Positions 1 through 64,000 of a DNA stretch of 64,000 nt are shown here, in pieces. The number at the start of each line of letters is the position of its first letter. Position 1 is the stretch's first letter. The position numbers and the translations under genes were made by a program. The stretch covers positions 124,001-188,000 of the forward strand of contig NZ_QKOB01000005.1 of NCBI RefSeq assembly GCF_003226535.1, written 5' to 3'. The notes under the pieces were generated by a model that was not told the origin of the DNA, did not search any database, and saw only the letters and a program-made list of their open reading frames with translations. The DNA is from Meiothermus sp. Pnk-1 (GTDB taxonomy: Bacteria > Deinococcota > Deinococci > Deinococcales > Thermaceae).

Positions 1-1872
1 CGCATCGGCTTGCTGGCCTTCTAGATACAGCGCGATTTGCTGGTGCAGATAGGTTTTGACGCTGGCCGGAACGCTGCTCAGGGTCGCCTCGTAGAGTAGG
101 TCATGGACGAAGCTAGAGCCGCGCAGGAGTTGGGCTGCCTCGAGTTCGGCCCAGGGCTTGAGCAGTTCCAGGGGGGTACTCTGGAGCACGGTAGCGGCCA
201 GCTCGAAGGAAAAGTCCAGCCCGGCCACCGCCGCCGTGCTTACCAACCGTTGAGCGCCCAGAGAGAGGCGCTCTAGGCGGGACTGGATCAGGGTGGTGAT
301 CTTGCTGGAAACCGGCAGGCGGGCTGGCTTCCGCTGGCCGAGCCCGCCCGATTCCCATAGGCTGCGCAGGGTCTCGAGCAGGAAAAAGGGGTTGCCGCCG
401 GTATGGCGGAAGAGCACCTGGGCCCAGTCTGGAGCAGTCTCATCCAGCTCTGGTAGCTCGAGGCTCTCCAGCAGCCCCTGTACCGCGGCAAGATCCAGCG
501 GCTGTACCTCAACCCGCAAGGCCCGGCCGCTCTGGACATCCTGAGCCAATAGCGCTTCAAACTCCGCCGGTAGTTCGCCGGTACGAAAGGCCAAGACCAT
601 GCGCAGCGAGCCCGGGCTGCTCCAGTGCGGGCTAAAAACGAAATGCAGCACCTCGAGGCTGGCCAGGTCGGCAAAATGCAGGTCGTCCAGACAAATCAGC
701 CCCATCCCTTCGGCCACCGCCCGCCGCACCAGCTCGGCCTGGGCCTGAAAGAAGCGCAATTTATCGGCCTGGGTTTGCATGGGGGGTTGGGCCGGGCCGA
801 GTTCGGGCAGAACACGCGATAGCTCGAGCCGGGCCCATTCCGGCAGGGCCAGACCCGGAAAAAGCTCCAGAATCTGGCGGCAGATTCGGCTGTGGGTCGC
901 ATAGGGAACGCCCATATCACCCGGGCGGCCCTCGCAAAGCAAAGCCCGGCCCTGGTGGCTCCTCAGAAAGTCCTGTAACAACCGGCTTTTACCCACCCCA
1001 GGTGAACCCGATAGCAGAATGACCTGCCCTTGGGCCCAGGCCTGCTCCATCTGGGCCCACTCGGCCTCGCGCCCTAAAAGGCGGGGCGGGCGCAGCACCG
1101 AGAGCGGAATCTCCGGGCAGGGCACTGGGCGGTGGGGAACGACGGGTTCTCCTCGCTCAATCTGCCGGAAAAGCTCCAAGGTCTCCGGCAGCGGCTCTAC
1201 CCCCATCTCTCGCTGAAGCACTCCCCGGCAACGCTCAAAAGCCGCTATGGCCGCGCTCCGGTCACCCAGCAAGTACCACAAGCGCATCACCCGGCGGTGG
1301 GCGGTTTCTGAAAGAGCATCGAATTCCAGGAGGCGTTCGGCGTAGCTCAGAGCCTCCCGGTACTGCCCAGTCTGCTCGAACCCATCGGCCAGCGCTGTTA
1401 GCGAGTTGCGACGCAAATCGTCCAAACGTTCGCGCCTGATCAAGAGCCAGTCGTCGAAGTCGGGGCAGTCGTCGTAGTCGTGGCCCTCGAGCAAGCGGCC
1501 CCGGCTTTGTACTACCTCGGCATGGCGGCCCGCAAAGTGGGCGACCTCGAGGGCAGCCACGTCTACCTCCAGCCCTTGCAATTCCAGCACATCCCCTCCC
1601 CTTACCAGCTCGGCCCCCGTAGCCTGCTTGAGCCGCCGCAGAGCCTGGGCCAGGTTGTTGCGGGCGGTGGCCTCGGGGGACTCGGGCCAAAGCAAGCCCG
1701 CCAGCTTAGAGCGGCTGGTGGAGCCTTCCAGGGTTAGGTAGGCTAGAATGCCCGCCGTCTTGCGCTCAACCGGGCGAAGCTGACGCGTTTGGATCTGCAA
1801 AACCGGAACACCCAACAGCTCCAGACGCCCACGGGATATCTGGGCCTCCTCCGGGCGTTTAAGTTCCGGCAT
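1..1872 (-). CDS. BTAD-AAA ATPase transcriptional regulator, C-terminus cut by window edge
   Basis: The frame is open from an ATG at 1872 to the left edge, 624 codons with no stop, so the C-terminal part is missing. About residues 15-95 look like a winged-helix DNA-binding domain (AfsR/SARP type), and about 100-245 form a bacterial transcriptional activation domain rich in helical pairs. An AAA/STAND ATPase follows, with a Walker A near residues 288-296 (SGSPGVGKS) and a Walker B near 390 (LICLDDLHF). Regulators of this build use nucleotide binding to switch a large sensory C-terminal region, usually TPR repeats, which would lie outside the window. No target can be read from the context, since the upstream neighbour is a dead transposase. 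Family assignment is confident; the signal and target genes are unknown. Confidence 0.85.
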   Translation of the reverse strand, partial: MPELKRPEEAQISRGRLELLGVPVLQIQTRQLRPVERKTAGILAYLTLEGSTSRSKLAGLLWPESPEATARNNLAQALRRLKQATGAELVRGGDVLELQGLEVDVAALEVAHFAGRHAEVVQSRGRLLEGHDYDDCPDFDDWLLIRRERLDDLRRNSLTALADGFEQTGQYREALSYAERLLEFDALSETAHRRVMRLWYLLGDRSAAIAAFERCRGVLQREMGVEPLPETLELFRQIERGEPVVPHRPVPCPEIPLSVLRPPRLLGREAEWAQMEQAWAQGQVILLSGSPGVGKSRLLQDFLRSHQGRALLCEGRPGDMGVPYATHSRICRQILELFPGLALPEWARLELSRVLPELGPAQPPMQTQADKLRFFQAQAELVRRAVAEGMGLICLDDLHFADLASLEVLHFVFSPHWSSPGSLRMVLAFRTGELPAEFEALLAQDVQSGRALRVEVQPLDLAAVQGLLESLELPELDETAPDWAQVLFRHTGGNPFFLLETLRSLWESGGLGQRKPARLPVSSKITTLIQSRLERLSLGAQRLVSTAAVAGLDFSFELAATVLQSTPLELLKPWAELEAAQLLRGSSFVHDLLYEATLSSVPASVKTYLHQQIALYLEGQQADA

Positions 1873-1985
1873 TTAAACATTGTAGGAATCCACGTCAAGG
1901 CCGAGAGTTTGTTTGGCACAAAGTTAACCAGGCATTTTTATGGATCAAGTGGTCCAAGAATGGGGAGTAGTTGTAAGTTGGGCGG

Positions 1986-2521
1986 GTGGATGACACTCGC
2001 CTGAGCGATAAACCGTGGGCGGTGCTACCCCCCCGACCTGCGAAGGGGCGTAGGCGCGGTCAGGATCGAGCGGTGCTGAGCGGGATCATGTACCGGTTGA
2101 AAACGGGGTGCAGGCGGCGGGATATGCCGCCGGGAGCCCCGGCCACTACTGGCCTGACCGCTGGGTGAGAGAAGGATCGCGGGGGCGCTCGTGGCAGCAG
2201 ATACTGAGTAGGCTGTGGGCGGCGGGGAAGCTGGGGCCCAGCCAGGCAGTACCCACTGGACGCGAGCCTGGACAAAGCCTTCGACTCCATGCCCCTGCGC
2301 CGCAAGCTCCGAGCCCGGGCCTCGGTTCCCGAACGCCGGTACACACATCGCCGTCACCGCGGCCCCAAACCCACCGGCGCCACCAGGTTGAGCGCCTGCA
2401 CGCCTGGATGGACCACTACCGGGTTTTGCTGCCTCGCTCCGCTCGGCGAAGCTACGCCACATCTGCATCCGCGCCCTGCTCAACTGGTGAGCCTTGTTCT
2501 TGGACTAATTGGTACAACGTT
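1986..2521 (+). pseudogene. Decayed IS5-family DDE transposase
   Basis: Pieces of an IS5-like transposase appear in order but in different frames. The N-terminal piece at 1986-2110 reads LSDKPWAVLPP then GRRRGQDRAVLSGIMYRLKTG. A late piece near 2283-2370 contains AFDSMPLRRKLRARA, and another near 2390-2440 contains VERLHAWMDHYRVLLP, the segment around the last catalytic acidic residue in this family. The middle of the protein, including most of the DDE core, is deleted. A 9-bp inverted repeat, GTCCAAGAA at 1952-1960 and its complement at 2497-2505, may be the remains of terminal repeats, but chance is not excluded. The copy cannot be active. Confidence 0.75.
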
Positions 2522-2540
2522 TGACCTACGACCCCCAGGA

Positions 2541-2801
2541 TCAGGGCTTCCACACCGCGATCACGCTAGGGTCGATGGGGGTGATCTTATGTTCGGCGGG
2601 CAAGTAGGCCGCCTCGCCCCGGCGCAGGTGCAGGTAGCTGCCCTCGGGGAGGTCTACCACCACTTCGCCCTCCAGCACCAGGTACATCTGGGGCTCGTGC
2701 ACGTCTTCGGGTTTTTGCAGGTAGTAGGCGCGAAACCTCTCCACGCCGGGGAAGCGGGCTTCGCCTTGGGCTTTGCAAAGACGGATCAGGTGGAGTTTCA
2801 C
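2541..2801 (-). CDS. Small cupin-fold protein
   Basis: This 86-residue protein is a single minimal cupin barrel. It has an acidic/His-containing first motif region (EDVHEPQMYLVLEG), then VVVDLPEGSYLHLRRGEAAYLPAEH, the usual second-motif layout with a Gly and a late His. The first His of the classical metal site is only partly conserved, so metal binding is uncertain. The start is GTG at 2801, overlapping the topA stop codon (GTGA), so the two genes are almost certainly co-transcribed and translationally coupled. Nothing in the sequence tells the substrate; it could be a sugar- or metal-binding cupin. Family is fairly sure, function unknown. Confidence 0.7.
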   Translation of the reverse strand: MKLHLIRLCKAQGEARFPGVERFRAYYLQKPEDVHEPQMYLVLEGEVVVDLPEGSYLHLRRGEAAYLPAEHKITPIDPSVIAVWKP

Positions 2802-5281
2802 GCGGTAACGGCTTCTTTCTTGCTGCGCCCGTAGGCCATGCGCAGCTTGAACATGCCCTTGCGGAAGAGGGTGAGGGCTTCATCTTCGGGTAGGTTCAGG
2901 GCCTTGGCGGCTTCGGGAACCGCTTTTTGCTGCCCCTGGGTGCGCCGCACTACCTCGGCTTCCTGGGCCGGTAGGTTTAGCCGCGCCACCAGGGGCTCGA
3001 GGTCCTTCCAGGTCGCGGGCTTTTTCTTACCCTGGGCGCTGGCCGCTTTGCGCTTGGCGTTCGGGGCCTTTCCGTTCTCCCGCCGCTCGTGCAGCGCCTT
3101 GAGGTCGGGCCCGCCGTAGCGTTCGCAATCGGGGTTGGAACAGGCGGTCTTATCGCGTCCTTTTTGGATCTCGTTCCAGCCGCAGATGGGGCACTTGGAC
3201 TCGAGCACCCGGTCAAAGGAGAGGAAATCGCAATTGTTGCAGCGGTAGTAGGGCTTGCCGCGCCTGGAGATCTTCTGCACGATCTCCCCGGCGTGGCACT
3301 TGGGGCATTCTATGCCCGTGGATGGGGCTTCGTCGCGGGAGTAGTCGCACTCGGGGTAACGGCTGCAGCTGATGAAGCTGCCGTAGCGCCCGTGGCGGCG
3401 CACCAACTCACCCTGGTGGCATTTGGGGCACGCCTCGCCGATGGGCTCGGCGGCCCGCTTAGCCTCGAGCCGCTCGGTGTGGCGGCACTCGGGATAGCCA
3501 GTGCAGCCCAAGAACTGCCCAAAACGGCTCACCTTGACCTCCATCGGCCGGCCGCAGACCGGACACGTCCGGCGCGGCAGGCGACTCACCTCCTCCATGA
3601 AGGGCTCGTAAAACTCGCGCACCACCTTAGGCCAGGGTACCTTGCCCTCTTCGATCCGGTCGAGGTGATCTTCCATGGTGGCGGTAAAGTCGTAGGCCAC
3701 CACCCGGGGGAAGTGCTCCACCAACCACCGCACCACGTCCTTGCCAAGCGGGGTAGGTTTGAGGGTTTTTCCGTTGCGCTCGAGGTACAGCCGCTTCTCC
3801 AGGGTATCTATGGTAGGGGCGTAGGTGGAGGGGCGTCCGATGCCCAGCTCCTCCAGGGTCTTCACCAGCGAGGCGTCGGTGTAGCGCGAGGGGGGCTCGG
3901 TGAAGTGCTGTTCGGGCTCGAGCTCCAAAAGCCGGGTGTAACTTCCCTCGCTGAGATTGGGCAACGAGCTGTCGGCTTCCTCCTCGGATTCGCGGCCCCA
4001 GACCTTCAAGTAGCCGTCGAACTTGAGGATCGAGCCCGTGGCACGAAACACGAAACGGCCTCCCTCGACCGTCACCGTGGTCTGGTCGAACAGCGCCGGG
4101 GTCATCTGGCTAGCTACAAAGCGCCGCCAGATCAGGTCGTAGAGCCGGTATTCCTCCTCGGTGAGGTGTTTTCGTATGGAGTCGGGGGTGCGGCTGGGTG
4201 AGGTCGGGCGGATGGCTTCGTGGGCGTCCTGGGTGCTCGCAGTTTTCTTGCCGCTGTAGAAGTTGGGCTTATCGGGTAAGTAGGGGTGCCCAAACCGCTG
4301 GGCGATCACCTCGCGCACTTCCGCCAGGGCTTCCTGCGAGACCCGTACCGAGTCGGTGCGCATATAGGTGATGAGGCCCACCGTGCCCTCGGGCAGGTCA
4401 ATGCCCTCGTAAAGCTTTTGGGCGACGCGCATGGTGCGCCCTGCGGTCCAGCCCAGGCGTCCGCTGGCGGCTTGTTGCAGGGTCGAGGTGGTGAAGGGAG
4501 CCGCGGGGGAGCGCCGCCGCTCGCGCCGGTCGATCTTGCCGATGCGCCACTGGGGAACCTGCCGGATGCGCTCCACTACCTCGCGGGTTCGGGCTTCGCT
4601 GGTAAGCAGGAACCTCTCGGCGGTCTGCACCCGTTCGCCCTCCACGCTGTAGAGCATGGCTTTAAAGCGCTCCGGACCGCTCTCGAACAGCCCTGCGACC
4701 GTCCAGTACTCTTGGGGCACAAAGGCTTCGATCTCGGCCTCGCGCTCGACCAGCAGCCGGAGCGCCACCGACTGCACCCGCCCGGCGGAGAGCGCCCGGC
4801 GGCGAAACTCCTGGGCCAACAAGGGAGAGAGGTTATACCCCACCAGCCGGTCGAGGACGCGCCGGGCCTGCTGGGCGTCTACCAGGCTTTGGTCGATGGG
4901 GCGGGGGTTGCGGATGGCCTCGCGCACCACGCGGGGAGTAATCTCATGGAACTCGACGCGCATGGGCCTCGAGGGGTCCAACTCCAGCAGCCGCGCCACA
5001 TGCCAGCCGATGGCCTCACCCTCACGGTCGGGGTCGGTGGCGATCAGCACATCCTTGCCCTTGGCGGCCCGTTTGAGTTCGTCCACCACCGGTTTTTTGT
5101 CCTTCTTGACCTCGTATTCGGGAGCGAAATCCCGCTCGACATCCACCCCCAAATCGCGCTCAGGGAGGTCGGCCACATGGCCTTTGCTGGCTTTGACCTC
5201 GTAACCGGCCCCGAGCATCTTGGCGATGCTCTTGGCTTTGGCCGGGGATTCGACGATGACTAAAGTTCCTTTGTTTGCCAT
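2798..5281 (-). CDS. topA: DNA topoisomerase I
   Basis: Type IA topoisomerase of 827 residues that relaxes negative supercoils by transient single-strand cleavage. It begins with a TOPRIM domain (TLVIVESPAKAKSIAKMLG, then TDPDREGEAIGWH near residue 82). The catalytic tyrosine is Tyr306 in GLITYMRTDSVRVS. The C terminus has four tetracysteine zinc ribbons (CPVCGRP..., CPKCHQG..., CPKCHAG..., CPICGWN...) and a basic Lys/Arg-rich tail. The chosen ATG at 5281 gives the standard N-terminal MANKGTLVIVESPAKA; an upstream in-frame ATG at 5386 would add 35 residues and would lie within the promoter. GGAG precedes the start. It is followed by the overlapping cupin gene. Confidence 0.97.
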   Translation of the reverse strand: MANKGTLVIVESPAKAKSIAKMLGAGYEVKASKGHVADLPERDLGVDVERDFAPEYEVKKDKKPVVDELKRAAKGKDVLIATDPDREGEAIGWHVARLLELDPSRPMRVEFHEITPRVVREAIRNPRPIDQSLVDAQQARRVLDRLVGYNLSPLLAQEFRRRALSAGRVQSVALRLLVEREAEIEAFVPQEYWTVAGLFESGPERFKAMLYSVEGERVQTAERFLLTSEARTREVVERIRQVPQWRIGKIDRRERRRSPAAPFTTSTLQQAASGRLGWTAGRTMRVAQKLYEGIDLPEGTVGLITYMRTDSVRVSQEALAEVREVIAQRFGHPYLPDKPNFYSGKKTASTQDAHEAIRPTSPSRTPDSIRKHLTEEEYRLYDLIWRRFVASQMTPALFDQTTVTVEGGRFVFRATGSILKFDGYLKVWGRESEEEADSSLPNLSEGSYTRLLELEPEQHFTEPPSRYTDASLVKTLEELGIGRPSTYAPTIDTLEKRLYLERNGKTLKPTPLGKDVVRWLVEHFPRVVAYDFTATMEDHLDRIEEGKVPWPKVVREFYEPFMEEVSRLPRRTCPVCGRPMEVKVSRFGQFLGCTGYPECRHTERLEAKRAAEPIGEACPKCHQGELVRRHGRYGSFISCSRYPECDYSRDEAPSTGIECPKCHAGEIVQKISRRGKPYYRCNNCDFLSFDRVLESKCPICGWNEIQKGRDKTACSNPDCERYGGPDLKALHERRENGKAPNAKRKAASAQGKKKPATWKDLEPLVARLNLPAQEAEVVRRTQGQQKAVPEAAKALNLPEDEALTLFRKGMFKLRMAYGRSKKEAVTA

Positions 5282-5355
5282 GTTGCTCCAGTGCCCGAGA
5301 GGGGCTGGGCTCACCCGGGAAGAAGGAAGAGGGCGGGGTGAGATGCTCGGCTCAC

Positions 5356-5386
5356 TATATAGGGGATAAGATGCGCAATCTGTCAA
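5356..5386 (-). promoter_or_regulatory. Probable topA promoter
   Basis: On the minus strand there is a perfect -35 box TTGACA (5381-5386) and a -10-like TATATA (5356-5361) separated by 19 bp. This would give a leader of about 70 nt before the topA ATG. The spacer is 2 bp longer than ideal. The -35 box sits at the edge of a degraded intergenic repeat. Confidence 0.6.
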
Positions 5387-5500
5387 GTGCGCTAGTAGCT
5401 AGGCTGGGGCTAGAGGTTCTAAACGCGCCGGCAATGTGAGGTATGTCGTACGCCATACGTCGTGGGCGAGACGCCAAATGCAAAGCGCGGGGGACCACTA
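5383..5500 (-). repeat. Degraded copy of the large intergenic repeat
   Basis: Read on the minus strand, about 5500 to 5445 matches the middle of the repeats at 45628 and 53674: a CCCCCGCG start, a GGCGT step, then GACGTATGGCGTACGAC followed by ATACC. The end near 5400-5383 (AGCTAC then GCGCACTTGA) loosely matches the right end of the 53674 copy. It lies between topA and the sugar operon, in a 397-bp stretch (5282-5678) with no gene. Boundaries are approximate. Confidence 0.45.
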
Positions 5501-5552
5501 AATCCACGGGGCTCGGTAGAACCAACATGCACACGAAATCACAAAACCCGCC

Positions 5553-5581
5553 TTGACGCGGTTCCTGAGGAAGTGTATACC
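5553..5581 (+). promoter_or_regulatory. Promoter of the sugar ABC operon
   Basis: A near-consensus sigma-A promoter: TTGACG at 5553-5558, a 17-bp spacer, and TATACC at 5576-5581. The leader would be about 90 nt and contains a small CGGGA/TCCCG hairpin near 5608-5622. The first gene has a good GGAGG ribosome site. Confidence 0.7.
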
Positions 5582-5678
5582 AATAGCGAACCAAATGCGT
5601 AACGGGCGGGAAATCTCCCGGAAAAGGACGACCTGAAGACCATACACCATCTGCTGTCCCGGAGGGTAAGGAGGCCGA

Positions 5679-6947
5679 ATGAAAAAGTACTTTGGAGTGT
5701 TGCTAGCGGGTTTGGCGGCGCTATCCCCGGCGCTGGCCCAGAACAAGGTCAAGCTCACCATCGAAAGCTGGCGCAACGACGACCTCAAGATCTGGCAGGA
5801 GACCATCCTCCCGGCTTTCATGAAGAAGCATCCCAACATCGAGGTGGTGTTCGCGCCCTCGGCCCCCACCGAGTACAACGCGGTGCTGGACACCAAGCTC
5901 AAAGCCGGAACCGCTGGAGACCTCATCACCTGCCGCCCCTTCGACAAGAGCCTCGAGCTCTTCAACGCCAAGTACCTCGAGGGCCTCAACGACCTGCCTG
6001 GCATGAACAACTTCTCCGAGGTAGCCAAGGCTGCCTGGAGCACCGACGACGGTAAGACCACCTTCTGCGTGCCCATGGCCTCGGTGATCCACGGCTTCCT
6101 CTATAACAAGGCCATCTTTCGTGAACTCGGGCTTACTGCGCCCAAAACCGAGGCCGAGTTCCTAGCGACTTTGCAAAAAATCCAGGCCAGCGGCAAGTAC
6201 TCGCCCTTGGTGATGGGCACCAAGGACCAGTGGGAGTCGGCCACTATGGGCTACCAGAACATCGGCCCCACCCTCTGGAAAGGGGAGGTGGGGCGCAAGG
6301 GCCTCATCGCCGGGACCCAGCAGTACAACAAGGGAGGCTTCTTGCAGGCGTTCGAGGCCCTCGCCAAGTGGCGGCCCTTCCTGCCTCGCGGCTACCAGGC
6401 CCTGGCCTACCCTGACGCACAGAACCTCTTCGCCCAGGGGCGTGGGGCGATTTACCCTGCTGGCTCATGGGACATCGGCGTTTTTCGGCAGATGAACCCC
6501 AAGCTCGAGCTCGGCGCTTTCAAGCCTTACACCTTCCCCAATCTCGGGGCCACCCAGTGCGTCATCAACGATCATCCGGACATCGCCATCGGCCTCAACG
6601 CCGCCAGCAAGAATAAAGAGGCTGCTCGCACCTTCCTCTCCTGGGTCGCCAGCGACGAGTTCGCCCAGCTGTACGCCAACGCCCTGCCTGGGTTCTTCCC
6701 GCTGGCCAACGTGAGCTACACCGTCTCTGACCCGGTGGCCCAGGAGTTCTTAAGCTGGCGCAAGCAATGCCAGACCTCCTTCCGCACCGCCTACCAGATC
6801 CTCTCCCGCAACGCCAACCCCAACAACGAGAACGACCTGTGGAACGCTTCGGCCCAGGTCTTGAACGGCACCATGACCCCCAAGCAGGCCGCCGACTTTG
6901 TGCAGTCGCGGTTAGCCTCGTGGTACGGACCGCAGAGAGGCAAGTAA
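5679..6947 (+). CDS. Sugar ABC transporter substrate-binding protein
   Basis: A 422-residue family 1 extracellular solute-binding protein. The Sec signal peptide is at residues 1-20 ([10 protein letters not shown] then Q), without a lipobox cysteine, so it is secreted rather than lipid-anchored by this signal. The mature part has the usual pattern: an early [16 protein letters not shown] strand, [14 protein letters not shown], and [19 protein letters not shown] near residue 255. Four cysteines in the mature part could form disulfides. A strong ribosome site (GTAAGGAGG) precedes the ATG. It heads an operon with two permeases and two Gfo/Idh/MocA dehydrogenases, so the ligand is probably a sugar, a polyol or a sugar derivative that is oxidised after uptake. 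The exact ligand cannot be told. Confidence 0.9.
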
Positions 6948-6958
6948 GCAGGCGAGGA

Positions 6959-6982
6959 GTGGGGAGGGCCACCCCTCCCCAC
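6959..6982 (+). promoter_or_regulatory. Intercistronic hairpin after the binding-protein gene
   Basis: A perfect 10-bp stem (GTGGGGAGGG / CCCTCCCCAC) with a 4-nt loop lies 11 nt after the stop of the binding-protein gene. No T-tract follows. Such structures between binding-protein and permease genes commonly protect the upstream message or attenuate readthrough, which gives more binding protein than permease. Confidence 0.65.
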
Positions 6983-7008
6983 CGGACAAGAGCGGTGTTT
7001 TCATAGCG

Positions 7009-7923
7009 ATGAAGCGCAGGCCGTTCCCCTGGCATCTAGTGGTCTTTTTGGCCCCGGCGGCTATCATATATACGCTCTTCATGACCTACCCGCTGCTGGG
7101 TTCGCTGGTGCTGTCCTTGCAGAACAAGTCTGCCGCCGGTACGGAGACTTTCGTGGGGCTGCACAACTACCACACCCTCTTTACTGCCCCGGAGTGGTCA
7201 AAGCCTTTTTGGAATGCCTTTTGGAACAACGTCAAGTTTTTTGCCATTCACATGTTGGTGCAAAACCCGGTGGGCCTGCTGCTGGCGGCCTTGTTGGTGA
7301 GCCGTATCCGGGGGGCTTGGCTCTACCGCACGATTATCTTCACCCCCACCATCCTCTCGGTGGTGATCATCGGTTTCGCCTGGAAGCTGATCCTGAACCC
7401 GGCCTGGGGTATCTCGCAGGGGATTCTGGATGCGGTGGGGTTGGGAAACCTCAACCAGCCATGGTTGGGGCTCGAGTCCACTGCCCTGCCTACCTTGTCG
7501 CTGATCTCGGTGTGGCAGAACGTCGGCATCCCCATGATGCTCTTCCTGGCCGCCCTGATCCGTATTCCCGACGAGCTGATAGAGGCCGCCCGGGTGGACG
7601 GGGCAGGGGCTTGGACGATCTTCTGGAGGGTCCAGTTCCCCCTCATCCTGCCTACGGTGGGCATCGTTGCGGTGCTGACGTTTGTGGGTAACTTCAACGC
7701 CTTCGACTTGATCTACGCCACCCAGGGGGCTCTGGCCGGGCCTAACTTCGCCAGCGACATCCTGGGGACCTTCTTCTTCCGCACGTTCTTTGGCTACCAG
7801 CTCCAGCCCGGCGACCCCTATATGGGGGCCACGGTGGCCGGGGTGATGCTGCTGATCATCTTGAGCGGGGTGCTGGTGTACCTGTTCGCTTGGCAGCGGC
7901 GCCTGCAGAATGTCCAGTTCTAG
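7009..7923 (+). CDS. Sugar ABC transporter permease, MalF-like
   Basis: A 304-residue inner-membrane permease with six predicted membrane spans, beginning with [21 protein letters not shown]. The cytoplasmic EAA loop that contacts the ATPase is clear: [21 protein letters not shown], around residues 195-215. It pairs with the next permease to form the membrane channel of a carbohydrate-uptake ABC importer. No obvious Shine-Dalgarno precedes the ATG, but the gene follows the binding-protein gene by 61 bp across a stable hairpin. The operon encodes no ATPase, so a shared MalK/MsmX-like ATPase from elsewhere is inferred. Confidence 0.92.
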
Positions 7924-7929
7924 CACGTC

Positions 7930-8844
7930 ATGGGGAGTGTACCCCTGATGAGCCCAAAGACCCCACAGACCCCGCACCGAGGAATTATAGGCCCATCGGG
8001 ATGGAGGCCTGGCGTGGCGCGTGCTCATTGGCTGCGGGTCATCGGCCTTCATATCGCCCTGATCGCTTACTCGATCCTGGCTTTGTTCCCGGTGTTGCTG
8101 GTGGTTCTCAACGCCTTCAAGGACAAGCTCGCAATTTTCAGCGCGCCCTACGCCTTGCCGAACGCCCAGACCTTTACCCTCGAGGGCTTCCGCACCCTCG
8201 CGGCCACCGCCAACTTTCCGGCGTACTTCCTCAACAGCTTTTTGGTCACGGCGGGCTCGCTGCTACTGATCATCCTGGTAAGTTCGATGGCCGCTTTTGC
8301 CCTCGCCGAGTACGCCTTTCGGCTCAACACCGTCATCGCTCTCTATCTCTCTATCGGCATTATGGTGCCGATCCGGCTGGGCACCATCGGGATTCTCCAG
8401 CTTGCAGTTAAGCTCGATTTGGTCAATACTTTGTGGATCTTGATCCTGGTCTACACCGCCCAGGGCATCCCGCTCGCGGTGTTCGTGCTGACGTCTTTCA
8501 TGCGGCAACTGCCCAAGGACCTAAAAGACGCCGCCCGCATAGACGGCGCCAGCGAGTACCGCATCTACTGGCTCACCCTACCCCTGGTGCGCCCCGCTAT
8601 CGGCTCGGTGCTGGCGATCTCGATGATTCCCATCTGGAACGATCTTTGGTTCCCTCTCATTCTGGCCCCCGGCGAGTCGACCAAAACTATCGTATTGGGG
8701 GCCAGCGTGTTTTTGGGGCAGTTTGTCAACGATTACAACGCGGTGCTGGCTGCGCTGACCTTAGCGATTGTCCCGGCGGTGGTCTTATACCTGATCTTTT
8801 CCCAGCAGCTCATTCGGGGCATCACCGCGGGGGCGGTGAGGTGA
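7930..8844 (+). CDS. Sugar ABC transporter permease, MalG-like
   Basis: A 304-residue permease with six predicted membrane spans. The EAA loop is KDAARIDGASEYRIYWLTLP near residue 200. The C-terminal IRGITAGAVR resembles the usual GLTAGAVKG tail of MalG-type permeases. It starts 6 nt after the previous gene; ATG at 7948 (MSPKTPQ) is an alternative start that would remove six residues. It forms the heterodimeric channel with the preceding permease. Cofactor-free family assignment is secure, substrate is not. Confidence 0.92.
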   Translation: MGSVPLMSPKTPQTPHRGIIGPSGWRPGVARAHWLRVIGLHIALIAYSILALFPVLLVVLNAFKDKLAIFSAPYALPNAQTFTLEGFRTLAATANFPAYFLNSFLVTAGSLLLIILVSSMAAFALAEYAFRLNTVIALYLSIGIMVPIRLGTIGILQLAVKLDLVNTLWILILVYTAQGIPLAVFVLTSFMRQLPKDLKDAARIDGASEYRIYWLTLPLVRPAIGSVLAISMIPIWNDLWFPLILAPGESTKTIVLGASVFLGQFVNDYNAVLAALTLAIVPAVVLYLIFSQQLIRGITAGAVR

Positions 8845-8878
8845 GGCTTGAGGGCAAGATGCCAAGAAGGGAGGTTCG

Positions 8879-9856
8879 ATGCGCGTAGGAATCGTGGGAA
8901 GCGGGGTGATGGGCGAGGTTCACGCGGCGGGGTGGCGAAGCACCGAGGCCGAGTTGGCAGGGTGTTTTTCGGCGAACCCGGAGCAAGCGCGGCGCTTGGC
9001 CGAAGAGTACGGGATGAAGGTCTACCGGGATTATTCCGCGTTGCTCGAGGACGTGGACATCGTCGACATCTGCGTACCGACATACCTGCACAAGGCCATG
9101 GTGCTCGAGGCCGCCGCAGCTAGAAAACACGTGATCTGCGAGAAACCCATCGCCCTGACGTTCAAAGACGGCCAGGAGATGATCGCCGCCTGCGAGGAGG
9201 CCGGGGTGCGGTTCTTCGTGGCGATGGTGGTGCGGTTTTTCCCTCAGTACCGGCTCTCCCGCGAACTGGTAGCCAAGGGGCAGATTGGCCAGCTGGGGGT
9301 GTTGCGGCTCAAGCGGGTCTCCTACCCGCCGCACAAGCCGGCGGATAACTGGTACGCCGACGAAGCCCGGTCGGGGGGGATGGTGGTGGACTTGATGATC
9401 CACGACTTCGATTACGCCCGCTGGCTGGGGGGCGAGGTGGAGCGGGTGTTCGCTCGAGCCAACCAGGCCACCGACGGCCTCGGCCAGTACGCCCAGGTGA
9501 TTTTGCGGCACAAAAGCGGCCCGATGGCCCTGGTAGAGGGAGGTTGGGTGTACCCACCGGGTGTGTTCCGCACCGCCCTTGACCTCTCCGGCACCGACGG
9601 CCTCATCGAGTGGAGTTCCGACGAACACGCCCCGCTGCGGAGCTTCACCCTCACCCGCCAAGGGGGAGGTGCCGCGGTGGGCCTGCCGGTGGCGGGCTTG
9701 GCCGAGGATCCCTATGCCCTCGAGCTCCAACATGCCTACCGCGCCATCGCGAGCGGCGAACCATTTGAGGTGACCCCTCAGGACGCCCTCGAGGCCCTGC
9801 GCATCGCCCTGGCCGCCAAGGAGTCCATCCGCACCGGCAAGCCCGTCAATTTGTGA
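8879..9856 (+). CDS. Gfo/Idh/MocA family oxidoreductase
   Basis: A 325-residue NAD(P)-dependent dehydrogenase. The Rossmann fingerprint is at the N terminus (VGIVGSGVMGEVHAAGW) and the family motif EKPI occurs in HVICEKPIALT near residue 95, where the Lys is catalytic in relatives. The C-terminal half is the alpha/beta substrate domain, with DLMIHDFDYARWLGG carrying the conserved His-Asp pair. It probably oxidises or epimerises the imported sugar or polyol (inositol dehydrogenase-like), but the substrate is not determined. A good AGGGAGG ribosome site lies before the ATG, and the gene is 34 bp after the permease. Confidence 0.9.
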   Translation: MRVGIVGSGVMGEVHAAGWRSTEAELAGCFSANPEQARRLAEEYGMKVYRDYSALLEDVDIVDICVPTYLHKAMVLEAAAARKHVICEKPIALTFKDGQEMIAACEEAGVRFFVAMVVRFFPQYRLSRELVAKGQIGQLGVLRLKRVSYPPHKPADNWYADEARSGGMVVDLMIHDFDYARWLGGEVERVFARANQATDGLGQYAQVILRHKSGPMALVEGGWVYPPGVFRTALDLSGTDGLIEWSSDEHAPLRSFTLTRQGGGAAVGLPVAGLAEDPYALELQHAYRAIASGEPFEVTPQDALEALRIALAAKESIRTGKPVNL

Positions 9857-9862
9857 GGCCCT

Positions 9863-10861
9863 ATGCGCATCGGGATGCTTTCCTTTGCCCATCTACACGC
9901 CGAGGGATACCAGGCCCTCCTCCGGGCCATCCCGGGGGTCGAGCTGGTGGGGTTTTCCCACGAGGAGGCCGAGGAGGGTCGGCACTTCGCGGCGGAGTAC
10001 GGCCTGCGCTGGTATCCAAGCCACCAAGAACTGCTGGCCGAGGGGCTAGACGGGGTGGTGGTCTGTTCGGAGAACGCCCGCCACCGCGAGCTGGTAGAGA
10101 TGGCCGCCGAGGCCCGCTGCCACGTGCTGTGCGAGAAGCCCATCGCAACCCGTCTCGAGGACGCCCGGGCCATGCAAGCCGCCTGTGAGCGGAACGGGGT
10201 ACACTTCATGACCGCTTTTCCTATGCGCTTCGCCCCTTCAGCGCAGGCCCTTCGGAGCGCAATCCGGCAGGGACAGCTGGGCTGGGTGTACGGGGTCAAC
10301 GGGATCAACCACTCGGAGATCCCTAAGGCCCACCGGGCCTGGTTTGCGGATGGAGGGCTGGCCGGGGGTGGCGCGGTGATGGACCATGTGGTGCACCTGG
10401 CTGACCTGCTGCGCTGGTACTTCGGCGCCGAAGCGACCGAGGTCTACGCCGAGGTGGACAATCTCTTTTACCCGGGAGCGGTGGAGGTGGATACCGCAGG
10501 GCTCTTGCTCCTTTCGCTTTCCAATGGGGTCCAGGCCAGCATTGACTGCTCCTGGAGCCGCCCCACCTGGTACCCCCGCTGGGGCCACCTGAAGATGGAG
10601 GTGGTGGGAGAGCGCGGCGCGCTGGTGCTGGATGCTTTTGCCCAGTACGTGACGCTGTACGCGCGCAACGCCCCCCGTAAGGTGAGCTGGGTGGGCTTCG
10701 GCCCTGACCCCAACCGGGGAATGTTAGAGGAGTTTGTCGCCAGCATTCGTGAGCGGCGCCCACCTGCCGTGACCTGGAACGATGGCTACCAGGCTTTGCG
10801 GGTAGCGCTGGCGGCCTACGAATCGGCCCAGGCCAAAGAACCGGTGCGGCTCTCAGGGTGA
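9863..10861 (+). CDS. Second Gfo/Idh/MocA family oxidoreductase
   Basis: A 332-residue paralogue-type enzyme that starts 6 nt after the previous gene. The N terminus (RIGMLSFAHLHAEGYQALL) has a less canonical Rossmann loop than its neighbour, lacking the GxGxxG run, while HVLCEKPIATR and GAVMDHVVHLADLLRWYFG keep the EKP lysine and the conserved His/Asp region. The missing glycines suggest altered cofactor binding. Two such enzymes in one uptake operon fit stepwise oxidation and reduction of a sugar, as in inositol or 1,5-anhydro/keto-sugar routes, but this is inference. Confidence 0.88.
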   Translation: MRIGMLSFAHLHAEGYQALLRAIPGVELVGFSHEEAEEGRHFAAEYGLRWYPSHQELLAEGLDGVVVCSENARHRELVEMAAEARCHVLCEKPIATRLEDARAMQAACERNGVHFMTAFPMRFAPSAQALRSAIRQGQLGWVYGVNGINHSEIPKAHRAWFADGGLAGGGAVMDHVVHLADLLRWYFGAEATEVYAEVDNLFYPGAVEVDTAGLLLLSLSNGVQASIDCSWSRPTWYPRWGHLKMEVVGERGALVLDAFAQYVTLYARNAPRKVSWVGFGPDPNRGMLEEFVASIRERRPPAVTWNDGYQALRVALAAYESAQAKEPVRLSG

Positions 10862-10878
10862 GGGGCCTTCGCCCTTTT
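10861..10878 (+). terminator. Weak terminator of the sugar operon
   Basis: A short stem (A/G-GGGC with GCCC-T/T, loop CTTC) is followed by TTTT, directly after the stop of the last dehydrogenase. It also overlaps the promoter zone of the next gene, so it may be only partly effective. Confidence 0.4.
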
Positions 10879-10891
10879 CACTCCACGGGCA

Positions 10892-10897
10892 TACTAT
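10892..10897 (+). promoter_or_regulatory. -10 box of a probable leaderless promoter
   Basis: TACTAT lies 8 nt before the ATG at 10906, too close for a leader. A weak -35 candidate, TTCGCC, is at 10868-10873 (18-bp spacer). Confidence 0.5.
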
Positions 10898-10905
10898 CCT
10901 GAGGT

Positions 10906-12165
10906 ATGGCGGGCAAAACTCGGGAAGACCTACCGGCGTTGCGGCTGTTGGAAAGGCTTCTCCCGCGCGAGCGGAGCTTTGCGGTACGTATGGGAGAACA
11001 CCTGCTGCCTGCTACCCAAGCGGCCCAGGCTACCGTAGTGCTCCACCCGCGCCTCCTCGAGCGGCTGGCCCCGCCGCTGGATTTGGCCTTGGGCGAGGCG
11101 TACGCGCGAGGAGAGCTCGAGGTCGAAGGGGACCTAGAAGCGGTGTTGGCTGCGCTAGAAGGGCTCGAGCCCTCCTCTTTGCGGGTGCTGGCTGGGTGGG
11201 GCAAGGCCCAAGGCCTGCCCCGGCTCGCCGCCATGTTGCGCGGACGGCCCCATTCCAAGTCTCGCGACCGAGCGGCCATCCAGCACCACTACGACCTCTC
11301 CAACCGCTTCTACGAGCTTTGGTTGGACAAGCGGATGGTCTACTCTTGCGCTTACTTCCCTACCGGCCAGGAAACCCTGGATCAAGCTCAAGAGGCCAAG
11401 CTCGAGCACATCTGTAGGAAGCTCCGCCTCAGGCCGGGCGAGCGCTTGCTGGACGTGGGCTGCGGGTGGGGTGGGCTGGTCATCTATGCGGCCCAGCGCT
11501 ACGGGGTAGAGGCTTTGGGGATCACCCTCTCCACTGCGCAGCTCGAGGAGGCGCGGGCCCGGGTCAAAGCGGCGGGGCTCGAGGGGCGGGTGCGCATCGA
11601 GGCCCTCGACTACCGCGACGTCGGCGGCAGTTTTGACAAGGCCGCCAGCGTAGGCATGGCCGAGCACGTCGGGCACGAGAACCTGGGGCGCTACTTCCAG
11701 GTGGTCTGGGAATGCCTTGAGCCGGGCGGGCTCTTCATGCACCACGTCATCACCCGGGGGCCGGTTCCGCCCTCGGTGCCCGCCTGGGTGGCTTCGGGTG
11801 AGTTCATGCGCCGCTATATCTTCCCTGACGGGGAGATCTTGCCCCTGTGGCAAAACCTCCAGGCCGCGGAAGCGGTAGGCTTCGAGGTGCGCGACGTGGA
11901 GGATCTGCGTGAACACTACGCCCGTACCCTGCGCCTGTGGCGCAAGAACCTCGAGGCTCGCTTCCAGGAGGCGGTGGAGGAGGTGGGTCTCGAGCGCGCC
12001 CGGCTATGGCGGCTCTACCTGGCCGGCTCGGCCCACCAATTCGCCTACGGGCACCTCTCGATCCACCAGAGCTTGCTGGCCAAGCCGGGGCAAGGAAGCC
12101 GGGTGGAGTTGCCGCCCTCGAGGGCTGATTTGTACCGCCCCTACACCGCCGTAAACCCCGGGTAG
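10906..12165 (+). CDS. Cyclopropane-fatty-acyl-phospholipid synthase family methyltransferase
   Basis: A 419-residue SAM-dependent methyltransferase of the CFA synthase family, which adds a methylene or methyl group to unsaturated acyl chains of membrane phospholipids. The family signature AIQHHYDLSNRFYELWLD is at residues 124-141, followed by YSCAYF. The SAM-binding motif LLDVGCGWGGL is at 181-191, and SVGMAEHVGHENL and the C-terminal AHQFAYGHLSIHQSLL region also match. Length is slightly above the bacterial norm of about 380-400. It is a single gene with its own promoter. Its last 25 bp overlap the 3' end of the convergent CoA-transferase gene. The exact lipid product in this branched-chain-lipid lineage is unknown. 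Confidence 0.88.
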   Translation: MAGKTREDLPALRLLERLLPRERSFAVRMGEHLLPATQAAQATVVLHPRLLERLAPPLDLALGEAYARGELEVEGDLEAVLAALEGLEPSSLRVLAGWGKAQGLPRLAAMLRGRPHSKSRDRAAIQHHYDLSNRFYELWLDKRMVYSCAYFPTGQETLDQAQEAKLEHICRKLRLRPGERLLDVGCGWGGLVIYAAQRYGVEALGITLSTAQLEEARARVKAAGLEGRVRIEALDYRDVGGSFDKAASVGMAEHVGHENLGRYFQVVWECLEPGGLFMHHVITRGPVPPSVPAWVASGEFMRRYIFPDGEILPLWQNLQAAEAVGFEVRDVEDLREHYARTLRLWRKNLEARFQEAVEEVGLERARLWRLYLAGSAHQFAYGHLSIHQSLLAKPGQGSRVELPPSRADLYRPYTAVNPG

Positions 12166-13502
12166 CTCTTGGGGAGCAGCCCGCGCTCGAAAGCAGCTTT
12201 GGAGAGCTCTTCCCGGAAGTTGGGGTGGGCGATCTCGATGAGCGCCTGGGCCCGTTCCCTTAGGGACTTCCCGAAGAGTTCCGCCACCCCGTACTCGGTG
12301 ACCACATAGTGCACATCGGCACGGGTCGTTACTACCCCGGCTCCGGGCTTGAGTAGCGGGACGATGCGCGAGAGCGTCCCGTTTTTGCCCGTGGAGGGGA
12401 GGGCGATGATCGGCTTTCCGCCGTCGCTGGCCGCCGCCCCCCGGATGAAATCGAGCTGCCCGCCGAAGCCGGAGTAAATCTTGGTCCCGATGGAATCCGC
12501 ACAGACCTGCCCGGTGAGATCTACTTCCAAGGCCGAGTTGATGGCGATCATCCGGTCGTTGCGGGCGATGTTGAAAGGATCGTTGACCCAGTCGGCGGGG
12601 CGCATCTCGAAAAGCGGATTGTTGTGCACGAAGCGGTATAGCCGCTCGGAGCCCAGCACGAAGGTGCCAACCACCTTGCCGGGCAGCAGGGTCTTTTTGA
12701 TCCCTGTCACCAAGCCGCGCTCGAGCGCTTCCATCACCCCGTCGGAGATCATCTCGGTGTGGATACCCAGGTCCTGGCGGCCCTCAAGGTTGGCCAGCAC
12801 CGCGTCGGGGATGGCCCCGATGCCCATCTGTAGGGTGCAGCCGTCGTCAATCAGGTCGGCCACGTACTTGCCGATCCTGGCCTCGACCTCGCCGCAGGGG
12901 GCGCGCGGCAGGGTGGGCAGGGGCGTATCTACCTCCACGAAGGCCGCGAACTTCGAGACGTGGACGAAGGTATCGCCCAGCGTGCGGGGCATCTGCGGGT
13001 TGACCAAGGCGATGACTTTCCTGGCGCTCTCGACCGCCGCCTTGGCCGCGATGACCTCCACCCCCAGGCTTACGAAGCCGAACTCGTCGGGCGGTGAGAC
13101 CTGCACCAGTGCGAAGTCCAGCGGCAGCACCCCGCGCTTGAACAACCAGGGGACTTGGTGCAAGGAGATCGGCACGTAGTCCGCCCGACCCCCATTCACC
13201 GCCTCTCGGTCCGCAGGGCCGACGAAGAGCGAGCGGCGGCGGAAGTGGCCTTCCATCTCGGGGGCCAAAAAGGGGTCCGGCCCGAGCTGAAGCACGTGGA
13301 TTAGCTCGACGTTTTGTAGCTCGTCCTTGCGGGCCGCCAAGGCTTCCAAAAGGGGGATGGGGGTAGCGGCGTTCCCGGAGATGAAGACCCTGGAGTGGCT
13401 TTGGACGAACTCGGCGGCGGTCTCGAGGCCCACCAGTTTGGCGTGGTAGAGCTTGCCGACCTCGCTTCGCCGGAGGGCTTTTCCGGTACGGGTGGCCTTC
13501 AT
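12141..13502 (-). CDS. Acetyl-CoA hydrolase / CoA-transferase family protein
   Basis: A 453-residue class I CoA-transferase similar to acetyl-CoA hydrolases and 4-hydroxybutyrate CoA-transferases. The segment GIHTEMISDGVMEAL carries Glu250, at the place of the glutamate that forms the CoA thioester in this family, and LQMGIGAIPDAVL and SGFGGQLDFIRGAA are the CoA-binding glycine-rich loops. It probably moves CoA between acetyl-CoA and another short acid, or hydrolyses it. TCTAAT (13509-13514) is 6 nt upstream of the ATG, which fits a leaderless start. The 3' end overlaps the convergent methyltransferase gene by 25 bp. Substrate pair not known. Confidence 0.88.
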   Translation of the reverse strand: MKATRTGKALRRSEVGKLYHAKLVGLETAAEFVQSHSRVFISGNAATPIPLLEALAARKDELQNVELIHVLQLGPDPFLAPEMEGHFRRRSLFVGPADREAVNGGRADYVPISLHQVPWLFKRGVLPLDFALVQVSPPDEFGFVSLGVEVIAAKAAVESARKVIALVNPQMPRTLGDTFVHVSKFAAFVEVDTPLPTLPRAPCGEVEARIGKYVADLIDDGCTLQMGIGAIPDAVLANLEGRQDLGIHTEMISDGVMEALERGLVTGIKKTLLPGKVVGTFVLGSERLYRFVHNNPLFEMRPADWVNDPFNIARNDRMIAINSALEVDLTGQVCADSIGTKIYSGFGGQLDFIRGAAASDGGKPIIALPSTGKNGTLSRIVPLLKPGAGVVTTRADVHYVVTEYGVAELFGKSLRERAQALIEIAHPNFREELSKAAFERGLLPKSYPGFTAV

Positions 13503-13722
13503 GCCCTTATTAGACCCGCATCAGGGGCGGCAAATGTCCCGGCGAAAAGGGCGGCACAGGACAAAGGGTTTGGCGTTTTGTGGAACGCGCACAAAAAGCC
13601 TTTGCCTGTGGCTGTGGAAAGGCTACCCGCAGGCCACACCGGCTCGAGGCGCTCGGTGGCGTGCTTGGACGGAGCGGGGAGCCTGGGGTGCGTAACGCGG
13701 GATTAACGCTGGCCTTGGTACG

Positions 13723-13971
13723 GTGGCGGGTAAGGGCGACTTGTCGCTTGAGAAGAAACTAATAGGGGTATTCCAGAGTATGCGCCCGAAGCCGGTGGTG
13801 CTCATCGTGCGGTTGTGGCAGGTGAAGGATAAATTGCGGGCCTCGGTGCGGCCCGCCCACGGGGGTGCGACCCGCTATTTCAAGGATATGGCCTCGCTGT
13901 GTGCTTACCTGGTCGAGGTTCAGCGGGTCGGGGCAAAGGTCAAACCAGAGGATCCCCAGGGCTTGAAGTGA
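13723..13971 (+). CDS. Small hypothetical protein
   Basis: An 82-residue reading frame starting with GTG at 13723, or possibly ATG at 13780 (MRPKPVVLIVRLWQ, 63 residues). It is basic, with a predicted strand VVLIVRLWQ and a helix in the C-terminal half (FKDMASLCAYLVEVQRVG); no membrane segment or signal peptide. I recognise no family. The strand-turn-strand-helix order and the aromatic/leucine pattern suggest a real small fold and not noise, but gene status rests mainly on codon use and lack of competing frames. Confidence 0.5.
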   Translation: MAGKGDLSLEKKLIGVFQSMRPKPVVLIVRLWQVKDKLRASVRPAHGGATRYFKDMASLCAYLVEVQRVGAKVKPEDPQGLK

Positions 13972-13975
13972 CCTC

Positions 13976-14280
13976 CTCCCCCCACTAAAGTGGGGGGATC
14001 GAACCTAGCCCTTCGGGCTGACCCCCCTTCGCCGACGAGGCTTATGCGCACGTAGGGATGGCTTCCCACCGTCCGAACAGCGGCCCTCATCTCCAGGGGC
14101 GTGACTTCGGGCCGGTCCGGCCCTAGGGCCTGATCAGGGCTCAGGCCAAGCCCTTTTCTGAGGATGACCAGGGCGACACCCATTGGCGTCGCCAGGGTTT
14201 CCTTGGGCCTGGCTTTCAACCCGCCAATCGCCATCGTGTGGAGGTCCATGTATCCCCCCACTAAAATGGAGGGCATTGTA
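13976..14280 (-). mobile_element. Relic of an IS200/IS605 element: TnpB C-terminal remnant and hairpin end
   Basis: On the minus strand a short frame at about 14250-13980 reads ALVILRKGLGLSPDQAL, then PEVTPLEMRAAVRTVG, then LVGEGGS. This resembles the end of TnpB proteins (NILRKGL..., PEVTPVE...). It is followed by a GC-rich end, GGGGGGTCAGCCCGAAGGGCT, and a perfect hairpin CCCCCCAC TTTA GTGGGGGG (13979-13998), like the right end of such elements. A second, similar hairpin (CCCTCCA, TTTTAG, TGGGGGG-like) is at about 14256-14275. The catalytic RuvC part is absent. This is a dead fragment. Confidence 0.55.
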
Positions 14281-14320
14281 GCTCCCACACCCCCTTCTCT
14301 GTAAGGCCCGCGGGCTTTTC

Positions 14321-14728
14321 TTATTTCACCTCGAGCGCGAACACCAGATTGCTCACCTGGCGCAGCACTAGACGTAAGGTGTCGTTGCCCCGCTGGATGC
14401 GCAGCTCCTCCAAGGGCGGGGTGAGCTGGTAGCGTCCGTCCAGGATCTGCCACCCCCCCACCCGGAGCTGATCCCGCAGGTACTGCCGCAACTCCTCAAA
14501 CGAGGCGGCACTCTGGAAGCGGCTTTCGCTCTGGCGTCCGGCGTAGCGCTGCGCGAGCAAGGTACTGCCGGGGTAAGCCGCCAGGGGCAGGTAGCTCGAG
14601 AGCAGGGGAACCCCTGCGCTGTTGCGCACCACCAGAAGACCGGTTGCCACCACCACCCCTCCCGCCCGAGAGGTCGTTGGCTGGGGAGCACAGGCCGCGA
14701 GCAGGATCAATAACCACAACCAGCGCAC
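14321..14728 (-). CDS. Small predicted lipoprotein
   Basis: A 135-residue protein with a lipoprotein signal: hydrophobic LWLLILLAAC with the lipobox LAAC at about residues 10-13, then APQP. The mature part is mostly beta with a repeated basic/aromatic pattern (VSNLVFALEV at the end) and no recognised domain. The GTG at 14728 is preferred because TACACT (14735-14740) lies exactly 6 nt upstream, the spacing seen at other leaderless genes here. An ATG further upstream would overlap the divergent gene. It probably sits in the cell envelope. Confidence 0.72.
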   Translation of the reverse strand: MRWLWLLILLAACAPQPTTSRAGGVVVATGLLVVRNSAGVPLLSSYLPLAAYPGSTLLAQRYAGRQSESRFQSAASFEELRQYLRDQLRVGGWQILDGRYQLTPPLEELRIQRGNDTLRLVLRQVSNLVFALEVK

Positions 14729-14824
14729 CCGCTCAGTGTAAAGGGCCGGGCGGGGTCTATTTTTGAGGTTATGCATAAGACGGGGATGGGCTGCTTCTCA
14801 TCCGGTGATGCTAGATTGGGCGGC

Positions 14825-15304
14825 GTGAACCCCGTGGCCGATTGGATCTTCGTGGCCTTGTGGTTGGTGGGGCTACTTGGAACTTTTATCCCGATTCTGC
14901 CCGCGACCCTTATCATCCTGGGGGCAGCCCTCCTGCACGAGCTGCTGGTAGGATTCTCTGAACTCCCTCGGGGGGTGTGGATCGGGTTAGGGCTGCTGAC
15001 GGGGCTGGTGTTTCTGGTAGACAACCTGGCCGGGCTCTTGGGGGCGCGGCGCTACGGGGCCTCTCGAGCCGGGGTTTGGGGGGCTTTTTTCGGAGGGCTG
15101 CTGGGGATCTTCATCCTTCCCCCGCTGGGGCTTTTCGTGATGCCCTTCGTGGGGGCTTGGGTGGGTGAGGTGGTAGCCGGGCGCCCCATGGAAGCCGCGC
15201 TTCAGGCGGCCTGGGGTACGGTGGTGGGGATGTTTGCCGGGATGCTGGGGAAGTTCCTGATCCATGTGGCCATGGGCATCCTGGTGTTGCGGGCCATCTT
15301 TTAG
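14825..15304 (+). CDS. DUF456 family membrane protein
   Basis: A 159-residue integral membrane protein matching the DUF456 pattern: glycine-rich spans with GLLGTFIPILPATLIILGAALLHE near the start and FGGLLGIFILPPLGLFVMPFVGAWVGE in the middle. About four membrane spans are expected. The GTG at 14825 is preferred; TAGATT (14811-14816) is 8 nt upstream. An upstream ATG at 14771 would add 18 residues. The family has no firm function. It is followed by a thioredoxin-fold gene and lgt on the same strand. Confidence 0.8.
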   Translation: MNPVADWIFVALWLVGLLGTFIPILPATLIILGAALLHELLVGFSELPRGVWIGLGLLTGLVFLVDNLAGLLGARRYGASRAGVWGAFFGGLLGIFILPPLGLFVMPFVGAWVGEVVAGRPMEAALQAAWGTVVGMFAGMLGKFLIHVAMGILVLRAIF

Positions 15305-15363
15305 TGGGGGTTGGGATGCCGGACAAACCCGAGACCCATAGCGATAGCCGGGCAGAGGGCTGC

Positions 15364-15594
15364 ATGGGTTACGTGCTGGTCTCCCGCCGGGGCTGTCATC
15401 TCTGCGAGGAGGCCGAACAAGCCCTCAAGGCGGCCTCATTGCCCTACCATTGGCGGGATGTAGACGCTGATCCAGGCTTGCGCGGCTATACTTTTCGGGT
15501 TCCGGTGTTGCTCCATAGGGGCAAAGTGGTTTTAGAAGGAGCGATCACCCACGATAAACTGATGAGGGCGTTGAAGCGAATAGAGGAGTGTTGA
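15364..15594 (+). CDS. Glutaredoxin-like thioredoxin-fold protein
   Basis: A 76-residue protein with an N-terminal beta strand YVLVSRRG followed by the redox motif CHLC (residues 11-14), then a helix and the cis-Pro region ([11 protein letters not shown]) typical of DUF836/glutaredoxin-like proteins. It likely performs dithiol-disulfide exchange in the cytoplasm. Starts at GTG 15304 or ATG 15316 would give a longer N terminus unrelated to the fold, so ATG 15364 is preferred. The stop codon lies just before the lgt start, suggesting an operon. Confidence 0.75.
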
Positions 15595-15595
15595 T

Positions 15596-16495
15596 ATGGA
15601 TCCCACCATGATCGAAATCGGGCCGTTCCGCATAGCCTGGTACGGCTTCTTTCTGACCGTGGCGATCTTTGCCAGCTTTGAGATCGCCAAGCGCATCCTT
15701 AGGCGCTGGAACTTCGACCCCAACCAATTTGAGCAGGCCGCTTTCTGGGCGGTGGTGTGGGGGGTGGTGGGGGCCCGGGTGGGCTATGTCCTCACCAGCC
15801 CCGGCGAGTTCGTGCGCAACCCGGTAGAGGCTTTATATATCTGGCATGGCGGGCTCTCCTTTCACGGGGCCATCATCGGCGGGGTGCTGGCCTTCTACTA
15901 CTACTACCGTCGCTACGGTTACCCCATCCTGGCCTATCTGGACGCCTCTATGCCAGGGGTGGCGATCGGCATCATGGCGGGGCGGTTGGGAAATTTCATG
16001 AATGGCTCTGATACTGTAGGCCGCCTGACCAACCTCCCCATCGGCTTTACCTGGCCCCAGAGCGCTACCGGCTTTCCCGGAATCTGCAAATCCACCAACG
16101 ACCTGGCCTTTGGCGGTTGTTTGGGGGAGGTCGTGCGGGGGCCGGTACACCTCACCCAGCTCTACGGGTTTCTAATCGGTTTGGTGCTGTTGTTTCTGGG
16201 GTTGTACTGGATCCGCCAGAACCGCCCTTTCGGTTATGTGTTCTGGCAGTTCGTGTTGTGGTATAGCGCGCTGCGCTCGGTGTTTGAAGAGACCTTCCGG
16301 CTCAACCCCTTGTGGTGGAGAGTCTACGAAAACGATCAGATCGGTATCGGCCTATTCACCGCCACCCAGCTCATCTCGATCCCGCTTATCCTCCTGGCGG
16401 TCTTTATGCTGCGTCGCCTGCCCAGGGGTGAGCGCCAGCCCGCTTCGGTGGTGGCCCCGCCCGCTCCGCCGGCCAAACCAAGGCGCAAGGGGTAG
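15596..16495 (+). CDS. lgt: Prolipoprotein diacylglyceryl transferase
   Basis: This 299-residue inner-membrane enzyme transfers diacylglycerol from phosphatidylglycerol to the lipobox cysteine of prolipoproteins, the first step of lipoprotein maturation. The family signature GRLGNFMNG is near residue 128, and the early FYGFFLTVA-like span ([14 protein letters not shown]) and [14 protein letters not shown] segment (conserved His) are present. About seven membrane spans; the C-terminal tail is Pro/Ala-rich and basic. It overlaps or abuts the preceding thioredoxin-like gene by 1 nt. It serves the several lipoproteins encoded in this window (for example at 14321, 54452 and 62740). Confidence 0.96.
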
Positions 16496-16535
16496 CGGTT
16501 ATAGCCTCGCCTCGAGGTAGACTGAGCGTTTGGAT

Positions 16536-17903
16536 ATGGTTATGGGTCATGCGGTCGTGATTCTGGCTGCGGGTCTGGGTACCCGCATGCGGTCGAAGCT
16601 GCCTAAGATGCTCCATCCGCTGCTGGGCAAACCGATGGTGGCTTACGCGGTAGAAACCGCCCTCGAGAGCGGGGCTGAGCGGGTGGTGGTGGTGCTGGGG
16701 CATGGGGCAGAGGAAGTGCGCCAGGCCCTCAAGGGCTACCCGCTGGAATACGTCGTTCAGGAGCGCCAGCTGGGCACTGCCCATGCCCTGCTGCAGGCCC
16801 GCCCCTTGCTCGAGGACTACCCCGGCCCCATCGTGCTGCGGCAGGGGGATACCCCCTTAGCCCGCCCCGAGACCATAATCAATCTGGTCAAGGCCCTCGA
16901 GACCTCCGACCTGGTGCTCCTCACCGTGAAGATGGCCGATCCCACCGGAATGGGCCGCATCATCCGCGACGGCGACGGTGAGATCATCGCCAACGTGGAG
17001 GAAAAAGACGCCAACCTGGCCCAGCGGGCGATCAAAGAGGTGAACGCCGGGGTCTATGCCTTCCGCAACGACGTGTGGGCGGCGCTCGAGCAAATAGACA
17101 ACCGTAACGCCGCCGGGGAGTACTACCTGCCGGACCTGATCCGGATCTACCGGGCCATGGGCAAGCACGTCAAGGGGTTGGAGTCCAAGGACCCCGGCGA
17201 GCTGTTAGGGATCAACACCCGCTCCCAGCTGGCCCAGGTGGAGGCCATCCTGCTCGCACGGTTGCGGCAGCAGTGGATGGACCGGGGGGTGCGGATGATC
17301 CAGCCGGAGACCATCTACCTCGAGCCCAGCGTCGAACTGGCCCCTGATGTGACCCTCTGGCCGGGGGTGATCCTGCGCGGGGCGACCAAGATCGGGGAGG
17401 GCTGCGAGATCGGGGCTTACTCGGTGCTCACCAACATGGAGCTCGAGCCCGGGGTCATCCTCCGCCCCAACGTGGTGGCCGAAAACTCGCTCATCAAAAG
17501 CGGGGCCGACGCGGGGCCTTTCGCCCGCTTTAGGCCAGGGGTGGTGCTCGAGGAGGGAGTCCACGTGGGCAACTTCGTGGAGCTGAAGGCCACCCGCATG
17601 CGCCGGGGGGCCAAGGCCGGGCACGTGGCGTACTTGGGTGATGCTGATATCGGCGAGGACTCCAACATCGGGGCCGGGACCATCACCGCCAACTACGACG
17701 GAAGGCAAAAACACCGCACCATCCTGGGTCGGGGGGTATTCGTTGGCTCCAACAGCACCTTGATCGCGCCCATCAAGATTGGGGACCGGGCCTATGTCGC
17801 CGGGGGGAGCACGCTCAATCAGGATGTGCCCGAAGACGCCCTGGCCATCGCCCGCGAACGCCAGCGCAACATCGAGGGCTACATGAAGCGCAAGCGGGGC
17901 TGA
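16536..17903 (+). CDS. glmU: Bifunctional UDP-GlcNAc pyrophosphorylase / GlcN-1-P acetyltransferase
   Basis: A 455-residue enzyme making UDP-N-acetylglucosamine for peptidoglycan. The N-terminal nucleotidyltransferase domain starts with VVILAAGLGTRMRSKLPK, and the C-terminal half is a left-handed beta-helix acetyltransferase with hexapeptide repeats ending in GAGTITANYDG and GSNSTLIAPIKIGD. Length is typical for GlmU. Start choice is open: ATG 16536 is used here; ATG 16542 is two codons later; a TTG at 16530 would lie exactly 6 nt after a TAGACT box (16518-16523), matching the leaderless spacing elsewhere. Confidence 0.95.
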   Translation: MVMGHAVVILAAGLGTRMRSKLPKMLHPLLGKPMVAYAVETALESGAERVVVVLGHGAEEVRQALKGYPLEYVVQERQLGTAHALLQARPLLEDYPGPIVLRQGDTPLARPETIINLVKALETSDLVLLTVKMADPTGMGRIIRDGDGEIIANVEEKDANLAQRAIKEVNAGVYAFRNDVWAALEQIDNRNAAGEYYLPDLIRIYRAMGKHVKGLESKDPGELLGINTRSQLAQVEAILLARLRQQWMDRGVRMIQPETIYLEPSVELAPDVTLWPGVILRGATKIGEGCEIGAYSVLTNMELEPGVILRPNVVAENSLIKSGADAGPFARFRPGVVLEEGVHVGNFVELKATRMRRGAKAGHVAYLGDADIGEDSNIGAGTITANYDGRQKHRTILGRGVFVGSNSTLIAPIKIGDRAYVAGGSTLNQDVPEDALAIARERQRNIEGYMKRKRG

Positions 17904-17994
17904 GAGCTAGGAGCGGCCACCGACCGGTCTTCGGCCGGGAAAGTATTCATTTGTAATTCAGCGATGGGAGTACACTTAGGCTTAGGAGAATGCC

Positions 17995-18222
17995 ATGAAC
18001 CTGGGAATGCCTGAGATCCTGATCATCTTGCTGGTGGCGCTGCTGCTCTTCGGGCCGCGCAAGCTGCCCGAGCTGGGCCGCAGCCTGGGGCAGTCCATTC
18101 GCGAGTTCAAGCGAGGGGCCCAGAGTATCCGCGAGGAGTTTGAGAGCACGGTGAACCTGGACGAGAAACCGCGGCCGGTCGCGGCCAAGCCGGAGGAGGC
18201 TACTCCGGAGAACAAGTCCTAG
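17995..18222 (+). CDS. tatA: Twin-arginine translocase subunit TatA
   Basis: A 75-residue protein with the TatA/E pattern: a short N-terminal membrane span (EILIILLVALLLFGPRKLP) with the conserved FG hinge, then an amphipathic helix (LGRSLGQSIREFKRG) and an acidic/Pro-rich tail. It forms the oligomeric pore for folded proteins carrying RR signal peptides. TTAGGAGA gives a good ribosome site before the ATG. It is followed after 3 bp by tatC, so the pair is one operon; no tatB-like gene is seen, as expected for a minimal TatAC system. Confidence 0.95.
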   Translation: MNLGMPEILIILLVALLLFGPRKLPELGRSLGQSIREFKRGAQSIREEFESTVNLDEKPRPVAAKPEEATPENKS

Positions 18223-18225
18223 TTT

Positions 18226-18978
18226 ATGCGCGAAGCGCCCTTGATGGAGCACCTCGAGGAGCTGCGCTCGAGGATCATCTGGTCGTTGGTGGCCTGGGGG
18301 GTGATGACCGGGGTGGCCTTCACCTTCCGGGTGCAGCTTTTGGATTGGCTCAAGAGGCCGCTGGATGCCTTCAACGCCGCCAGCAACATCAAAGCTGAGC
18401 TGATCGTCCTCAACATTACCGAACCTTTTCTCACCGCCTTCAAGGTAGCGGCCTTCGGCGGTTTGGTGTTTGCTCTTCCTTTCATCGTCTATCAGATCTG
18501 GGCTTTCATCGCACCTGGCCTGTATGATCACGAGCGGCGCTTGGCGGCCCCTTTCCTGCTGGGGGCGGGTTTTAGTTTTGCCGCGGGGGCGGTATTTTCT
18601 TATTTTGTGCTCCTGCCCTTTGCGGTGCCGTTCCTGTTGGGGTTTTTGGGCGACGTGGTGACGCCGCAGATCTCCATCGGCATGTATATGGGTCAGGTGT
18701 TAGCCTTTATGGGGCTGATGGGCCTTCTGTTCGAGATGCCGGTGGTGAGCTACCTGCTCGCTCGGCTGGGCTTCCTGACCAGCCGTTTCTTGATCAGCAA
18801 CTGGCGGATCGCCATCGTGCTGCTCATCACCTTAGCGGCGGTGATTACGCCTACGGTGGACGTGGTGAACCTGTCCTTGGTGGCCCTGCCGCTGTTGTTG
18901 CTGTACTGGATTTCGATCTTCCTGGTGAAGTGGGCCGAGCGCTCGAGGCCCAAAGATATCGAAAAGACCGCAGCCTAG
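18226..18978 (+). CDS. tatC: Twin-arginine translocase subunit TatC
   Basis: A 250-residue protein with six membrane spans that binds RR signal peptides. The N-terminal MEHLEELRSRIIWSL is the conserved TatC opening, with the essential Glu in HLEELR. FVFALPFIVYQIWAFIAPGLY and FEMPVVSYLLARLG are the other characteristic segments. The C terminus is short and basic. A start at ATG 18226 (MREAPLMEHLEE) or ATG 18244 are both possible. Functions with TatA directly upstream. Confidence 0.96.
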   Translation: MREAPLMEHLEELRSRIIWSLVAWGVMTGVAFTFRVQLLDWLKRPLDAFNAASNIKAELIVLNITEPFLTAFKVAAFGGLVFALPFIVYQIWAFIAPGLYDHERRLAAPFLLGAGFSFAAGAVFSYFVLLPFAVPFLLGFLGDVVTPQISIGMYMGQVLAFMGLMGLLFEMPVVSYLLARLGFLTSRFLISNWRIAIVLLITLAAVITPTVDVVNLSLVALPLLLLYWISIFLVKWAERSRPKDIEKTAA

Positions 18979-18993
18979 GGGTCTGGCAACACG

Positions 18994-19038
18994 GGCGGCC
19001 GGTATCGGCCGCCGGCCTAACCCGGGGCTGTCAGCCCC
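18994..19038 (+). terminator. Tandem hairpins after tatC
   Basis: A perfect 8-bp stem, GGCGGCCG / CGGCCGCC with loop GTAT (18994-19013), is followed by a 6-bp stem, GGGGCT / AGCCCC (19024-19038). No T-tract follows, so this may be a processing barrier and not a classical terminator. Confidence 0.4.
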
Positions 19039-19097
19039 ATCCGCGGTCGTTCGGGGCCTTGATGGGCAAGAACGAGGCCGGTGCTTTGGTATACCAG

Positions 19098-19127
19098 TTG
19101 CGCAAGGCGAGGCGGGTGGGCTACAAT
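19098..19127 (+). promoter_or_regulatory. Promoter of the DAHP synthase gene
   Basis: TTGCGC at 19098-19103, an 18-bp spacer and TACAAT at 19122-19127. The ATG is only 10 nt further on, so the message would be leaderless or nearly so. Confidence 0.65.
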
Positions 19128-19137
19128 CCTCCAATCT

Positions 19138-20220
19138 ATGGACCAACGCATCCAGGACCTTCGGCGGGAAGTAGACAAGATCAACCGTGAGCTGCTGCGC
19201 CTCCTTTCGGAGCGGGGGAAGCTGGTCACCGAGATCGGCCGTATCCAGACCGAGCTAGGTCTACCCCACTACGACCCCAAGCGGGAGGAGGAGATGCTGG
19301 CCTACCTCACCGCGGAAAACCCCGGTCCTTACCCGGCCAGCACCATCAGGGGGCTGTTCAAGGAGATCTTCAAAGCCTCGATGAACCTCGAGGAGGCCAA
19401 GGACAAGCAGAAGTTTCTCTACTCCAGGAAGGTCAAGCCCGACGACACCAAGGTCAGGGTAGGGGAGGTAGTGTTTGGGGAGGGGAAGCTTCTGGTGGCG
19501 GGGCCTTGCTCCATCGAGTCCGAGGAGCAGATGATGTCTACCGCCCGCTTCCTGGCCGAGCGCGGGGTCAAGGTGTTGCGGGGTGGGGCCTTCAAACCGC
19601 GCACCTCGCCCTACGGTTTTCAAGGTATGGGCGAGCCCGGGTTGCGCCTCGGTCGCAAGGCTGCCGATGCTTACGGCATGGTCTTCGTTAGCGAGGTGAT
19701 GGATACCCGCGATGTAGAGCTTTTGGCGCAGTACGTGGACATTCTCCAGATCGGCACCCGCAACGCCCACAACTTTGCCTTGCTCAAGGAGGCGGGCAAG
19801 GCCAGCAAGCCCGTACTGCTCAAGCGCGGCTTTGCCCAGACCGTAGAGGAGTGGTTCTATGCGGCCGAGTACATCCTCTCGCACGGCAACGGCCAGGTGA
19901 TCCTCTGCGAGCGGGGTATCCGAACCTACGAGAAGGCCACCCGCAACACCCTGGACCTCTCGGCGGTGGTCCTCGCCAAGCAAGAGACCCACCTCCCGGT
20001 GATCGTAGACGTGACCCACGCAGCCGGCCGCACCGACTTGCTGGCCCCGCTGGCGCGGGCAGCCTTGGCGGCTGGGGCCGATGGCGTCCACGTCGAGGTG
20101 CATCCCAACCCCAAGGTGGCCCTCTCCGACAACGATCAGCAGATGGACTTCGCCCAGTTCGAGAAGTTTTTGGCTTCAATCGCCGATCTGATGCCCGTGA
20201 CCTTGGTCGCCAAAGAGTAG
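19138..20220 (+). CDS. aroG: Chorismate mutase - DAHP synthase fusion
   Basis: A 360-residue two-domain protein. Residues 1-90 are an AroQ-type chorismate mutase helix bundle (MDQRIQDLRREVDKINREL), used in relatives as a feedback sensor. Residues about 100-355 are a type I-beta 3-deoxy-D-arabino-heptulosonate-7-phosphate synthase, the first enzyme of aromatic amino acid synthesis, with VAGPCSIESEEQM, FKPRTSPYGFQGMGEPGL and DVTHAAGRTDLL. This is the Bacillus-type arrangement, implying control by chorismate or prephenate. The ATG at 19138 matches the start of the mutase domain; the gene stands alone between its promoter and a bidirectional terminator. Confidence 0.95.
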   Translation: MDQRIQDLRREVDKINRELLRLLSERGKLVTEIGRIQTELGLPHYDPKREEEMLAYLTAENPGPYPASTIRGLFKEIFKASMNLEEAKDKQKFLYSRKVKPDDTKVRVGEVVFGEGKLLVAGPCSIESEEQMMSTARFLAERGVKVLRGGAFKPRTSPYGFQGMGEPGLRLGRKAADAYGMVFVSEVMDTRDVELLAQYVDILQIGTRNAHNFALLKEAGKASKPVLLKRGFAQTVEEWFYAAEYILSHGNGQVILCERGIRTYEKATRNTLDLSAVVLAKQETHLPVIVDVTHAAGRTDLLAPLARAALAAGADGVHVEVHPNPKVALSDNDQQMDFAQFEKFLASIADLMPVTLVAKE

Positions 20221-20244
20221 AGGCGGCGCTTGCGGCCCACACGA

Positions 20245-20267
20245 AAACCCCGGCAAAGCCGGGGTTT
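20245..20267. terminator. Bidirectional terminator between aroG and nuoN
   Basis: A perfect 10-bp stem, AAACCCCGGC / GCCGGGGTTT, with loop AAA. Read on either strand it ends in a T-run (GGGGTTTAT on plus, GGGGTTTTCG on minus), so it can end both the convergent aroG and nuo transcripts. Confidence 0.85.
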
Positions 20268-20301
20268 ATCGCACCCTTTAGTCGGGCGGCTTTGTCCTAG
20301 C

Positions 20302-21999
20302 TCAAGCGGGCAGCACCCCGGCGCTGGCGTCGTGGCCGGGGACAGCGCTGGAGGGTGCGGTGACCTTCACCCTAACCGAAGGGCCCCCGGCTTGCCCGGC
20401 CCGCCGCACCTGGTAGGTGTGGAGCCCGGGGCTGGGGGCAGGCTCGAGGGCGAACGACCATCCGCCGTTCTGCTCCACCGTTACGCTGCCGAGCTTGGTG
20501 GCGCCGTCGTAGATCTCCAGGGTTTCGCCGGGTTGGCCGGTACCTTGCAGGCTGAACCCGCCCGCCGGGACCTCGGCCCCGTCGGAGGGCGAGGTGATGC
20601 TCAGGTTGGTGTTGAGAGGAACCCGTACGGCGAGGTCGGGCTGCCCCGCGGCGAAGGCCCGATACCCCAGGAAGGGCAGGATGCCTAGAAGCCCGATCAG
20701 GACCATGGCCAGGGTCATGGCCCAGCGAGCGCTGCCGAAAGCGGGGGTGGCGGTGGGCCAGGGCGGGAGTACCCCAGCCCGGTCTTCTTCCCGCCCGTCT
20801 TCGGGCTGCCGCGAGAGCAGCGCCAGGCTGAACAGGCGCAAGTAGTAGTAAGCGGCGATGGCCGAGGTGACCAGGGCCAGCACCAAGAGGGGGTACTGGT
20901 GGGCCTTGGCGCCCTCGAGGAAGACCAGCAGCTTACCCCAGAAGCCGGGGAAGGGGGGTAACCCCGTCAGCGAGAGCATGGCGAAGCCCAAGCCTATCCC
21001 TAAAAACCGGTTGCGCCCGAAGAGGCCCCGCAGGCGCTCGTAGGGGACGTTGCCGTTGGAGATCGCCGAGAGCACAGCGAACGCCAGGCCGGTCCCCAGC
21101 AGATAGGTCAGCAGGTAAAAGCCAATGGCTGGGGCCGCGGTCGCGCTGTAGAGGCCGATCCCTACGTATCCGGCGTGGGCGATGGAGGAGTAGGCCAGCA
21201 GGCGCTTGGCCTCGCTCTGGGCCAGGGCCCCCAGGTTCCCGAAGATCAAGGTCAGGACGATGACCGCAGCCAGCGCCGCGCCCCAGGCGGGCAGGCCCTC
21301 GGAGGTGAGGCGTACCAAGGCGGCGAAAGCGGCGGCTTTGACCGCGGTGGCCATGAGCAGGCTGACCCCGGTAGGGCTGCCCTGGTAGACGTCAGGGGTC
21401 CACCAGTGGAAGGGCACCATCGAGGCCTTGAAGGCTAGGCCGATCAACAGCAGCACCATCGCCGCCGTGTAGAGCGCGCCGCTGCCGCTCGTTCCGGCGT
21501 TGAAGCTACCGGTGGCGCCGAAGTGCAGCGCGATGCCGTAAAGGAAGATGGCCGCCGAGATGGCCCCCAGCAGGAAGTATTTGAGGCCCGCTTCGTAGCT
21601 TTGCTCGTCGCGTCGCCAGGTGGCCAGCACGTACAGGGGCAGCGAGAGGGCCTCGAGCGCGATGAGGATCACCACCAGGTTCGGCGTGGAGGCCATCAGG
21701 AGCATCCCGACCGCGGCGTAGAGAGCCAGCAGGTAGTACTCTGCCCGCTCGCTCGTTTCCCTACCGATCACCACCGCCCACAACACCCCCAGCAAGGCCA
21801 CCAAGGTGAGCCCCTGAGCCAGGGAGTCCCAGCGGAAGAGGCCGAAGTACTCCGCCGTCTGGTTCCACCCCACCAGGATGGCTCCCACCGCAACGAGGAC
21901 GCTCCCCGCGGTGAGCCATTTGGTGACCCGCAGCGGGATCCATAAGGCCAGCAAGGTGAGGACAGCGGCGGCGCTCGAGAGGATCAAGAGGGGGATCAT
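20302..21999 (-). CDS. nuoN: NADH-quinone oxidoreductase subunit N with C-terminal Ig-like domain
   Basis: A 565-residue antiporter-like proton-pumping subunit of complex I, last gene of the nuo operon. About residues 1-445 are the usual NuoN/Nqo14 membrane protein with some 14 spans (for example KASMVPFHWWTPDVYQGSP, with conserved Lys and His). Thermus Nqo14 is 427 residues. Here about 118 further residues follow, and about 468-548 read as a bacterial Ig-like domain: ITSPSDGAEVPAGGF, GTGQPGETLEIYDG, WSFALEP, TYQVRRAG. That domain resembles the second Ig repeat of the protein at 36634. It would project from the periplasmic side if topology is normal. The frame is intact across the join. Overlaps nuoM by 4 bp. 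Confidence 0.93.
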   Translation of the reverse strand: MIPLLILSSAAAVLTLLALWIPLRVTKWLTAGSVLVAVGAILVGWNQTAEYFGLFRWDSLAQGLTLVALLGVLWAVVIGRETSERAEYYLLALYAAVGMLLMASTPNLVVILIALEALSLPLYVLATWRRDEQSYEAGLKYFLLGAISAAIFLYGIALHFGATGSFNAGTSGSGALYTAAMVLLLIGLAFKASMVPFHWWTPDVYQGSPTGVSLLMATAVKAAAFAALVRLTSEGLPAWGAALAAVIVLTLIFGNLGALAQSEAKRLLAYSSIAHAGYVGIGLYSATAAPAIGFYLLTYLLGTGLAFAVLSAISNGNVPYERLRGLFGRNRFLGIGLGFAMLSLTGLPPFPGFWGKLLVFLEGAKAHQYPLLVLALVTSAIAAYYYLRLFSLALLSRQPEDGREEDRAGVLPPWPTATPAFGSARWAMTLAMVLIGLLGILPFLGYRAFAAGQPDLAVRVPLNTNLSITSPSDGAEVPAGGFSLQGTGQPGETLEIYDGATKLGSVTVEQNGGWSFALEPAPSPGLHTYQVRRAGQAGGPSVRVKVTAPSSAVPGHDASAGVLPA

Positions 22000-23420
22000 G
22001 CCGCACCTCCGAAGAGCGCGGCAAACGCCTTGGCCAAGGGTTGCAAGAGCTGGGTAAAGAGCTTAGGGTACAGGCCCAGCAGGGCGATAGCGGCTACGAT
22101 CACCACCGCGAAGCTCCATTCCTGTAGGGTCATGTCGGGGACGGCGCGGCTCTCGTTTTCGTGGAAGACTTTCTGGTAGGCGGTAAGGGCATAAGCTGCC
22201 GCTGCGATCACCGAGAGGAAGGCCACGAAGGTCAGCCAAGGGCTAGCCTTGTAGGCGCCCAAGAGGGCCATGAACTCTCCGGGGAACCCGGCCAGCCCCG
22301 GCAGGCCGATCATGCTCATCACCAGGATCATGCCCAGCGCAGCCAAAGCAGGGGCACTTTTGGCCAGCCCCCGCACCGGGCCAATCTCCAGGGTGCCGGT
22401 GCGCTCGTAGAGCAGGCCCGTAAAGAGAAACATCCCGCCCGTGTAGACGAACGAGGCGCCCAGCAGGAACAAAGCCCCCACTGCGCCCTCGCTGGTTCCG
22501 CTGAAAAGCCCGATGGCCGCCAGCCCCATGTGCGAGATCCCCCCGTAGGCCAGCAGGTTTTTCCAGTCCTTGGCCCCCCAGGCTGCCCAGGCCGCGTAGA
22601 TGGCGGTGAAGGCAGCCACCGCCAGCAGCAGCGGTTGCAGGTTTTGGAAGCCCTCTGGGGCTAGGGGCATGGCCCAGCGGAAGAAAGCGAAGACACCTAC
22701 CTTGTATAAGGTGCCCATGGCGTCGGCCAGGCCGCTGGGGTGGCTTTCCTGGTGGAAGCTGGGCAGCCAGGCGTGGAGCGGGAAGAGGGGGGTCTTCACC
22801 GCCAGGGCAAAAAGGAAGCCCAGGAAGACCCAATTGGCGATGGAACCTTTGAGCGGGTGGTTTTGTAAGTCGCCGATCAAAAAGCTCTCCGCCCCTCCCA
22901 GGAAGCGGGCCGCCAGGATAGCAGCCAGCATCGGCAACGACCCCACCAGGGTGAACAGGGCGAAGGTGTAGACGGCCCGCATCCGCTCACGCCCGCCGTA
23001 CAGCCCCAGCATGAGGAGGGCGGGAATTAGGGTGAACTCGAAAAATACGTAGAAAAGCACCAGGTCCAGGGCGGCGAAGATGCCCAACAACCCGGTTTCC
23101 ATCATCAGCGCGTAGCCCACCATCCGCAGCGGGGCTTTAGCCACCCAGACGCCCAGAAAGACCGTAAGGGTCACCGCCAGCCAGAGGAACATGGCCGCGT
23201 TGTCGAGGCCCACTGCGTAGTAGATCCCGGCAGGGGCCAACAAGGGGGCCTGGGTGAGGTAGGCGATCCCTTCCTTGGGATGGAAGACGAACATCCCCAA
23301 CGCCAGCACGAAGACCCCGCCCGAGGCCACCAGGGCAAAGGCCCGCCCCAGCCCCGGCCATAGCACCAGGGCGATCCCTGCCAGCAGGGGAAGGAAGAGG
23401 ACGATGTCGGCCAGGTTCAT
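21996..23420 (-). CDS. nuoM: NADH-quinone oxidoreductase subunit M
   Basis: A 474-residue antiporter-like proton-pumping subunit of complex I (Thermus Nqo13 is 469). It has about 14 spans; [20 protein letters not shown] carries the conserved Lys-His transport residues and the early [22 protein letters not shown] carries the conserved Glu. The start at 23420 ([12 protein letters not shown]) forms an ATGA overlap with the nuoL stop; a start five codons earlier is less likely. It lies between nuoL and nuoN with 4-bp overlaps. Confidence 0.96.
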
Positions 23421-25243
23421 CGGCTTACCCCCCATAGGAGGAGCAGTACCGCTCCGACCACCAGCCCCGCTGCGTAGAAGCGGATGTAGCCGGTCTCGAG
23501 CCTAGCCAGCAGGTTCCCGATTCCGGCGGTGAGGGTTCCCAGCCAGCCGAAGCCGCCCAAAAGGCCTCTGTCGCCGTCAAAGAGCAGGCTGCCCAGGCCC
23601 TTGAGCGGATTTACGATGAAGGTGTTGTACATCTGGTCCACGTAGAAGCTATGCTCGGAGGCCTGCGCAAAACGCGTATACCAGCCGGGCAGGAGTTTTT
23701 GCTGGAAGAAGCGGTAGCCCAGGTAGAGACCGGCCAGGGCCACCAAGGCCGAGATCAGCACCAACGTCCACTCGAGCGCCAGGGATGGCTTTTCGTACTC
23801 GAGGTGGGCCAGGTTGGGCTCGAGAAAGCGCTCGAGGAGGTTAGGGAAGGGTTCCGGCAGGCCGATGTAGCCGATGAACACTGCTCCCAAAGCCAGGATG
23901 TGGTTGGGGAAGAGCATCACGCCCGGGGACTCATGCGGGTGTGCATCCCCCCGGTATTGACCCAAAAACACCGTCACAAACCAGCGCATCGAGTACATGG
24001 CGGTGAGGAAGGCGGTAGCCAGCAGCAGGAGGTAGAACACGAGGCTCGAGTTTACGCTGTAGAAGAGGGTGGAGTAGAGGATCGCATCCTTCGACCAGAA
24101 ACCCGACAACAGCGGCATGCCCCCCAGCGCCAGGGCCCCGATCAGCCCGTGCCAACGGGTTTGGGGCAGGTAGCGCCACATCCCGCCCATTTTGCGGATG
24201 TCCTGCTCGCCGCCTAGGGCGTGGATCACCGAACCCGAGGCCATGAACAACAAGGCCTTGAAGAAGGCATGGGTGAGCACGTGAAAAAGGGCGACCCAAT
24301 AGGCTCCCATGCCCGCGGCCACGAACATAAAGCCGAGCTGGGAGAGGGTCGAATAGGCCACGATGCGCTTGATGTCCTGTTGCCCAAAGGCCGACAGCGC
24401 CCCATAAATCGCGGTGAGAAGCCCCAGGATGGCGATCCACAGCGAGACCTCCGGCGCGTTGATGTAGAGGAAGCTGCTGCGGGCCAAGAGGTACACCCCT
24501 GCCGTGACCATGGTGGCGGCGTGGATCAGCGCTGAGACCGGGGTGGGGCCGGCCATGGCGTCGGGTAGCCAGACCATCAGGGGAACCTGGGCGCTCTTGC
24601 CGACGGCTCCCACGAAGAGCAACAAGGCCGCCAGGGACAGCCCGGCGGGGATGAAGAGGTTCTCCTCGAGCTTGGCGTTGATCTCGGAGATGCCCAAAGT
24701 CCCGAACATCGCCCACAACAGCCCCATACCCAGCAAGAACCCCAGGTCGCCGATGCGGTTGACGATAAAAGCTTTGCGGGCCGAGTCGGCGTTCACCCGG
24801 TCCTGGTACCAGAAGCCGATCAGGAGATACGAGGCCAGCCCCACGCCTTCCCAACCGATGAACATCACCACGTAGTTGTCGGCTAGGACCAGGGTGAGCA
24901 TCATGGCGATGAAGAGGTTGAGGTAGGCGAAGAAACGGCTGAAACCGGCATCTGCGTGCATGTAACCGATGGCGTAGACGTGGATCAAGAAGCCCACGCC
25001 GGTCACGATCAGGAGCATGAGCCCGGAGAGGTGGTCCAGGTTGAGGCTGAAGGAGATGCCAGGTAGCCAGTCGCTGATGGCAAACTTGGCCCCACCCTGG
25101 GCCAGCAGGATCACGCCCAGCACCAAGCTGGCGAGCACCAGCCCCGAGGCGATCACTCCCGGCAGGGGCTCCCGCATCCGTTTGCCGAGCAGACCCAGCA
25201 GCACGAATCCCAGGAGGGGAAAGAGAATCGTCAACACCAGCAT
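23417..25243 (-). CDS. nuoL: NADH-quinone oxidoreductase subunit L
   Basis: A 608-residue antiporter-like subunit at the far end of the complex I membrane arm (Thermus Nqo12, 606). It has about 16 spans, including [35 protein letters not shown], the most conserved stretch of this family with the transport Lys and His. The C terminus includes the long lateral helix and a last membrane helix. A 94-bp gap with no gene separates it from nuoK; nuoM follows with a 4-bp overlap. Confidence 0.97.
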
Positions 25244-25337
25244 GGGCCGATACCTCCCTGGTCTAGGCGCAGAGGCAGCGAGCGGGCACGTTGCCCCTTG
25301 CGGTTGGCGCAGCTTGATAAACCATCAACTCGTCGGA

Positions 25338-25631
25338 TCATCCCTTTAGCTCCCTGAGTTCATCCACCCCGGTGCTTTCCCGGCGGCGGAAGATAGCTAC
25401 GATGAGCCCCAACCCTACCGCAACCTCGGCGGCGGCGATGGCGATTACAAAGAGGGCTACGGTCTGGGCATCGAGAGAGCCGTACATTTTGGCCAATGCG
25501 ACAAGGGCCAGATTGGCCGAGTTCAGCATCAGCTCCACCGAGAGAAAGACCAGGATGGCTGTACGGCGGGTGAGTGCACCAAACACCCCGATGGCGAACA
25601 AGATGGCAGAAGTGGCCAGCCAGAGGTTCAT
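25338..25631 (-). CDS. nuoK: NADH-quinone oxidoreductase subunit K
   Basis: A 97-residue membrane subunit with three spans (Thermus Nqo11, 95). Two conserved membrane glutamates are visible, in [13 protein letters not shown] and [17 protein letters not shown]. It forms part of the proton path next to NuoH and NuoJ. The start overlaps the nuoJ stop by 4 bp. Confidence 0.96.
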
Positions 25632-26185
25632 CGGCGCACCTCCTCTTTCGAAGCCGGGGTACGCCGGATTTTTTCCTCGTCGGTGAGGGCATCCAGCGGT
25701 TTATCCGGCTGGACCAACGCCACCGCAGCGACGGTTGCCACCAGCAGCAAGAAACCCACCGCCAAGAGCGCGTAGCGCCAGGGGCCATAGAGCACCGGCC
25801 CGATAGCTTGGGGTAGCCCGCCGTTCAGGTTGCCGACCTGCGGTGGCACCGGGACATCGCGGCTGGCGAGCATCAGCACGACGGCCAAAGCAAGGGCCCC
25901 TAAGGCGGCCACAGGGGTGAGCCTCGAGAGCGGGTTGATGCCCACCTCGGCCTGGGCCGCCGAGAGCAACATGATCACGAAGAGGAACAGCACTACGATG
26001 GCCCCGGCGTAGACGATGATCTGCACCAAACCCAAAAAGCGGGCGTCCAGCGAGATATAGATACCAGCCAACACCAAAAAGTTAGCGATCAGCGCCAAGG
26101 CGGCGTGCACCGCGTTGCGCACCGTCACCACCAGCAGGGCGCTGGCGAGGAGCAGCACGGCGGCTACAATCTCCCAAAAGCCCAT
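25628..26185 (-). CDS. nuoJ: NADH-quinone oxidoreductase subunit J
   Basis: A 185-residue membrane subunit with five spans (Thermus Nqo10, 176). [22 protein letters not shown] is the conserved third helix with the pi-bulge tyrosine and glycine region linked to conformational coupling. The C-terminal tail is cytoplasmic, charged ([16 protein letters not shown]) and slightly longer than in Thermus. It shares one base with the nuoI stop and overlaps nuoK. Confidence 0.95.
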
Positions 26186-26772
26186 CAGTGCCCCCCTAGC
26201 GGTTCATTCTGGCCGGTTTCTTTCCGCTTGACCTGGCGTAGCGGGGCCTTGAATCCTTCCAACTCGGCCCGCACGTAGGGCACGGTGTAGCCCTTCTTGA
26301 TGGGTTTGCCGGTGTAGGCGGCTTCGCGGCGCTGGGGCTTGGTACCTTGCACCTCCACCAGCATGTCCTCCTTGCTGTAGATCAGGTCGGAGTAGCGGTA
26401 GTCGGCCATCTCGAAGTCGTAGCCCAGCACCACCGCCCCGGTAGGGCAGGCCTCCTCGCACAGCCCGCAGAAGATGCAGCGCAGCATGTTGATCTCGTAG
26501 ACCTTGGCGTAGCGCTCGCCCGCGCTGGTGGGGTGCTCCGGGTCGTTCTCGGCGGGCTCGACGTAGATGGCGTACGCCGGGCAGATCGCCGCGCACAGGC
26601 TACAGCCGATGCACTTCTCGAGCCCGTTGGGATGCCGGGTCAGCACGTGGCGCCCGTGCCAGCGGGGTTTGAGCGGCACCGGGGCGTCGGGGTAGGGAAT
26701 GGTCACCGGTTTGGAAAACAAGGCCTTGAGGGTGATCCCTAGGCTCTGGGCCAGTGCAGCCACACTGCTCAT
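26185..26772 (-). CDS. nuoI: NADH-quinone oxidoreductase subunit I
   Basis: A 195-residue ferredoxin-like subunit (Thermus Nqo9, 182) with two [4Fe-4S] clusters, N6a and N6b. The ligand runs are [11 protein letters not shown] (Cys54, 57, 60 and 64) and [11 protein letters not shown] (Cys99, 102, 105 and 109), each with a following Pro. It passes electrons from NuoG to NuoB. The C-terminal tail is about a dozen residues longer than in Thermus. The start overlaps the nuoH stop. Confidence 0.97.
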
Positions 26773-28004
26773 GCTCTCACTCCTTTTGCTCTAGGGGTGG
26801 CGTTGCGGACTTGGATGCCCCGAATTGTTATAGCCGCCACGATGGCCGCGATCCCTGCCAGCGAGAGCCAGATCAGGACGGTGGGGCTGGCCCCTAGCGC
26901 TTTGACCAGGGCGCTCACCAAAAACCACCCCAGGGCGACCGGCAGGAGTACCCCCCAGCCGAAGCGCATCAGCTGGTCGTAGCGTAGGCGGAACCAGGTG
27001 GCGCGGATCCAGATGAAGAGGAAGAGGAAAAGGGCGACCTTGAGGAACATCCATAGGTAGGGGATGTCGGGGATGGGCGCGGGCATCCGCCAGCCCCCCA
27101 GGAAGATGGTGGGGATGAGGGCCGAGGCGGTGATGAGGTGGACGTACTCGGCCATCTGGAACAGGGCCCATTTGATCGAGGCGTACTCGGTGTTGTAGCC
27201 GCCTACCAGCTCCTGCTCAGCCTCGGGGAGGTCGAAGGGGGTACGGGCGGCCTCGGCCAGCGAGGTGATGGCATAGACGCCGAAGGCGATGGGAGCGAAG
27301 AGGATGAGCCAGCCGTGGGCGTCCTGCCAATCCACGATTTGCCGGAGGTTCAGGCTCCCTACCACCAACACCGGGGCCAAAAGGCTGGTGCCCAGGGCCA
27401 ACTCGTAGCTGATGAGCGCGGCGGAGGAACGCAGCGAGCCCAGCAGGCTGTACTTGGAGTTGCTGGCCCATCCGGCCAGGAAGATACCGTAGACGGCCAT
27501 CTCGCTCACCGCGAAGAGGTAGAGAATTCCCGCGTCGAGGTTGATCACCCAGGGCTGACCGCCGAAGAAAGACCCCGGCGGTCCAAAGGGGATCAGCCCG
27601 AAGCCCACCAAAGCGAAGGTGATGGAGATGATCGGGGCCAGCACGAACACCAACCGGTCGGCGCGGGCGGGGACGATGTCCTCTTTGAGGATGGACTTGA
27701 TGGCATCGGCCAGGGGCTGTAACAGCCCCCACGGACCCACCCGGTTCGGCCCCAGCCGCACCTGGAAGCGGGCCAAGAGGCGGCGCTCGACGAGGGTCAT
27801 GTAAGCAAAAGCGGTGAGCAGTGCAAACACTACCAAAAAGGCCTTGACGGCCACCAGCCATAGGGGGTCTTGGGGATAGAGGTTGGCGGGGTTCTGCGCA
27901 AAAGCCGGGCTGGCCAGCAGTACGAATCCTGCTGCGCGTCGGCCAGACCTCCTGCGCGAAACACCCGCAGTGGGCAGCGTTTTGCGTTTCGCCTTCGGCC
28001 TCAT
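26769..28004 (-). CDS. nuoH: NADH-quinone oxidoreductase subunit H with extended N terminus
   Basis: A 411-residue membrane subunit that forms the quinone-binding chamber with NuoD and NuoB (Thermus Nqo8, 365). The conserved core begins near residue 42 ([18 protein letters not shown]) and includes [20 protein letters not shown] and [20 protein letters not shown]. The extra N terminus is Arg/Lys-rich then hydrophobic and ends [13 protein letters not shown], just like a Sec signal peptide. The ATG at 28004 is backed by a strong GCAGGAGGTG ribosome site and an ATGA overlap with nuoG, so the extension is probably translated. No internal ATG with a good site is seen near residue 42. Confidence 0.94.
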
Positions 28005-30385
28005 CGCGTCTCACCTCCTGCCGGGACCAGCACCCGGGCCGCCACCCGCCGCCCCACCCACGGCCCCAGCGCCGGAGCGAACAGGAAGCCCTTGGGCAGG
28101 CGGTCGTCAAGCCTGACCGTGGCCGAGAGGGGACCACCGGGGGCCTCGAGCTCCACCGTGGCTCCTTCCATGAGCCCTTCGGCCCGGGCGGTCTCGGGAT
28201 GGGCCTCGAGGTAGAGCCGGACGGCCCGGGCTACCTCGGCCACCCGCTGCTCGCGCCGCCACATGCTGGGGCGCAGGTAAACCGTTGTCCCCCCCGGCGC
28301 CGCCTGTCGGGCCTCGAAGGTCGGCTGGGCGACCTTGGGCCGCCATAGGCTAAAGGGCTTGGGGAGCTTGTACTTCTCCTCGAGCAGCTTGGCGGCCTGG
28401 CGCAAAAGACGCACCGGGGGTTTGACCCCTGTGGCCTCGGCGAGCAAGGCCAAAGCCGCGACGGCACCGTCGGCCTCGCCGTTGTTGATCCCGGCGGGGT
28501 AGAGCTCGAGCACGCGGCCCTCGAGGTTCACAGTGGTGCCGCGCTTTTCGTAGAAGGTTTGGCCCGGCAGCACCACATCGGCGTAGCGGGCGGCCAGGGG
28601 GGAGAGGTGGGTGAGGTGCAGGATGCGGAAGCCGGTCGCTTTGAGCTGTTCCTCGGTAGGGAGGTAGCCGAAGTAGGCGGCTTTCAGCCCCCCTTGGGTC
28701 CAGCCCAGCCCTCCCTTGCCGGGGAAGAGGCCTACGGCCTCGAGGCCGCGGGCGTTGGCCGCCGGGGTCATGGCCATGACCTTGGCCCCTTTCCCTTCGG
28801 CTAAGGTTTTGGCTTTGGCCGCGGCCTCGGGGTTGTTCAGCACGTCCGCGCCCAGGATGAGCACCACCCGCTCGGCCTCGCTCCAGCGGCTTTTGGCCCA
28901 GGCGATCGCATCCGCCAGCCCTTGGGGGGCCTCGCCCTGGCCCAGCAGAGCGGCTAGCACGGCGGCCTCCTGCCCTGGCGCGTACACGCCCGAGGCCCCG
29001 GCCCACTTGAACAGCTGCGCCGGGTAGGTGTTGAAGTGGGCTAGTTTCCGCTTGTCCCGCTCCATCCGCTCCTTGATGCTGAGGTCGGCAAAGGGAATGC
29101 CGTGTTGGAGCGGGGCGGGGGGTTTGAGGCCCCGGCTGTACTCCGAGAGGCGCGGGTGCAGGGTGGGGGCTTCCTCGCTGGGGTCGCCCAGGATCAGGGT
29201 GAACTGGGCCTCGTTCAGATCCTGGAAGGTGGCGGGCACAAAGCCGGAGGCCAGCGCCGCGGTCCGGCCCGCGAAGTCCCGGTGGGGGCTGCCCCAGGTA
29301 TCGGCCAGAAGCGCCGCGGCCAAGCCCTCCTCGAGGGTAGCCATGCCCTCTAGATAGATCCCGATCTCAGCCCCCGGTACCCCGTTTAGGCCAGCTTTGA
29401 TCGCGGCGGCGGCCTCTTCCCAGCTGGCCTCCACCAGCTTGCCGCCCCGGCGGACCAAAGGCCGCAGGACCCGTTCCTGGTTCACCCATTCGTGCCCGAA
29501 GCGGGCTGCGTCGGAGATCCAGATCTCACTGGTCTGGGGGCGAAGGGCGGCGCGGATGCGCTCGAGCTTGCCGCTGCGGGTGTCCACCAAGATGCCTGCC
29601 CCCGCCGCGTCGTCCATGCTGGTGGTCTCGGTGGTGTCGTACTCCCAGTTGCGGGCGCGGAAGCGAGCGGTGAGGTCCAGCAGCGCCCCTACCGGGCAGA
29701 TGTCGGTGATGTTGCCGGTGAAGTTCGAGGGAAGCCCCCCTTCATCGCTGCCGATGAAGGTATGGACCCCGCGCTCGATAAAGTCCAGCACCTCATCGCC
29801 GGGGATCTCCTCGAAGTAGCGCACGCAGCGCTTGCAGTGGATGCAGCGCTCGCGGTCCAGCACGATGAACTCCGAGAGCGGATGGTGTTTATCCTCGTGG
29901 CGGCGGGTGAGCTCGAAGCGGGTGTAGAGGGGCAGCTCGGTGGGGTTAGGCTGGTAGAACTTCTCGTACAGCCCGTACTCGTAGCTGCGGTCTTGCAGCT
30001 CACAGGCCCCGCCCTTGTCGCAGGTGGGGCAATCCAGCGGGTGGTTGGCCAGGGTGAGTTCCACCATTCCCGACTGGGCGTGCTTGACCTCGTCGGAGAG
30101 GGTGTCTACCACCATTCCCTCGCTCACCATCGTCACGCACGAAGCTTGTAGCTTGGGCATCCAGAAGATCTTGGGCGCACCGCTTTCGTCCAGAATCCAG
30201 TTCCCGTCCGGCCCCTTGCGCGGGTTGCCCACCTTGACCAGACACATCCGACACGCCCCCACTGGCGATAGGTAGCGCTCGGAGCAGAACAGCGGTACGT
30301 CGTCCCCGGCATGGAAGACCGCGTCCATCACGCTGGTGCCCGCGGGAACCTCCACGACCTTGCCGTTAATCGTCACCGTTGGCAT
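28001..30385 (-). CDS. nuoG: NADH-quinone oxidoreductase subunit G lacking the N7 cluster ligands
   Basis: A 794-residue iron-sulfur subunit (Thermus Nqo3, 783). Cluster ligands can be counted: N1b at Cys34, 45, 48 and 83; N5 at His115, Cys119, 122 and 128; N4 at Cys181, 184, 187 and 230. The four cysteines that bind the extra N7 cluster in Thermus Nqo3 (256, 259, 263 and 291) are replaced here by Ser256, Asp259, Ala263 and Ser291, within [10 protein letters not shown] and EIWISDAAR. The rest of the molybdopterin-oxidoreductase-like domain is well preserved. The start at 30385 gives the standard [16 protein letters not shown]; it lies 4 bp after nuoF. An upstream ATG inside nuoF is rejected. 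Confidence 0.97.
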
Positions 30386-30389
30386 GCGT

Positions 30390-31715
30390 TTACCTCCACC
30401 GGGGCGTAGCGCGTTCGACGGCTTTGCCGTTTTCCACCAAGTCCACGTACTGGTGGCGGAAGTGCTTGAGGCTGCCGCGCACCGGCCAGCAGGCGGCGTC
30501 GGCCAAAGCGCAGAAGCTGCGCCCTTCGATCTGATCGAGAAGGTTTTCCAATAGCTCCACGTCGCCTTTCTCGCCCCGTCCGGTCCCGATCTTTGCAAAA
30601 AGGCCCACCATCCAGCCCGAGACCCCTTCACGGCAGGGGGTGCATTTGCCGCAGGACTCGTGGCCATAGAAGCGGGTCACGTTCCACATCGCATCCACCA
30701 TGCTCATGCTGGCCGGGATGCCGATGACTCCGCCGGTGCCCAGCAGCGACCCTTTGGCGGCGAGGGACTCATAGTCCATGGGGGTGTCGAGGATCTCGTC
30801 GTTCCAGGGCAGCGGAGGGCAGGAGGAGCCGCCGGGGATGATGGCCTGGATGGGCTCGGTAGGCCCCCCGGCCCAGTCCATGAGCAGCTCGCGGAAGGTT
30901 GCCCCCATGGGTAGCTCGTACACGCCGGGGCGTCGGAACGGCCCCGAGACCTGGTAGAGCTTGTGCCCTTTGGACTTCTCGGTGCCCATGCTGGCGAACC
31001 AGTCGGCCCCACGGTCGATGATGTGCACCACCGAGCACAGTGACTCGACGTTGTTGATGGTGGTAGGCTTGCCCCACAAACCCGCCTGGGCGGGAAAAGG
31101 CGGCTTGAGGCGGGGGTTGGCGCGCAGGCCCTCGAGCGAGTTCATCAGCGCGGTCTCCTCGCCACAGATGTACGCCCCGGCCCCCCGGTGCAGGTAGAGG
31201 TCAAAGCTAAAGCCGCTGCCGAAGAGGTTTTGGCCCAGATAGCCTTTGGCGTAGGCTTCTTGGATGGCCCCCTTCAGGCGGTCGTAGGCCCGCCGGTATT
31301 CACCCCGGATGTAGATGTAGCCCTTGGTGGCGTGGATGGCGTACCCGGCGATGATCATGCCCTCGATGAGCTGGTGCGGGTCATCTTCCATGAGGTAGCG
31401 GTCCTTGAAGCTTCCCGGTTCGCTCTCGTCGGCGTTGCAGACGATGTAGTGTTGTTTCCCCGAGGGCTTGGGCATGAAGCTCCACTTGAGCCCGGTGGGG
31501 AACCCCGCCCCGCCGCGCCCGCGCAGCCCGGATCGCTTGACCTCCTCCACCACCTGCTCCGGGGTCATGGCGAGGGCTTTCTTGGCCGCGCCATAGCCGC
31601 CGTGGGAGAGGTAATAGTCCAAGGTCCAGCTGCCCTCCACCCCTACGTGCTTGTAAAGGGTCTTCTCAAAGCGGGGGTCGCGCCCGGAGACGATAGGGCC
31701 GGAAGGAAGGCTCAC
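30390..31715 (-). CDS. nuoF: NADH-quinone oxidoreductase subunit F
   Basis: A 441-residue subunit that binds FMN and NADH and holds cluster N3 (Thermus Nqo1, 438). Glycine-rich NADH/FMN segments are visible ([39 protein letters not shown]), and the N3 ligands are in [11 protein letters not shown] plus the later Cys in ADAACWPV. The GTG at 31715 ([17 protein letters not shown]) overlaps the nuoE stop as GTGA, and matches the family N terminus; an earlier ATG would add residues with no counterpart. Confidence 0.96.
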
Positions 31716-32269
31716 GCCACCACCTCCTCTCCTGCATTGTGCACCACGTGTCCCACCTTGCCCGGCAGCTCGATTTCCTCGAGGCGTTTGCCCTCGCGCA
31801 GGCCCTGTAGCAGGGCGTGGAGGCGGGCCTTGGTCACGCACTCCACGTAGGGCTCATCGTTGATCTGCACCACCGGAGCAGTGTGGCAGCTTCCTAGACA
31901 TTCCACTTTTTGGATCGAGAAAAGGCCATCCGGGGTTACCTCGCCCGGCAGAATGCCCAGGGTCTGCACCAACTCGTCCCACAGCTCGTCGGCCCCGCCG
32001 ATGGCGCAGGATAAAGTAGCGCAGACTTGGAGGTGGTGTTTGCCGGTAGGGAGGCTTTGAAAGTAGGTGTAAAAGCTCATCACCCCGGCTACCTCGGTGG
32101 CGGTGGTGCCCACGATTCGGGCGATCTCCTCCTGCCGTTCGGGGCTGATCCAACCCTCCTCCTGCTGCACCCGGCGCAGCAAGGGCATCAATGCTGCCCG
32201 CCGCCCTTCGGGGGGGTACTGGCTGAAGACCTCGGCCAGCCATTCTTGTTTATCGTCGAAGAATCCCAT
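31712..32269 (-). CDS. nuoE: NADH-quinone oxidoreductase subunit E
   Basis: A 185-residue thioredoxin-fold subunit carrying the [2Fe-2S] cluster N1a (Thermus Nqo2, 181). The four ligands are Cys83 and Cys88 (CATLSC) and Cys124 and Cys128 (CLGSC), at the same positions as in Thermus. It works next to NuoF in the NADH-oxidising tip. It is separated from nuoD by 53 bp containing a short TACG-rich repeat tract. Confidence 0.97.
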
Positions 32270-32277
32270 TCTTCCTC

Positions 32278-32322
32278 CGTTTTACGTATTACGCCAGGCG
32301 TTGAACGCGTAAGACGTACGGC
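32278..32322. repeat. Short TACG-rich tract between nuoD and nuoE
   Basis: The gap holds TTACGTATTACGCC, GCGTTGAACGCG and AAGACGTACGGC, the same alternating ACG/CGT words that fill the large repeats at 45628 and 53674. It looks like a shortened relic. Confidence 0.4.
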
Positions 32323-33549
32323 TCACCGGTCCACATCCCCCATCACGGGATCCAAAGAGGCGATCACCGCTACCATGTCCGGCACCTGGATGCCTTTGCA
32401 GGCGTAGGGCAGCGCCCGCAGGTTGACGAAGCTGGGGGCCCGCACCTTGACCCGGTAGGGCATTGAGCCGCCGTCGGAGATGATGTAGTAACCCAGCTCG
32501 CCCCGGGCGCTTTCGGTCGGCACGTACACCTCGCCCAGGGCGGGGTGGAAGCCCTCGGTGACCAGCTTGAAATGGTAAATGACCGCTTCCATGCTGGTCT
32601 CGAGCAGCCTCCTGGGGGGCAGCGAGATCTGGGGGTTGGGGTCGCGGATGGGGCCTGCGCCCATCCCCTCCAGCCGCTCCACGGCTTGGCGGATGATCTT
32701 CACCGACTCGCGCATCTCCTGGATGCGCACGATCATACGGTCGAAGATATCCCCGTTTTCCCCCAGCGGCACGTCAAAGCTATAGGTTTCGTAGCCCGCA
32801 TAGGGATAGGCCTTGCGCACATCGTAGTTCACCCCGCTGGCCCGCAGGTTGCCGCCGGTGAGCCCCAGGTTGATGGCGTCTTCGGGGGGGATCACCGCGA
32901 CGCCCTTGGCCCGCTCGTAGAAGATGGGGCTTTCTCGGAAGAGCCCCTCGTACTCGTCGATGCGGTGGGGCATGGTCTGGAGAAACTTCCTGACCTCGCC
33001 CAAAAACTCTGGAGGCAGATCCTCCTTGAGCCCGCCGATGCGGATGTAGTTGTGGTGGAAGCGCTGGCCCGTGACCCACTCAAAGAGGTCGAGCACCGCC
33101 TCGCGCTCGCGGAAGGCGTAGAAGAAAGGGGTGAGGGCGCCGAAGTCCAGCAGGCCCGTGCCCAGGAACACCAGGTGGGAAGCGATGCGGGAGAGTTCGT
33201 TGAGCAAAACGCGGATGGTTTGGGCGCGGAGGGGGACTTCGGCCCCGACCAGCTTCTCCACCGCCAGGGCGTAGGCCAGGTCGTGGGCGAAGGAGTGCAG
33301 GTAATCCATCCGGGGGGTGTAGGTGATGTTTTGCAGGTAGGTGCGGTTCTCCATGTTCTTCTCGAAGCCGGTGTGCAGATAGCCGATGTGCGGCACCAGC
33401 TCGAGCACCTCCTCCCCCGAGAGCGTCACCACCACCCGCAACACCCCGTGGGTGGAGGGGTGCTGCGGCCCCACGTTGAGGGTCATGACCTCGCTGCGCA
33501 GCTCGGTGGGCAGCTCGGGGGGCTCTGTGGGCGCGCTGATTGGTCTCAT
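32323..33549 (-). CDS. nuoD: NADH-quinone oxidoreductase subunit D
   Basis: A 408-residue 49-kDa-type subunit (Thermus Nqo4, 409) related to NiFe-hydrogenase large subunits, forming the quinone site with Nuo[18 protein letters not shown] carries the conserved His that faces quinone, and the C terminus ends VMGDVDR as in the family. The start overlaps the nuoC stop by 4 bp. Confidence 0.97.
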
Positions 33550-34172
33550 TGGCCCTCCTTTTTGCTGACCTGGGCGATCTCCCGGTAGACCTCCTGGTAA
33601 CCCCGCCGGGTGCCCCCGCGCCAGCCCGTCATGCCGCTGTCCTTTCCGGTGAGGCCGGCCCGAAAAGCCGCCGGATCGATGAAACGGCCTTCTTTAAAGA
33701 GGGTCGGGGTCTCGCCCAGCGGGTAGTCCTTGCGCAAGGGGTGGCCCTCGAGGTCCTCGGGGGTGAGGATCTTGCGCAGGTCCGGGTGGCCCTCAAACCG
33801 GATACCGAAGAGGTCGTAGACCTCGCGCTCGAGGTAGTCGGCGGAAAGCCACAGATCCACCACGGTGGGAATCACCGGATCTCTCTCCGGGAGATACACC
33901 CGCACAAACATCCGGCTGCCGTCTCCGTCCTTGTAGCCGGGCAGGGAGACCAGCTCGTAGACCACCGAGAAGCGCTCGGGCTTGGCTTCGGGGTAGTTGA
34001 GATAGTCGATCCCCACGATGTCGGCCAGGTAGTTGAAGCCCATCTCCTGGAAAGCCCGCATCTGCGCCTTAAACTCCTCCCGGGAAAGCACCACCCAGGT
34101 GTTGCCGTGTTGGCTCTGGGTCTTCCAGCCTTTAGCCGAGGCCAGCTGAAGTACTTGCTCGAGCCGGGTCAT
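33546..34172 (-). CDS. nuoC: NADH-quinone oxidoreductase subunit C
   Basis: A 208-residue 30-kDa-type structural subunit (Thermus Nqo5, 207). It contains the signature [22 protein letters not shown], followed by [14 protein letters not shown]. It contacts NuoD and NuoB in the hydrophilic arm. It begins one base after the nuoB stop and ends in the nuoD start. Confidence 0.97.
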
Positions 34173-34712
<540 letters not shown>

Positions 34713-34730
34713 TTAGTTCCCTCCGGGAAC

Positions 34731-34755
34731 GCCGGATGTACGGCGTACGGCTTAG
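34731..34755. repeat. Short TACG-rich tract between nuoA and nuoB
   Basis: CGGATGTACGGCGTACGGCTTAGG repeats the unit GTACGGC twice and resembles words in the large intergenic repeats. It may be a relic of one. Confidence 0.35.
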
Positions 34756-34763
34756 GTCTGTGG

Positions 34764-35123
34764 CTAGTGCCATTTCGTCACTCCCTTGAACCACTCGTAG
34801 AGGAAGCCCACCAAGAGCAACACCGTGAAGATCAAAAGCACATAGAAGCCGGTGAGGCCCAAGCCGCCCGCGCTCAGGGCGTAGGGCCACAAGAAGGCCA
34901 CTTCCACATCAAAGATGATGAAGAGCATGGCCACCGCGTAAAAATGGATCGGGAAGCGCTTGACCTCTCCGGCGGGGTCGTTGCCCGACTCGTAGGCCAT
35001 TAGCTTGGCCCGGCTAGGGCGCTTAGGGCCCAGGAGGGCCCCCACCCCCACCGCCAGCACCCCGATCGCCAGCGCTACTGCCAGATAGACCAGCACATTG
35101 ATGTATTCCGAGATGGGCGCCAA
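34764..35123 (-). CDS. nuoA: NADH-quinone oxidoreductase subunit A
   Basis: A 119-residue membrane subunit with three spans (Thermus Nqo7, 119). AKLMAYESGNDPAGEVKRFPIHFY carries the conserved loop near the quinone channel, and FDVEVAFLWPYAL the membrane acidic residues. The start is TTG at 35123: it is 7 nt after a strong AAAGGAGG ribosome site and gives the Thermus-like N terminus MAPISEYINVLVYLAV. It is the first gene of the 14-gene nuo operon. Confidence 0.96.
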   Translation of the reverse strand: MAPISEYINVLVYLAVALAIGVLAVGVGALLGPKRPSRAKLMAYESGNDPAGEVKRFPIHFYAVAMLFIIFDVEVAFLWPYALSAGGLGLTGFYVLLIFTVLLLVGFLYEWFKGVTKWH

Positions 35124-35162
35124 GACCGTTCCTCCTTTAGGCAGCTCCTGCTTGGGCTTTAC

Positions 35163-35210
35163 CCTTCGTGCCAGACTTCACATAATTACGTGTGAGATAT
35201 TGCACGAAGG
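35163..35210. promoter_or_regulatory. Inverted repeat in the nuo leader
   Basis: CCTTCGTGC (35163-35171) and its exact complement GCACGAAGG (35202-35210) flank an AT-rich core containing CACATAATTACGTGTG. It lies 40-87 bp upstream of nuoA. A weak minus-strand promoter (CGGACA, 18 bp, TATCTC) overlaps its outer arm. It could be an operator or a leader hairpin. Confidence 0.45.
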
Positions 35211-35298
35211 TGGATACTGTCCGATACATCTTACAACCCTCTCACCATCAGGGGGAGTGGGCTGGAATGCGGTCTGAGTTTTGGCTTGGGAATCGGCC

Positions 35299-35403
35299 CT
35301 AGCGCTTTGGGCACAAGATTTGTGCCCTCTTCGCCAGAGGATGATCCACCGCGTTTGGCGTACTAAGATATCTGCGCGGGAAATCGAGTCACCAGCGCCC
35401 TAG
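35299..35403 (-). repeat. CTAG-bounded miniature inverted-repeat element, copy C
   Basis: A 105-bp element starts (minus strand) CTAGGGCGCTGGTGACTCG and ends CCCAAAGCGCTAG, with CTAG at both edges. It holds a perfect 8-bp stem GGGCACAA / TTGTGCCC (35309-35327) and shares ACGCGGTGGATCA and the left end with the element at 42516. Its left edge includes the TAG stop of the PaaK-like gene. It fills most of the 276-bp gap upstream of nuoA, which has no gene. Confidence 0.65.
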
Positions 35404-36551
35404 AGGTGTTTACCGAAGCGCCGGTCTATCAGAGGGGGGCCCTCCAGGCTCGGGTCGGCCACGATCTCGTCCAGCTTGATCCCGGTAGCCCGCTGGAGGG
35501 CCTCGCCCAGCCCTGGGGGGACCGCCTCGGCCTTGAGCCGGAGGACAAGCTTGTCAGTGCCGCCCTCCTTGCTCTCCACCACCAGCTGCGCGCCGCCGCG
35601 GGGGTCGATTCCGAACGCCCCGAGGATCGGCGCGAGCTCGGTGGGGTAGAGCTTGACCCCCTTGACCTTCACCATCAAGTCGGTGCGCCCGAACACGCCC
35701 CGAGGGAGGCGCACCCGGCCATTTTCGCGCACCGCGACGGCCAGATCGCCGGTGCGAAAGCGGAGCATGGGCATCAGGGTGCGGGAGAGGGCGGTCACCA
35801 CCAGTTCGCCCTTCTCGCCGTCGGGGGTGGGCTCGAGGGTTTCGGGGTCGAGCACTTCCAGGATCGCCATCTCCTGGACCTCGAGCAGGCCGTTTTTGTG
35901 CCGATCCTCCCCGGCCACGATGCCGAGCTCGCTCGTTCCGTAGGCATCCAAGGCGACCCCGCCGATGGCCTGCTCGAGCCTCTCGCGGTAGCCGGGTACG
36001 CTGGTAAAGGGTTCACCCCCAGCCAGCAGCAGCTCGAAGCGGCCCCCGGCCTGGGCGATCTTCAGCGCGAAGGAGGGGTTGCAGACCAGGACGTCGAAGC
36101 CGTACCTCTGTGTGAGCTGGGCGATGCGCTCGGCCTCGCCGGGGCCGTGAGGGAACACCACCGCCCCGGCGCGCTGCAAGGCCTCGTGGAAGAGCCAGCC
36201 CCCGGCGAAGACATGGTAGCTGAAAGCCACCAGCACCCGCTTCCCGGCCACCCCCAGCCGCCCAAAGTGCGCGGCCAAGGCTTGGGATTGGTATTCTAGA
36301 TCGTCTTGGGAGAGGTACTCCGGCATCCAGCCCAGGGCGGGGCTGGGGGTAAGGTGTACCAGGGCGGTGCCCGTCGGGGGCTGGGGGTTGGCCCCGAGGT
36401 GGGCGATCCATTCCTCGCGGGTGGTTAGGGGGAGCCGGGCGATGGTCTCGGGGGTGATCGTCTCCAGGTCTATGCCCTCGAGCTTCCGGGCGTAAACCGG
36501 GTGGTTACGGGCGTGCTCGAGCACCTGACGCAGCCGGGCGGTACGGTCCAT
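35400..36551 (-). CDS. Phenylacetate-CoA ligase-like adenylate-forming enzyme
   Basis: A 383-residue protein of the PaaK branch of AMP-forming ligases, shorter than typical PaaK (about 430). Recognisable parts are the N-terminal helix region (LRQVLEHARNHPVYARKL), the adenylate motif DAYGTSELGIVAGED, the late MLRFRTGDLAV and GRTDLMVKVKGVKLYPTEL leading to the small C-terminal domain. It activates a carboxylic acid as an acyl-AMP and probably joins it to CoA; the acid is unknown. The ATG at 36551 has a strong CAAGGAGG site; TATACT (36573-36578) is a likely -10 box. The stop codon lies within the edge of a small repeat element. Confidence 0.82.
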   Translation of the reverse strand: MDRTARLRQVLEHARNHPVYARKLEGIDLETITPETIARLPLTTREEWIAHLGANPQPPTGTALVHLTPSPALGWMPEYLSQDDLEYQSQALAAHFGRLGVAGKRVLVAFSYHVFAGGWLFHEALQRAGAVVFPHGPGEAERIAQLTQRYGFDVLVCNPSFALKIAQAGGRFELLLAGGEPFTSVPGYRERLEQAIGGVALDAYGTSELGIVAGEDRHKNGLLEVQEMAILEVLDPETLEPTPDGEKGELVVTALSRTLMPMLRFRTGDLAVAVRENGRVRLPRGVFGRTDLMVKVKGVKLYPTELAPILGAFGIDPRGGAQLVVESKEGGTDKLVLRLKAEAVPPGLGEALQRATGIKLDEIVADPSLEGPPLIDRRFGKHL

Positions 36552-36633
36552 GGAGCCTCCTTGTTTGGACAAAGTATATCGTAGCCTGCGGGGGGCCACC
36601 CTCGCCCGAAGCGGAACCGTAGACCCAATTGCC

Positions 36634-37755
36634 TCAGGGGATTACCAGCCGAGTGCCCGGAAAGATTTGGTCGGGGTCTTTGATTTGCGGGTTGGCGGCT
36701 AGGAGATCGTTGGGGCTTATCCCATAGCGGCGGGCGATCCGCTCGAGGGCGTCGTTCTCCTGTACCACGTAGGTCTGGCGGATGGGCTGGGCCGCCCCCG
36801 GCACGGTGAGGGTGAGGCTGGCCAGCACCGGCCCGGAAGGATTGCCCCGCTTCCTGAACTCGTAGCGGAAAGTGCCCACCCCAGGATCTGAGGTCATCCC
36901 CCAAGCGCAGCGGTTATTGACCCTCACAAACCAGCGGGGCCGCCCGTTGATGTAGACGGTATACTCGCTGCCCTCGGGGCCGCCGGTACCGGTGAGGCGG
37001 AAGTTCCGTGGAACGGTCGCCCCGTCCTGTGGGGCGGTGACGGCGAAGGGGCCGGTACACAGGGCTCGAGGCTTGGGGGGTATGGAGTTATTCACCAGCG
37101 GCCTTTCCACCGGCTGTTCCGCGACCTGCACGCTCACCGAGGGGCCGGTCGGCTCTCCCACCCGGCGCACTTCGTAGCGGGCGGTTCCGGTTTTAGCGGT
37201 GACCGTGAACCGCCAGCGCCCTTCCGCATCGATGGTAGTTCGGCCTAGGTTTTGTTCGCCGGCGAAGACCTCTAGCTCGTCGCCAGGGGTTCCACGGCCT
37301 TCCAGGGCTAGCGCTCCCGGTTGGACGAGGCTCCCGGCCTGAGGAGAGGTGATCTGCGGCGGGAGCGGGGGGGCTTTGACCTCGAGCGGGAGCGCCTCCG
37401 AAGCCATGCCCGCGCTCCCGTCCGGCTTCAGGGCCTGCACGACGATCCGCTTCGAGCCGGGTTCGTTCAAGGTGAGAGGGAAGCTCCATCCCCCCGCCGC
37501 CGAGACCTCGGCACTGCCCACCGGCTGCCCCTCCACTAGAATCTGGACCCGGCTGTTTGGATCGGCCAAGCCGGTGAGCACGAAGGGAACCCCGGCCACT
37601 GCCTCGCTCCGGCTGCCCACCAGGCTAGGCGGTCGAGGCTGCTCGCCCTGACGGATAAACCACAACCCACTCACGCCCAGGGCGAGGAACAGCGCCACGG
37701 TGAACTTGAATAGGTCATAGGCCCGCACCTCAGCGGGGCTACGGCCTCGGATCAC
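36634..37755 (-). CDS. Membrane-anchored protein with Ig-like repeats and a C-terminal LysM domain
   Basis: A 373-residue protein. One membrane anchor at residues 15-35 (FKFTVALFLALGVSGLWF) is followed by three bacterial Ig-like domains, roughly 44-127, 134-211 and 237-319, each with an ITSPQAG/GxGxPGxxLEV/WxF pattern, and a LysM domain at 327-373 (TYVVQENDALERIARRYG ... PGTRLVIP). LysM binds peptidoglycan, so the protein probably links the membrane to the cell wall. Two cysteines (233 and 283) could form a disulfide in the third Ig domain. The second Ig domain resembles the extra domain on NuoN. It overlaps the upstream small membrane gene by 4 bp. Confidence 0.8.
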   Translation of the reverse strand: MIRGRSPAEVRAYDLFKFTVALFLALGVSGLWFIRQGEQPRPPSLVGSRSEAVAGVPFVLTGLADPNSRVQILVEGQPVGSAEVSAAGGWSFPLTLNEPGSKRIVVQALKPDGSAGMASEALPLEVKAPPLPPQITSPQAGSLVQPGALALEGRGTPGDELEVFAGEQNLGRTTIDAEGRWRFTVTAKTGTARYEVRRVGEPTGPSVSVQVAEQPVERPLVNNSIPPKPRALCTGPFAVTAPQDGATVPRNFRLTGTGGPEGSEYTVYINGRPRWFVRVNNRCAWGMTSDPGVGTFRYEFRKRGNPSGPVLASLTLTVPGAAQPIRQTYVVQENDALERIARRYGISPNDLLAANPQIKDPDQIFPGTRLVIP

Positions 37756-38009
37756 GCCCCCTCCCTGGGCCGCGGGGGCTCGGCCTCGAGCCGGGTTTGA
37801 CGCTTGGACAGCTCGCGCAGCTTGAGCCGCATGGCGTCAAGCTCGGCTTGCAGGCGGCCCACTTCCGCTTCCAGCAGCACGAGCTGGCGGTTGGCCCGCT
37901 CATCCCCTCGCCGCCAGTAGACGCGGTCGATAAGCCATTCCACCAGCCAGCCCAGTAAAAACCCCAGCGCCAATCCGACGACCAGCTCCAGATCGAAGCC
38001 CACCCTCAC
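37752..38009 (-). CDS. Small membrane protein with coiled coil
   Basis: An 85-residue protein with a membrane span and Trp-rich border near residues 9-29 (LVVGLALGFLLGWLVEWLI then DRVYWRR), followed by a clear heptad coiled coil (LLEAEVGRLQAELDAMRLKLREL) and a Pro/Arg tail. It overlaps the LysM-protein gene in an ATGA, so the two proteins are probably made together and may form one envelope complex. No known family is recognised. Confidence 0.7.
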   Translation of the reverse strand: MRVGFDLELVVGLALGFLLGWLVEWLIDRVYWRRGDERANRQLVLLEAEVGRLQAELDAMRLKLRELSKRQTRLEAEPPRPREGA

Positions 38010-38060
38010 CTCCGTGCTCGAGCCCTACTCTACTGCTCCCCAGGGGCGCGGGTCGAGGGT

Positions 38061-38369
38061 CTAAAAGTCAAAGATATCCAGCAGCTGGCTCAGCTTGCCT
38101 TTTTTCTTTCGCTTGACATACTCGTCGTAGCCGTGATCGGTGTCGTAGGGGTTGCGCGGCTTGGGGTAGGGCGGCGAGGAGGGTGGCCGGTAGCCCGCCA
38201 GCTCCTCCTCGTACTCCCGCTCCGCAGTGCGCACCTGGCCCAACAGCTTCTCCAGCTCTCCCCGGTCCAGCCAGACCCCGCGGCAGGTGGGGCAGATGTC
38301 CAGCTCGACCCCGCCGCGCCGGACCACTTGCATGGGCGTGTTGTCATTCGGACAAGTCAACAGGGGCAT
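38061..38369 (-). CDS. TFIIB-type zinc-ribbon protein
   Basis: A 102-residue protein with one zinc ribbon of the zf-TFIIB type: CPND near residue 6 and CPTCRGVWLDRGELEKL near residue 27, which gives four metal ligands if the first pair is Cys/Asp or Cys plus a partner. The middle is acidic and Pro/Tyr-rich, and the C-terminal end is basic (KRKKKGKLSQLLDIFDF). The family is common in bacteria and has no fixed function. It stands alone, with the small repeat element E upstream. Confidence 0.75.
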   Translation of the reverse strand: MPLLTCPNDNTPMQVVRRGGVELDICPTCRGVWLDRGELEKLLGQVRTAEREYEEELAGYRPPSSPPYPKPRNPYDTDHGYDEYVKRKKKGKLSQLLDIFDF

Positions 38370-38430
38370 ATAGGGATACCTCCTCCTCTAGGATGCCCGA
38401 ATCTGATCCAGTTGACATGAAACGTCCACT

Positions 38431-38526
38431 CGGGCGCGGGTAATTTCGGGAGCATTGGGCTCTGATCGCCTCGTACGCGAGACGCGATGGGGCGTCTTCG
38501 GGTCTGTGGTGTTACCAGAGCGCTAA
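38431..38526 (-). repeat. Miniature inverted-repeat element, copy E
   Basis: About 96 bp with, on the plus strand, GCGCGGGTAATTTCGGG at the left and GTTACCAGAGCGCTAA at the right. AGCATTGGGCT matches copy D at 42516 base for base. The middle is a different pair of hairpins (GACGC/GCGTC and CTCG/CGAG). It occupies the gap between the zinc-ribbon gene and the PLP-enzyme gene. Confidence 0.55.
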
Positions 38527-38558
38527 AAATTTTTCCCAAGGCGCAGAAATCTTGTGGA

Positions 38559-39725
38559 CTACACGGCCGCAAGGGCCTGCGTTAGGTCGGCCCGCAGGTC
38601 CTCGAGGTGTTCGATTCCCACCGACATCCGCAAGAAGCCCTCGTGCAGGCCCAAGGCTTCGCGCTCCTGGGGCGGTAGGAAGCGGTGCGAACTGGTGGCG
38701 GGGTGGGAGAGGGTGGTGTTGGCCCCGCCCAGAGAGAGGGCCAGCCGGATGTATTGAAGGTGGTGCAGCAGGGCATTTACCGCCTGGCGGGAAGGCTCGA
38801 GTTCGAAGGAGAGCATCGCCCCAAAGCCGCGATGCAGCACCGTTCGGGCCGTAGCGTGGTCGGGGTGCGAGGGAAGGCCGGGGTAGTGCACCCGGCGCAC
38901 CTTGGGGTGGTCTTCGAGGAATTGGGCCAGCTCGAGGGCATTTTTCGAGGCTCGCTCCATCCGTACCGCTAGGGTCTCGCTCCCCCGCACGGCCAGCCAG
39001 CACTCGTAGGGGTTGGAGACCAGGCCCATCCGCACCGCCACCGTGCGGATTTTCTCGACCAGCTCTTTCTTCCCCGCCACCGCCCCCAGCATCGCGTCGG
39101 AGTGGCCGTTGATGAACTTGGTCAGGCTTTCCATCACCAAGTCTACGCCGTGCTCGAGCGGACGGCAGTGGTAGGGCGAGGCGAAGGTGTTGTCCACCAC
39201 CACCACCGCCCCCGCCTGGTGGGCCAGGGCGGAGAGTTTGGGCAGGTCGGGGACGCGCAGCCGAGGGTTGGAGGCGGTCTCGAGCACCAGCAGCTTGGCC
39301 CCTTGTAGCTCCCGTTCCATCCCGGCTACGTCGCCCAGGTCCACCGTCGCGGTTCGCACCCCGAAGCGCCCCAGGTCACGCAGCACGTTCAGGGTCGAAC
39401 CGTAGAGGTCTTGCGAGGCCACCACTTTATCGCCGGAGCCCAAAAGCCCCAGGAAGGTTGCGCTCAAGGCGCTCATTCCGCTGGCGCAGGCGATGGCGGA
39501 TTCGGCCCGGTGCAAGGCGGCGAAAAGGGCCTCGAGGGCGCGGTGGTTGGGGGTACCGTTGCGCCCGTAGATGGTGCCTGCCCGGTGCCCTTCGTAGACG
39601 GCGTCCACCTCGTCCAGGTCGCGAAACGTCCAGGAGGCCGATTGGTAGATGGGCGGGGAGACCGGCTCGTTTAGGGGTGGTTCGGCCTTCGCAGCGTGGA
39701 CGGCAAGGGTAGCGAGGTCATCCAT
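38559..39725 (-). CDS. Cys/Met metabolism PLP-dependent enzyme (cystathionine gamma-synthase/lyase type)
   Basis: A 388-residue fold-type I enzyme of the trans-sulfuration family. The PLP lysine is Lys203 in ESLTKFINGHSDAMLG. Other family marks are YGRNGTPNHRALE and ACASGMSALSAT. Members act as cystathionine gamma-synthase, cystathionine gamma-lyase, O-acetylhomoserine sulfhydrylase or methionine gamma-lyase; sequence alone does not separate these here. The ATG at 39725 lies 6 nt after the -10 box, so the message is leaderless; a start 50 codons upstream is rejected. No partner genes flank it. Confidence 0.88.
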   Translation of the reverse strand: MDDLATLAVHAAKAEPPLNEPVSPPIYQSASWTFRDLDEVDAVYEGHRAGTIYGRNGTPNHRALEALFAALHRAESAIACASGMSALSATFLGLLGSGDKVVASQDLYGSTLNVLRDLGRFGVRTATVDLGDVAGMERELQGAKLLVLETASNPRLRVPDLPKLSALAHQAGAVVVVDNTFASPYHCRPLEHGVDLVMESLTKFINGHSDAMLGAVAGKKELVEKIRTVAVRMGLVSNPYECWLAVRGSETLAVRMERASKNALELAQFLEDHPKVRRVHYPGLPSHPDHATARTVLHRGFGAMLSFELEPSRQAVNALLHHLQYIRLALSLGGANTTLSHPATSSHRFLPPQEREALGLHEGFLRMSVGIEHLEDLRADLTQALAAV

Positions 39726-39731
39726 GCAAGG

Positions 39732-39760
39732 ATTCTCGAACGCCATGCACCAAATGTCAA
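39732..39760 (-). promoter_or_regulatory. Leaderless promoter of the PLP-enzyme gene
   Basis: A perfect -35 TTGACA (39755-39760), a 17-bp spacer and GAGAAT (39732-39737), 6 nt before the ATG. From 39761 to 40076 no gene is seen; the stretch holds only a TTACGT/ACGTAA inverted repeat at 39904-39918. Confidence 0.75.
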
Positions 39761-40076
39761 ACCGTCGGCATGGAACGCCAGAGGCCAATCGAAGGCCCTG
39801 ATGTCCCGGCTTGAAGGGTGGGGGCGCAAGGCATCGAGCCTTCGCCCCTGGAAATCCGCCCCCCGCTTTATGCACTCCGCGGAACGCCCCAATTCGCCGC
39901 GTGTTACGTACGACGTAAGGGCAGCACCGTATGCTCAGGTCGCGCCGGAAGTATGGCCCTCCGGGGATGCTGTTCTCGCCCTAGCCCAACCCCGGAGCGC
40001 CCGGATGTACCCCGGGGGTGATGTCCGTGGGGGTCCAGGTCCAGCCGCCCGCGCAGGCCCGCTCGGTCGTAAGGTT

Positions 40077-41162
40077 CTAGAGGATGCCCGATAACGCCTC
40101 GAGCCGCTCCTCGAGCTCCTCTCGGCTCTCCGCCCGCAACGTCACGTGCCCCAGCTTGCGCCCCAGCCGGGGCTCCTTGCCGTAGAGGTGGAGGTGCGCC
40201 CCCGGCACGGCCAGCACCTCTTGGGGCCGGGGGAGCTTGCCGATGAGGTTGAGCATGGCGCTGTACTCGCGCGGGGCCGTCGAGCCCAAGGGCAGCCCGC
40301 ACACCGCCCGCAGGTGGTTCTCGAACTGGCTGGTCTCGGCCCCTTCGATGCTCCAGTGGCCGGAGTTGTGCACCCGAGGGGCCATCTCGTTGGCCAATAG
40401 TTGCTCTTCCACCTGAAAGAACTCGATGGCCAAGACCCCCACGTACTCGAGCTGCAATAGCACCCGCCGGGCGTACTCCTCGGCCTGGGCTTGCAGGGTT
40501 TGGGTAAGGCGCGGGGCGGGGGCTAGGCTGCGCCGCAGGATGCCCTGCCGGTGCAGGTTTTCCACCAGCGGGTAGAAGACCATCTCCCCGCTTCGGCCCC
40601 GCACCGCCAGGATCGAGACCTCGCGCTCGAAAGCGACGAAAGCCTCGAGCACCAACGGCACCCCCCCCAGCTCCTCCCAGGCTTTATCGGCGTCGGCGGC
40701 GGTCTCGATCTTCGCTTGCCCCTTGCCGTCGTAACCGAGGGTGCGGGTCTTGAGGAGGGCCGGGTAACCGACCTGCTCTAAGCCTTCCAAGAGGTCGTTC
40801 TTGCTGAGCACCGGGTAAAAGGGCGGGGTCGGGATGGAAAGGCCGCGGAAGAAGGTCTTCTCGACCACCCGGTCCTGGGCGGCCTCCAGGGCTTGGGGGG
40901 GCGGGTACACCGGGGCCAGGCGCTGTAAAAGCCGGGCGGCCTGAACCGGCACGTTCTCGAACTCATAGGTGATGAGGTCGAGCCCTTGGGCAAAGCGCAA
41001 GAGTGCCGCCTCATCGTCGTAAGCCCCCACCACGAGCTCCGCCAGGTGCCCAGCGGGGGCCTCTGCCGCCGGATCGAAAAAGCGGAAGCGCAGCCCCAAC
41101 GGATAGCCGGCCAGGGCCAGCATCCGCCCCAGCTGGCCCCCGCCCAATACACCAATCCACAT
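40077..41162 (-). CDS. purK: N5-carboxyaminoimidazole ribonucleotide synthase
   Basis: A 361-residue ATP-grasp enzyme of purine synthesis that uses ATP and bicarbonate to carboxylate AIR to N5-CAIR. Visible motifs are GVLGGGQLGRMLALAGYPLG at the N terminus, KTRTLGYDGKGQ in the middle and EMAPRVHNSGHWSIEGA with the conserved catalytic end of the family. The product is the substrate of PurE, encoded 1.4 kb away on the same strand but beyond the divergent sbtAB pair. GTGAGGT before the ATG is a modest ribosome site. Confidence 0.96.
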   Translation of the reverse strand: MWIGVLGGGQLGRMLALAGYPLGLRFRFFDPAAEAPAGHLAELVVGAYDDEAALLRFAQGLDLITYEFENVPVQAARLLQRLAPVYPPPQALEAAQDRVVEKTFFRGLSIPTPPFYPVLSKNDLLEGLEQVGYPALLKTRTLGYDGKGQAKIETAADADKAWEELGGVPLVLEAFVAFEREVSILAVRGRSGEMVFYPLVENLHRQGILRRSLAPAPRLTQTLQAQAEEYARRVLLQLEYVGVLAIEFFQVEEQLLANEMAPRVHNSGHWSIEGAETSQFENHLRAVCGLPLGSTAPREYSAMLNLIGKLPRPQEVLAVPGAHLHLYGKEPRLGRKLGHVTLRAESREELEERLEALSGIL

Positions 41163-41213
41163 ACCTCACTACCTTATCAGAGGGGCAGGGCTGGGTTTTG
41201 CGATCGTATGCGA

Positions 41214-41243
41214 TTGTACCAAACCCTCGGTTCGTGCTAAGAC
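41214..41243 (+). promoter_or_regulatory. Probable leaderless promoter of sbtA
   Basis: TTGTAC at 41214-41219, an 18-bp spacer and TAAGAC at 41238-41243, 7 nt before the ATG. It shares an 88-bp divergent region with purK. Confidence 0.55.
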
Positions 41244-41250
41244 CAAGGGC

Positions 41251-42213
41251 ATGGACGTGCTCGAGCTGCTGCGGCTCAACCTGTTGTCTCCCATGGTGCT
41301 CGCTTTTTTCCTGGGGGTGCTGGCGGTGGGGCTGGGGAGCGACCTTACCTTTCCCGAGGGGCTTTATACCGCGCTCTCGCTGTACTTGCTGTTCGCCATC
41401 GGTTTCAAGGGTGGGGTAGAGCTATCCCACACGCCGGCTCGAGCGATCGCGCTGCCCGCTTTAGCCACCTTGCTCCTGGGCTTGCTCACCCCGACGGTGG
41501 CCTACTTAACGGCGCGGCGCTTCCTGAGGCTGGATGGGACGAACGCAGCGGCCCTGGCTGCCCACTACGGCTCGGTCTCGGCGGTGACGTTTTTGGCCGC
41601 CCTCTCATTCGTCCAGGCTTCCGGGCATCGGGCAGAGGGGTTCATGCCCACTCTGGTGGCTTTGCTGGAAGTGCCGGGGGTGATCATCGGTATCCTCCTG
41701 GCCCGCCGCTTTAGCAGCGGGGGCCGTTTGGGAGAAGCGATTCAGGAAGTCTTGACCGGAAAGAGCGTGTTCCTCATGGTGGGGGGGTTGTTGGTGGGGC
41801 TGCTCTCTGGCGAGGAGGGTATGAAGAAGGTAGAGGCCTTTTTCGTCGCCCCTTTCCAGGGGGCCCTCACGCTGTTTTTGCTCGAGCTGGGGATGGTGGC
41901 GGCCCGGCGCTTGGCCGACTTAAGGCGCCTGGGGGTGCGCTTGGTCGTCTTCGGCATGGCGGTTCCTGTACTGCACGGGAACGTGGGGTTGGTCTTGGCT
42001 AAGTGGGCCGGGCTTTCCTTAGGGGGTGCGGTGGTACTCGCCACCATGGCCGCTAGTGCTTCGTATATCGCGGCCCCGGCTGCGGTGCGCCTGGCTTTGC
42101 CTCAGGCTAACCCTTCTTTGTACCTGGCGGCGGCTTTGGGGGTCACCTTTCCCTTTAATCTGGTGCTGGGAATACCGCTGTACTACGCCATAGCGCTGCG
42201 GCTTTGGGGGTGA
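41251..42213 (+). CDS. sbtA: SbtA-type sodium-dependent bicarbonate transporter
   Basis: A 320-residue membrane protein of the SbtA (DUF897) family with about ten spans. Typical segments are PMVLAFFLGVLAVGLGSDLTFPE at the start, FAIGFKGGVELSH, LAAHYGSVSAVTFLAAL and the C-terminal SYIAAPAAVRLALPQANPSLY. In cyanobacteria SbtA imports bicarbonate with sodium, and its activity is gated by the PII-like SbtB encoded beside it, as here. Bicarbonate as substrate is inferred by family. The neighbour purK needs bicarbonate. Confidence 0.88.
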   Translation: MDVLELLRLNLLSPMVLAFFLGVLAVGLGSDLTFPEGLYTALSLYLLFAIGFKGGVELSHTPARAIALPALATLLLGLLTPTVAYLTARRFLRLDGTNAAALAAHYGSVSAVTFLAALSFVQASGHRAEGFMPTLVALLEVPGVIIGILLARRFSSGGRLGEAIQEVLTGKSVFLMVGGLLVGLLSGEEGMKKVEAFFVAPFQGALTLFLLELGMVAARRLADLRRLGVRLVVFGMAVPVLHGNVGLVLAKWAGLSLGGAVVLATMAASASYIAAPAAVRLALPQANPSLYLAAALGVTFPFNLVLGIPLYYAIALRLWG

Positions 42214-42216
42214 GGC

Positions 42217-42519
42217 GTGGAGCTAGTGCGCTTGAAGTTGGTCACTATCGTGGCGGAGGCGTTATTGGAGAAGCGCCTGATCGAGGAAGTTCGGCACCAG
42301 GGGGCCAAGGGCTACACCCTCACCGAGGCCCGGGGAGAGGGCTCGAGGGGGCTGCGCACCATGGACTGGGAGGGGAAAAATATCCGCCTCGAGGTCATCG
42401 TGAGCGAGGAGGTGGCCGAACGCATCCTGGGTGTGCTACAGGAGAGTTATTTTCCCTACTACGCGGTGATCGCTTTTGTGGAGAACGTAGAGGTAGTGCG
42501 GGGATATAAGTACGTCTAG
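42217..42519 (+). CDS. sbtB: PII-like regulator of SbtA
   Basis: A 100-residue small PII-like protein. The beta-alpha-beta start ELVRLKLVTIVAEALLEKRLIEEV, the loop TEARGEGSRGLRTMDWEGKNIRLEVIVSEE and the end VIAFVENVEVVRGYKYV fit SbtB, which binds adenine nucleotides including cAMP and docks on SbtA. It lacks cysteines, so the redox C-terminal loop of some cyanobacterial SbtB proteins is absent. GTG start, 3 bp after sbtA, so the two are co-translated. The TAG stop is inside the CTAG edge of repeat element D. Confidence 0.82.
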   Translation: MELVRLKLVTIVAEALLEKRLIEEVRHQGAKGYTLTEARGEGSRGLRTMDWEGKNIRLEVIVSEEVAERILGVLQESYFPYYAVIAFVENVEVVRGYKYV

Positions 42520-42599
42520 TGCGCTGGCGACTTGATTTTGGGGCATTGGGCTTTACCACAACGCGGTGGATCAGGCCCACCGGGTTACCAGAACGCTAG
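42516..42599 (+). repeat. CTAG-bounded miniature inverted-repeat element, copy D
   Basis: Exactly 84 bp from CTAG to CTAG. The left end reads GCGCTGGCGACTTGATTTT and the right end GTTACCAGAACG; the ends are imperfect inverted repeats (shared CTGG and AC). The inside has GGTGG/CCACC as a stem. It fills the whole space between the convergent sbtB and purE genes, whose TAG stops are both part of the flanking CTAG copies. Confidence 0.7.
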
Positions 42600-43096
42600 C
42601 CGCGGGGGTCGGGCTGGGCCAAGACGCTTTGGGTCTGCTGCTGGCGGTAGGCCTCGAGGCTAGCCGCCACCTCCGGGTACTTGTTGGCCAGGATGCTCGC
42701 GGCCAGCAAGGCTGCGTTTACCGCTCCGGCCCGCCCGATGGCCAAAGTCGCCACCGGAATGCCAGCGGGCATCTGCACGATCGAAAGCAGGGAGTCCAAC
42801 CCCTTCAGGCTATGGGACTCCACCGGGACCCCCAGCACCGGCAGGGGGGTTTTGGCAGCGGTCATGCCGGGGAGGTGCGCTGCACCCCCCGCCCCGGCGA
42901 TGATAACCTCGAGCCCCCGCCCTTTTGCGCTCGCCGCGTACTCAAAGAGCAGATCCGGGGTGCGGTGGGCCGAAACCACTCGTACCTCGTAAGGGATGCC
43001 TAGCTGCTCCAAGGTAAGAGCGGTGTGGCGCATCGTCTCCCAATCCGATTTGGAACCCATGATAACCCCAACCTTGGGCAAGGCGCTCTCGCTCAC
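42596..43096 (-). CDS. purE: N5-carboxyaminoimidazole ribonucleotide mutase
   Basis: A 166-residue class I PurE that converts N5-CAIR to CAIR. The conserved [29 protein letters not shown] and [14 protein letters not shown] runs are all present. The GTG at 43096 is preferred over an ATG six codons earlier because TATAAA (43103-43108) is exactly 6 nt upstream, the leaderless spacing used elsewhere here. It faces icd across a 153-bp divergent region containing a perfect palindrome. Its stop codon lies in the edge of repeat element D. Confidence 0.95.
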
Positions 43097-43122
43097 GGCC
43101 TCTTTATAACCCACGGCGGGCT

Positions 43123-43137
43123 AATTTGGGCCAAATT
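43123..43137. promoter_or_regulatory. Perfect palindrome in the purE-icd divergent region
   Basis: AATTTGG-G-CCAAATT, 7-bp half-sites around one central base. It lies 15-29 bp upstream of the purE -10 box and 10 bp upstream of a TATACC (43147-43152) that could serve icd, so a dimeric regulator bound here could affect both genes. Confidence 0.55.
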
Positions 43138-43249
43138 GTATGCGAGTATACCAGCTCTTATCGGTAAGCAGAAAGGGATTCTGTTTATGCAGTATTCCCT
43201 AGCATTGGCAGGTGGCGATAGGTTGTCGCCAGCCAAAAGGAGATCTGGC

Positions 43250-44683
43250 ATGAGCAAAACCCCCATTACGGTTGCCTACGGAGACGGGATCGGCCCGGAA
43301 ATCATGGAGGCGGTGCTGGAGATTTTGGACGCCGCCGGAGCCCAGATTGCCCCCGAAGTCATCGAGATCGGCGAGAGCGTGTACTTACGCGGGCATACCT
43401 CGGGCATCGAGGACTCGGCCTGGGAGAGCCTGCGCCGCACCAAGGTCTTTCTCAAGGCCCCCATCACCACCCCGCAGGGTGGGGGGTACAAGAGCCTCAA
43501 CGTCACCGTGCGCAAGACGCTGGGCCTGTACGCCAACGTGCGTCCGGTGCAATCGTACGAGCCCTTCGTGGCCAGCAAGCACAAGTCCATCGACCTGGTG
43601 ATCGTACGCGAGAACGAGGAAGACCTCTACGCGGGCATCGAGCACCAGCAGACCGACGAGGTGGTGCAGTGCCTGAAGCTCATCTCCCGTCCCGGCACCG
43701 AGCGGATCGTGCGCTACGCCTTCGAGTTCGCCCGGCGGGGCGGGCGCAGGAAGGTCACTTGCATCACCAAGGACAACATCATGAAGCTCACGGATGGGCT
43801 GTTCCATCGGGTCTTCGACGAAATCGGAGAGGAATACCCAGAGCTGCAGAAAGAGCACATGATCGTGGACATCGGCGCGGCCCGGCTGGCCGAGACGCCC
43901 GAGCGCTTCGACGTGATCTTGGCCCCCAACCTCTACGGCGACATCCTCTCCGACATCGCCGCCGAGGTGGCCGGTTCGGTAGGGCTGGCGGGCAGCGCCA
44001 ACGTGGGTGACCAGGTGGCGATGTTCGAGGCCGTGCACGGCAGCGCCCCCGACATCGCCGGCAAAGGCGTGGCCAACCCCTCGGGGCTGTTGCAAGGAGC
44101 CATCCTGATGCTGGTGCATATCGGCCAGCCGGAGGTGGCGGCGCGGATCAAGAACGCCTGGCTCAAAACCCTCGAGGACGGCCTCCACACCCCCGACATC
44201 TACGACGAGCGCGTAAGCAAGAAAAAGGTGGGAACCCAGGAGTTCGCCCAAGCGGTGATCGAACGGCTGGGGCAGGAGCCGGAGCGCTTGCGTCCGGTGC
44301 GTTTTGGCAAGGCCACGCAAGAGCCCATGATTCCCCGCCCGGTGCGCAAGCCCCCGGCCCAGAAGGAACTGGTGGGGGTAGATGTCTTTCTCGCATGGCG
44401 CGGGCAAGACCCAGAGGAACTGGCCGGGTTGCTTCAACCGCACGCGGGAAACCTCGAGCTGATCATGATCACTAACCGAGGGGTCAAGGTCTGGCCCGGC
44501 GGATTCCCCGAGACCTTCCGTACCGATCACTGGCGCTGCCGTTTTATGGGCCAAGCCCTAAGAAACTCCGATGTGGTGGCCTTGTTGGGCCGACTCGCGG
44601 AGGCGGGCCTGGACTTTATCAAGACCGAGCACCTGTACACCTTCGACGGGAAACCGGGATACTCGCTCGGTCAAGGACAGTAG
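43250..44683 (+). CDS. icd: Isocitrate dehydrogenase, Thermus type
   Basis: A 477-residue decarboxylating dehydrogenase of the TCA cycle (isocitrate to 2-oxoglutarate). The N-terminal part (ITVAYGDGIGPEIMEAVLE) and the metal/substrate region (IVRENEEDLYAGIEHQ, APNLYGDILSDIAAEVAG) are standard. After about residue 350 it has the extra C-terminal domain typical of Thermus isocitrate dehydrogenase (496 residues), here from RPVRKPPAQKELVGVDV to FIKTEHLYTFDGKPG. The cofactor is probably NADP by that kinship. The ATG at 43250 has an AAAAGGAGA site; upstream in-frame ATGs are rejected. Confidence 0.95.
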   Translation: MSKTPITVAYGDGIGPEIMEAVLEILDAAGAQIAPEVIEIGESVYLRGHTSGIEDSAWESLRRTKVFLKAPITTPQGGGYKSLNVTVRKTLGLYANVRPVQSYEPFVASKHKSIDLVIVRENEEDLYAGIEHQQTDEVVQCLKLISRPGTERIVRYAFEFARRGGRRKVTCITKDNIMKLTDGLFHRVFDEIGEEYPELQKEHMIVDIGAARLAETPERFDVILAPNLYGDILSDIAAEVAGSVGLAGSANVGDQVAMFEAVHGSAPDIAGKGVANPSGLLQGAILMLVHIGQPEVAARIKNAWLKTLEDGLHTPDIYDERVSKKKVGTQEFAQAVIERLGQEPERLRPVRFGKATQEPMIPRPVRKPPAQKELVGVDVFLAWRGQDPEELAGLLQPHAGNLELIMITNRGVKVWPGGFPETFRTDHWRCRFMGQALRNSDVVALLGRLAEAGLDFIKTEHLYTFDGKPGYSLGQGQ

Positions 44684-44688
44684 TGGCT

Positions 44689-45411
44689 CTAGCCGCCAGC
44701 GGTCGGGGTCCTAGGCCGCTGGCTCATAGCCCAGATCGTTCCTACAACCAGCACCCCCAGGATGAACAGCGAGAACTGGGTCTTGTCAATGCCCGTGACC
44801 CACTCGGGGCGGCTCAGAACTTCCTTGGCCAGCTTGTCCCACCCGCCGATGGCCAACTTGACCCCGGCGAAGCCGACCACCGCGAAGGCTACCGTCTCAA
44901 AGCGGGGGTATCTCTCCAAGAGCCCCACGAACACCCCAGCTACCAGCCGCAGGGCCAGAATGCCGATAAAGACCCCGGTGAGGATGATCCAGAAGTTATC
45001 CGAGAGGGCCACCGCCACCAGCACCGAGTCCACCGCAAAAGCCAGGTCGGCCAACTCGATCTGGGCCACGATGCTCCAGAACTGCCGTGGGGTGACGTTC
45101 TTGAGCACTCCCGCGGCGCTCTCGCCGGCGAGCTTTTTCTTCCGCCCCGCGAAATGCTGGATCGCTACGTAGAGCAAGTACGCCGCCCCTATAGCCTGTA
45201 CCCACCAGAACTCGATCAGGACCGCGGCGAAGACCAACGCCAGCCCGCGCAACACGTAGGCCCCGGCGATTCCGTAAAAGAGGGCTCGAGCCCGCCAGGG
45301 TTGCGGCAGCTTACGCACCATCACTCCTAAGACCATGGCGTTATCCGCCGAGAGGATAGCCTCGAGCACCACGATGATCCCGATGACGATTAGCACCTGA
45401 CCGATATCCAT
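44689..45411 (-). CDS. TerC family membrane protein, likely Mn2+ exporter
   Basis: A 240-residue protein with about seven spans. Conserved acidic and Asn residues of the TerC family are visible: LEAILSADNAMVLGVMV (Glu17, Asp23, Asn24) and ELADLAFAVDSVLVAVALSD. TerC/YkoY-type proteins export manganese, in part to load secreted enzymes. Its leader carries a yybP-ykoY-type riboswitch and terminator, which strongly supports a manganese role. The C-terminal coding end contains GCCAGCGG/CCGCTGGC (44695-44722), a stem near the convergent icd stop. Confidence 0.9.
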   Translation of the reverse strand: MDIGQVLIVIGIIVVLEAILSADNAMVLGVMVRKLPQPWRARALFYGIAGAYVLRGLALVFAAVLIEFWWVQAIGAAYLLYVAIQHFAGRKKKLAGESAAGVLKNVTPRQFWSIVAQIELADLAFAVDSVLVAVALSDNFWIILTGVFIGILALRLVAGVFVGLLERYPRFETVAFAVVGFAGVKLAIGGWDKLAKEVLSRPEWVTGIDKTQFSLFILGVLVVGTIWAMSQRPRTPTAGG

Positions 45412-45442
45412 GCCACCTCCTGAGGGTTAGGGTTTTGACAAC

Positions 45443-45480
45443 AATAAAAAATCCACCACGGCAACTTTGCGTCGTGGTGG
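45443..45480 (-). terminator. Riboswitch-controlled terminator of terC
   Basis: On the minus strand an 8-bp stem CCACCACG / CGTGGTGG is followed by ATTTTTTATT, a textbook intrinsic terminator. It lies between the riboswitch aptamer and the terC start, with an AGGAGG site downstream. Confidence 0.85.
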
Positions 45481-45497
45481 TCTGACCCAGGCTTTCT

Positions 45498-45607
45498 TAG
45501 CCTCAGCCAACCGGGAGCCCAAGGCGGTGTTTGCCCTACGGGCAAAACCACGGACTCCGTACTGACGGTTGGCTACGAGGGGCTACTCCCCAACCAAAAC
45601 CAGGCTA
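45498..45607 (-). promoter_or_regulatory. yybP-ykoY manganese riboswitch
   Basis: The minus-strand leader has the family hallmarks in order: P1 strand TAGCCT (plus 45602-45607), the conserved loop GGGGAGTAGCC, a CGTCAGTACGG hairpin and variable stem (TTTGCCC GTA GGGCAAA), then GGCTGAGGC and the closing P1 strand AGGCTA (45498-45503). In this class Mn2+ bridges the two conserved loops and favours expression of exporters. With the terminator just after it, this is most likely a transcriptional ON switch for terC. Confidence 0.82.
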
Positions 45608-45627
45608 GCATTTTCTTGGGTCGCTAT

Positions 45628-45881
45628 CTAGTGGTCCGGCAGCTTGATCTGTGCTGGCCGCACGTCAGGCGTCGTACGCCATACGTCGAACGAAGGGGAT
45701 CGTCCCCCGGGTGTACGAGCTTTGCTCGTCCCGACAGGGAATCTACCCCCGCGTTTAGCGTCTGGCGTATTGCGTACGACGTACGACGTAGGACGTATAC
45801 CAACATACCAACCCCACCCCAGCCCTCCCCTGCTAGGGGAGGGGGTACTCTGCGTCTTGCGTTTTGCGTACAGCGTACGAC
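45628..45881 (+). repeat. Large intergenic repeat, copy A
   Basis: Starts CTAGTGGTCCGGCAGCTTGATC, like the left end of element D. Then come GGGGATCGTCCCCC, the hairpin ACGAGC ttt GCTCGT, CCCGACAGGGAATCTAC, GCGTTTAGCGTCTGGCGT, many ACG/CGT words, TATACCAAC, and a perfect 9-bp stem CCCTCCCCT / AGGGGAGGG (45823-45843). It is closely similar to copy B at 53674. It fills most of the 521-bp space between terC and purD; no gene is seen there. Confidence 0.75.
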
Positions 45882-45895
45882 CTCCGCTCCCGCTC

Positions 45896-45926
45896 ATGAC
45901 AAACTCCTTACTCGGTGACATACAAT
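45896..45926 (+). promoter_or_regulatory. Leaderless promoter of purD
   Basis: ATGACA at 45896-45901 and TACAAT at 45921-45926 (19-bp spacer). The -10 box ends 6 nt before the GTG start of purD. Confidence 0.6.
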
Positions 45927-45932
45927 ACCGGC

Positions 45933-47204
45933 GTGAAAGTCCTAGTAGTGGGTTCGGGAGGGAGGGAACACGCCCTCTGTTGGAAAGCCAAGCAATCGCC
46001 CCGCGTGCACCGGCTCTACGCCGCTCCCGGTAACCCTGGGATGGCCGAGCTGGCTGAACTCGTGCCCTGGAACGGAGAGATCCCCGAGTTGGCCGACTGG
46101 GCCCAAGCCAACCGTATCGATCTGGTGCTGGTTGGCCCGGAGGCTCCTTTGGTGGAAGGTTTGGCGGATGTCCTCGAAGAGCGCGGCATCCGGGTTTTCG
46201 GTCCCCGGGCCAAGGCCGCTATGATCGAAGGCTCCAAGGCTTTCGCCAAGAGCGTGATGGAGCGTTACGGTATCCCTACCGCTCGTTACCGGGTCTTCCA
46301 CGACGCCCTCGAGGCGTTGGAGTACCTCGAGCAGGTAGGGGCCCCCATCGTGGTCAAAGACTCAGGGCTCGCCGCAGGGAAGGGGGTGACGGTGGCGCAA
46401 ACTGTCCACCAGGCCAAACAGGCGGTGGCCAACATTCTGGGTCCTGCCGACGAAGCCCGCAGCGGAGAGGTGGTGATCGAGGAGTTCTTCGAAGGTCCCG
46501 AGGTGACGGTTTTGGCCGTTACCGATGGCATCACCATCAAGCCCCTGATCCCTTCGCAGGACCACAAACGCCTCAAGGATAACGACGAAGGCCCCATGAC
46601 CGGAGGGATGGGTGCGGTGGCCCCTTACCCCTTGGACGAGGCGCTGCTGGCGGAGGTGCAACGCCGGGTGCTCGAGCCCCTTATCGCCGGGATGCGCAGC
46701 GAGGGGGTGGTGTACAAGGGGGTAGTTTATGCCGGGATCATGCTCACCCGAGATGGCCCCAAGGTGCTCGAGTTCAATGCCCGCTTCGGCGACCCCGAGG
46801 CCCAAGCCTTGCTACCGTTGCTCAAGACCGATTTGATCGAACTGAGCCTGGCGGTGGTAGAGGAGCGGCTGAGCGGGCTCGAGCTGGAATGGCACCCCCA
46901 GGCCTCGGCCTGTGTGGTCATGGCCGCCCCCGGCTACCCGGACGCTCCCAAAAAGGGGCTGCCCTTAAAGCTGCCAGAGCACCCCCCCGAGGGGGTTGTG
47001 TACTTCCAGGCCGGAACCAAGCAAACCTCAGGCGGCCTGGTGACCAACGGAGGGCGGGTGCTCAGCGTGGTTGGCCTGGGGGTGGATTTGCCCGAGGCGC
47101 TCGAGCGGGCCTATGCCGGGGTGGAGGCGGTGGACTTCCCCCAAGCCCAGTACCGGCGGGATATTGGGCGCAAAGTGGTGAGCAGAACTTTCCTCTCAGA
47201 ATAG
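45933..47204 (+). CDS. purD: Phosphoribosylamine-glycine ligase
   Basis: A 423-residue ATP-grasp enzyme that joins glycine to phosphoribosylamine in purine synthesis. The start KVLVVGSGGREHALCWKA is the family N terminus; KDSGLAAGKGV, the EEFFEGPEVTVLAV segment and FNARFGDPEAQ are the ATP-grasp and metal-binding parts. The GTG at 45933 is chosen because it gives that N terminus and sits 6 nt after TACAAT; a start at 45915 would overlap the promoter. It is not in an operon with purE or purK but lies within 5 kb of both. Confidence 0.95.
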   Translation: MKVLVVGSGGREHALCWKAKQSPRVHRLYAAPGNPGMAELAELVPWNGEIPELADWAQANRIDLVLVGPEAPLVEGLADVLEERGIRVFGPRAKAAMIEGSKAFAKSVMERYGIPTARYRVFHDALEALEYLEQVGAPIVVKDSGLAAGKGVTVAQTVHQAKQAVANILGPADEARSGEVVIEEFFEGPEVTVLAVTDGITIKPLIPSQDHKRLKDNDEGPMTGGMGAVAPYPLDEALLAEVQRRVLEPLIAGMRSEGVVYKGVVYAGIMLTRDGPKVLEFNARFGDPEAQALLPLLKTDLIELSLAVVEERLSGLELEWHPQASACVVMAAPGYPDAPKKGLPLKLPEHPPEGVVYFQAGTKQTSGGLVTNGGRVLSVVGLGVDLPEALERAYAGVEAVDFPQAQYRRDIGRKVVSRTFLSE

Positions 47205-47250
47205 TAAGCAAGCAGACGCAGCCAGTTCCTTAGTTTGTTAGGCTGCGGTG

Positions 47251-48855
47251 ATGTCTGCCGCTGAGTTTATCGCCCGCCTCCCGCAAGCCGCCCTTTCCCT
47301 AGTTTTCCTGATCCTGTCCCAGGGGTTGGCTCAAGACGAACCTTGTCAAGCTGGACCGGTCAGTACGCAGTCAGGTGAGGTCTGTGGCAAAACGTTAGAG
47401 GCCGAGGGTAAGACCCTCATGGCCTTCCTCGGCATCCCCTACGCCGAAAGCACTGCGGGTCCCAGGCGCTGGATGCCTCCGGTGCCCAAAGCGCCATGGG
47501 CGGGGCGATTGCGCACCATCCAATTCGGCGACGTCTGCCCGCAAAACTACGATACCTCCAAACTTCCGCCCCAAAGTGAGGACTGCCTGTCGCTCAACGT
47601 CTGGACGCCTCAGCTTTCTCCGCAGGGCGGGGGCTTGCCGGTGCTTGTGTATATCTATGGTGGCGCGTTCAAGTTCGGGGCCAGCGCCGAGCCGATCTAC
47701 GATGGGGCTTACCTGGCCGCCCGGCACGGGATGGTGGTGGTGAGCTTCAACTACCGCACCGGAGCCTTGGGATTTTTGGCCGGTGTTGGAGATTTGCGCG
47801 GTAACTATGGTTTTTTGGACCAGCAACTCGCACTGCGCTGGGTCAACCAGAATATCCGGGCGTTTGGCGGTGATCCCAATCGGGTAACCCTGATGGGGGA
47901 GAGCGCTGGGGCCGCGTCGGTGGCCTTGCATTTGTTATCGGCTCCAGCAAGCCAGCCCCTCTTCCAGCAGGCGGTAATGCAAAGCAACCCGCTGGGACTG
48001 CCCTATAAAGATTTAGGCCAAGCTCGGCGGATTGGGCTTGCCTACTTGAACGCTACAGGTTGTCGCTTGGCCCGTGATCCGGTGCAGTGCTTGCGAGAGC
48101 GTCCGGTAGAAGCCATCCTGAAAGGCGAAGAAAGCCGTCTGCTGGCACTCTCGGTGCTGTCGGAAGGGCTGGCTAACTTTCTGACCTGGTCACCGGTGGT
48201 GGACGGGATGGTGATTCGGGAGCAGCCCCTGGCGTCGGCGCAGCGAGGCGGCTTGGGCAAGCCTAGCCTGATAGGTACCAACACCGACGAATCCATCGTG
48301 TTCGTCGCGGGGATCTCGTCTGGCCCGGTGAACCTGATCGTCTATACAGCTTTGTTCAATGTACTAATGGGGGATGCAGGGCCAGCCATCGCGGATCGAT
48401 ACGCCCCAAAGTTACTTCGCGATTACCGCGAGCCGCTTGAAGCCTTCGTCAACGACTACTTGTTTTACTGTCCCAATGATCTCTTAGCCCGTCTAGCCAA
48501 AGCTCCGGTCCACACTTACCGCTTCGCCCACGCCCCCGCGGTGAGCCTCTGGCCCAACATAGCACGGTGCCAGGGGAAAGCTTGTCACTCCGATGGCCTC
48601 CCCTTTTTGTTCGGTACTCTCGACCGGATGGGCAACCGCAACCCCGACGACCAAGCCCTAGCCCGCGAGACATCCGAGTACATCGGTCAGTTCGTGAAGG
48701 GGCAGCCCCTCACCGGGACGACGGGGCTCGCTTGGCCTGCCTATACCAGCTCGAACCGAACCTACCTGCGTTTTGACATCCCTACCCAAATCTTCCAGCC
48801 ACAAAACCCCAACTGTGCCTTCTTGGACGAGATCGGCTACCAGCGCCTCCACTGA
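47251..48855 (+). CDS. Secreted type B carboxylesterase
   Basis: A 534-residue alpha/beta-hydrolase of the carboxylesterase/acetylcholinesterase family. A signal peptide covers about residues 1-28 (LSLVFLILSQGLAQ). The nucleophile is Ser218 in GESAGAAS; the oxyanion loop is YIYGGAFKFG; the acid is probably the Glu in TNTDESIV and the His is in CHSDGLPFLFG. EDCLSLNVWTP and the CGKT start are also family marks, and several cysteines suggest disulfides. ATG 47251 is preferred over GTG 47248 because TAGGCT lies 6 nt upstream. It would hydrolyse esters outside the membrane; the natural substrate is unknown. Confidence 0.9.
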   Translation: MSAAEFIARLPQAALSLVFLILSQGLAQDEPCQAGPVSTQSGEVCGKTLEAEGKTLMAFLGIPYAESTAGPRRWMPPVPKAPWAGRLRTIQFGDVCPQNYDTSKLPPQSEDCLSLNVWTPQLSPQGGGLPVLVYIYGGAFKFGASAEPIYDGAYLAARHGMVVVSFNYRTGALGFLAGVGDLRGNYGFLDQQLALRWVNQNIRAFGGDPNRVTLMGESAGAASVALHLLSAPASQPLFQQAVMQSNPLGLPYKDLGQARRIGLAYLNATGCRLARDPVQCLRERPVEAILKGEESRLLALSVLSEGLANFLTWSPVVDGMVIREQPLASAQRGGLGKPSLIGTNTDESIVFVAGISSGPVNLIVYTALFNVLMGDAGPAIADRYAPKLLRDYREPLEAFVNDYLFYCPNDLLARLAKAPVHTYRFAHAPAVSLWPNIARCQGKACHSDGLPFLFGTLDRMGNRNPDDQALARETSEYIGQFVKGQPLTGTTGLAWPAYTSSNRTYLRFDIPTQIFQPQNPNCAFLDEIGYQRLH

Positions 48856-48913
48856 TCGGTTGGAGCGATCTTCCATAAGCTGCGCCTAGAACCGTCACAG
48901 GGCAGCGAGCGGC

Positions 48914-49690
48914 TCATCGCCCGTGGAGCGTGTCGAGGAGCTGATCATGAATCTTCCCGTTGCTGGCTACCAAGTAGCGGTTTCCTAGCCGGTAAGGCTC
49001 GCCCTGGAGGCCGCTTACGCTCCCCCCGGCTTCGGTGATGAGGAGCCAGCCCGCGGCCACGTCCCAGGGGTTGAGCTTGACCTCCCAGAACCCCTCCAGC
49101 CGCCCTGCTGCTACGTAGGCCAAATCCAGCGCGGCGGCTCCAGGACGGCGCACGGTGAGGCCCTTGGCGAGCGCCCGCTGGAAGTAGGTCAGGTTCTCGG
49201 TATCCTTGGCCACATCGTAAGGGAAACCGGTCGCCAGCAAACTGCCGATCAGAGTGGCGGTGTTCGAGACCCGGATGGGACGCCCGTTTTGAAATGCCCC
49301 CCCTCCTTTAGTAGCGGTAAAGAGCTCCCCTCTTGCGGTGTCCAGCACCACCCCTACCACGACCTCTCCCGCCACCTCAAGGGCGATGCTCACCGCGTAG
49401 AAGGGGAAGCCGTGGGCATAGTTGACTGTGCCATCGAGCGGGTCCACGATCCAGCGAAACTCGCTGTGACCTTCCTGGCCACCCTCCTCCCCCAGCACCA
49501 CATGACGGGGGAAGCGCTCGAGCAATAAGCTCCGGATGGCTTCTTCGCTTTCCCGGTCGGCTTGGGTGACCAAGTCGGTGGGGCCGGTTTTGCTCTCCAG
49601 GGCAAAGCCCTTTTCGCGGTAGTAGAGGTGAATGCCGCGGGCCAGATACGCAGCGTCGAGGGCGGTTTCCAGATAGCTTCTCCAGTTCAT
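48914..49690 (-). CDS. Inositol monophosphatase family protein
   Basis: A 258-residue Mg2+-dependent phosphatase. Metal ligands are visible: Glu68/Glu69 in VVLGEEGGQEG, Asp83 and Asp86 in WIVDPLDGTVNYAHG, and the late Asp in NPWDVAAGWLLITEAGG. It probably acts on inositol phosphate, or on related sugar or nucleotide phosphates; members also act in RNA-linked roles (SuhB). It follows prmC by 4 bp and belongs to the yidC-prmC run. Confidence 0.9.
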   Translation of the reverse strand: MNWRSYLETALDAAYLARGIHLYYREKGFALESKTGPTDLVTQADRESEEAIRSLLLERFPRHVVLGEEGGQEGHSEFRWIVDPLDGTVNYAHGFPFYAVSIALEVAGEVVVGVVLDTARGELFTATKGGGAFQNGRPIRVSNTATLIGSLLATGFPYDVAKDTENLTYFQRALAKGLTVRRPGAAALDLAYVAAGRLEGFWEVKLNPWDVAAGWLLITEAGGSVSGLQGEPYRLGNRYLVASNGKIHDQLLDTLHGR

Positions 49691-49694
49691 GGGC

Positions 49695-50576
49695 CTAGCC
49701 TAACATCCCGTACCCCCGGCTATGGGGTCTGCGCGCGCTCAGGTAGCGGGGCTGCCCGGCTAGGTCGTGATGCACCTGCACCGCCTCCCAACCGGCCCGC
49801 CGGGCCTCTTCGGCCAGGGTGTGCACGTTGCTTTCGGCCAGCTCGAGCGCCAACCCCCCGCCTGGCTTGAGCGCCCTCCAGGCATGGCATAACAGCTCCC
49901 GCGGCATGTCCAACCCCTCCGGGCCAGAGTACAGCGCTTGGGGACTTTCGTAGGCGAGTTCGGGGGGAGCCTGCTCGCGGTAGACCTCGGGGAGATAGGG
50001 CGGATTCGAGACGACGAGGTCGAGCGCTTGGAGGTGGGCGGTATAGGGGGCGAACAACACCTTGACCTCGAGCCCGCTACGCTGAGCGTTTTTACGGGCC
50101 AGCTCTACCGCAGCCGGGTCGGTGTCGGTGGCCCAGACCTCGGCTTGAGGGAACTGCCGCTTGAGAGCTAAAGCAATGGCTCCGCTGCCGGTTCCCACAT
50201 CGAGCAGGCGGCCAGAGAAGGAGCGGTCGCGGGGAAGCAATCCAAAGGTGAGCTCCACCAATCCCTCGGTCTCGGGCCGGGGAATCAGCACCCCGGGCCG
50301 GACCTCGAGCCTCAGGCCCTCACCGCCCTCCAGGCCTGGCACGTAAAACAGGCTGTAGCCCAGGATAAGCTGGAGCGGGTAACCCTGGCGGCGTCGCTGG
50401 AGCCACGCTTCCATCTGCTCGGCGATCTCCGCGGGAACGTTTTCGTGCAGCTTGTGAAGTAGCTCGTCGTCTTTCAGCCCCAGGGCATGGGCCAAAAGCC
50501 AGCGGGCCTCTTGGGAAGGAAGCCCGGCTTCGCGAAAACGACCTTCGAATCGTCGTAGCAGCTCGAGCCGGGTCAC
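49695..50576 (-). CDS. prmC: Release factor glutamine N5-methyltransferase
   Basis: A 293-residue SAM-dependent enzyme that methylates the Gln of the GGQ motif in peptide-chain release factors. The N-terminal helical domain is followed by the SAM motif LLDVGTGSGAIALAL (about 125-139) and the catalytic NPPY at 191-194. It ends with a Ser/Arg-rich short tail. It follows the khpB gene by 10 bp. Length is normal. Confidence 0.94.
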   Translation of the reverse strand: MTRLELLRRFEGRFREAGLPSQEARWLLAHALGLKDDELLHKLHENVPAEIAEQMEAWLQRRRQGYPLQLILGYSLFYVPGLEGGEGLRLEVRPGVLIPRPETEGLVELTFGLLPRDRSFSGRLLDVGTGSGAIALALKRQFPQAEVWATDTDPAAVELARKNAQRSGLEVKVLFAPYTAHLQALDLVVSNPPYLPEVYREQAPPELAYESPQALYSGPEGLDMPRELLCHAWRALKPGGGLALELAESNVHTLAEEARRAGWEAVQVHHDLAGQPRYLSARRPHSRGYGMLG

Positions 50577-50586
50577 CGCCCACCGC

Positions 50587-51198
50587 CTACTCCGCCTCCG
50601 GCTCGATGGGCTGAGGATCGCTGCGGGGCATCACGATCACATGCCGCTCGTCACCTTCGCCCACGGAGGTGGTGGTGACCTTGGGGTGCTGTTTGAGGAG
50701 CAAGTGGATGATCCGACGTTCGCCCGAGCGCATGGGAGGCAGCTCGACCGGCTGCTTGCTTACCTCTACCTGCAAGGCTGCATCCATGGCCAGCCGCTTG
50801 ATGCGCTCCTCCTGCCGTTTGCGGTATCCGGCGGCATCCAGTACCACCCGGTATTCCCCAGCGAACAGCTTAGCCATGTAGACATTGGCCAGGAACTCCA
50901 CCGATTTAAGGGTGCGCCCCTCCTTGCCGATGAACCGCCCCAGGTCACCCCCCAGCACCTCGGCCCGCAGCAGCTCGCCCTCTTGGCGTACCTCTACCGA
51001 ATAGGCCGGATCCAGATGAAGGAGCAACCCCACCAAAAATTGCTCGAGGGTCTCCTTGGGTCCTTGTGCAGGCGAGGCGGGTTTGGTCACCACCGGGGCC
51101 TGGGGCTCTTCGGTGATCACCGGGCTGGGGGGGGCTTCCTCCTCTGCGATGCCCATATCGGAGAGAAGGTCATCCAGACCTCGTTTCTTCTCGTCCAT
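50587..51198 (-). CDS. khpB: KH-R3H RNA-binding protein (Jag/KhpB)
   Basis: A 203-residue protein, encoded after yidC as in most bacteria. It starts with a short acidic, Pro-rich linker and lacks the Jag-N domain. A KH domain follows (EVLGGDLGRFIGKEGRTLKSVEFL), then an R3H domain (RRIIHLLLKQHPKVTTTSVGEGDERHVIV), and an acidic tail. It probably binds RNA in elongation or division control. TAGACT (51206-51211) is 7 nt upstream of the ATG, so it may also have its own leaderless promoter. Confidence 0.9.
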   Translation of the reverse strand: MDEKKRGLDDLLSDMGIAEEEAPPSPVITEEPQAPVVTKPASPAQGPKETLEQFLVGLLLHLDPAYSVEVRQEGELLRAEVLGGDLGRFIGKEGRTLKSVEFLANVYMAKLFAGEYRVVLDAAGYRKRQEERIKRLAMDAALQVEVSKQPVELPPMRSGERRIIHLLLKQHPKVTTTSVGEGDERHVIVMPRSDPQPIEPEAE

Positions 51199-51274
51199 GT
51201 TCCATAGTCTAACAGGAGGCAAAACACCAGGGGATAGCGCCCTGAATGAGCGCTACGCCCCCTGGCCTAGGTGG

Positions 51275-52639
51275 CTACTTTGCTGCGACTGGTTTAGCGG
51301 CCAAGCTACGGTTGATCAGCACCTGCTGCCCCAGGCTGATCAAGGTGGAGAGGATCCAGTAGATGGTCACGCCAGAAGGGAATTGCAAAACCAAAAAGAT
51401 AAAGATCAGGTTGATGAAAATCCCCTGGCGAACGGCCGCCTGGTTGCCGTGGGCGCTGAGCCAGGTGGAAGCGATCATCGAAGCTACGTAGAGCACCGGC
51501 AGGATGTAATAGGGATCCGGCAAGGCCAGGTCCGGCAGCCAGAGGAAGCCCTGGCCGAACTCGTAGTTAGAGATCACCTTCCACAACACAAACAGGATGG
51601 GCATCTGTAAGAAAAGCGGCAAACATCCCGCCGCCGGGTTCACCTTGTGCTCCTGATAGAGCTTCATGGTGGCCTCGGTACGCTTCTCCTGGTTGTCCTT
51701 ATACTTCTTGTTGATCTCTTCGATAAGGGGCTGGATGCGTTGGATTTCGGCCATGCTCTTGTACTGCTGGTGCATCAAGGGCCATAGGAGCAAGCGCACC
51801 AAGACGGTCAGGAACACGATGGCCAAAAACCAACTCCCCGTATAGCGGTGCCCGGTCTCCATCACCCACAAAAGCCCCAGCGAAAGCCGTCCCCAAATAT
51901 CTGGGTTGAAGAGGCCGGGGAGTTCCAGAAGACGCTCGACGTGCAGGCGGACCATCTCGTTCTGTCCGCCGTAGACCTTGAAGCTCTCCCCCCCGGCGGG
52001 AAGCTGGATCTGGGCTATGCCCGCGCCATTTTGCACATTTAGGCTGATGGGGGTGATGTCGCGTGGAATCAGCACCAAGGCGTAACCTTTGCTGGGCTGG
52101 GTCTGCCACGAGACGTAGCGGGCTGCTCCGGAGCCGGAGCTTACCGGGGCGCTATTGCCTTGGCCAAGCCACTTGGTCACGGGGTTGTCAGTGCCGCCTA
52201 TGCCGCTCCAGGTGAGGGTACGTGGGGTGGAGGTTTTGACCTCGAGGTCTAGGGTTAGCAGCCGGGGGTGGATGGTGTAGGTGACGGCGGTGTCTCCCTG
52301 GGTGAAGCGGGCGATGAGGTCGCCATTGGCCCCTACTGAAAAGTCGGCGTTTTCCGGGGTGAAGTTTGAGAGGGTGCCGGGCGCGCTCACCCCAGGGCGT
52401 ACTAAGTTGGGGGCGCGTTCGTAGTTGCCCCCGAAATTCGATCCCCGGTACTGCTTGACGTACCAGCCGACAATCTGGCCCTGCTGGTTGAAGGCGATAT
52501 CGGCCAGGTTGGTGATGGCAACGTGCTCGGTTTTACCGTCCTTGTTGACATCGACTTCCTGCCAACCCGGCTGTACTGTGGCCAGAGCGGGCAAAAACAC
52601 AAAAACTAGGGGCACGATAAGCCGAAGGGCACTTTTCAT
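51275..52639 (-). CDS. yidC: Membrane protein insertase YidC
   Basis: A 454-residue insertase that helps membrane proteins fold into the inner membrane. A signal/anchor at the N terminus (LIVPLVFVFLPALA) is followed by a periplasmic beta domain (about 30-240) and the conserved five-helix core (WFLAIVFLTVLVRLLLWPLMHQQ with the functional Arg, then NPAAGCLPLFLQMPILFVLW and QFPSGVTIYWILSTLISL). The periplasmic domain is of the Gram-negative kind. The ATG at 52639 follows a GGAGAA site; an ATG five codons upstream is less likely. Confidence 0.95.
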   Translation of the reverse strand: MKSALRLIVPLVFVFLPALATVQPGWQEVDVNKDGKTEHVAITNLADIAFNQQGQIVGWYVKQYRGSNFGGNYERAPNLVRPGVSAPGTLSNFTPENADFSVGANGDLIARFTQGDTAVTYTIHPRLLTLDLEVKTSTPRTLTWSGIGGTDNPVTKWLGQGNSAPVSSGSGAARYVSWQTQPSKGYALVLIPRDITPISLNVQNGAGIAQIQLPAGGESFKVYGGQNEMVRLHVERLLELPGLFNPDIWGRLSLGLLWVMETGHRYTGSWFLAIVFLTVLVRLLLWPLMHQQYKSMAEIQRIQPLIEEINKKYKDNQEKRTEATMKLYQEHKVNPAAGCLPLFLQMPILFVLWKVISNYEFGQGFLWLPDLALPDPYYILPVLYVASMIASTWLSAHGNQAAVRQGIFINLIFIFLVLQFPSGVTIYWILSTLISLGQQVLINRSLAAKPVAAK

Positions 52640-52650
52640 TGATCTTCTCC

Positions 52651-52968
52651 TCATTTCATCCTGCGCAAACGCAGGATAGCCGATGGTTTGGTCTTCGCGC
52701 TGAGCGCAGGGTTTAAAATTCGCACACGGGCCCCGATTTGAGGGGTCTGCTGAGGCACCGGGTCAATCCCGCCGGGGTGCAACGGGTGGCATTTCAAAAT
52801 ACGCTTTACCGCTAGATAACTGCCCCACAAAGCCCCATGGCGTTCCAGCGCTTCTACTGCATAGTGGCTACAGGTAGGGTAAAAGCGGCAAGTGGGCGGC
52901 TTCAGCGGCGAGATAAACCGCTGGTAAAAGCGCACCAAGCCTACCAAGAAAAACCGCACGGGTTTCAT
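52651..52968 (-). CDS. yidD: Membrane protein insertion efficiency factor YidD
   Basis: A 105-residue protein with the YidD core: [31 protein letters not shown] and [18 protein letters not shown], with three conserved cysteines and an amphipathic helix. It aids YidC-dependent insertion. The start overlaps the rnpA stop (ATGA) and the gene lies directly before yidC. The tail is longer and basic. Confidence 0.94.
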
Positions 52969-53312
52969 TGTACCAACCCTGCTTTCTTAAGTGCCTGAGT
53001 GAGGTCACGTAACAGTTCGGCATAACTGGCGTTGGCGGCCTCGGGTTGGGCTACCACCACCAGCTCACAAGGAGGCAAGTGCGTCCGGCGCAGGATTTCG
53101 CGCAACCGGCGGCGGACCTTGTTGCGCACCACGGCCTTGCCTACTTTTTTTGAAACCACAATCCCGACCCGTACCTCATGGGTGGAGGGCTCGAGGTGCG
53201 GGTCGTGGCGGGTCAGGGGCATCCAGCGTACAGCAACGAGGCGGCCCCTGCCGGGCCGCCCTTTCCTAAGCCGTTGAAACGCTCGCTCTCCCCGTAGGGA
53301 TCTCAATGGCAC
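52965..53312 (-). CDS. rnpA: Ribonuclease P protein component
   Basis: A 115-residue basic protein that helps the RNase P RNA process tRNA precursors. The RNR signature is present in [23 protein letters not shown]. The GTG at 53312 follows a GGAG-containing site, 36 bp after the rpmH stop and in the same frame. This differs from Thermus strains, where rnpA has been reported to overlap rpmH entirely. yidD follows with a 4-bp overlap. Confidence 0.94.
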
Positions 53313-53348
53313 TCCGTCACCCTGCTCCAGAAGAAGGCTTCGCCTGGT

Positions 53349-53483
53349 TTAGACGGTAAGACGCTCACGGCCTTTGGCGCGGCGGCGCTTGATGACCTTG
53401 CGACCTCCAAGGGTCTTCATGCGGGCACGAAAGCCGTGGGTCTTGACCCGTTTGCGCTTGTTGGGTTGCCAGGTGCGTTTCAT
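53349..53483 (-). CDS. rpmH: Ribosomal protein L34
   Basis: A 44-residue, very basic protein that reads [18 protein letters not shown] and ends KGRERLTV, the standard L34 sequence of the large ribosomal subunit. A GAGGAACG site precedes the ATG at 53483. It is the first gene of the rpmH-rnpA-yidD-yidC-khpB-prmC run. No dnaA gene or DnaA-box cluster lies upstream. Confidence 0.97.
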
Positions 53484-53673
53484 CTTCGTTCCTCCACAAG
53501 GATTGTTGGGTTATCGGCTCATTGGGCGCACGGTAACCGCTATACACAAAAGAGACCGGCACGAAGCCGGGGCCGAAAAAGCTTATCACACCTCGGGCGG
53601 CTTCGTCTAGGCTTTGTAATTGGCCAACACATCTGAGACGCTTTGGGGACCGCGACTCCAGGGCCTGCTGGGC

Positions 53674-53923
53674 GCGCTGGTAACTTGATTTGGGCCGACT
53701 CAGACGTCATACGTCATACGAAGAGGATCGTCCCCTAGGTGTACGGCGGCACGCCGTCCCGATAGGGAATCTACCTCCGCGTTTAGCGTCTGGCGTTTTG
53801 CGTATTGCGTATGGCGTACGACGTATACCAACCCCACCCCAGCCCTCCCCTGCTAGGGGAGGGAGCACCCCGCGTTTAGCGTACGACGTACAGCGTTAGG
53901 GCCTCAAGCTACCCGTGCGCTTA
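53674..53923 (+). repeat. Large intergenic repeat, copy B
   Basis: Starts GCGCTGGTAACTTGATTTGGG, then GGATCGTCCCC, the hairpin ACGGCG gca CGCCGT, CCCGATAGGGAATCTAC, GCGTTTAGCGTCTGGCGT, repeated ACG/CGT words, GTATACCAACCCC, and the stem CCCTCCCCT / AGGGGAGGG (53843-53863). The right end GTGCGCTTAGC is an inverted-repeat counterpart of the left and contains the stop codon of the cytochrome gene. It fills the 437-bp space with no gene between rpmH and that gene. Confidence 0.75.
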
Positions 53924-54385
53924 GCGTGGATTAATCCGGCGCCGGTTTTCGTACACCTGTAGGGGGGTGAGCCGCCGCGACCGCTCAGCGGCGACTTCAG
54001 CCGCGGTGAAGGGCGGGTAGCCTTGGGGTAAAAGCTTGTCGTTGCCCCAAGCCCTCAGCACGAAGTTCAACAGGCTGGCGATCTCCTCGTCGCGGAGTTG
54101 GGCGTAGCCGGGCATGACCCCGTTATAGCGTTGTTCGTTTACCGAGATCTCTCCTTGGATACCAAAAAGAACGATCTGCACTATAACAGAACGCCCCCCC
54201 GGGCGGCTCACCAGATCGACGCTATGGCCGGCCAAGGGTGGGAACGCCCCGGGACGGCCCTGACCCGCATCGCCGTGGCAGAAGGCGCAGTTTTGTTGGT
54301 AAAGGCTGCCCCCATTTTGGGCCAGCGCGGGTACAGCCAAGCCCAGGCTAAGGGCCAGGGTCAGGGCCAGCGGCGTTGTTTTCAC
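53921..54385 (-). CDS. Secreted c-type cytochrome
   Basis: A 154-residue monohaem cytochrome c. A signal peptide covers about residues 1-23 (LALSLGLAVPALAQ). The haem site is CAFCH (Cys33, Cys36, His37) and the likely sixth ligand is Met91 in YNGVMPGYAQLRDEE. It probably carries electrons to the terminal oxidase in the periplasm. The GTG at 54385 lies 6 nt after TAGAAT (54392-54397), so it is a leaderless candidate. Its TAA stop lies in the right end of repeat copy B. Confidence 0.9.
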   Translation of the reverse strand: MKTTPLALTLALSLGLAVPALAQNGGSLYQQNCAFCHGDAGQGRPGAFPPLAGHSVDLVSRPGGRSVIVQIVLFGIQGEISVNEQRYNGVMPGYAQLRDEEIASLLNFVLRAWGNDKLLPQGYPPFTAAEVAAERSRRLTPLQVYENRRRINPR

Positions 54386-54451
54386 AAACCCATTCTAGTA
54401 GACCTGGGAGAGGTTTCGATGTATCCCGGGTTAGGAGGGGTTAATCCCAGC

Positions 54452-55495
54452 TTATTGCGCCCGGACTTCGGCCCAGATTTTGTTGTACAGCTCGGCGGCG
54501 GAGCCTAGGTCAGCCAGGAACTCGAGCTTATTGCGCACCTCGGGGCTCGGGTAGATGATGGGGTTATTGCGGGCCTCGATCATCGGAAGGGCTGCCGATA
54601 CCGGGGTGCCGTAGCCGATCCCGTTAGAGACTTTGGCCGCTACCTCGGGCTCGAGCAGGTAGTTGATAAATTTATAGGCCAGCTCGACGTTTTTGCTCTT
54701 GCTCAAGATGGTGAGCACATCGCTCCAGAGGGTGCCGCCCTCGCGCGGGATCACGTATTTGACCTTAGGGTTTTCCTCCATAGCGCGAAAAACGTCGCCG
54801 GAGTAGGCCACTGCCACCGCTACGTTGCCCGAGAGCACTTGTTGCACCGCGTCGGTTCCCCCGGCGAAGCCTTTGCTGCGGCGTTTGGCATCGATGAGGA
54901 GCTGTTTAGCCCGCTCGAGCGTGGCCGGGTCGGTGGTGTTGACCGAGGCCCCCAAGTAGCGCAGCGCCGCCCCCACTTGCTCGCGCATCTCGGTAAGGAG
55001 CAGAAAACTCCCTGCGCTCTTGGCCGGGTCGAAGAGCACCGCCCAGCTATCCACCGGCCCCCTGACCAAGTCTTCCCGGTAGGCGAGTCCGGTGGTGCCC
55101 CACTGGTAGACCACCGAGTGCTTGCTGCCGGGGTCGTAGGCCGGATTGGCAAAGCCGGGGTCCAGGTTCTTGAAGTTGGAGATCTTGGATTTGTCCAGCT
55201 CGAGGATGGTTCCCCGCTGGGCCAGCTGCCCCACCAGATAGTCCGAGAGGATCACCAGGTCGTACTCGTTATCGCCCCCGGCTTGCAGCTTGGAGATCAT
55301 CGCCTCGGGATCGTCGTAGGTGTCCAGCACGACCTTGGCGCCCTCACGCTGCTCGAAGTCTCGGATTACCTCCTCGGGCATGTAATCCGACCAGTTGTAG
55401 ATGTGCAACTCTTGCCCGGCGCGCTGCTTTGGACAGGCGGTGAGCAGGGGCAACAGGAATATCAGAACAGCGATCTTTACAGCGGGTCTTTTCAC
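54452..55495 (-). CDS. potD: Spermidine/putrescine-binding lipoprotein
   Basis: A 347-residue polyamine-binding protein. The lipobox is LLTAC near residue 20. The mature part starts ELHIYNWSDYMPEEVIRDFEQ, the classical PotD/PotF opening, and has SDYLVGQLAQRG and the late FINYLLEPEVAAKVSNGIGY, also family marks. It delivers the polyamine to the PotBC channel. Last gene of the potABCD operon, overlapping potC by 4 bp. Polyamines are central to growth in Thermaceae. Confidence 0.94.
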   Translation of the reverse strand: MKRPAVKIAVLIFLLPLLTACPKQRAGQELHIYNWSDYMPEEVIRDFEQREGAKVVLDTYDDPEAMISKLQAGGDNEYDLVILSDYLVGQLAQRGTILELDKSKISNFKNLDPGFANPAYDPGSKHSVVYQWGTTGLAYREDLVRGPVDSWAVLFDPAKSAGSFLLLTEMREQVGAALRYLGASVNTTDPATLERAKQLLIDAKRRSKGFAGGTDAVQQVLSGNVAVAVAYSGDVFRAMEENPKVKYVIPREGGTLWSDVLTILSKSKNVELAYKFINYLLEPEVAAKVSNGIGYGTPVSAALPMIEARNNPIIYPSPEVRNKLEFLADLGSAAELYNKIWAEVRAQ

Positions 55496-56277
55496 CTTGT
55501 TCCTCCTTTACGCCAGAAGAGTAGGCCCAACAGCAGGATCAGGATGGTAGTTCCCACCATAAGCGTGGAGAGGGCGTGCACATCGGGGGTGATGCCGGTT
55601 TTGACCTTGCCGTAGATGTATAGCGGGAGGGTGGTGGATCCCGAACCGGAGGTAAAAAACGTCACCACAAAATCGTCCAGAGAGAGGCTGAACGCCAGCA
55701 GGGCCCCCGAGACCACCCCTGGCGAGATCAGGGGCAGCGTGATCTCGAAAAAGGTGCGCCAGCCGGTCGCCCCCAGATCGCGGGCGGCCTCCTCCAGGGC
55801 CGGGTCTAAAAGCATCAGCCGGGCTCGCACCACCAGCGTCACGTAGGCCACCTGGAAGCTCACATGGGCCAGGATGATGGTGAGCAGGGAGAGCCGGGGC
55901 CAGCCGATGACCTCACGGAGGGTATTGAACAGCAGCAGCAGCGAGATCCCCATCACCACGTCGGGGACCACCACCGGCACATAGAGCAGGTAGCGCAAAA
56001 AGCGTTTGAGACGAAACTCGTAACGCACCAGCCCGACGGCCAGCAAGGTCCCGATCACCGTGGAGACTGCGGTTGAGACCACCGCTACGATGAGGGTGTT
56101 GGTGAGATACTCGAGCACCCGCTCATTAGCAAAGAGCCGGGTGTACCAATCTAGGGTAAATCCAGTCCAGCTCACCCCGAAACGGCTTCGGTTAAACGAC
56201 AACAGCGCAATTACCAAAATCGGCAAGTATAAAAAGGCGAAGATCGCCCACGAGTAGACGGCCAGGAGTCGCTTCAT
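55492..56277 (-). CDS. potC: Polyamine ABC transporter permease PotC
   Basis: A 261-residue permease with six spans. The start YSWAIFAFLYLPILVIALLSFN is the PotC/PotI opening; the EAA loop is LEEAARDLGATGWRTFFEITLP near residue 165; SFSLDDFVVTFF-like motif (AFSLSLDDFVVTFFTSG) is characteristic. The ATG at 56277 is preferred over one 16 codons upstream. A 79-bp gap with a short TACG-rich relic separates it from potB. Confidence 0.94.
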   Translation of the reverse strand: MKRLLAVYSWAIFAFLYLPILVIALLSFNRSRFGVSWTGFTLDWYTRLFANERVLEYLTNTLIVAVVSTAVSTVIGTLLAVGLVRYEFRLKRFLRYLLYVPVVVPDVVMGISLLLLFNTLREVIGWPRLSLLTIILAHVSFQVAYVTLVVRARLMLLDPALEEAARDLGATGWRTFFEITLPLISPGVVSGALLAFSLSLDDFVVTFFTSGSGSTTLPLYIYGKVKTGITPDVHALSTLMVGTTILILLLGLLFWRKGGTR

Positions 56278-56331
56278 GGTTGGTTTCGCCTCTGCTCTAG
56301 CCCAGACGTCTTGCCTTGCACGCAAGCGAAC

Positions 56332-56352
56332 CCGGCGTATGACCCGTACGAC
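56332..56352. repeat. Short TACG-rich tract between potB and potC
   Basis: GGCGTATGACCCGTACGAC resembles the ACG/CGT words of the large repeats. It may be a relic of a small insertion inside the pot operon. Confidence 0.3.
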
Positions 56353-56356
56353 TTGC

Positions 56357-57220
56357 TCATACCAGTTCGTCCAATCCCCTCTCGCCTTGAGAGCGGGCGT
56401 AAAGCCACAGCCCCAGCAGCACCAAGCCCATCAAGATCATGCTCGCGGCTGCGCCAAAAGCCCAGTTTTGTGCTGCGCCGAACTGTTGCTGGATGAGGTT
56501 GCCGATCAAGATGACCTTCCCTCCGCCCAGGAGGTCAGCGATCACGAAGGTGCCCACCGCCGGGATGAAGGTGAGCAAAAACCCGGCCAACAGCCCCGGC
56601 AGGGTTTGAGGAAAGACGGCTTCCCAGAACCCCCGCACCGGACCTGCTCCCAAGTCGTAGGCGGCCTCGAGCTGGCTCCACTCGATCCGCTCCACCGCTG
56701 CATAAAGGGGCAGTACGAAGAAGGGCAGATAGGTGTATACGGTGGCCATATACACGGCGAAGTCGGAGGGGAAAAGCTCTGCTGGCGGGAAGCCGAATGC
56801 GGTAATCACCGCATTTACCACCCCTTCTCGCTGCAAGAGCACGATCCAGGCGTACACCCGGATCAAGAAGTTGGTGAAAAAGGGAATCACCACCAGCAAA
56901 AGCAGGATTTGCTTGTAACGGTGGCGGGCGATGTAGAAAGCCAGCGGGTACCCCAGCAGCACCGTGAGCGCGGTGGCCCAAAAGCCAATCCAGAGGCTGC
57001 GGCCCAGGATTTCCCAGAAGACGGGCTCGCTGAAGAAGCGGGTGTAGTTGTGTAGCCCGAAGGGCGGGGTGAGCTGGCCGAAATTTCCCCGGCTCATCAG
57101 CGAGGCGATCAGGACCAGCCCCGAAGGGACGAACACAAAGGCCAAAAGCCAAAAAGCCCCTGGCCCCACCGTCACCCAAAGGCCTGCGCGGGCCCGCCGG
57201 GAGGAGCCGGCCTGCTTCAT
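56357..57220 (-). CDS. potB: Polyamine ABC transporter permease PotB
   Basis: A 287-residue permease with six spans, beginning LWVTVGPGAFWLLAFVFVPSGLVLIAS. The EAA loop is LEAAYDLGAGPVRGFWEAVFP near residue 190, and VGTFVIADLLGGGKVILIGNLIQQQFG is the typical PotB segment. It pairs with PotC. Its start overlaps the potA stop by 4 bp. Confidence 0.94.
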   Translation of the reverse strand: MKQAGSSRRARAGLWVTVGPGAFWLLAFVFVPSGLVLIASLMSRGNFGQLTPPFGLHNYTRFFSEPVFWEILGRSLWIGFWATALTVLLGYPLAFYIARHRYKQILLLLVVIPFFTNFLIRVYAWIVLLQREGVVNAVITAFGFPPAELFPSDFAVYMATVYTYLPFFVLPLYAAVERIEWSQLEAAYDLGAGPVRGFWEAVFPQTLPGLLAGFLLTFIPAVGTFVIADLLGGGKVILIGNLIQQQFGAAQNWAFGAAASMILMGLVLLGLWLYARSQGERGLDELV

Positions 57221-58386
57221 GGTCCCTCCGCTCTGTCCACCGCTCCTGCGGAAGGCTCGTCAGCCGCGGCGGCTTGGCTCACTACTACCAGTTTTTCCGG
57301 GGTCATCGCCACCCAGACCATCTCGTCGTAGTTGAACTCATCATGGCCGGGCTCGAGGATATCCTGGTTGAGGGTATCGGCCAGCAAGGTCATCCCTCCG
57401 GCCTTGAGCAGATACTGATTCTCCGAGCCGGTGTAGATGATGTCGTCCACCCGGGCTTGGAAGACGTTGGGTAGGTTGGGTCGCTCGCGGAAGAGCCGGA
57501 TCTTCTCCGGGCGGATGGAAAGCAGCACCTCCTGCCCCGGCGTGAGGGCGTCCTCCTCGTCTAGCACGAGTTCCCCCAGCGGGGTACGGACCCGGCGGGG
57601 CTCGAGCGCGGTGGCGGGAATCAGGTTAGAGTCGCCTAAAAACCTGGCCACAAAAGGGGTTCTGGGCAACTCGTAGACGTCTTCGGCGGGGCCTACCTGC
57701 TCGATCTTGCCCCGGTTCATCACCGCGATTCGGTCAGACATCACCAGGGCTTCTTCCTGATCGTGGGTGACGAAGATAAAAGTGATGCCCAGCCGTTCTT
57801 GCAGGTTCATTAACTCTACCCGCAGCTCCTGTCGTAGCTTGAGGTCGAGGGCGGAGAGCGGCTCGTCCAGCAGGAGCACCTCGGGCTCGTTCACCAGCGC
57901 CCGGGCCAGCGCCACCCGCTGCTTTTGCCCGCCAGAGAGTTGGTGGGGGCGGCGGCTCTCGAGGCCTTGCATGTTCACCAGCTCTAAAGCCCAACTGACC
58001 CGCCTGACGATCTCCTCCTTGGGGGTGCGCTTCATCCGGAGCCCAAAGGCGATGTTTTGCGCGACGGTGAGGTGAGGAAATAGGGCATAATTCTGAAAAA
58101 CCGTGTTGACCGGGCGGCGGTAAGGAGGAACCCCTCGCATGTCCTGGCCCGCGATCAGGATGCGCCCCTCATCGGGTTCGTCGAAACCGGCGATCATCCT
58201 GAGCAGGGTGGTCTTGCCACAGCCAGAAGGCCCCAGCAGGCTAAAGAACTCCCCGTTGCGGATTTCCAGGTCTACCCCCGCCACCGCTACGGTATCGCCG
58301 AAGCACTTGCCGATGCCCTCGAGGCGAACCGCAACCCCATCTGCCAACTTTCGTTCCCGGCGTCCCCGAAACAGGGCTTGCTCCAC
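57217..58386 (-). CDS. potA: Polyamine ABC transporter ATPase PotA
   Basis: A 389-residue ABC ATPase. The Walker A is GPSGCGKTT, the signature LSGGQKQRVALARAL, and the Walker B VLLLDEPLSALD; the C-terminal about 130 residues are a TOBE regulatory domain (LSIRPEKIRLF). The GTG at 58386 lies 6 nt after a -10 box, giving a leaderless message. First gene of potABCD. It drives import of spermidine-like polyamines by family. Confidence 0.95.
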   Translation of the reverse strand: MEQALFRGRRERKLADGVAVRLEGIGKCFGDTVAVAGVDLEIRNGEFFSLLGPSGCGKTTLLRMIAGFDEPDEGRILIAGQDMRGVPPYRRPVNTVFQNYALFPHLTVAQNIAFGLRMKRTPKEEIVRRVSWALELVNMQGLESRRPHQLSGGQKQRVALARALVNEPEVLLLDEPLSALDLKLRQELRVELMNLQERLGITFIFVTHDQEEALVMSDRIAVMNRGKIEQVGPAEDVYELPRTPFVARFLGDSNLIPATALEPRRVRTPLGELVLDEEDALTPGQEVLLSIRPEKIRLFRERPNLPNVFQARVDDIIYTGSENQYLLKAGGMTLLADTLNQDILEPGHDEFNYDEMVWVAMTPEKLVVVSQAAAADEPSAGAVDRAEGP

Positions 58387-58392
58387 GGCACG

Positions 58393-58421
58393 AGTGTACG
58401 GTCAGACCCCCCTGGGGGCAA
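58393..58421 (-). promoter_or_regulatory. Leaderless promoter of potABCD
   Basis: TTGCCC (58416-58421), a 17-bp spacer and TACACT (58393-58398), 6 nt before the GTG of potA. Beyond it, 58422-58680 holds no gene, only small hairpins such as AGCCC-GCAA-GGGCT and TTCGCC-TAAC-GGCGAA. Confidence 0.7.
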
Positions 58422-58680
58422 GTAGCTGGCTTAATGCCTTTCAGGCTCGGGGTTGCAAGGGGCTCGCCGATTTTCACAGAACTCTTTTCGTGGCTCAGCC
58501 CGCAAGGGCTAGCGGGAATGCCCCGATGCCAGGGAAGCGGTTGCTTTGCTCAAGACGCCTCTTTCGCCGCGAAGCGGGGTAGCGCAAACACGTCTTAAAG
58601 CCGCTCGCAGAGCGGTGCGACCGCTCGGTGTTCGCCTAACGGCGAAGCAGCCGGCTCCACCCGTAGCCAGCCGCCCCTCC

Positions 58681-59385
58681 CACCTGCAGCGGCGCTTCCA
58701 CCAGGCCAAAGCCCTGTACCGCTTCCCCCGGGTCAAGGCCGAACTGAGCCCCTCCACAAGCCCCATGCCCGAGCCCTGGAGGGGCTTTACCCCGTAGGGG
58801 AGGAGCGAGAGGCGGGCTATGAACTCCTCACCGCCTTGGGTGTGGATGCGGCGGGGCATCTGGCGGTGGGATACGCCCATCTGTTGGCCTACGGGGAGAA
58901 GGGTTTCCTAAGCCTGCCGAAGGAGGTGGAGCGGGCCATAGAGGAGGCGATGGGCGCCGGCGGGTGTGGGTGGCGGACCGGGGCTTTGACGACCGCAAGG
59001 TGTTCCGTCAGGTGCTTTCGTTGGGGGCGGCTTTTGTGGTGCGCGGGGTTGCGGGCGCTGGGGGCCTCTTTGCCCCTTCCCTTCCGTGGGGGGTGGGAGA
59101 TGAAGGTAGGGGGCCGTACCGGTGAGTGGAGCTCCGCTTTGGGTGGAGGGAGGTAGCGGTGGAGGGGCAGCGGCTCTCCTCTACGGTCAGCCGGGTACCG
59201 GCGCTGGGGAGGCGGGGTTCGTGGTGGCTTTTGACCAGCCTGCCGGTGGGGCCTTTCAAGGGTTTTTGCTGGAGCTTGGGGGCAAGCTAGGGCTTGTCGG
59301 CGAAAGGGGGGGCTTTCGCTTGCTAAACCGCCAGGTAACCCAGGAGCATCTGGAACGCGCGGAAGCGGGAAAAGTTGCTTTGTGA
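58681..59385 (+). pseudogene. Decayed DDE transposase, probably IS4-like
   Basis: Fragments run in order across several frames: LQRRFHQAKALYRFPRVKAEL, then LEGLYPVGEEREAGYELLTALGVD..., LAVGYAHLLAYGEKGFLSLP (from 58776), then VWVADRGFDDRKVFRQVL (near 58966), which holds the Asp motif of the second catalytic region of IS4-type enzymes, and a last block RLLNRQVTQEHLERAEAG (to 59385). At least two frameshifts and a stop break it. Flanking ends are not clear. The stretch 59386-59680 after it holds no gene. Confidence 0.65.
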
Positions 59386-59680
59386 AGCAAACTCTCTGAG
59401 GGGTTGTGGGGAATTTAATGAATTGAGGGGGTTAGATCGCGGCTGAAGCCGGTAAAGCTCGGTCCACTTCAACTTTTCGCCGCCGTAGTGGGCTGGTAAG
59501 GCTGGCCGCCTACTGGATCACACCTGCCGGTCAACACCAACACCGCTTGAGGAGGGGGAGGGATGGGCTTATCCCAAACCCCTTTGGCCTAGGTGGATGG
59601 TGGAGATTTGGGCGTGGTGGGAGGTTGCTCGCCGATCACGGCGGGCGGGTTTTCCTCATCCTGCGGGTTAGAATGGGCGC

Positions 59681-61804
59681 ATGCCGTACCCAAGATCAGC
59701 CGCATATCCAGCCCAACAGCGCCGCCGGAGCGGATTTCCCCGGCGAAGGTCGGTGGGGTGTTGGGCCTGGTTTTTATTGTTGGGCGCTGCTTTCGGACAG
59801 AGCCTGAACCTCCCCGCCGAAGCCCGCGTGGGGCAGGGGCTCGAGGTCGTCGCCCAGGGCTTTCCCCCCGGGGCTTACACCCTGGAAATTCGCGGGCCAA
59901 ACGGCCTTCAGCAGGTCAACGTCCAGGCCCAGCAGGGGGGGTTCAAGAGCCGCTTTATCCCGGGAGTACCGGGAGAGTACCGGGTTCAAGTCAGCGTCAG
60001 TGGCCGCCTCATCGAGGCGCAAACCCGGGTGCTGGCCCTATCCCAGACCCCGCAAAGCTCGCCCGCTGCGCCGATTGCCCCGCCAGTGCTGAAGGCCGAC
60101 GGGTTGGCGGTGGGGGACTGGCATCTGCCGCTAAAAGGCCAGTGGTCTCAGCCCAAGGTGATGGGAACCCGGGCCTTTATCTACCAAGGGCCCTTGGTGT
60201 TGGAGCTCGACCTGACCCGCCCGGCGGTGGTGGCTCACTACTATCCCCCCGCCGAGGTGCGGGTGCTCGAGACCGACCCCGAACCGGCGGTGCAGCTGGC
60301 CAACGGCCTGAGGCTGCCGCTTGCCCAGTTGGGTGGGCGGCCCTACGAGGGCTCCTGGGACAGCCTGGCGGTGATCCGCGACTACCGCGAGCACCTCAAA
60401 GCTCAGGGCGCCCAAGCCCTGGACTTGGCCCTGAACGCTCCTCGGCCCTACTGGGCTTATTTCGCCACCCCCCCCGAGGAGATCACCCCCGCCGACCTCG
60501 AGGCCATCGGCAAGGACCTGCTCTCCCGGGGGCATCGGCCCGAGCTGCGTTGGGGCGGCCCCGGCCTCATGCGCTGGCTTACGCCCTGGACGGCCCAAGT
60601 CTTTGCCGCCCGGCGTCAGGGGCTCGAGGCCAGCCTGGCCTGGTCGGAGTTCTTCCTCAAGTACATGCCGCAGTTTCCCGGTTCGAGGCGGCTTTTCGCC
60701 GAGCAAGCCGACTGGCTCGAGGCCCAGGGGCGTCCCGACCTGGCTGAGCGCTATCGGGTAGTGCTGCGGCAACTGGAGGCTTGGTCGGTGCCGTTCTCGG
60801 TGGCCACCGCCAAAGCCTGGGCGTGGATGGCGGTGATTCTCTACGCGATCCTAGCGGTGTACCTGACCTTGATCTACCTGCCCAACCAAACCCGCGACCT
60901 AAGGGGTCAGGGTGGGTGGCTGTTGTCCTGGCTGCGCAATCCCCTGCTGCGGCTGCGCCACACCGTGTTGGCCTATGCTTCCTTCGGAGAGCGGTTGCTG
61001 TTCGTGCTGCTTTTCGCCTTGGCGGGAGGAAGCTTGCTGCTCGCCGGGCTGGCCTCGAGGGTGGAGCAGGTATACACCCAAGACGCTCTCTCCCGGGGCA
61101 CGCTGCGCTCCCAGGCGGCCCAGGAGGCCCTGCGGGCCCTGTCCACCAGCGCTACCTCGATGGTGGACGCCCTGCTCGGCTACAGCCTCAAGACCGATAA
61201 TCCTGAACAAGCACGGCGCTTGTTGGAAAAGGCCCCATCCTGGGCCTTCGTGTTGGTGAACCGGGGGGAGCCGCAAGACCTTAAACGCGCCTACCAGATT
61301 GCCCCCGGTTATGTTCCGGCCCGCGAAGCGTTAGGGCTTGGGGGGGATTTTTGGACCGACGTCTACCGCGCGGCGGGTGTACCCCGGGAGGGGGTACCCA
61401 CCCCCCGCCTCGTCTGGATTGCCCTTTTGCAATCTTCGGCTCAGGCCTTGCAGCATGACTTCTTGCATACCTGGACAGCCTTGCCATTGTGGGACCGGGA
61501 GTGGATGGCTTGGGGGAGTGCGATGCTTTTTCTGCTGGTAATGCTCTACCACCTCTTGAGCTTCCTCATCCCTCGCCCGCGCAACGCCCCTGCCCACCGC
61601 GGTTGGAAGCGGTGGGTGCAGCTCGTTTTTCCCGGGTCGCCCTGGTACGGTCACGGCTGGGGGGTGCTCATCCTGGTGGGGGTGGCGCTGGGAGCCTGGT
61701 CCTGGTATCAGGGGGATGGGCGCGGGATGTACGGGTTCATTGCTGCGCTGGTAATCCACCTTGTATCCTGGGCCTTGCGCTACGGAAGGAGAAGCACGAC
61801 ATGA
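59681..61804 (+). CDS. Large membrane protein of unknown function with N-terminal Ig-like domain
   Basis: A 707-residue protein with no family I can name. After a basic N terminus, residues 25-40 form a signal peptide or anchor (CWAWFLLLGAAFGQ). About 42-120 look like an Ig-like beta sandwich (ARVGQGLEVVAQGFPPGAYTLEI); 120-375 is a soluble domain, followed by membrane spans at about 378-401, 437-458, 608-631, 660-676 and 683-700, with a helical extracytoplasmic or cytoplasmic stretch (460-600) between them. TAGAAT (59669-59674) sits 6 nt before the ATG, so a leaderless start fits. It overlaps the next gene by 4 bp (ATGA). Confidence 0.75.
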   Translation: MPYPRSAAYPAQQRRRSGFPRRRSVGCWAWFLLLGAAFGQSLNLPAEARVGQGLEVVAQGFPPGAYTLEIRGPNGLQQVNVQAQQGGFKSRFIPGVPGEYRVQVSVSGRLIEAQTRVLALSQTPQSSPAAPIAPPVLKADGLAVGDWHLPLKGQWSQPKVMGTRAFIYQGPLVLELDLTRPAVVAHYYPPAEVRVLETDPEPAVQLANGLRLPLAQLGGRPYEGSWDSLAVIRDYREHLKAQGAQALDLALNAPRPYWAYFATPPEEITPADLEAIGKDLLSRGHRPELRWGGPGLMRWLTPWTAQVFAARRQGLEASLAWSEFFLKYMPQFPGSRRLFAEQADWLEAQGRPDLAERYRVVLRQLEAWSVPFSVATAKAWAWMAVILYAILAVYLTLIYLPNQTRDLRGQGGWLLSWLRNPLLRLRHTVLAYASFGERLLFVLLFALAGGSLLLAGLASRVEQVYTQDALSRGTLRSQAAQEALRALSTSATSMVDALLGYSLKTDNPEQARRLLEKAPSWAFVLVNRGEPQDLKRAYQIAPGYVPAREALGLGGDFWTDVYRAAGVPREGVPTPRLVWIALLQSSAQALQHDFLHTWTALPLWDREWMAWGSAMLFLLVMLYHLLSFLIPRPRNAPAHRGWKRWVQLVFPGSPWYGHGWGVLILVGVALGAWSWYQGDGRGMYGFIAALVIHLVSWALRYGRRSTT

Positions 61805-62664
61805 TCATGCCCCCCATCCCTACCCCCTTTGACGCCCAGGGCCGGCTCGACGCGGAGGCTTTCCGCGAGCTGGCGCAGGCCCTCGAGCCCCACGTGGACG
61901 GTATCCTCTTCTATGGCTCTAACGGTGAGGGGGTCCACCTGACCCCTACTGAACGCATTCGCGGGCTCGAGGTTCAGCAACCCCAAAAACCTCCTCTGGT
62001 TGGGCTGATGGAGGAGACCATCCCTCAGGCCCTCGAGGCCTTACAGCAGGCCCAGATCGTGGGGGCCAAGAGGGTCTTGGTCACCCCGCCCCGCTACTAT
62101 GCCGCCAACACCGGAAATGAAGGCTTGCTGCGCTACTTTACTGCCCTGGCCGACGCGGGCGGCCCGGAGGTCTGGCTCTACCACGTTCCGCAGAACACCA
62201 AGGCTGATTTGCCCCTGTTCGTGGTCGCGGAGGCTGCCCGGCATCCCCGCATCACCGGCCTCAAGGACTCGAGCGGGGAGATGGCCCGGTTGGCCTTTTA
62301 CCAAGCCAACCGGCTCGAGCTTTCGGTTTACACCGGCCACGCCCCTACCTTCGCCGCGGCTTTAGCCCTGGGGGCCAAGGGGGGCATCCTGGCCGCTGCG
62401 AATCTGGCTCCCAAGGCCTACAAGGCCCTCCTCGCGGCCTGGCAGAGGGGCGACGTGGCCGAGGCGCAGCGGCTCCAGGCCCGGCTCGAGCCCTTCGGGC
62501 GGGTGCTGGGGCAGGGAGGATTCGTACTGCTCAAGCAGGCGATGCGTTATCTGGGGCTTCCTGCTGGATATCCACGCCCGCCTTACCCCCAGGAAAGCCC
62601 CCACTGGCAGGCTTTCCGACCGATCTTGGAGGACCTGCGGGCAGAAGGTTGGTTGGTTGGCTAG
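61801..62664 (+). CDS. DapA/NanA family class I aldolase
   Basis: A 287-residue TIM-barrel lyase. The Schiff-base lysine is Lys155 in ITGLKDSSGE, the proton-relay Tyr is Tyr127 in VWLYHVPQNT, and FYGSNGEGVHLTPTER is the family pyruvate-binding loop (GTTGE in DapA, here GSNGE). It may be dihydrodipicolinate synthase, or a keto-acid lyase such as KDG or N-acetylneuraminate lyase. The loop change argues against a safe dapA label. The ATG overlaps the stop of the large membrane protein, so the two are co-translated. Confidence 0.82.
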   Translation: MIMPPIPTPFDAQGRLDAEAFRELAQALEPHVDGILFYGSNGEGVHLTPTERIRGLEVQQPQKPPLVGLMEETIPQALEALQQAQIVGAKRVLVTPPRYYAANTGNEGLLRYFTALADAGGPEVWLYHVPQNTKADLPLFVVAEAARHPRITGLKDSSGEMARLAFYQANRLELSVYTGHAPTFAAALALGAKGGILAAANLAPKAYKALLAAWQRGDVAEAQRLQARLEPFGRVLGQGGFVLLKQAMRYLGLPAGYPRPPYPQESPHWQAFRPILEDLRAEGWLVG

Positions 62665-62739
62665 GGGCCTGCCAAAGCGGTGGGGGTTCAAGTCGCTGAT
62701 GACCCACGCCGGGCTTAGAGCCCGCGATAAACTGCTGCC

Positions 62740-63516
62740 ATGAAGCGCTTTGCCCTTCTCCTTTCCCTCGCCTTTCTCGCCGGTTGCTTTCCCCAGCAAG
62801 TCCGACCCCAGCCGCCCCAGGTGGAATTGGTGAGCTTTACCCTGGTGAGCCTGGATCCCTTCACGGGCTTCGCCGACCTGGACGTGCGGCTACGGCTCAC
62901 CAACCCCAACGGCTTCACCCTGCCCCTGCTGGACAGCACCCTCAGCGCCGAACTGGCGGGGGCCGGGTTTAGCCTGACCCTCCCGGCCCTCGAGCTTCCC
63001 AGCAATACTCCGCGCGAAACCCAGGCCCGCCTGCGGGTGCCCATCGCCCAGGGAGTGCAGGCCTTGGCCTCGCTGGTCTCGGGGCGGCCCACCCGCTTCC
63101 GCCTGCAGGGGGAGCTACAGGCTAGGCTCGGCCCGGTGAACGTGCCGATTGGCCCCTTTACCCTGGTAGACCGCGACGTGACGGTGAGCTTCAGCTTTAT
63201 CCCCCCCGCCTTGCGCTTGGTGGAGATCCGTTTCGAGGGTGGGGTCTTCAAGTTGGTGCTCGAAGTGCAAAACCCCAACCCTATCGGCTTCAACTTGGAG
63301 GGTCCGGTGCGGCTGTTGATCGGGGGCCGCAGCGTCGCCGAGGCCAACGCTCAGATCGCCTCCCGCCCGGGCAGCGCCAGCCGTGGGGAACTCAGCGTAC
63401 GCCTCCAGGGCTTCCCTGGCCTGGGTAACGTGCAGGTGCAGGCCAACCTGGTGGCCCGCATCCCCGGTATCCTCGAGCGCCCGGTGGTGCAGCTGCTCGA
63501 GGGCGCCCCTAGGTAG
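62740..63516 (+). CDS. LEA type 2 (WHy domain) lipoprotein
   Basis: A 258-residue protein with the lipobox LAGC at residue 16. It has two tandem WHy-like domains: VELVSFTLVSLDPFTGFADLDVRLRLTNPNG in the first and LRLVEIRFEGGVFKLVLEVQNPNP in the second, each with the NPNG/NPNP mark of LEA14-type proteins. Members protect against dessication or stress or act in the envelope; this one is outside the inner membrane. TAAACT (62728-62733) lies 6 nt before the ATG. Confidence 0.8.
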   Translation: MKRFALLLSLAFLAGCFPQQVRPQPPQVELVSFTLVSLDPFTGFADLDVRLRLTNPNGFTLPLLDSTLSAELAGAGFSLTLPALELPSNTPRETQARLRVPIAQGVQALASLVSGRPTRFRLQGELQARLGPVNVPIGPFTLVDRDVTVSFSFIPPALRLVEIRFEGGVFKLVLEVQNPNPIGFNLEGPVRLLIGGRSVAEANAQIASRPGSASRGELSVRLQGFPGLGNVQVQANLVARIPGILERPVVQLLEGAPR

Positions 63517-63542
63517 GCCGCCATGGGAGGGCAGGGCTTGGG

Positions 63543-63920
63543 TCAGCGCTCGAGGCGGAACGCGTGGGGGAGGAGTTCGCCCAGGGTGTAGGTAGACCCT
63601 TGTCCATCCGCGCGCAGGCAGTGCACTAGGGTATCGGGTTTGGCAAATTCGGCCAGGATTTGGCGGCAGCCGCCGCAAGGGGTTCCGCCGTCTTGGGTCA
63701 TCACCCAAAGCTCGAGGATTCTCCGGTCTCCCTCGGCCACCATGCGGCTCACCGCCCCCTGCTCGGCGCAGCGGGCCAGCGCGTAGGAGGCGTTTTCGAC
63801 ATTGACCCCCTCGAAAAGCCGGCCGCTTTCTCCCTTCACGATCGCGGCGACGGGGTAATGCGAGTAGGGAGCGTAGGCTTTGGACATCAGGCGGCGCAGG
63901 CGCGAGGCGATCTCTTCCAT
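63543..63920 (-). CDS. cdd: Cytidine deaminase
   Basis: A 125-residue homotetrameric-type cytidine deaminase. GVNVENASYALARCAEQGAVS carries the first zinc cysteine and catalytic Glu (CAEQ), and PCGGCRQILAEF the second and third zinc cysteines. It converts cytidine and deoxycytidine to uridine forms for salvage. The start is 9 bp after the stop of the gene cut by the right edge, so they are likely one operon. Confidence 0.94.
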   Translation of the reverse strand: MEEIASRLRRLMSKAYAPYSHYPVAAIVKGESGRLFEGVNVENASYALARCAEQGAVSRMVAEGDRRILELWVMTQDGGTPCGGCRQILAEFAKPDTLVHCLRADGQGSTYTLGELLPHAFRLER

Positions 63921-63929
63921 AGCTTTGGT

Positions 63930-64000
63930 TCACCCTTCTGATTTGGCGGGGGCCTCGGCAGGGTTGGGCTGGACTTGGGTCACCAGCACCTTGTCGATGC
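63930..64000 (-). CDS. C-terminal end of a gene cut by the window edge
   Basis: The last 22 codons before the TGA at 63930-63932 read IDKVLVTQVQPNPAEAPAKSE. A VLVTQV strand then a Pro/Ala tail. Too little is present to name the protein. It precedes cdd on the same strand. Confidence 0.45.
   Translation of the reverse strand, partial: IDKVLVTQVQPNPAEAPAKSEG

Follow-up and report, generated by a model that had tools for sequence, protein, structure and literature searches.

Copies A and B, two repeats of about 200 bp in the window (the whole stretch of 64,000 nucleotides of Meiothermus sp. Pnk-1 DNA analysed here), each carry a hairpin whose stem letters differ between the copies while its arms still pair, raising the question of what kind of element keeps the shape of a hairpin and leaves its sequence free. 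In the reading preferred here, held at a probability of about 0.72, both are composite repeats around a very small mobile, REP-like palindromic element that occurs in BOX-like arrays.

Copies A and B

The likeness over about 200 bp described in an earlier note on this DNA amounts to 80% identity across 202 bp (A 45676-45876, B 53704-53896), with ungapped alignment blocks at 88% and 86%. The variable hairpins are exactly as given there, ACGAGC-TTT-GCTCGT in A and ACGGCG-GCA-CGCCGT in B, each followed by CCCGAYAGGGAATCTAC, and the second stem said to be kept exactly, CCCTCCCCT-GCT-AGGGGAGGG, is indeed the same in both. A covariance model of the hairpin unit, whose training set included A's and B's kind, scores the A unit at 70.4 bits and the B unit at 70.7 bits; the next match in the window reaches 13.2 bits. 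The features are as follows.

45640-45881, + strand: copy A, composite repeat with one hairpin unit (sequence, alignment)
Neighbours of copy A: terC-like gene, divergent, - strand, 45411-44689 (stop-to-start); purD, + strand, from about 45915
45660-45699, + strand: A left arm, degenerate heptamers (ACGTCNN type) that can pair with the right arm (sequence, fold)
45701-45749, + strand: A hairpin unit (covariance model, 70.4 bits)
45715-45729, + strand: A variable stem, ACGAGC-TTT-GCTCGT (sequence, covariation)
45751-45799, + strand: A right arm, seven heptamers (A/G)CGTNNN (alignment)
45823-45843, + strand: A right-cap fixed hairpin, CCCTCCCCT-GCT-AGGGGAGGG (sequence)
45852-45879, + strand: A terminal heptamers (alignment)
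53680-53899, + strand: copy B, composite repeat with one hairpin unit (sequence, alignment)
Neighbours of copy B: upstream of rpmH (- strand); 3' end of a cytochrome c-like gene (- strand, stop at 53921)
53729-53777, + strand: B hairpin unit (covariance model, 70.7 bits)
53743-53757, + strand: B variable stem, ACGGCG-GCA-CGCCGT (sequence, covariation)
53779-53827, + strand: B right arm, seven heptamers (alignment)
53843-53863, + strand: B right-cap fixed hairpin (sequence)
53872-53899, + strand: B terminal heptamers (alignment)
5442-5493, - strand: arm-only remnant without a unit, 77% to the A right arm over 52 bp (alignment)

A and B had been proposed as the full-length form of the family; both instead belong to an element whose number of units varies, and carry just one. 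Element C (hairpin 35309-35327), put forward as a relative, is rejected as a family member: the covariance model misses it, and it has in common with A and B only a short GCGTTTGGCGTA arm fragment and GGATGATCC. The hairpin in 35300-35365 reads GGGCACAA-GAT-TTGTGCCC, and the only letters it shares with A and B are arm-like.

Units and arrays in the genome

The Pnk-1 genome is a 3.51-Mb draft in 36 contigs, and the counts of units and arrays given here are based on searches and on the stretches around matches. With copy A as query there are 118 partial matches, and the MITE-like dispersal suspected earlier is borne out, with units inserted at new sites. About 60 loci were read and follow one common plan of left cap, units and right cap. 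The left cap ends in heptamers of the ACGTCNN type; one to six units of 41-42 bp each follow in tandem, head to tail; the right cap consists of GCGTNNN-type heptamers, after which usually come the fixed hairpin CCCTCCCCT/AGGGGAGGG and further heptamers. The arrays are thus enclosed by two heptamer arms able to pair, so that an array can fold as a long stem bearing a row of hairpins.

Each unit has the form GGTGT-AC(4-bp stem)(3-4 nt loop)(4-bp stem)GT-CCCGATAGGG, continued by GATCGTCC in type 1 or AATCTACC in type 2, and is made up of roughly 33-38 bp of its own sequence plus a copy of a C-rich target. This exact pattern occurs 148 times in the genome, against 2 for a reversed-pattern control. 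Some units contain a further repeat family, always nested directly after GTCCCG: a second hairpin AGACGCTTCCTTCGCCGCCGGTAGGCGGGGTAGGG, or the longer GAGACGCCACCCCACGGCTTACGCC...AAGCGTCTC (L005, L007, L017, L026, L027, L036, L044, L055 and other loci). Runs of six T or six A, CCCGATTTTTTCCCC (L010, L040, L047, L062) and AAAAAACCC (L007, L053, L059), are found where the last unit meets the right cap. Contigs C1, C2, C6, C7, C8 and C9 have ends inside arrays, and the draft therefore probably undercounts units and may collapse identical neighbours.

Covariation of the stem

By itself the A/B pair is a weak case for covariation; the support comes from more than 100 genomic units. For this purpose units were collected by their flanks, with the stem left free. 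In a set of 35 distinct units, 99.5% of the inner-stem cells are paired, with both-side changes at all four inner pairs; over the whole structure such changes fill 40 cells against 10.3 in shuffles, and none of 500 shuffles is as high. Related sequences beat shuffles more easily than independent ones, and the stronger argument is the number of alleles together with the near absence of half-changed stems. Perfect stems fall into 8 alleles in the Pnk-1 genome and 12 among 63 units of relatives, while the 432 inner pairs of 108 Pnk-1 units include no more than 4 broken ones and 3 G-U wobbles. Collecting the genomic copies and building a covariance model, as the earlier note had advised, thus shows arms that vary together. 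Loops go with stems (GAGC is always found with TTT), which indicates that alleles are inherited as blocks. Of the compensatory change read from A and B, the covariation of the stem stands; since each of the two stems is one of about eight alleles that recur, they represent an allele difference and not a single compensatory event.

The covariation means that the hairpin is maintained, which fits selection and palindrome correction alike. The claim of selection on a fold accordingly holds as far as maintenance goes, whereas its folded-RNA form is unsupported, with no match in Rfam, and correction or unit replacement could also match the arms. That one arm serves as the template for the other in template switching, or that whole units are replaced, without any selection on the fold, is a serious possibility with the odds somewhat against it. 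The discrete stem alleles and the few half-changed ones (the 4 broken and 3 wobble pairs above) speak for it, as do stems and loops that differ at one orthologous site amid conserved neighbouring sequence. At that site, the 3' site of an IS605-type tnpB gene (Pfam OrfB_IS605), relatives carry the stems ACAGCC/GGCTGT, ACGGGG/CCCCGT, ACACGC/GCGTGT and ACGGGC/GCCCGT next to a conserved GGGAATCTACCCC, and the L166 copy has an imperfect stem; the differences reflect either change in place or replacement of the unit. However, the sequences that flank and define the hairpin (GGTGTAC, GTCCCG) are conserved as well, which correction leaves unexplained. Correction is in any case compatible with the mobile-element reading, and the family is a natural setting in which to ask whether selection or template-switch correction produces paired changes in DNA hairpins.

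Insertion of single units

The mobile-element reading is supported by sites that are empty in one genome and occupied in another. Such counterparts were found at four sites, so that presence differs between relatives. Each insert is exactly 42 bp (14 codons) and lies between direct repeats at a C-rich target, as in non-autonomous MITE insertion with target duplication, the exact target length being ambiguous. The repeats are ACCCCTGGG, GCACCTGGC, TCCCC, or CCC at the least; they overlap letters resembling the left end of the unit itself (CCTGG), so the duplicated target may be only 4-5 bp. No terminal inverted repeat is apparent in the unit.

At the tnpB 3' site there are no units in L159, from a genome without units, one in several relatives and three in L160. 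The 5' end of the same gene is occupied in L126 and L157 and empty in L156, L158 and L159; L158 has a unit at one tnpB site but none at the other, which makes the two insertions independent events. A second tnpB family is occupied in genome G005 and empty in G000, G001, G002 and G003, and a DDE transposase gene is occupied in the G016 and G007 copies and empty in those of G017. A unit also sits within a RES-family gene. The absence of coding potential noted for A and B may hold for these two copies, but elsewhere the unit is found in frame within genes.

A nucleotide search for empty sites among a first set of loci found none, and a protein-level search was too noisy apart from one pair, L098 (G002) and L050 (Pnk-1 contig C4). 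These are about 97% identical over 770 bp across two genera, a sign of recent exchange between them. One of the two has an extra block of 93 bp that holds a unit and a second hairpin, and the pair is therefore not a clean empty/occupied case.

Growth of arrays

The following mechanism would account for these features. A putative enzyme would recognise the hairpin by its shape and flanks (GGTGTAC...GTCCCG), probably in single-stranded DNA, which would leave the stem letters free provided that pairing is kept. The 3' end of the unit (GTCC or TACC) would recreate the C-rich target, further units could land alongside, and an array would build up. Recombination between arrays would then spread and shuffle units and invert chromosome segments; any effects on transcripts would be by-products.

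The arrays of the Pnk-1 genome show how units are neighboured. Among 46 pairs of adjacent units a single one has the same stem in both members, where shuffling gives an expectation of 7.6 (P about 0.002). This rule could equally reflect recombination loss or assembler collapse of identical neighbours, either of which would give the same result; identical neighbours do occur in L090, from a three-contig relative. The 3' base of the G-run predicts the two bases that open the next junction in 98 of 101 units. A unit has the same sequence at both its junctions in only 1 of 101 cases, fewer than the 5.8 expected by chance, so serial insertion with target duplication is unsupported as the only way in which these arrays grow, and growth by target duplication at existing junctions was set aside. 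A quite unlikely model, offered tentatively, is that of a self-targeting hairpin: the internal GGGGA would base-pair with the TCCCC target, two sub-families would differ together in one base inside the unit and in the bases at the target (the 98 of 101 above), each insertion would recreate a landing site, and arrays would stay heterogeneous.

Candidate movers and other explanations

By analogy with REPs, a Y1 transposase is the natural candidate for the mover. Nevertheless, it seems rather unlikely that this is simply one more REP family of the usual kind, with a Y1 (IS200/IS605 or RAYT) enzyme moving it by recognising the single-stranded hairpin. The hairpin does have an unpaired TGT on one side, 20 of 50 genomes of the family have Y1 genes, and reversed type-2 units start with GTAG followed by a palindrome, as in GTAG REPs (PMC3733652). 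However, no Y1 gene is flanked by units, those units that lie near tnpA being insertions within tnpB, and six genomes (G013, G015, G016, G017, G020, G021) have units but no Y1 match. The inserts are also flanked by target-like repeats; Y1 transposition is not known to leave target duplications. The Pnk-1 genome has one Y1 gene, with no unit near it. As a linked mover, Y1/RAYT was rejected: its presence does not track with the units, and none of these genes has units on both sides.

It is improbable that the repeats are structured regulatory RNA elements whose fold is selected at the RNA level. Such a role would suit the strong fold of A (z = -5.2 against shuffles) and the conserved pairing, but copy number is very uneven between species, the units sit inside unrelated genes, and G-U pairs are rare (3 of 432). 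Rfam 15 gave no match in the window at gathering scores, nor in five array or insertion loci at E up to 0.1. An origin as a dispersed hairpin of TnpB omega RNA, suggested by units near the 3' end of two tnpB families, is hardly tenable and largely refuted by related tnpB genes cleanly without the unit and by units located elsewhere, at a tnpB 5' end and within both a DDE transposase and a RES-family gene.

The small mobile palindrome thus offers a tractable case for how very small palindromic repeats move, with only 42 bp, clean empty and occupied sites, typable hairpin alleles and no linked transposase.

Distribution and rearrangement

With the covariance model, units were found in 20 of 111 Deinococcota genomes, all within three Thermaceae genera, and in none of 27 genomes of a fourth, apparently Thermus-like genus. 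An exact-pattern scan of the GTDB collection, from which records near the Pnk-1 genome were possibly left out, returned only Meiothermus and Calidithermus records. Outside Pnk-1 most units are seen single, many of them in open frames. The genus-mate G001 can very probably be identified as Allomeiothermus (Meiothermus) silvanus DSM 9946, since its plasmid units have the same coordinates as matches in NC_014213 and NC_014214; Pnk-1 would then probably represent another species of Allomeiothermus. In L115 and L126 a tnpB gene is bracketed by two oppositely oriented units (1930-1977 and about 3030-3115); IS elements bracketed in this way could carry units between species.

Five arrays lie in a 19.5-kb stretch of the Pnk-1 genome; the genes on either side of four of them are collinear in A. 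silvanus, which has no array there. The intergenic DNA there is too diverged to set the exact borders of these arrays, and movement of whole composites is only inferred. Composite arrays can also serve as breakpoints for genome rearrangement. The one-unit array L181 of A. silvanus has the left flank of Pnk-1 locus L009 and the right flank of L047, which are separated by about 210 kb on contig 3 and point in opposite directions. Judged by its flanks, L181 looks as would the product of an inversion by recombination between arrays, and at least one rearrangement that separates two Allomeiothermus genomes would then be due to the element. A and B are also at synteny breaks relative to A. silvanus, an observation on these two copies alone.

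Relation to known repeats

A search of the open-access literature (subscription papers lying outside it) found no description of these repeats, nor of the combination seen here, a 42-bp unit that inserts independently and also stands head to tail in heterogeneous arrays. Very small, hairpin-forming and apparently mobile elements exist in other hosts, as cyanobacterial small dispersed repeats and mitochondrial double-hairpin elements. With the Rickettsia palindromic elements the unit has in common in-frame insertion into unrelated genes, but those elements measure about 150 bp, whereas the present units are 42 bp and also form arrays (PMC10969869).

REPs, with their GTAG and CGTC super-families, and REPINs are likewise palindromes of 20-40 bp with alternative paired stems, also present in genes, and alternative complementary stems with compensatory changes have already been reported for REP sub-families (PMC3733652, PMC3116915). 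The likeness extends in part to the GTAG with which type-2 units begin in reverse orientation (PMC3733652): read in reverse, type-2 units give GTAG and type-1 units GACG (55 and 43 of 101 units). Unlike REPs, type-1 units are without the GTAG tag, no RAYT-like (Y1) gene is flanked by units, the inserts are exactly 42 bp with target-like repeats, and the units form head-to-tail arrays, head-tail pairs being rare in REPs (PMC3733652, PMC3116915).

The closest plan is that of the BOX elements of Streptococcus pneumoniae, boxA-(boxB)n-boxC, in which two end modules surround a variable number of tandem middle modules (PMC3049150). The same arrangement, with different end modules around one to six middle units, is found at the approximately 60 loci read here, and BOX elements similarly occur as lone modules, fold into stem-loops, appear mobile and exceed 100 copies per genome (PMC3049150). 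The host is unrelated, so the likeness is taken as one of plan, in how the element works, and not of sequence homology. The present arrays further differ from BOX in that their end modules are heptamer arrays, and their middle units fall into discrete stem alleles and are also inserted singly, often inside genes.
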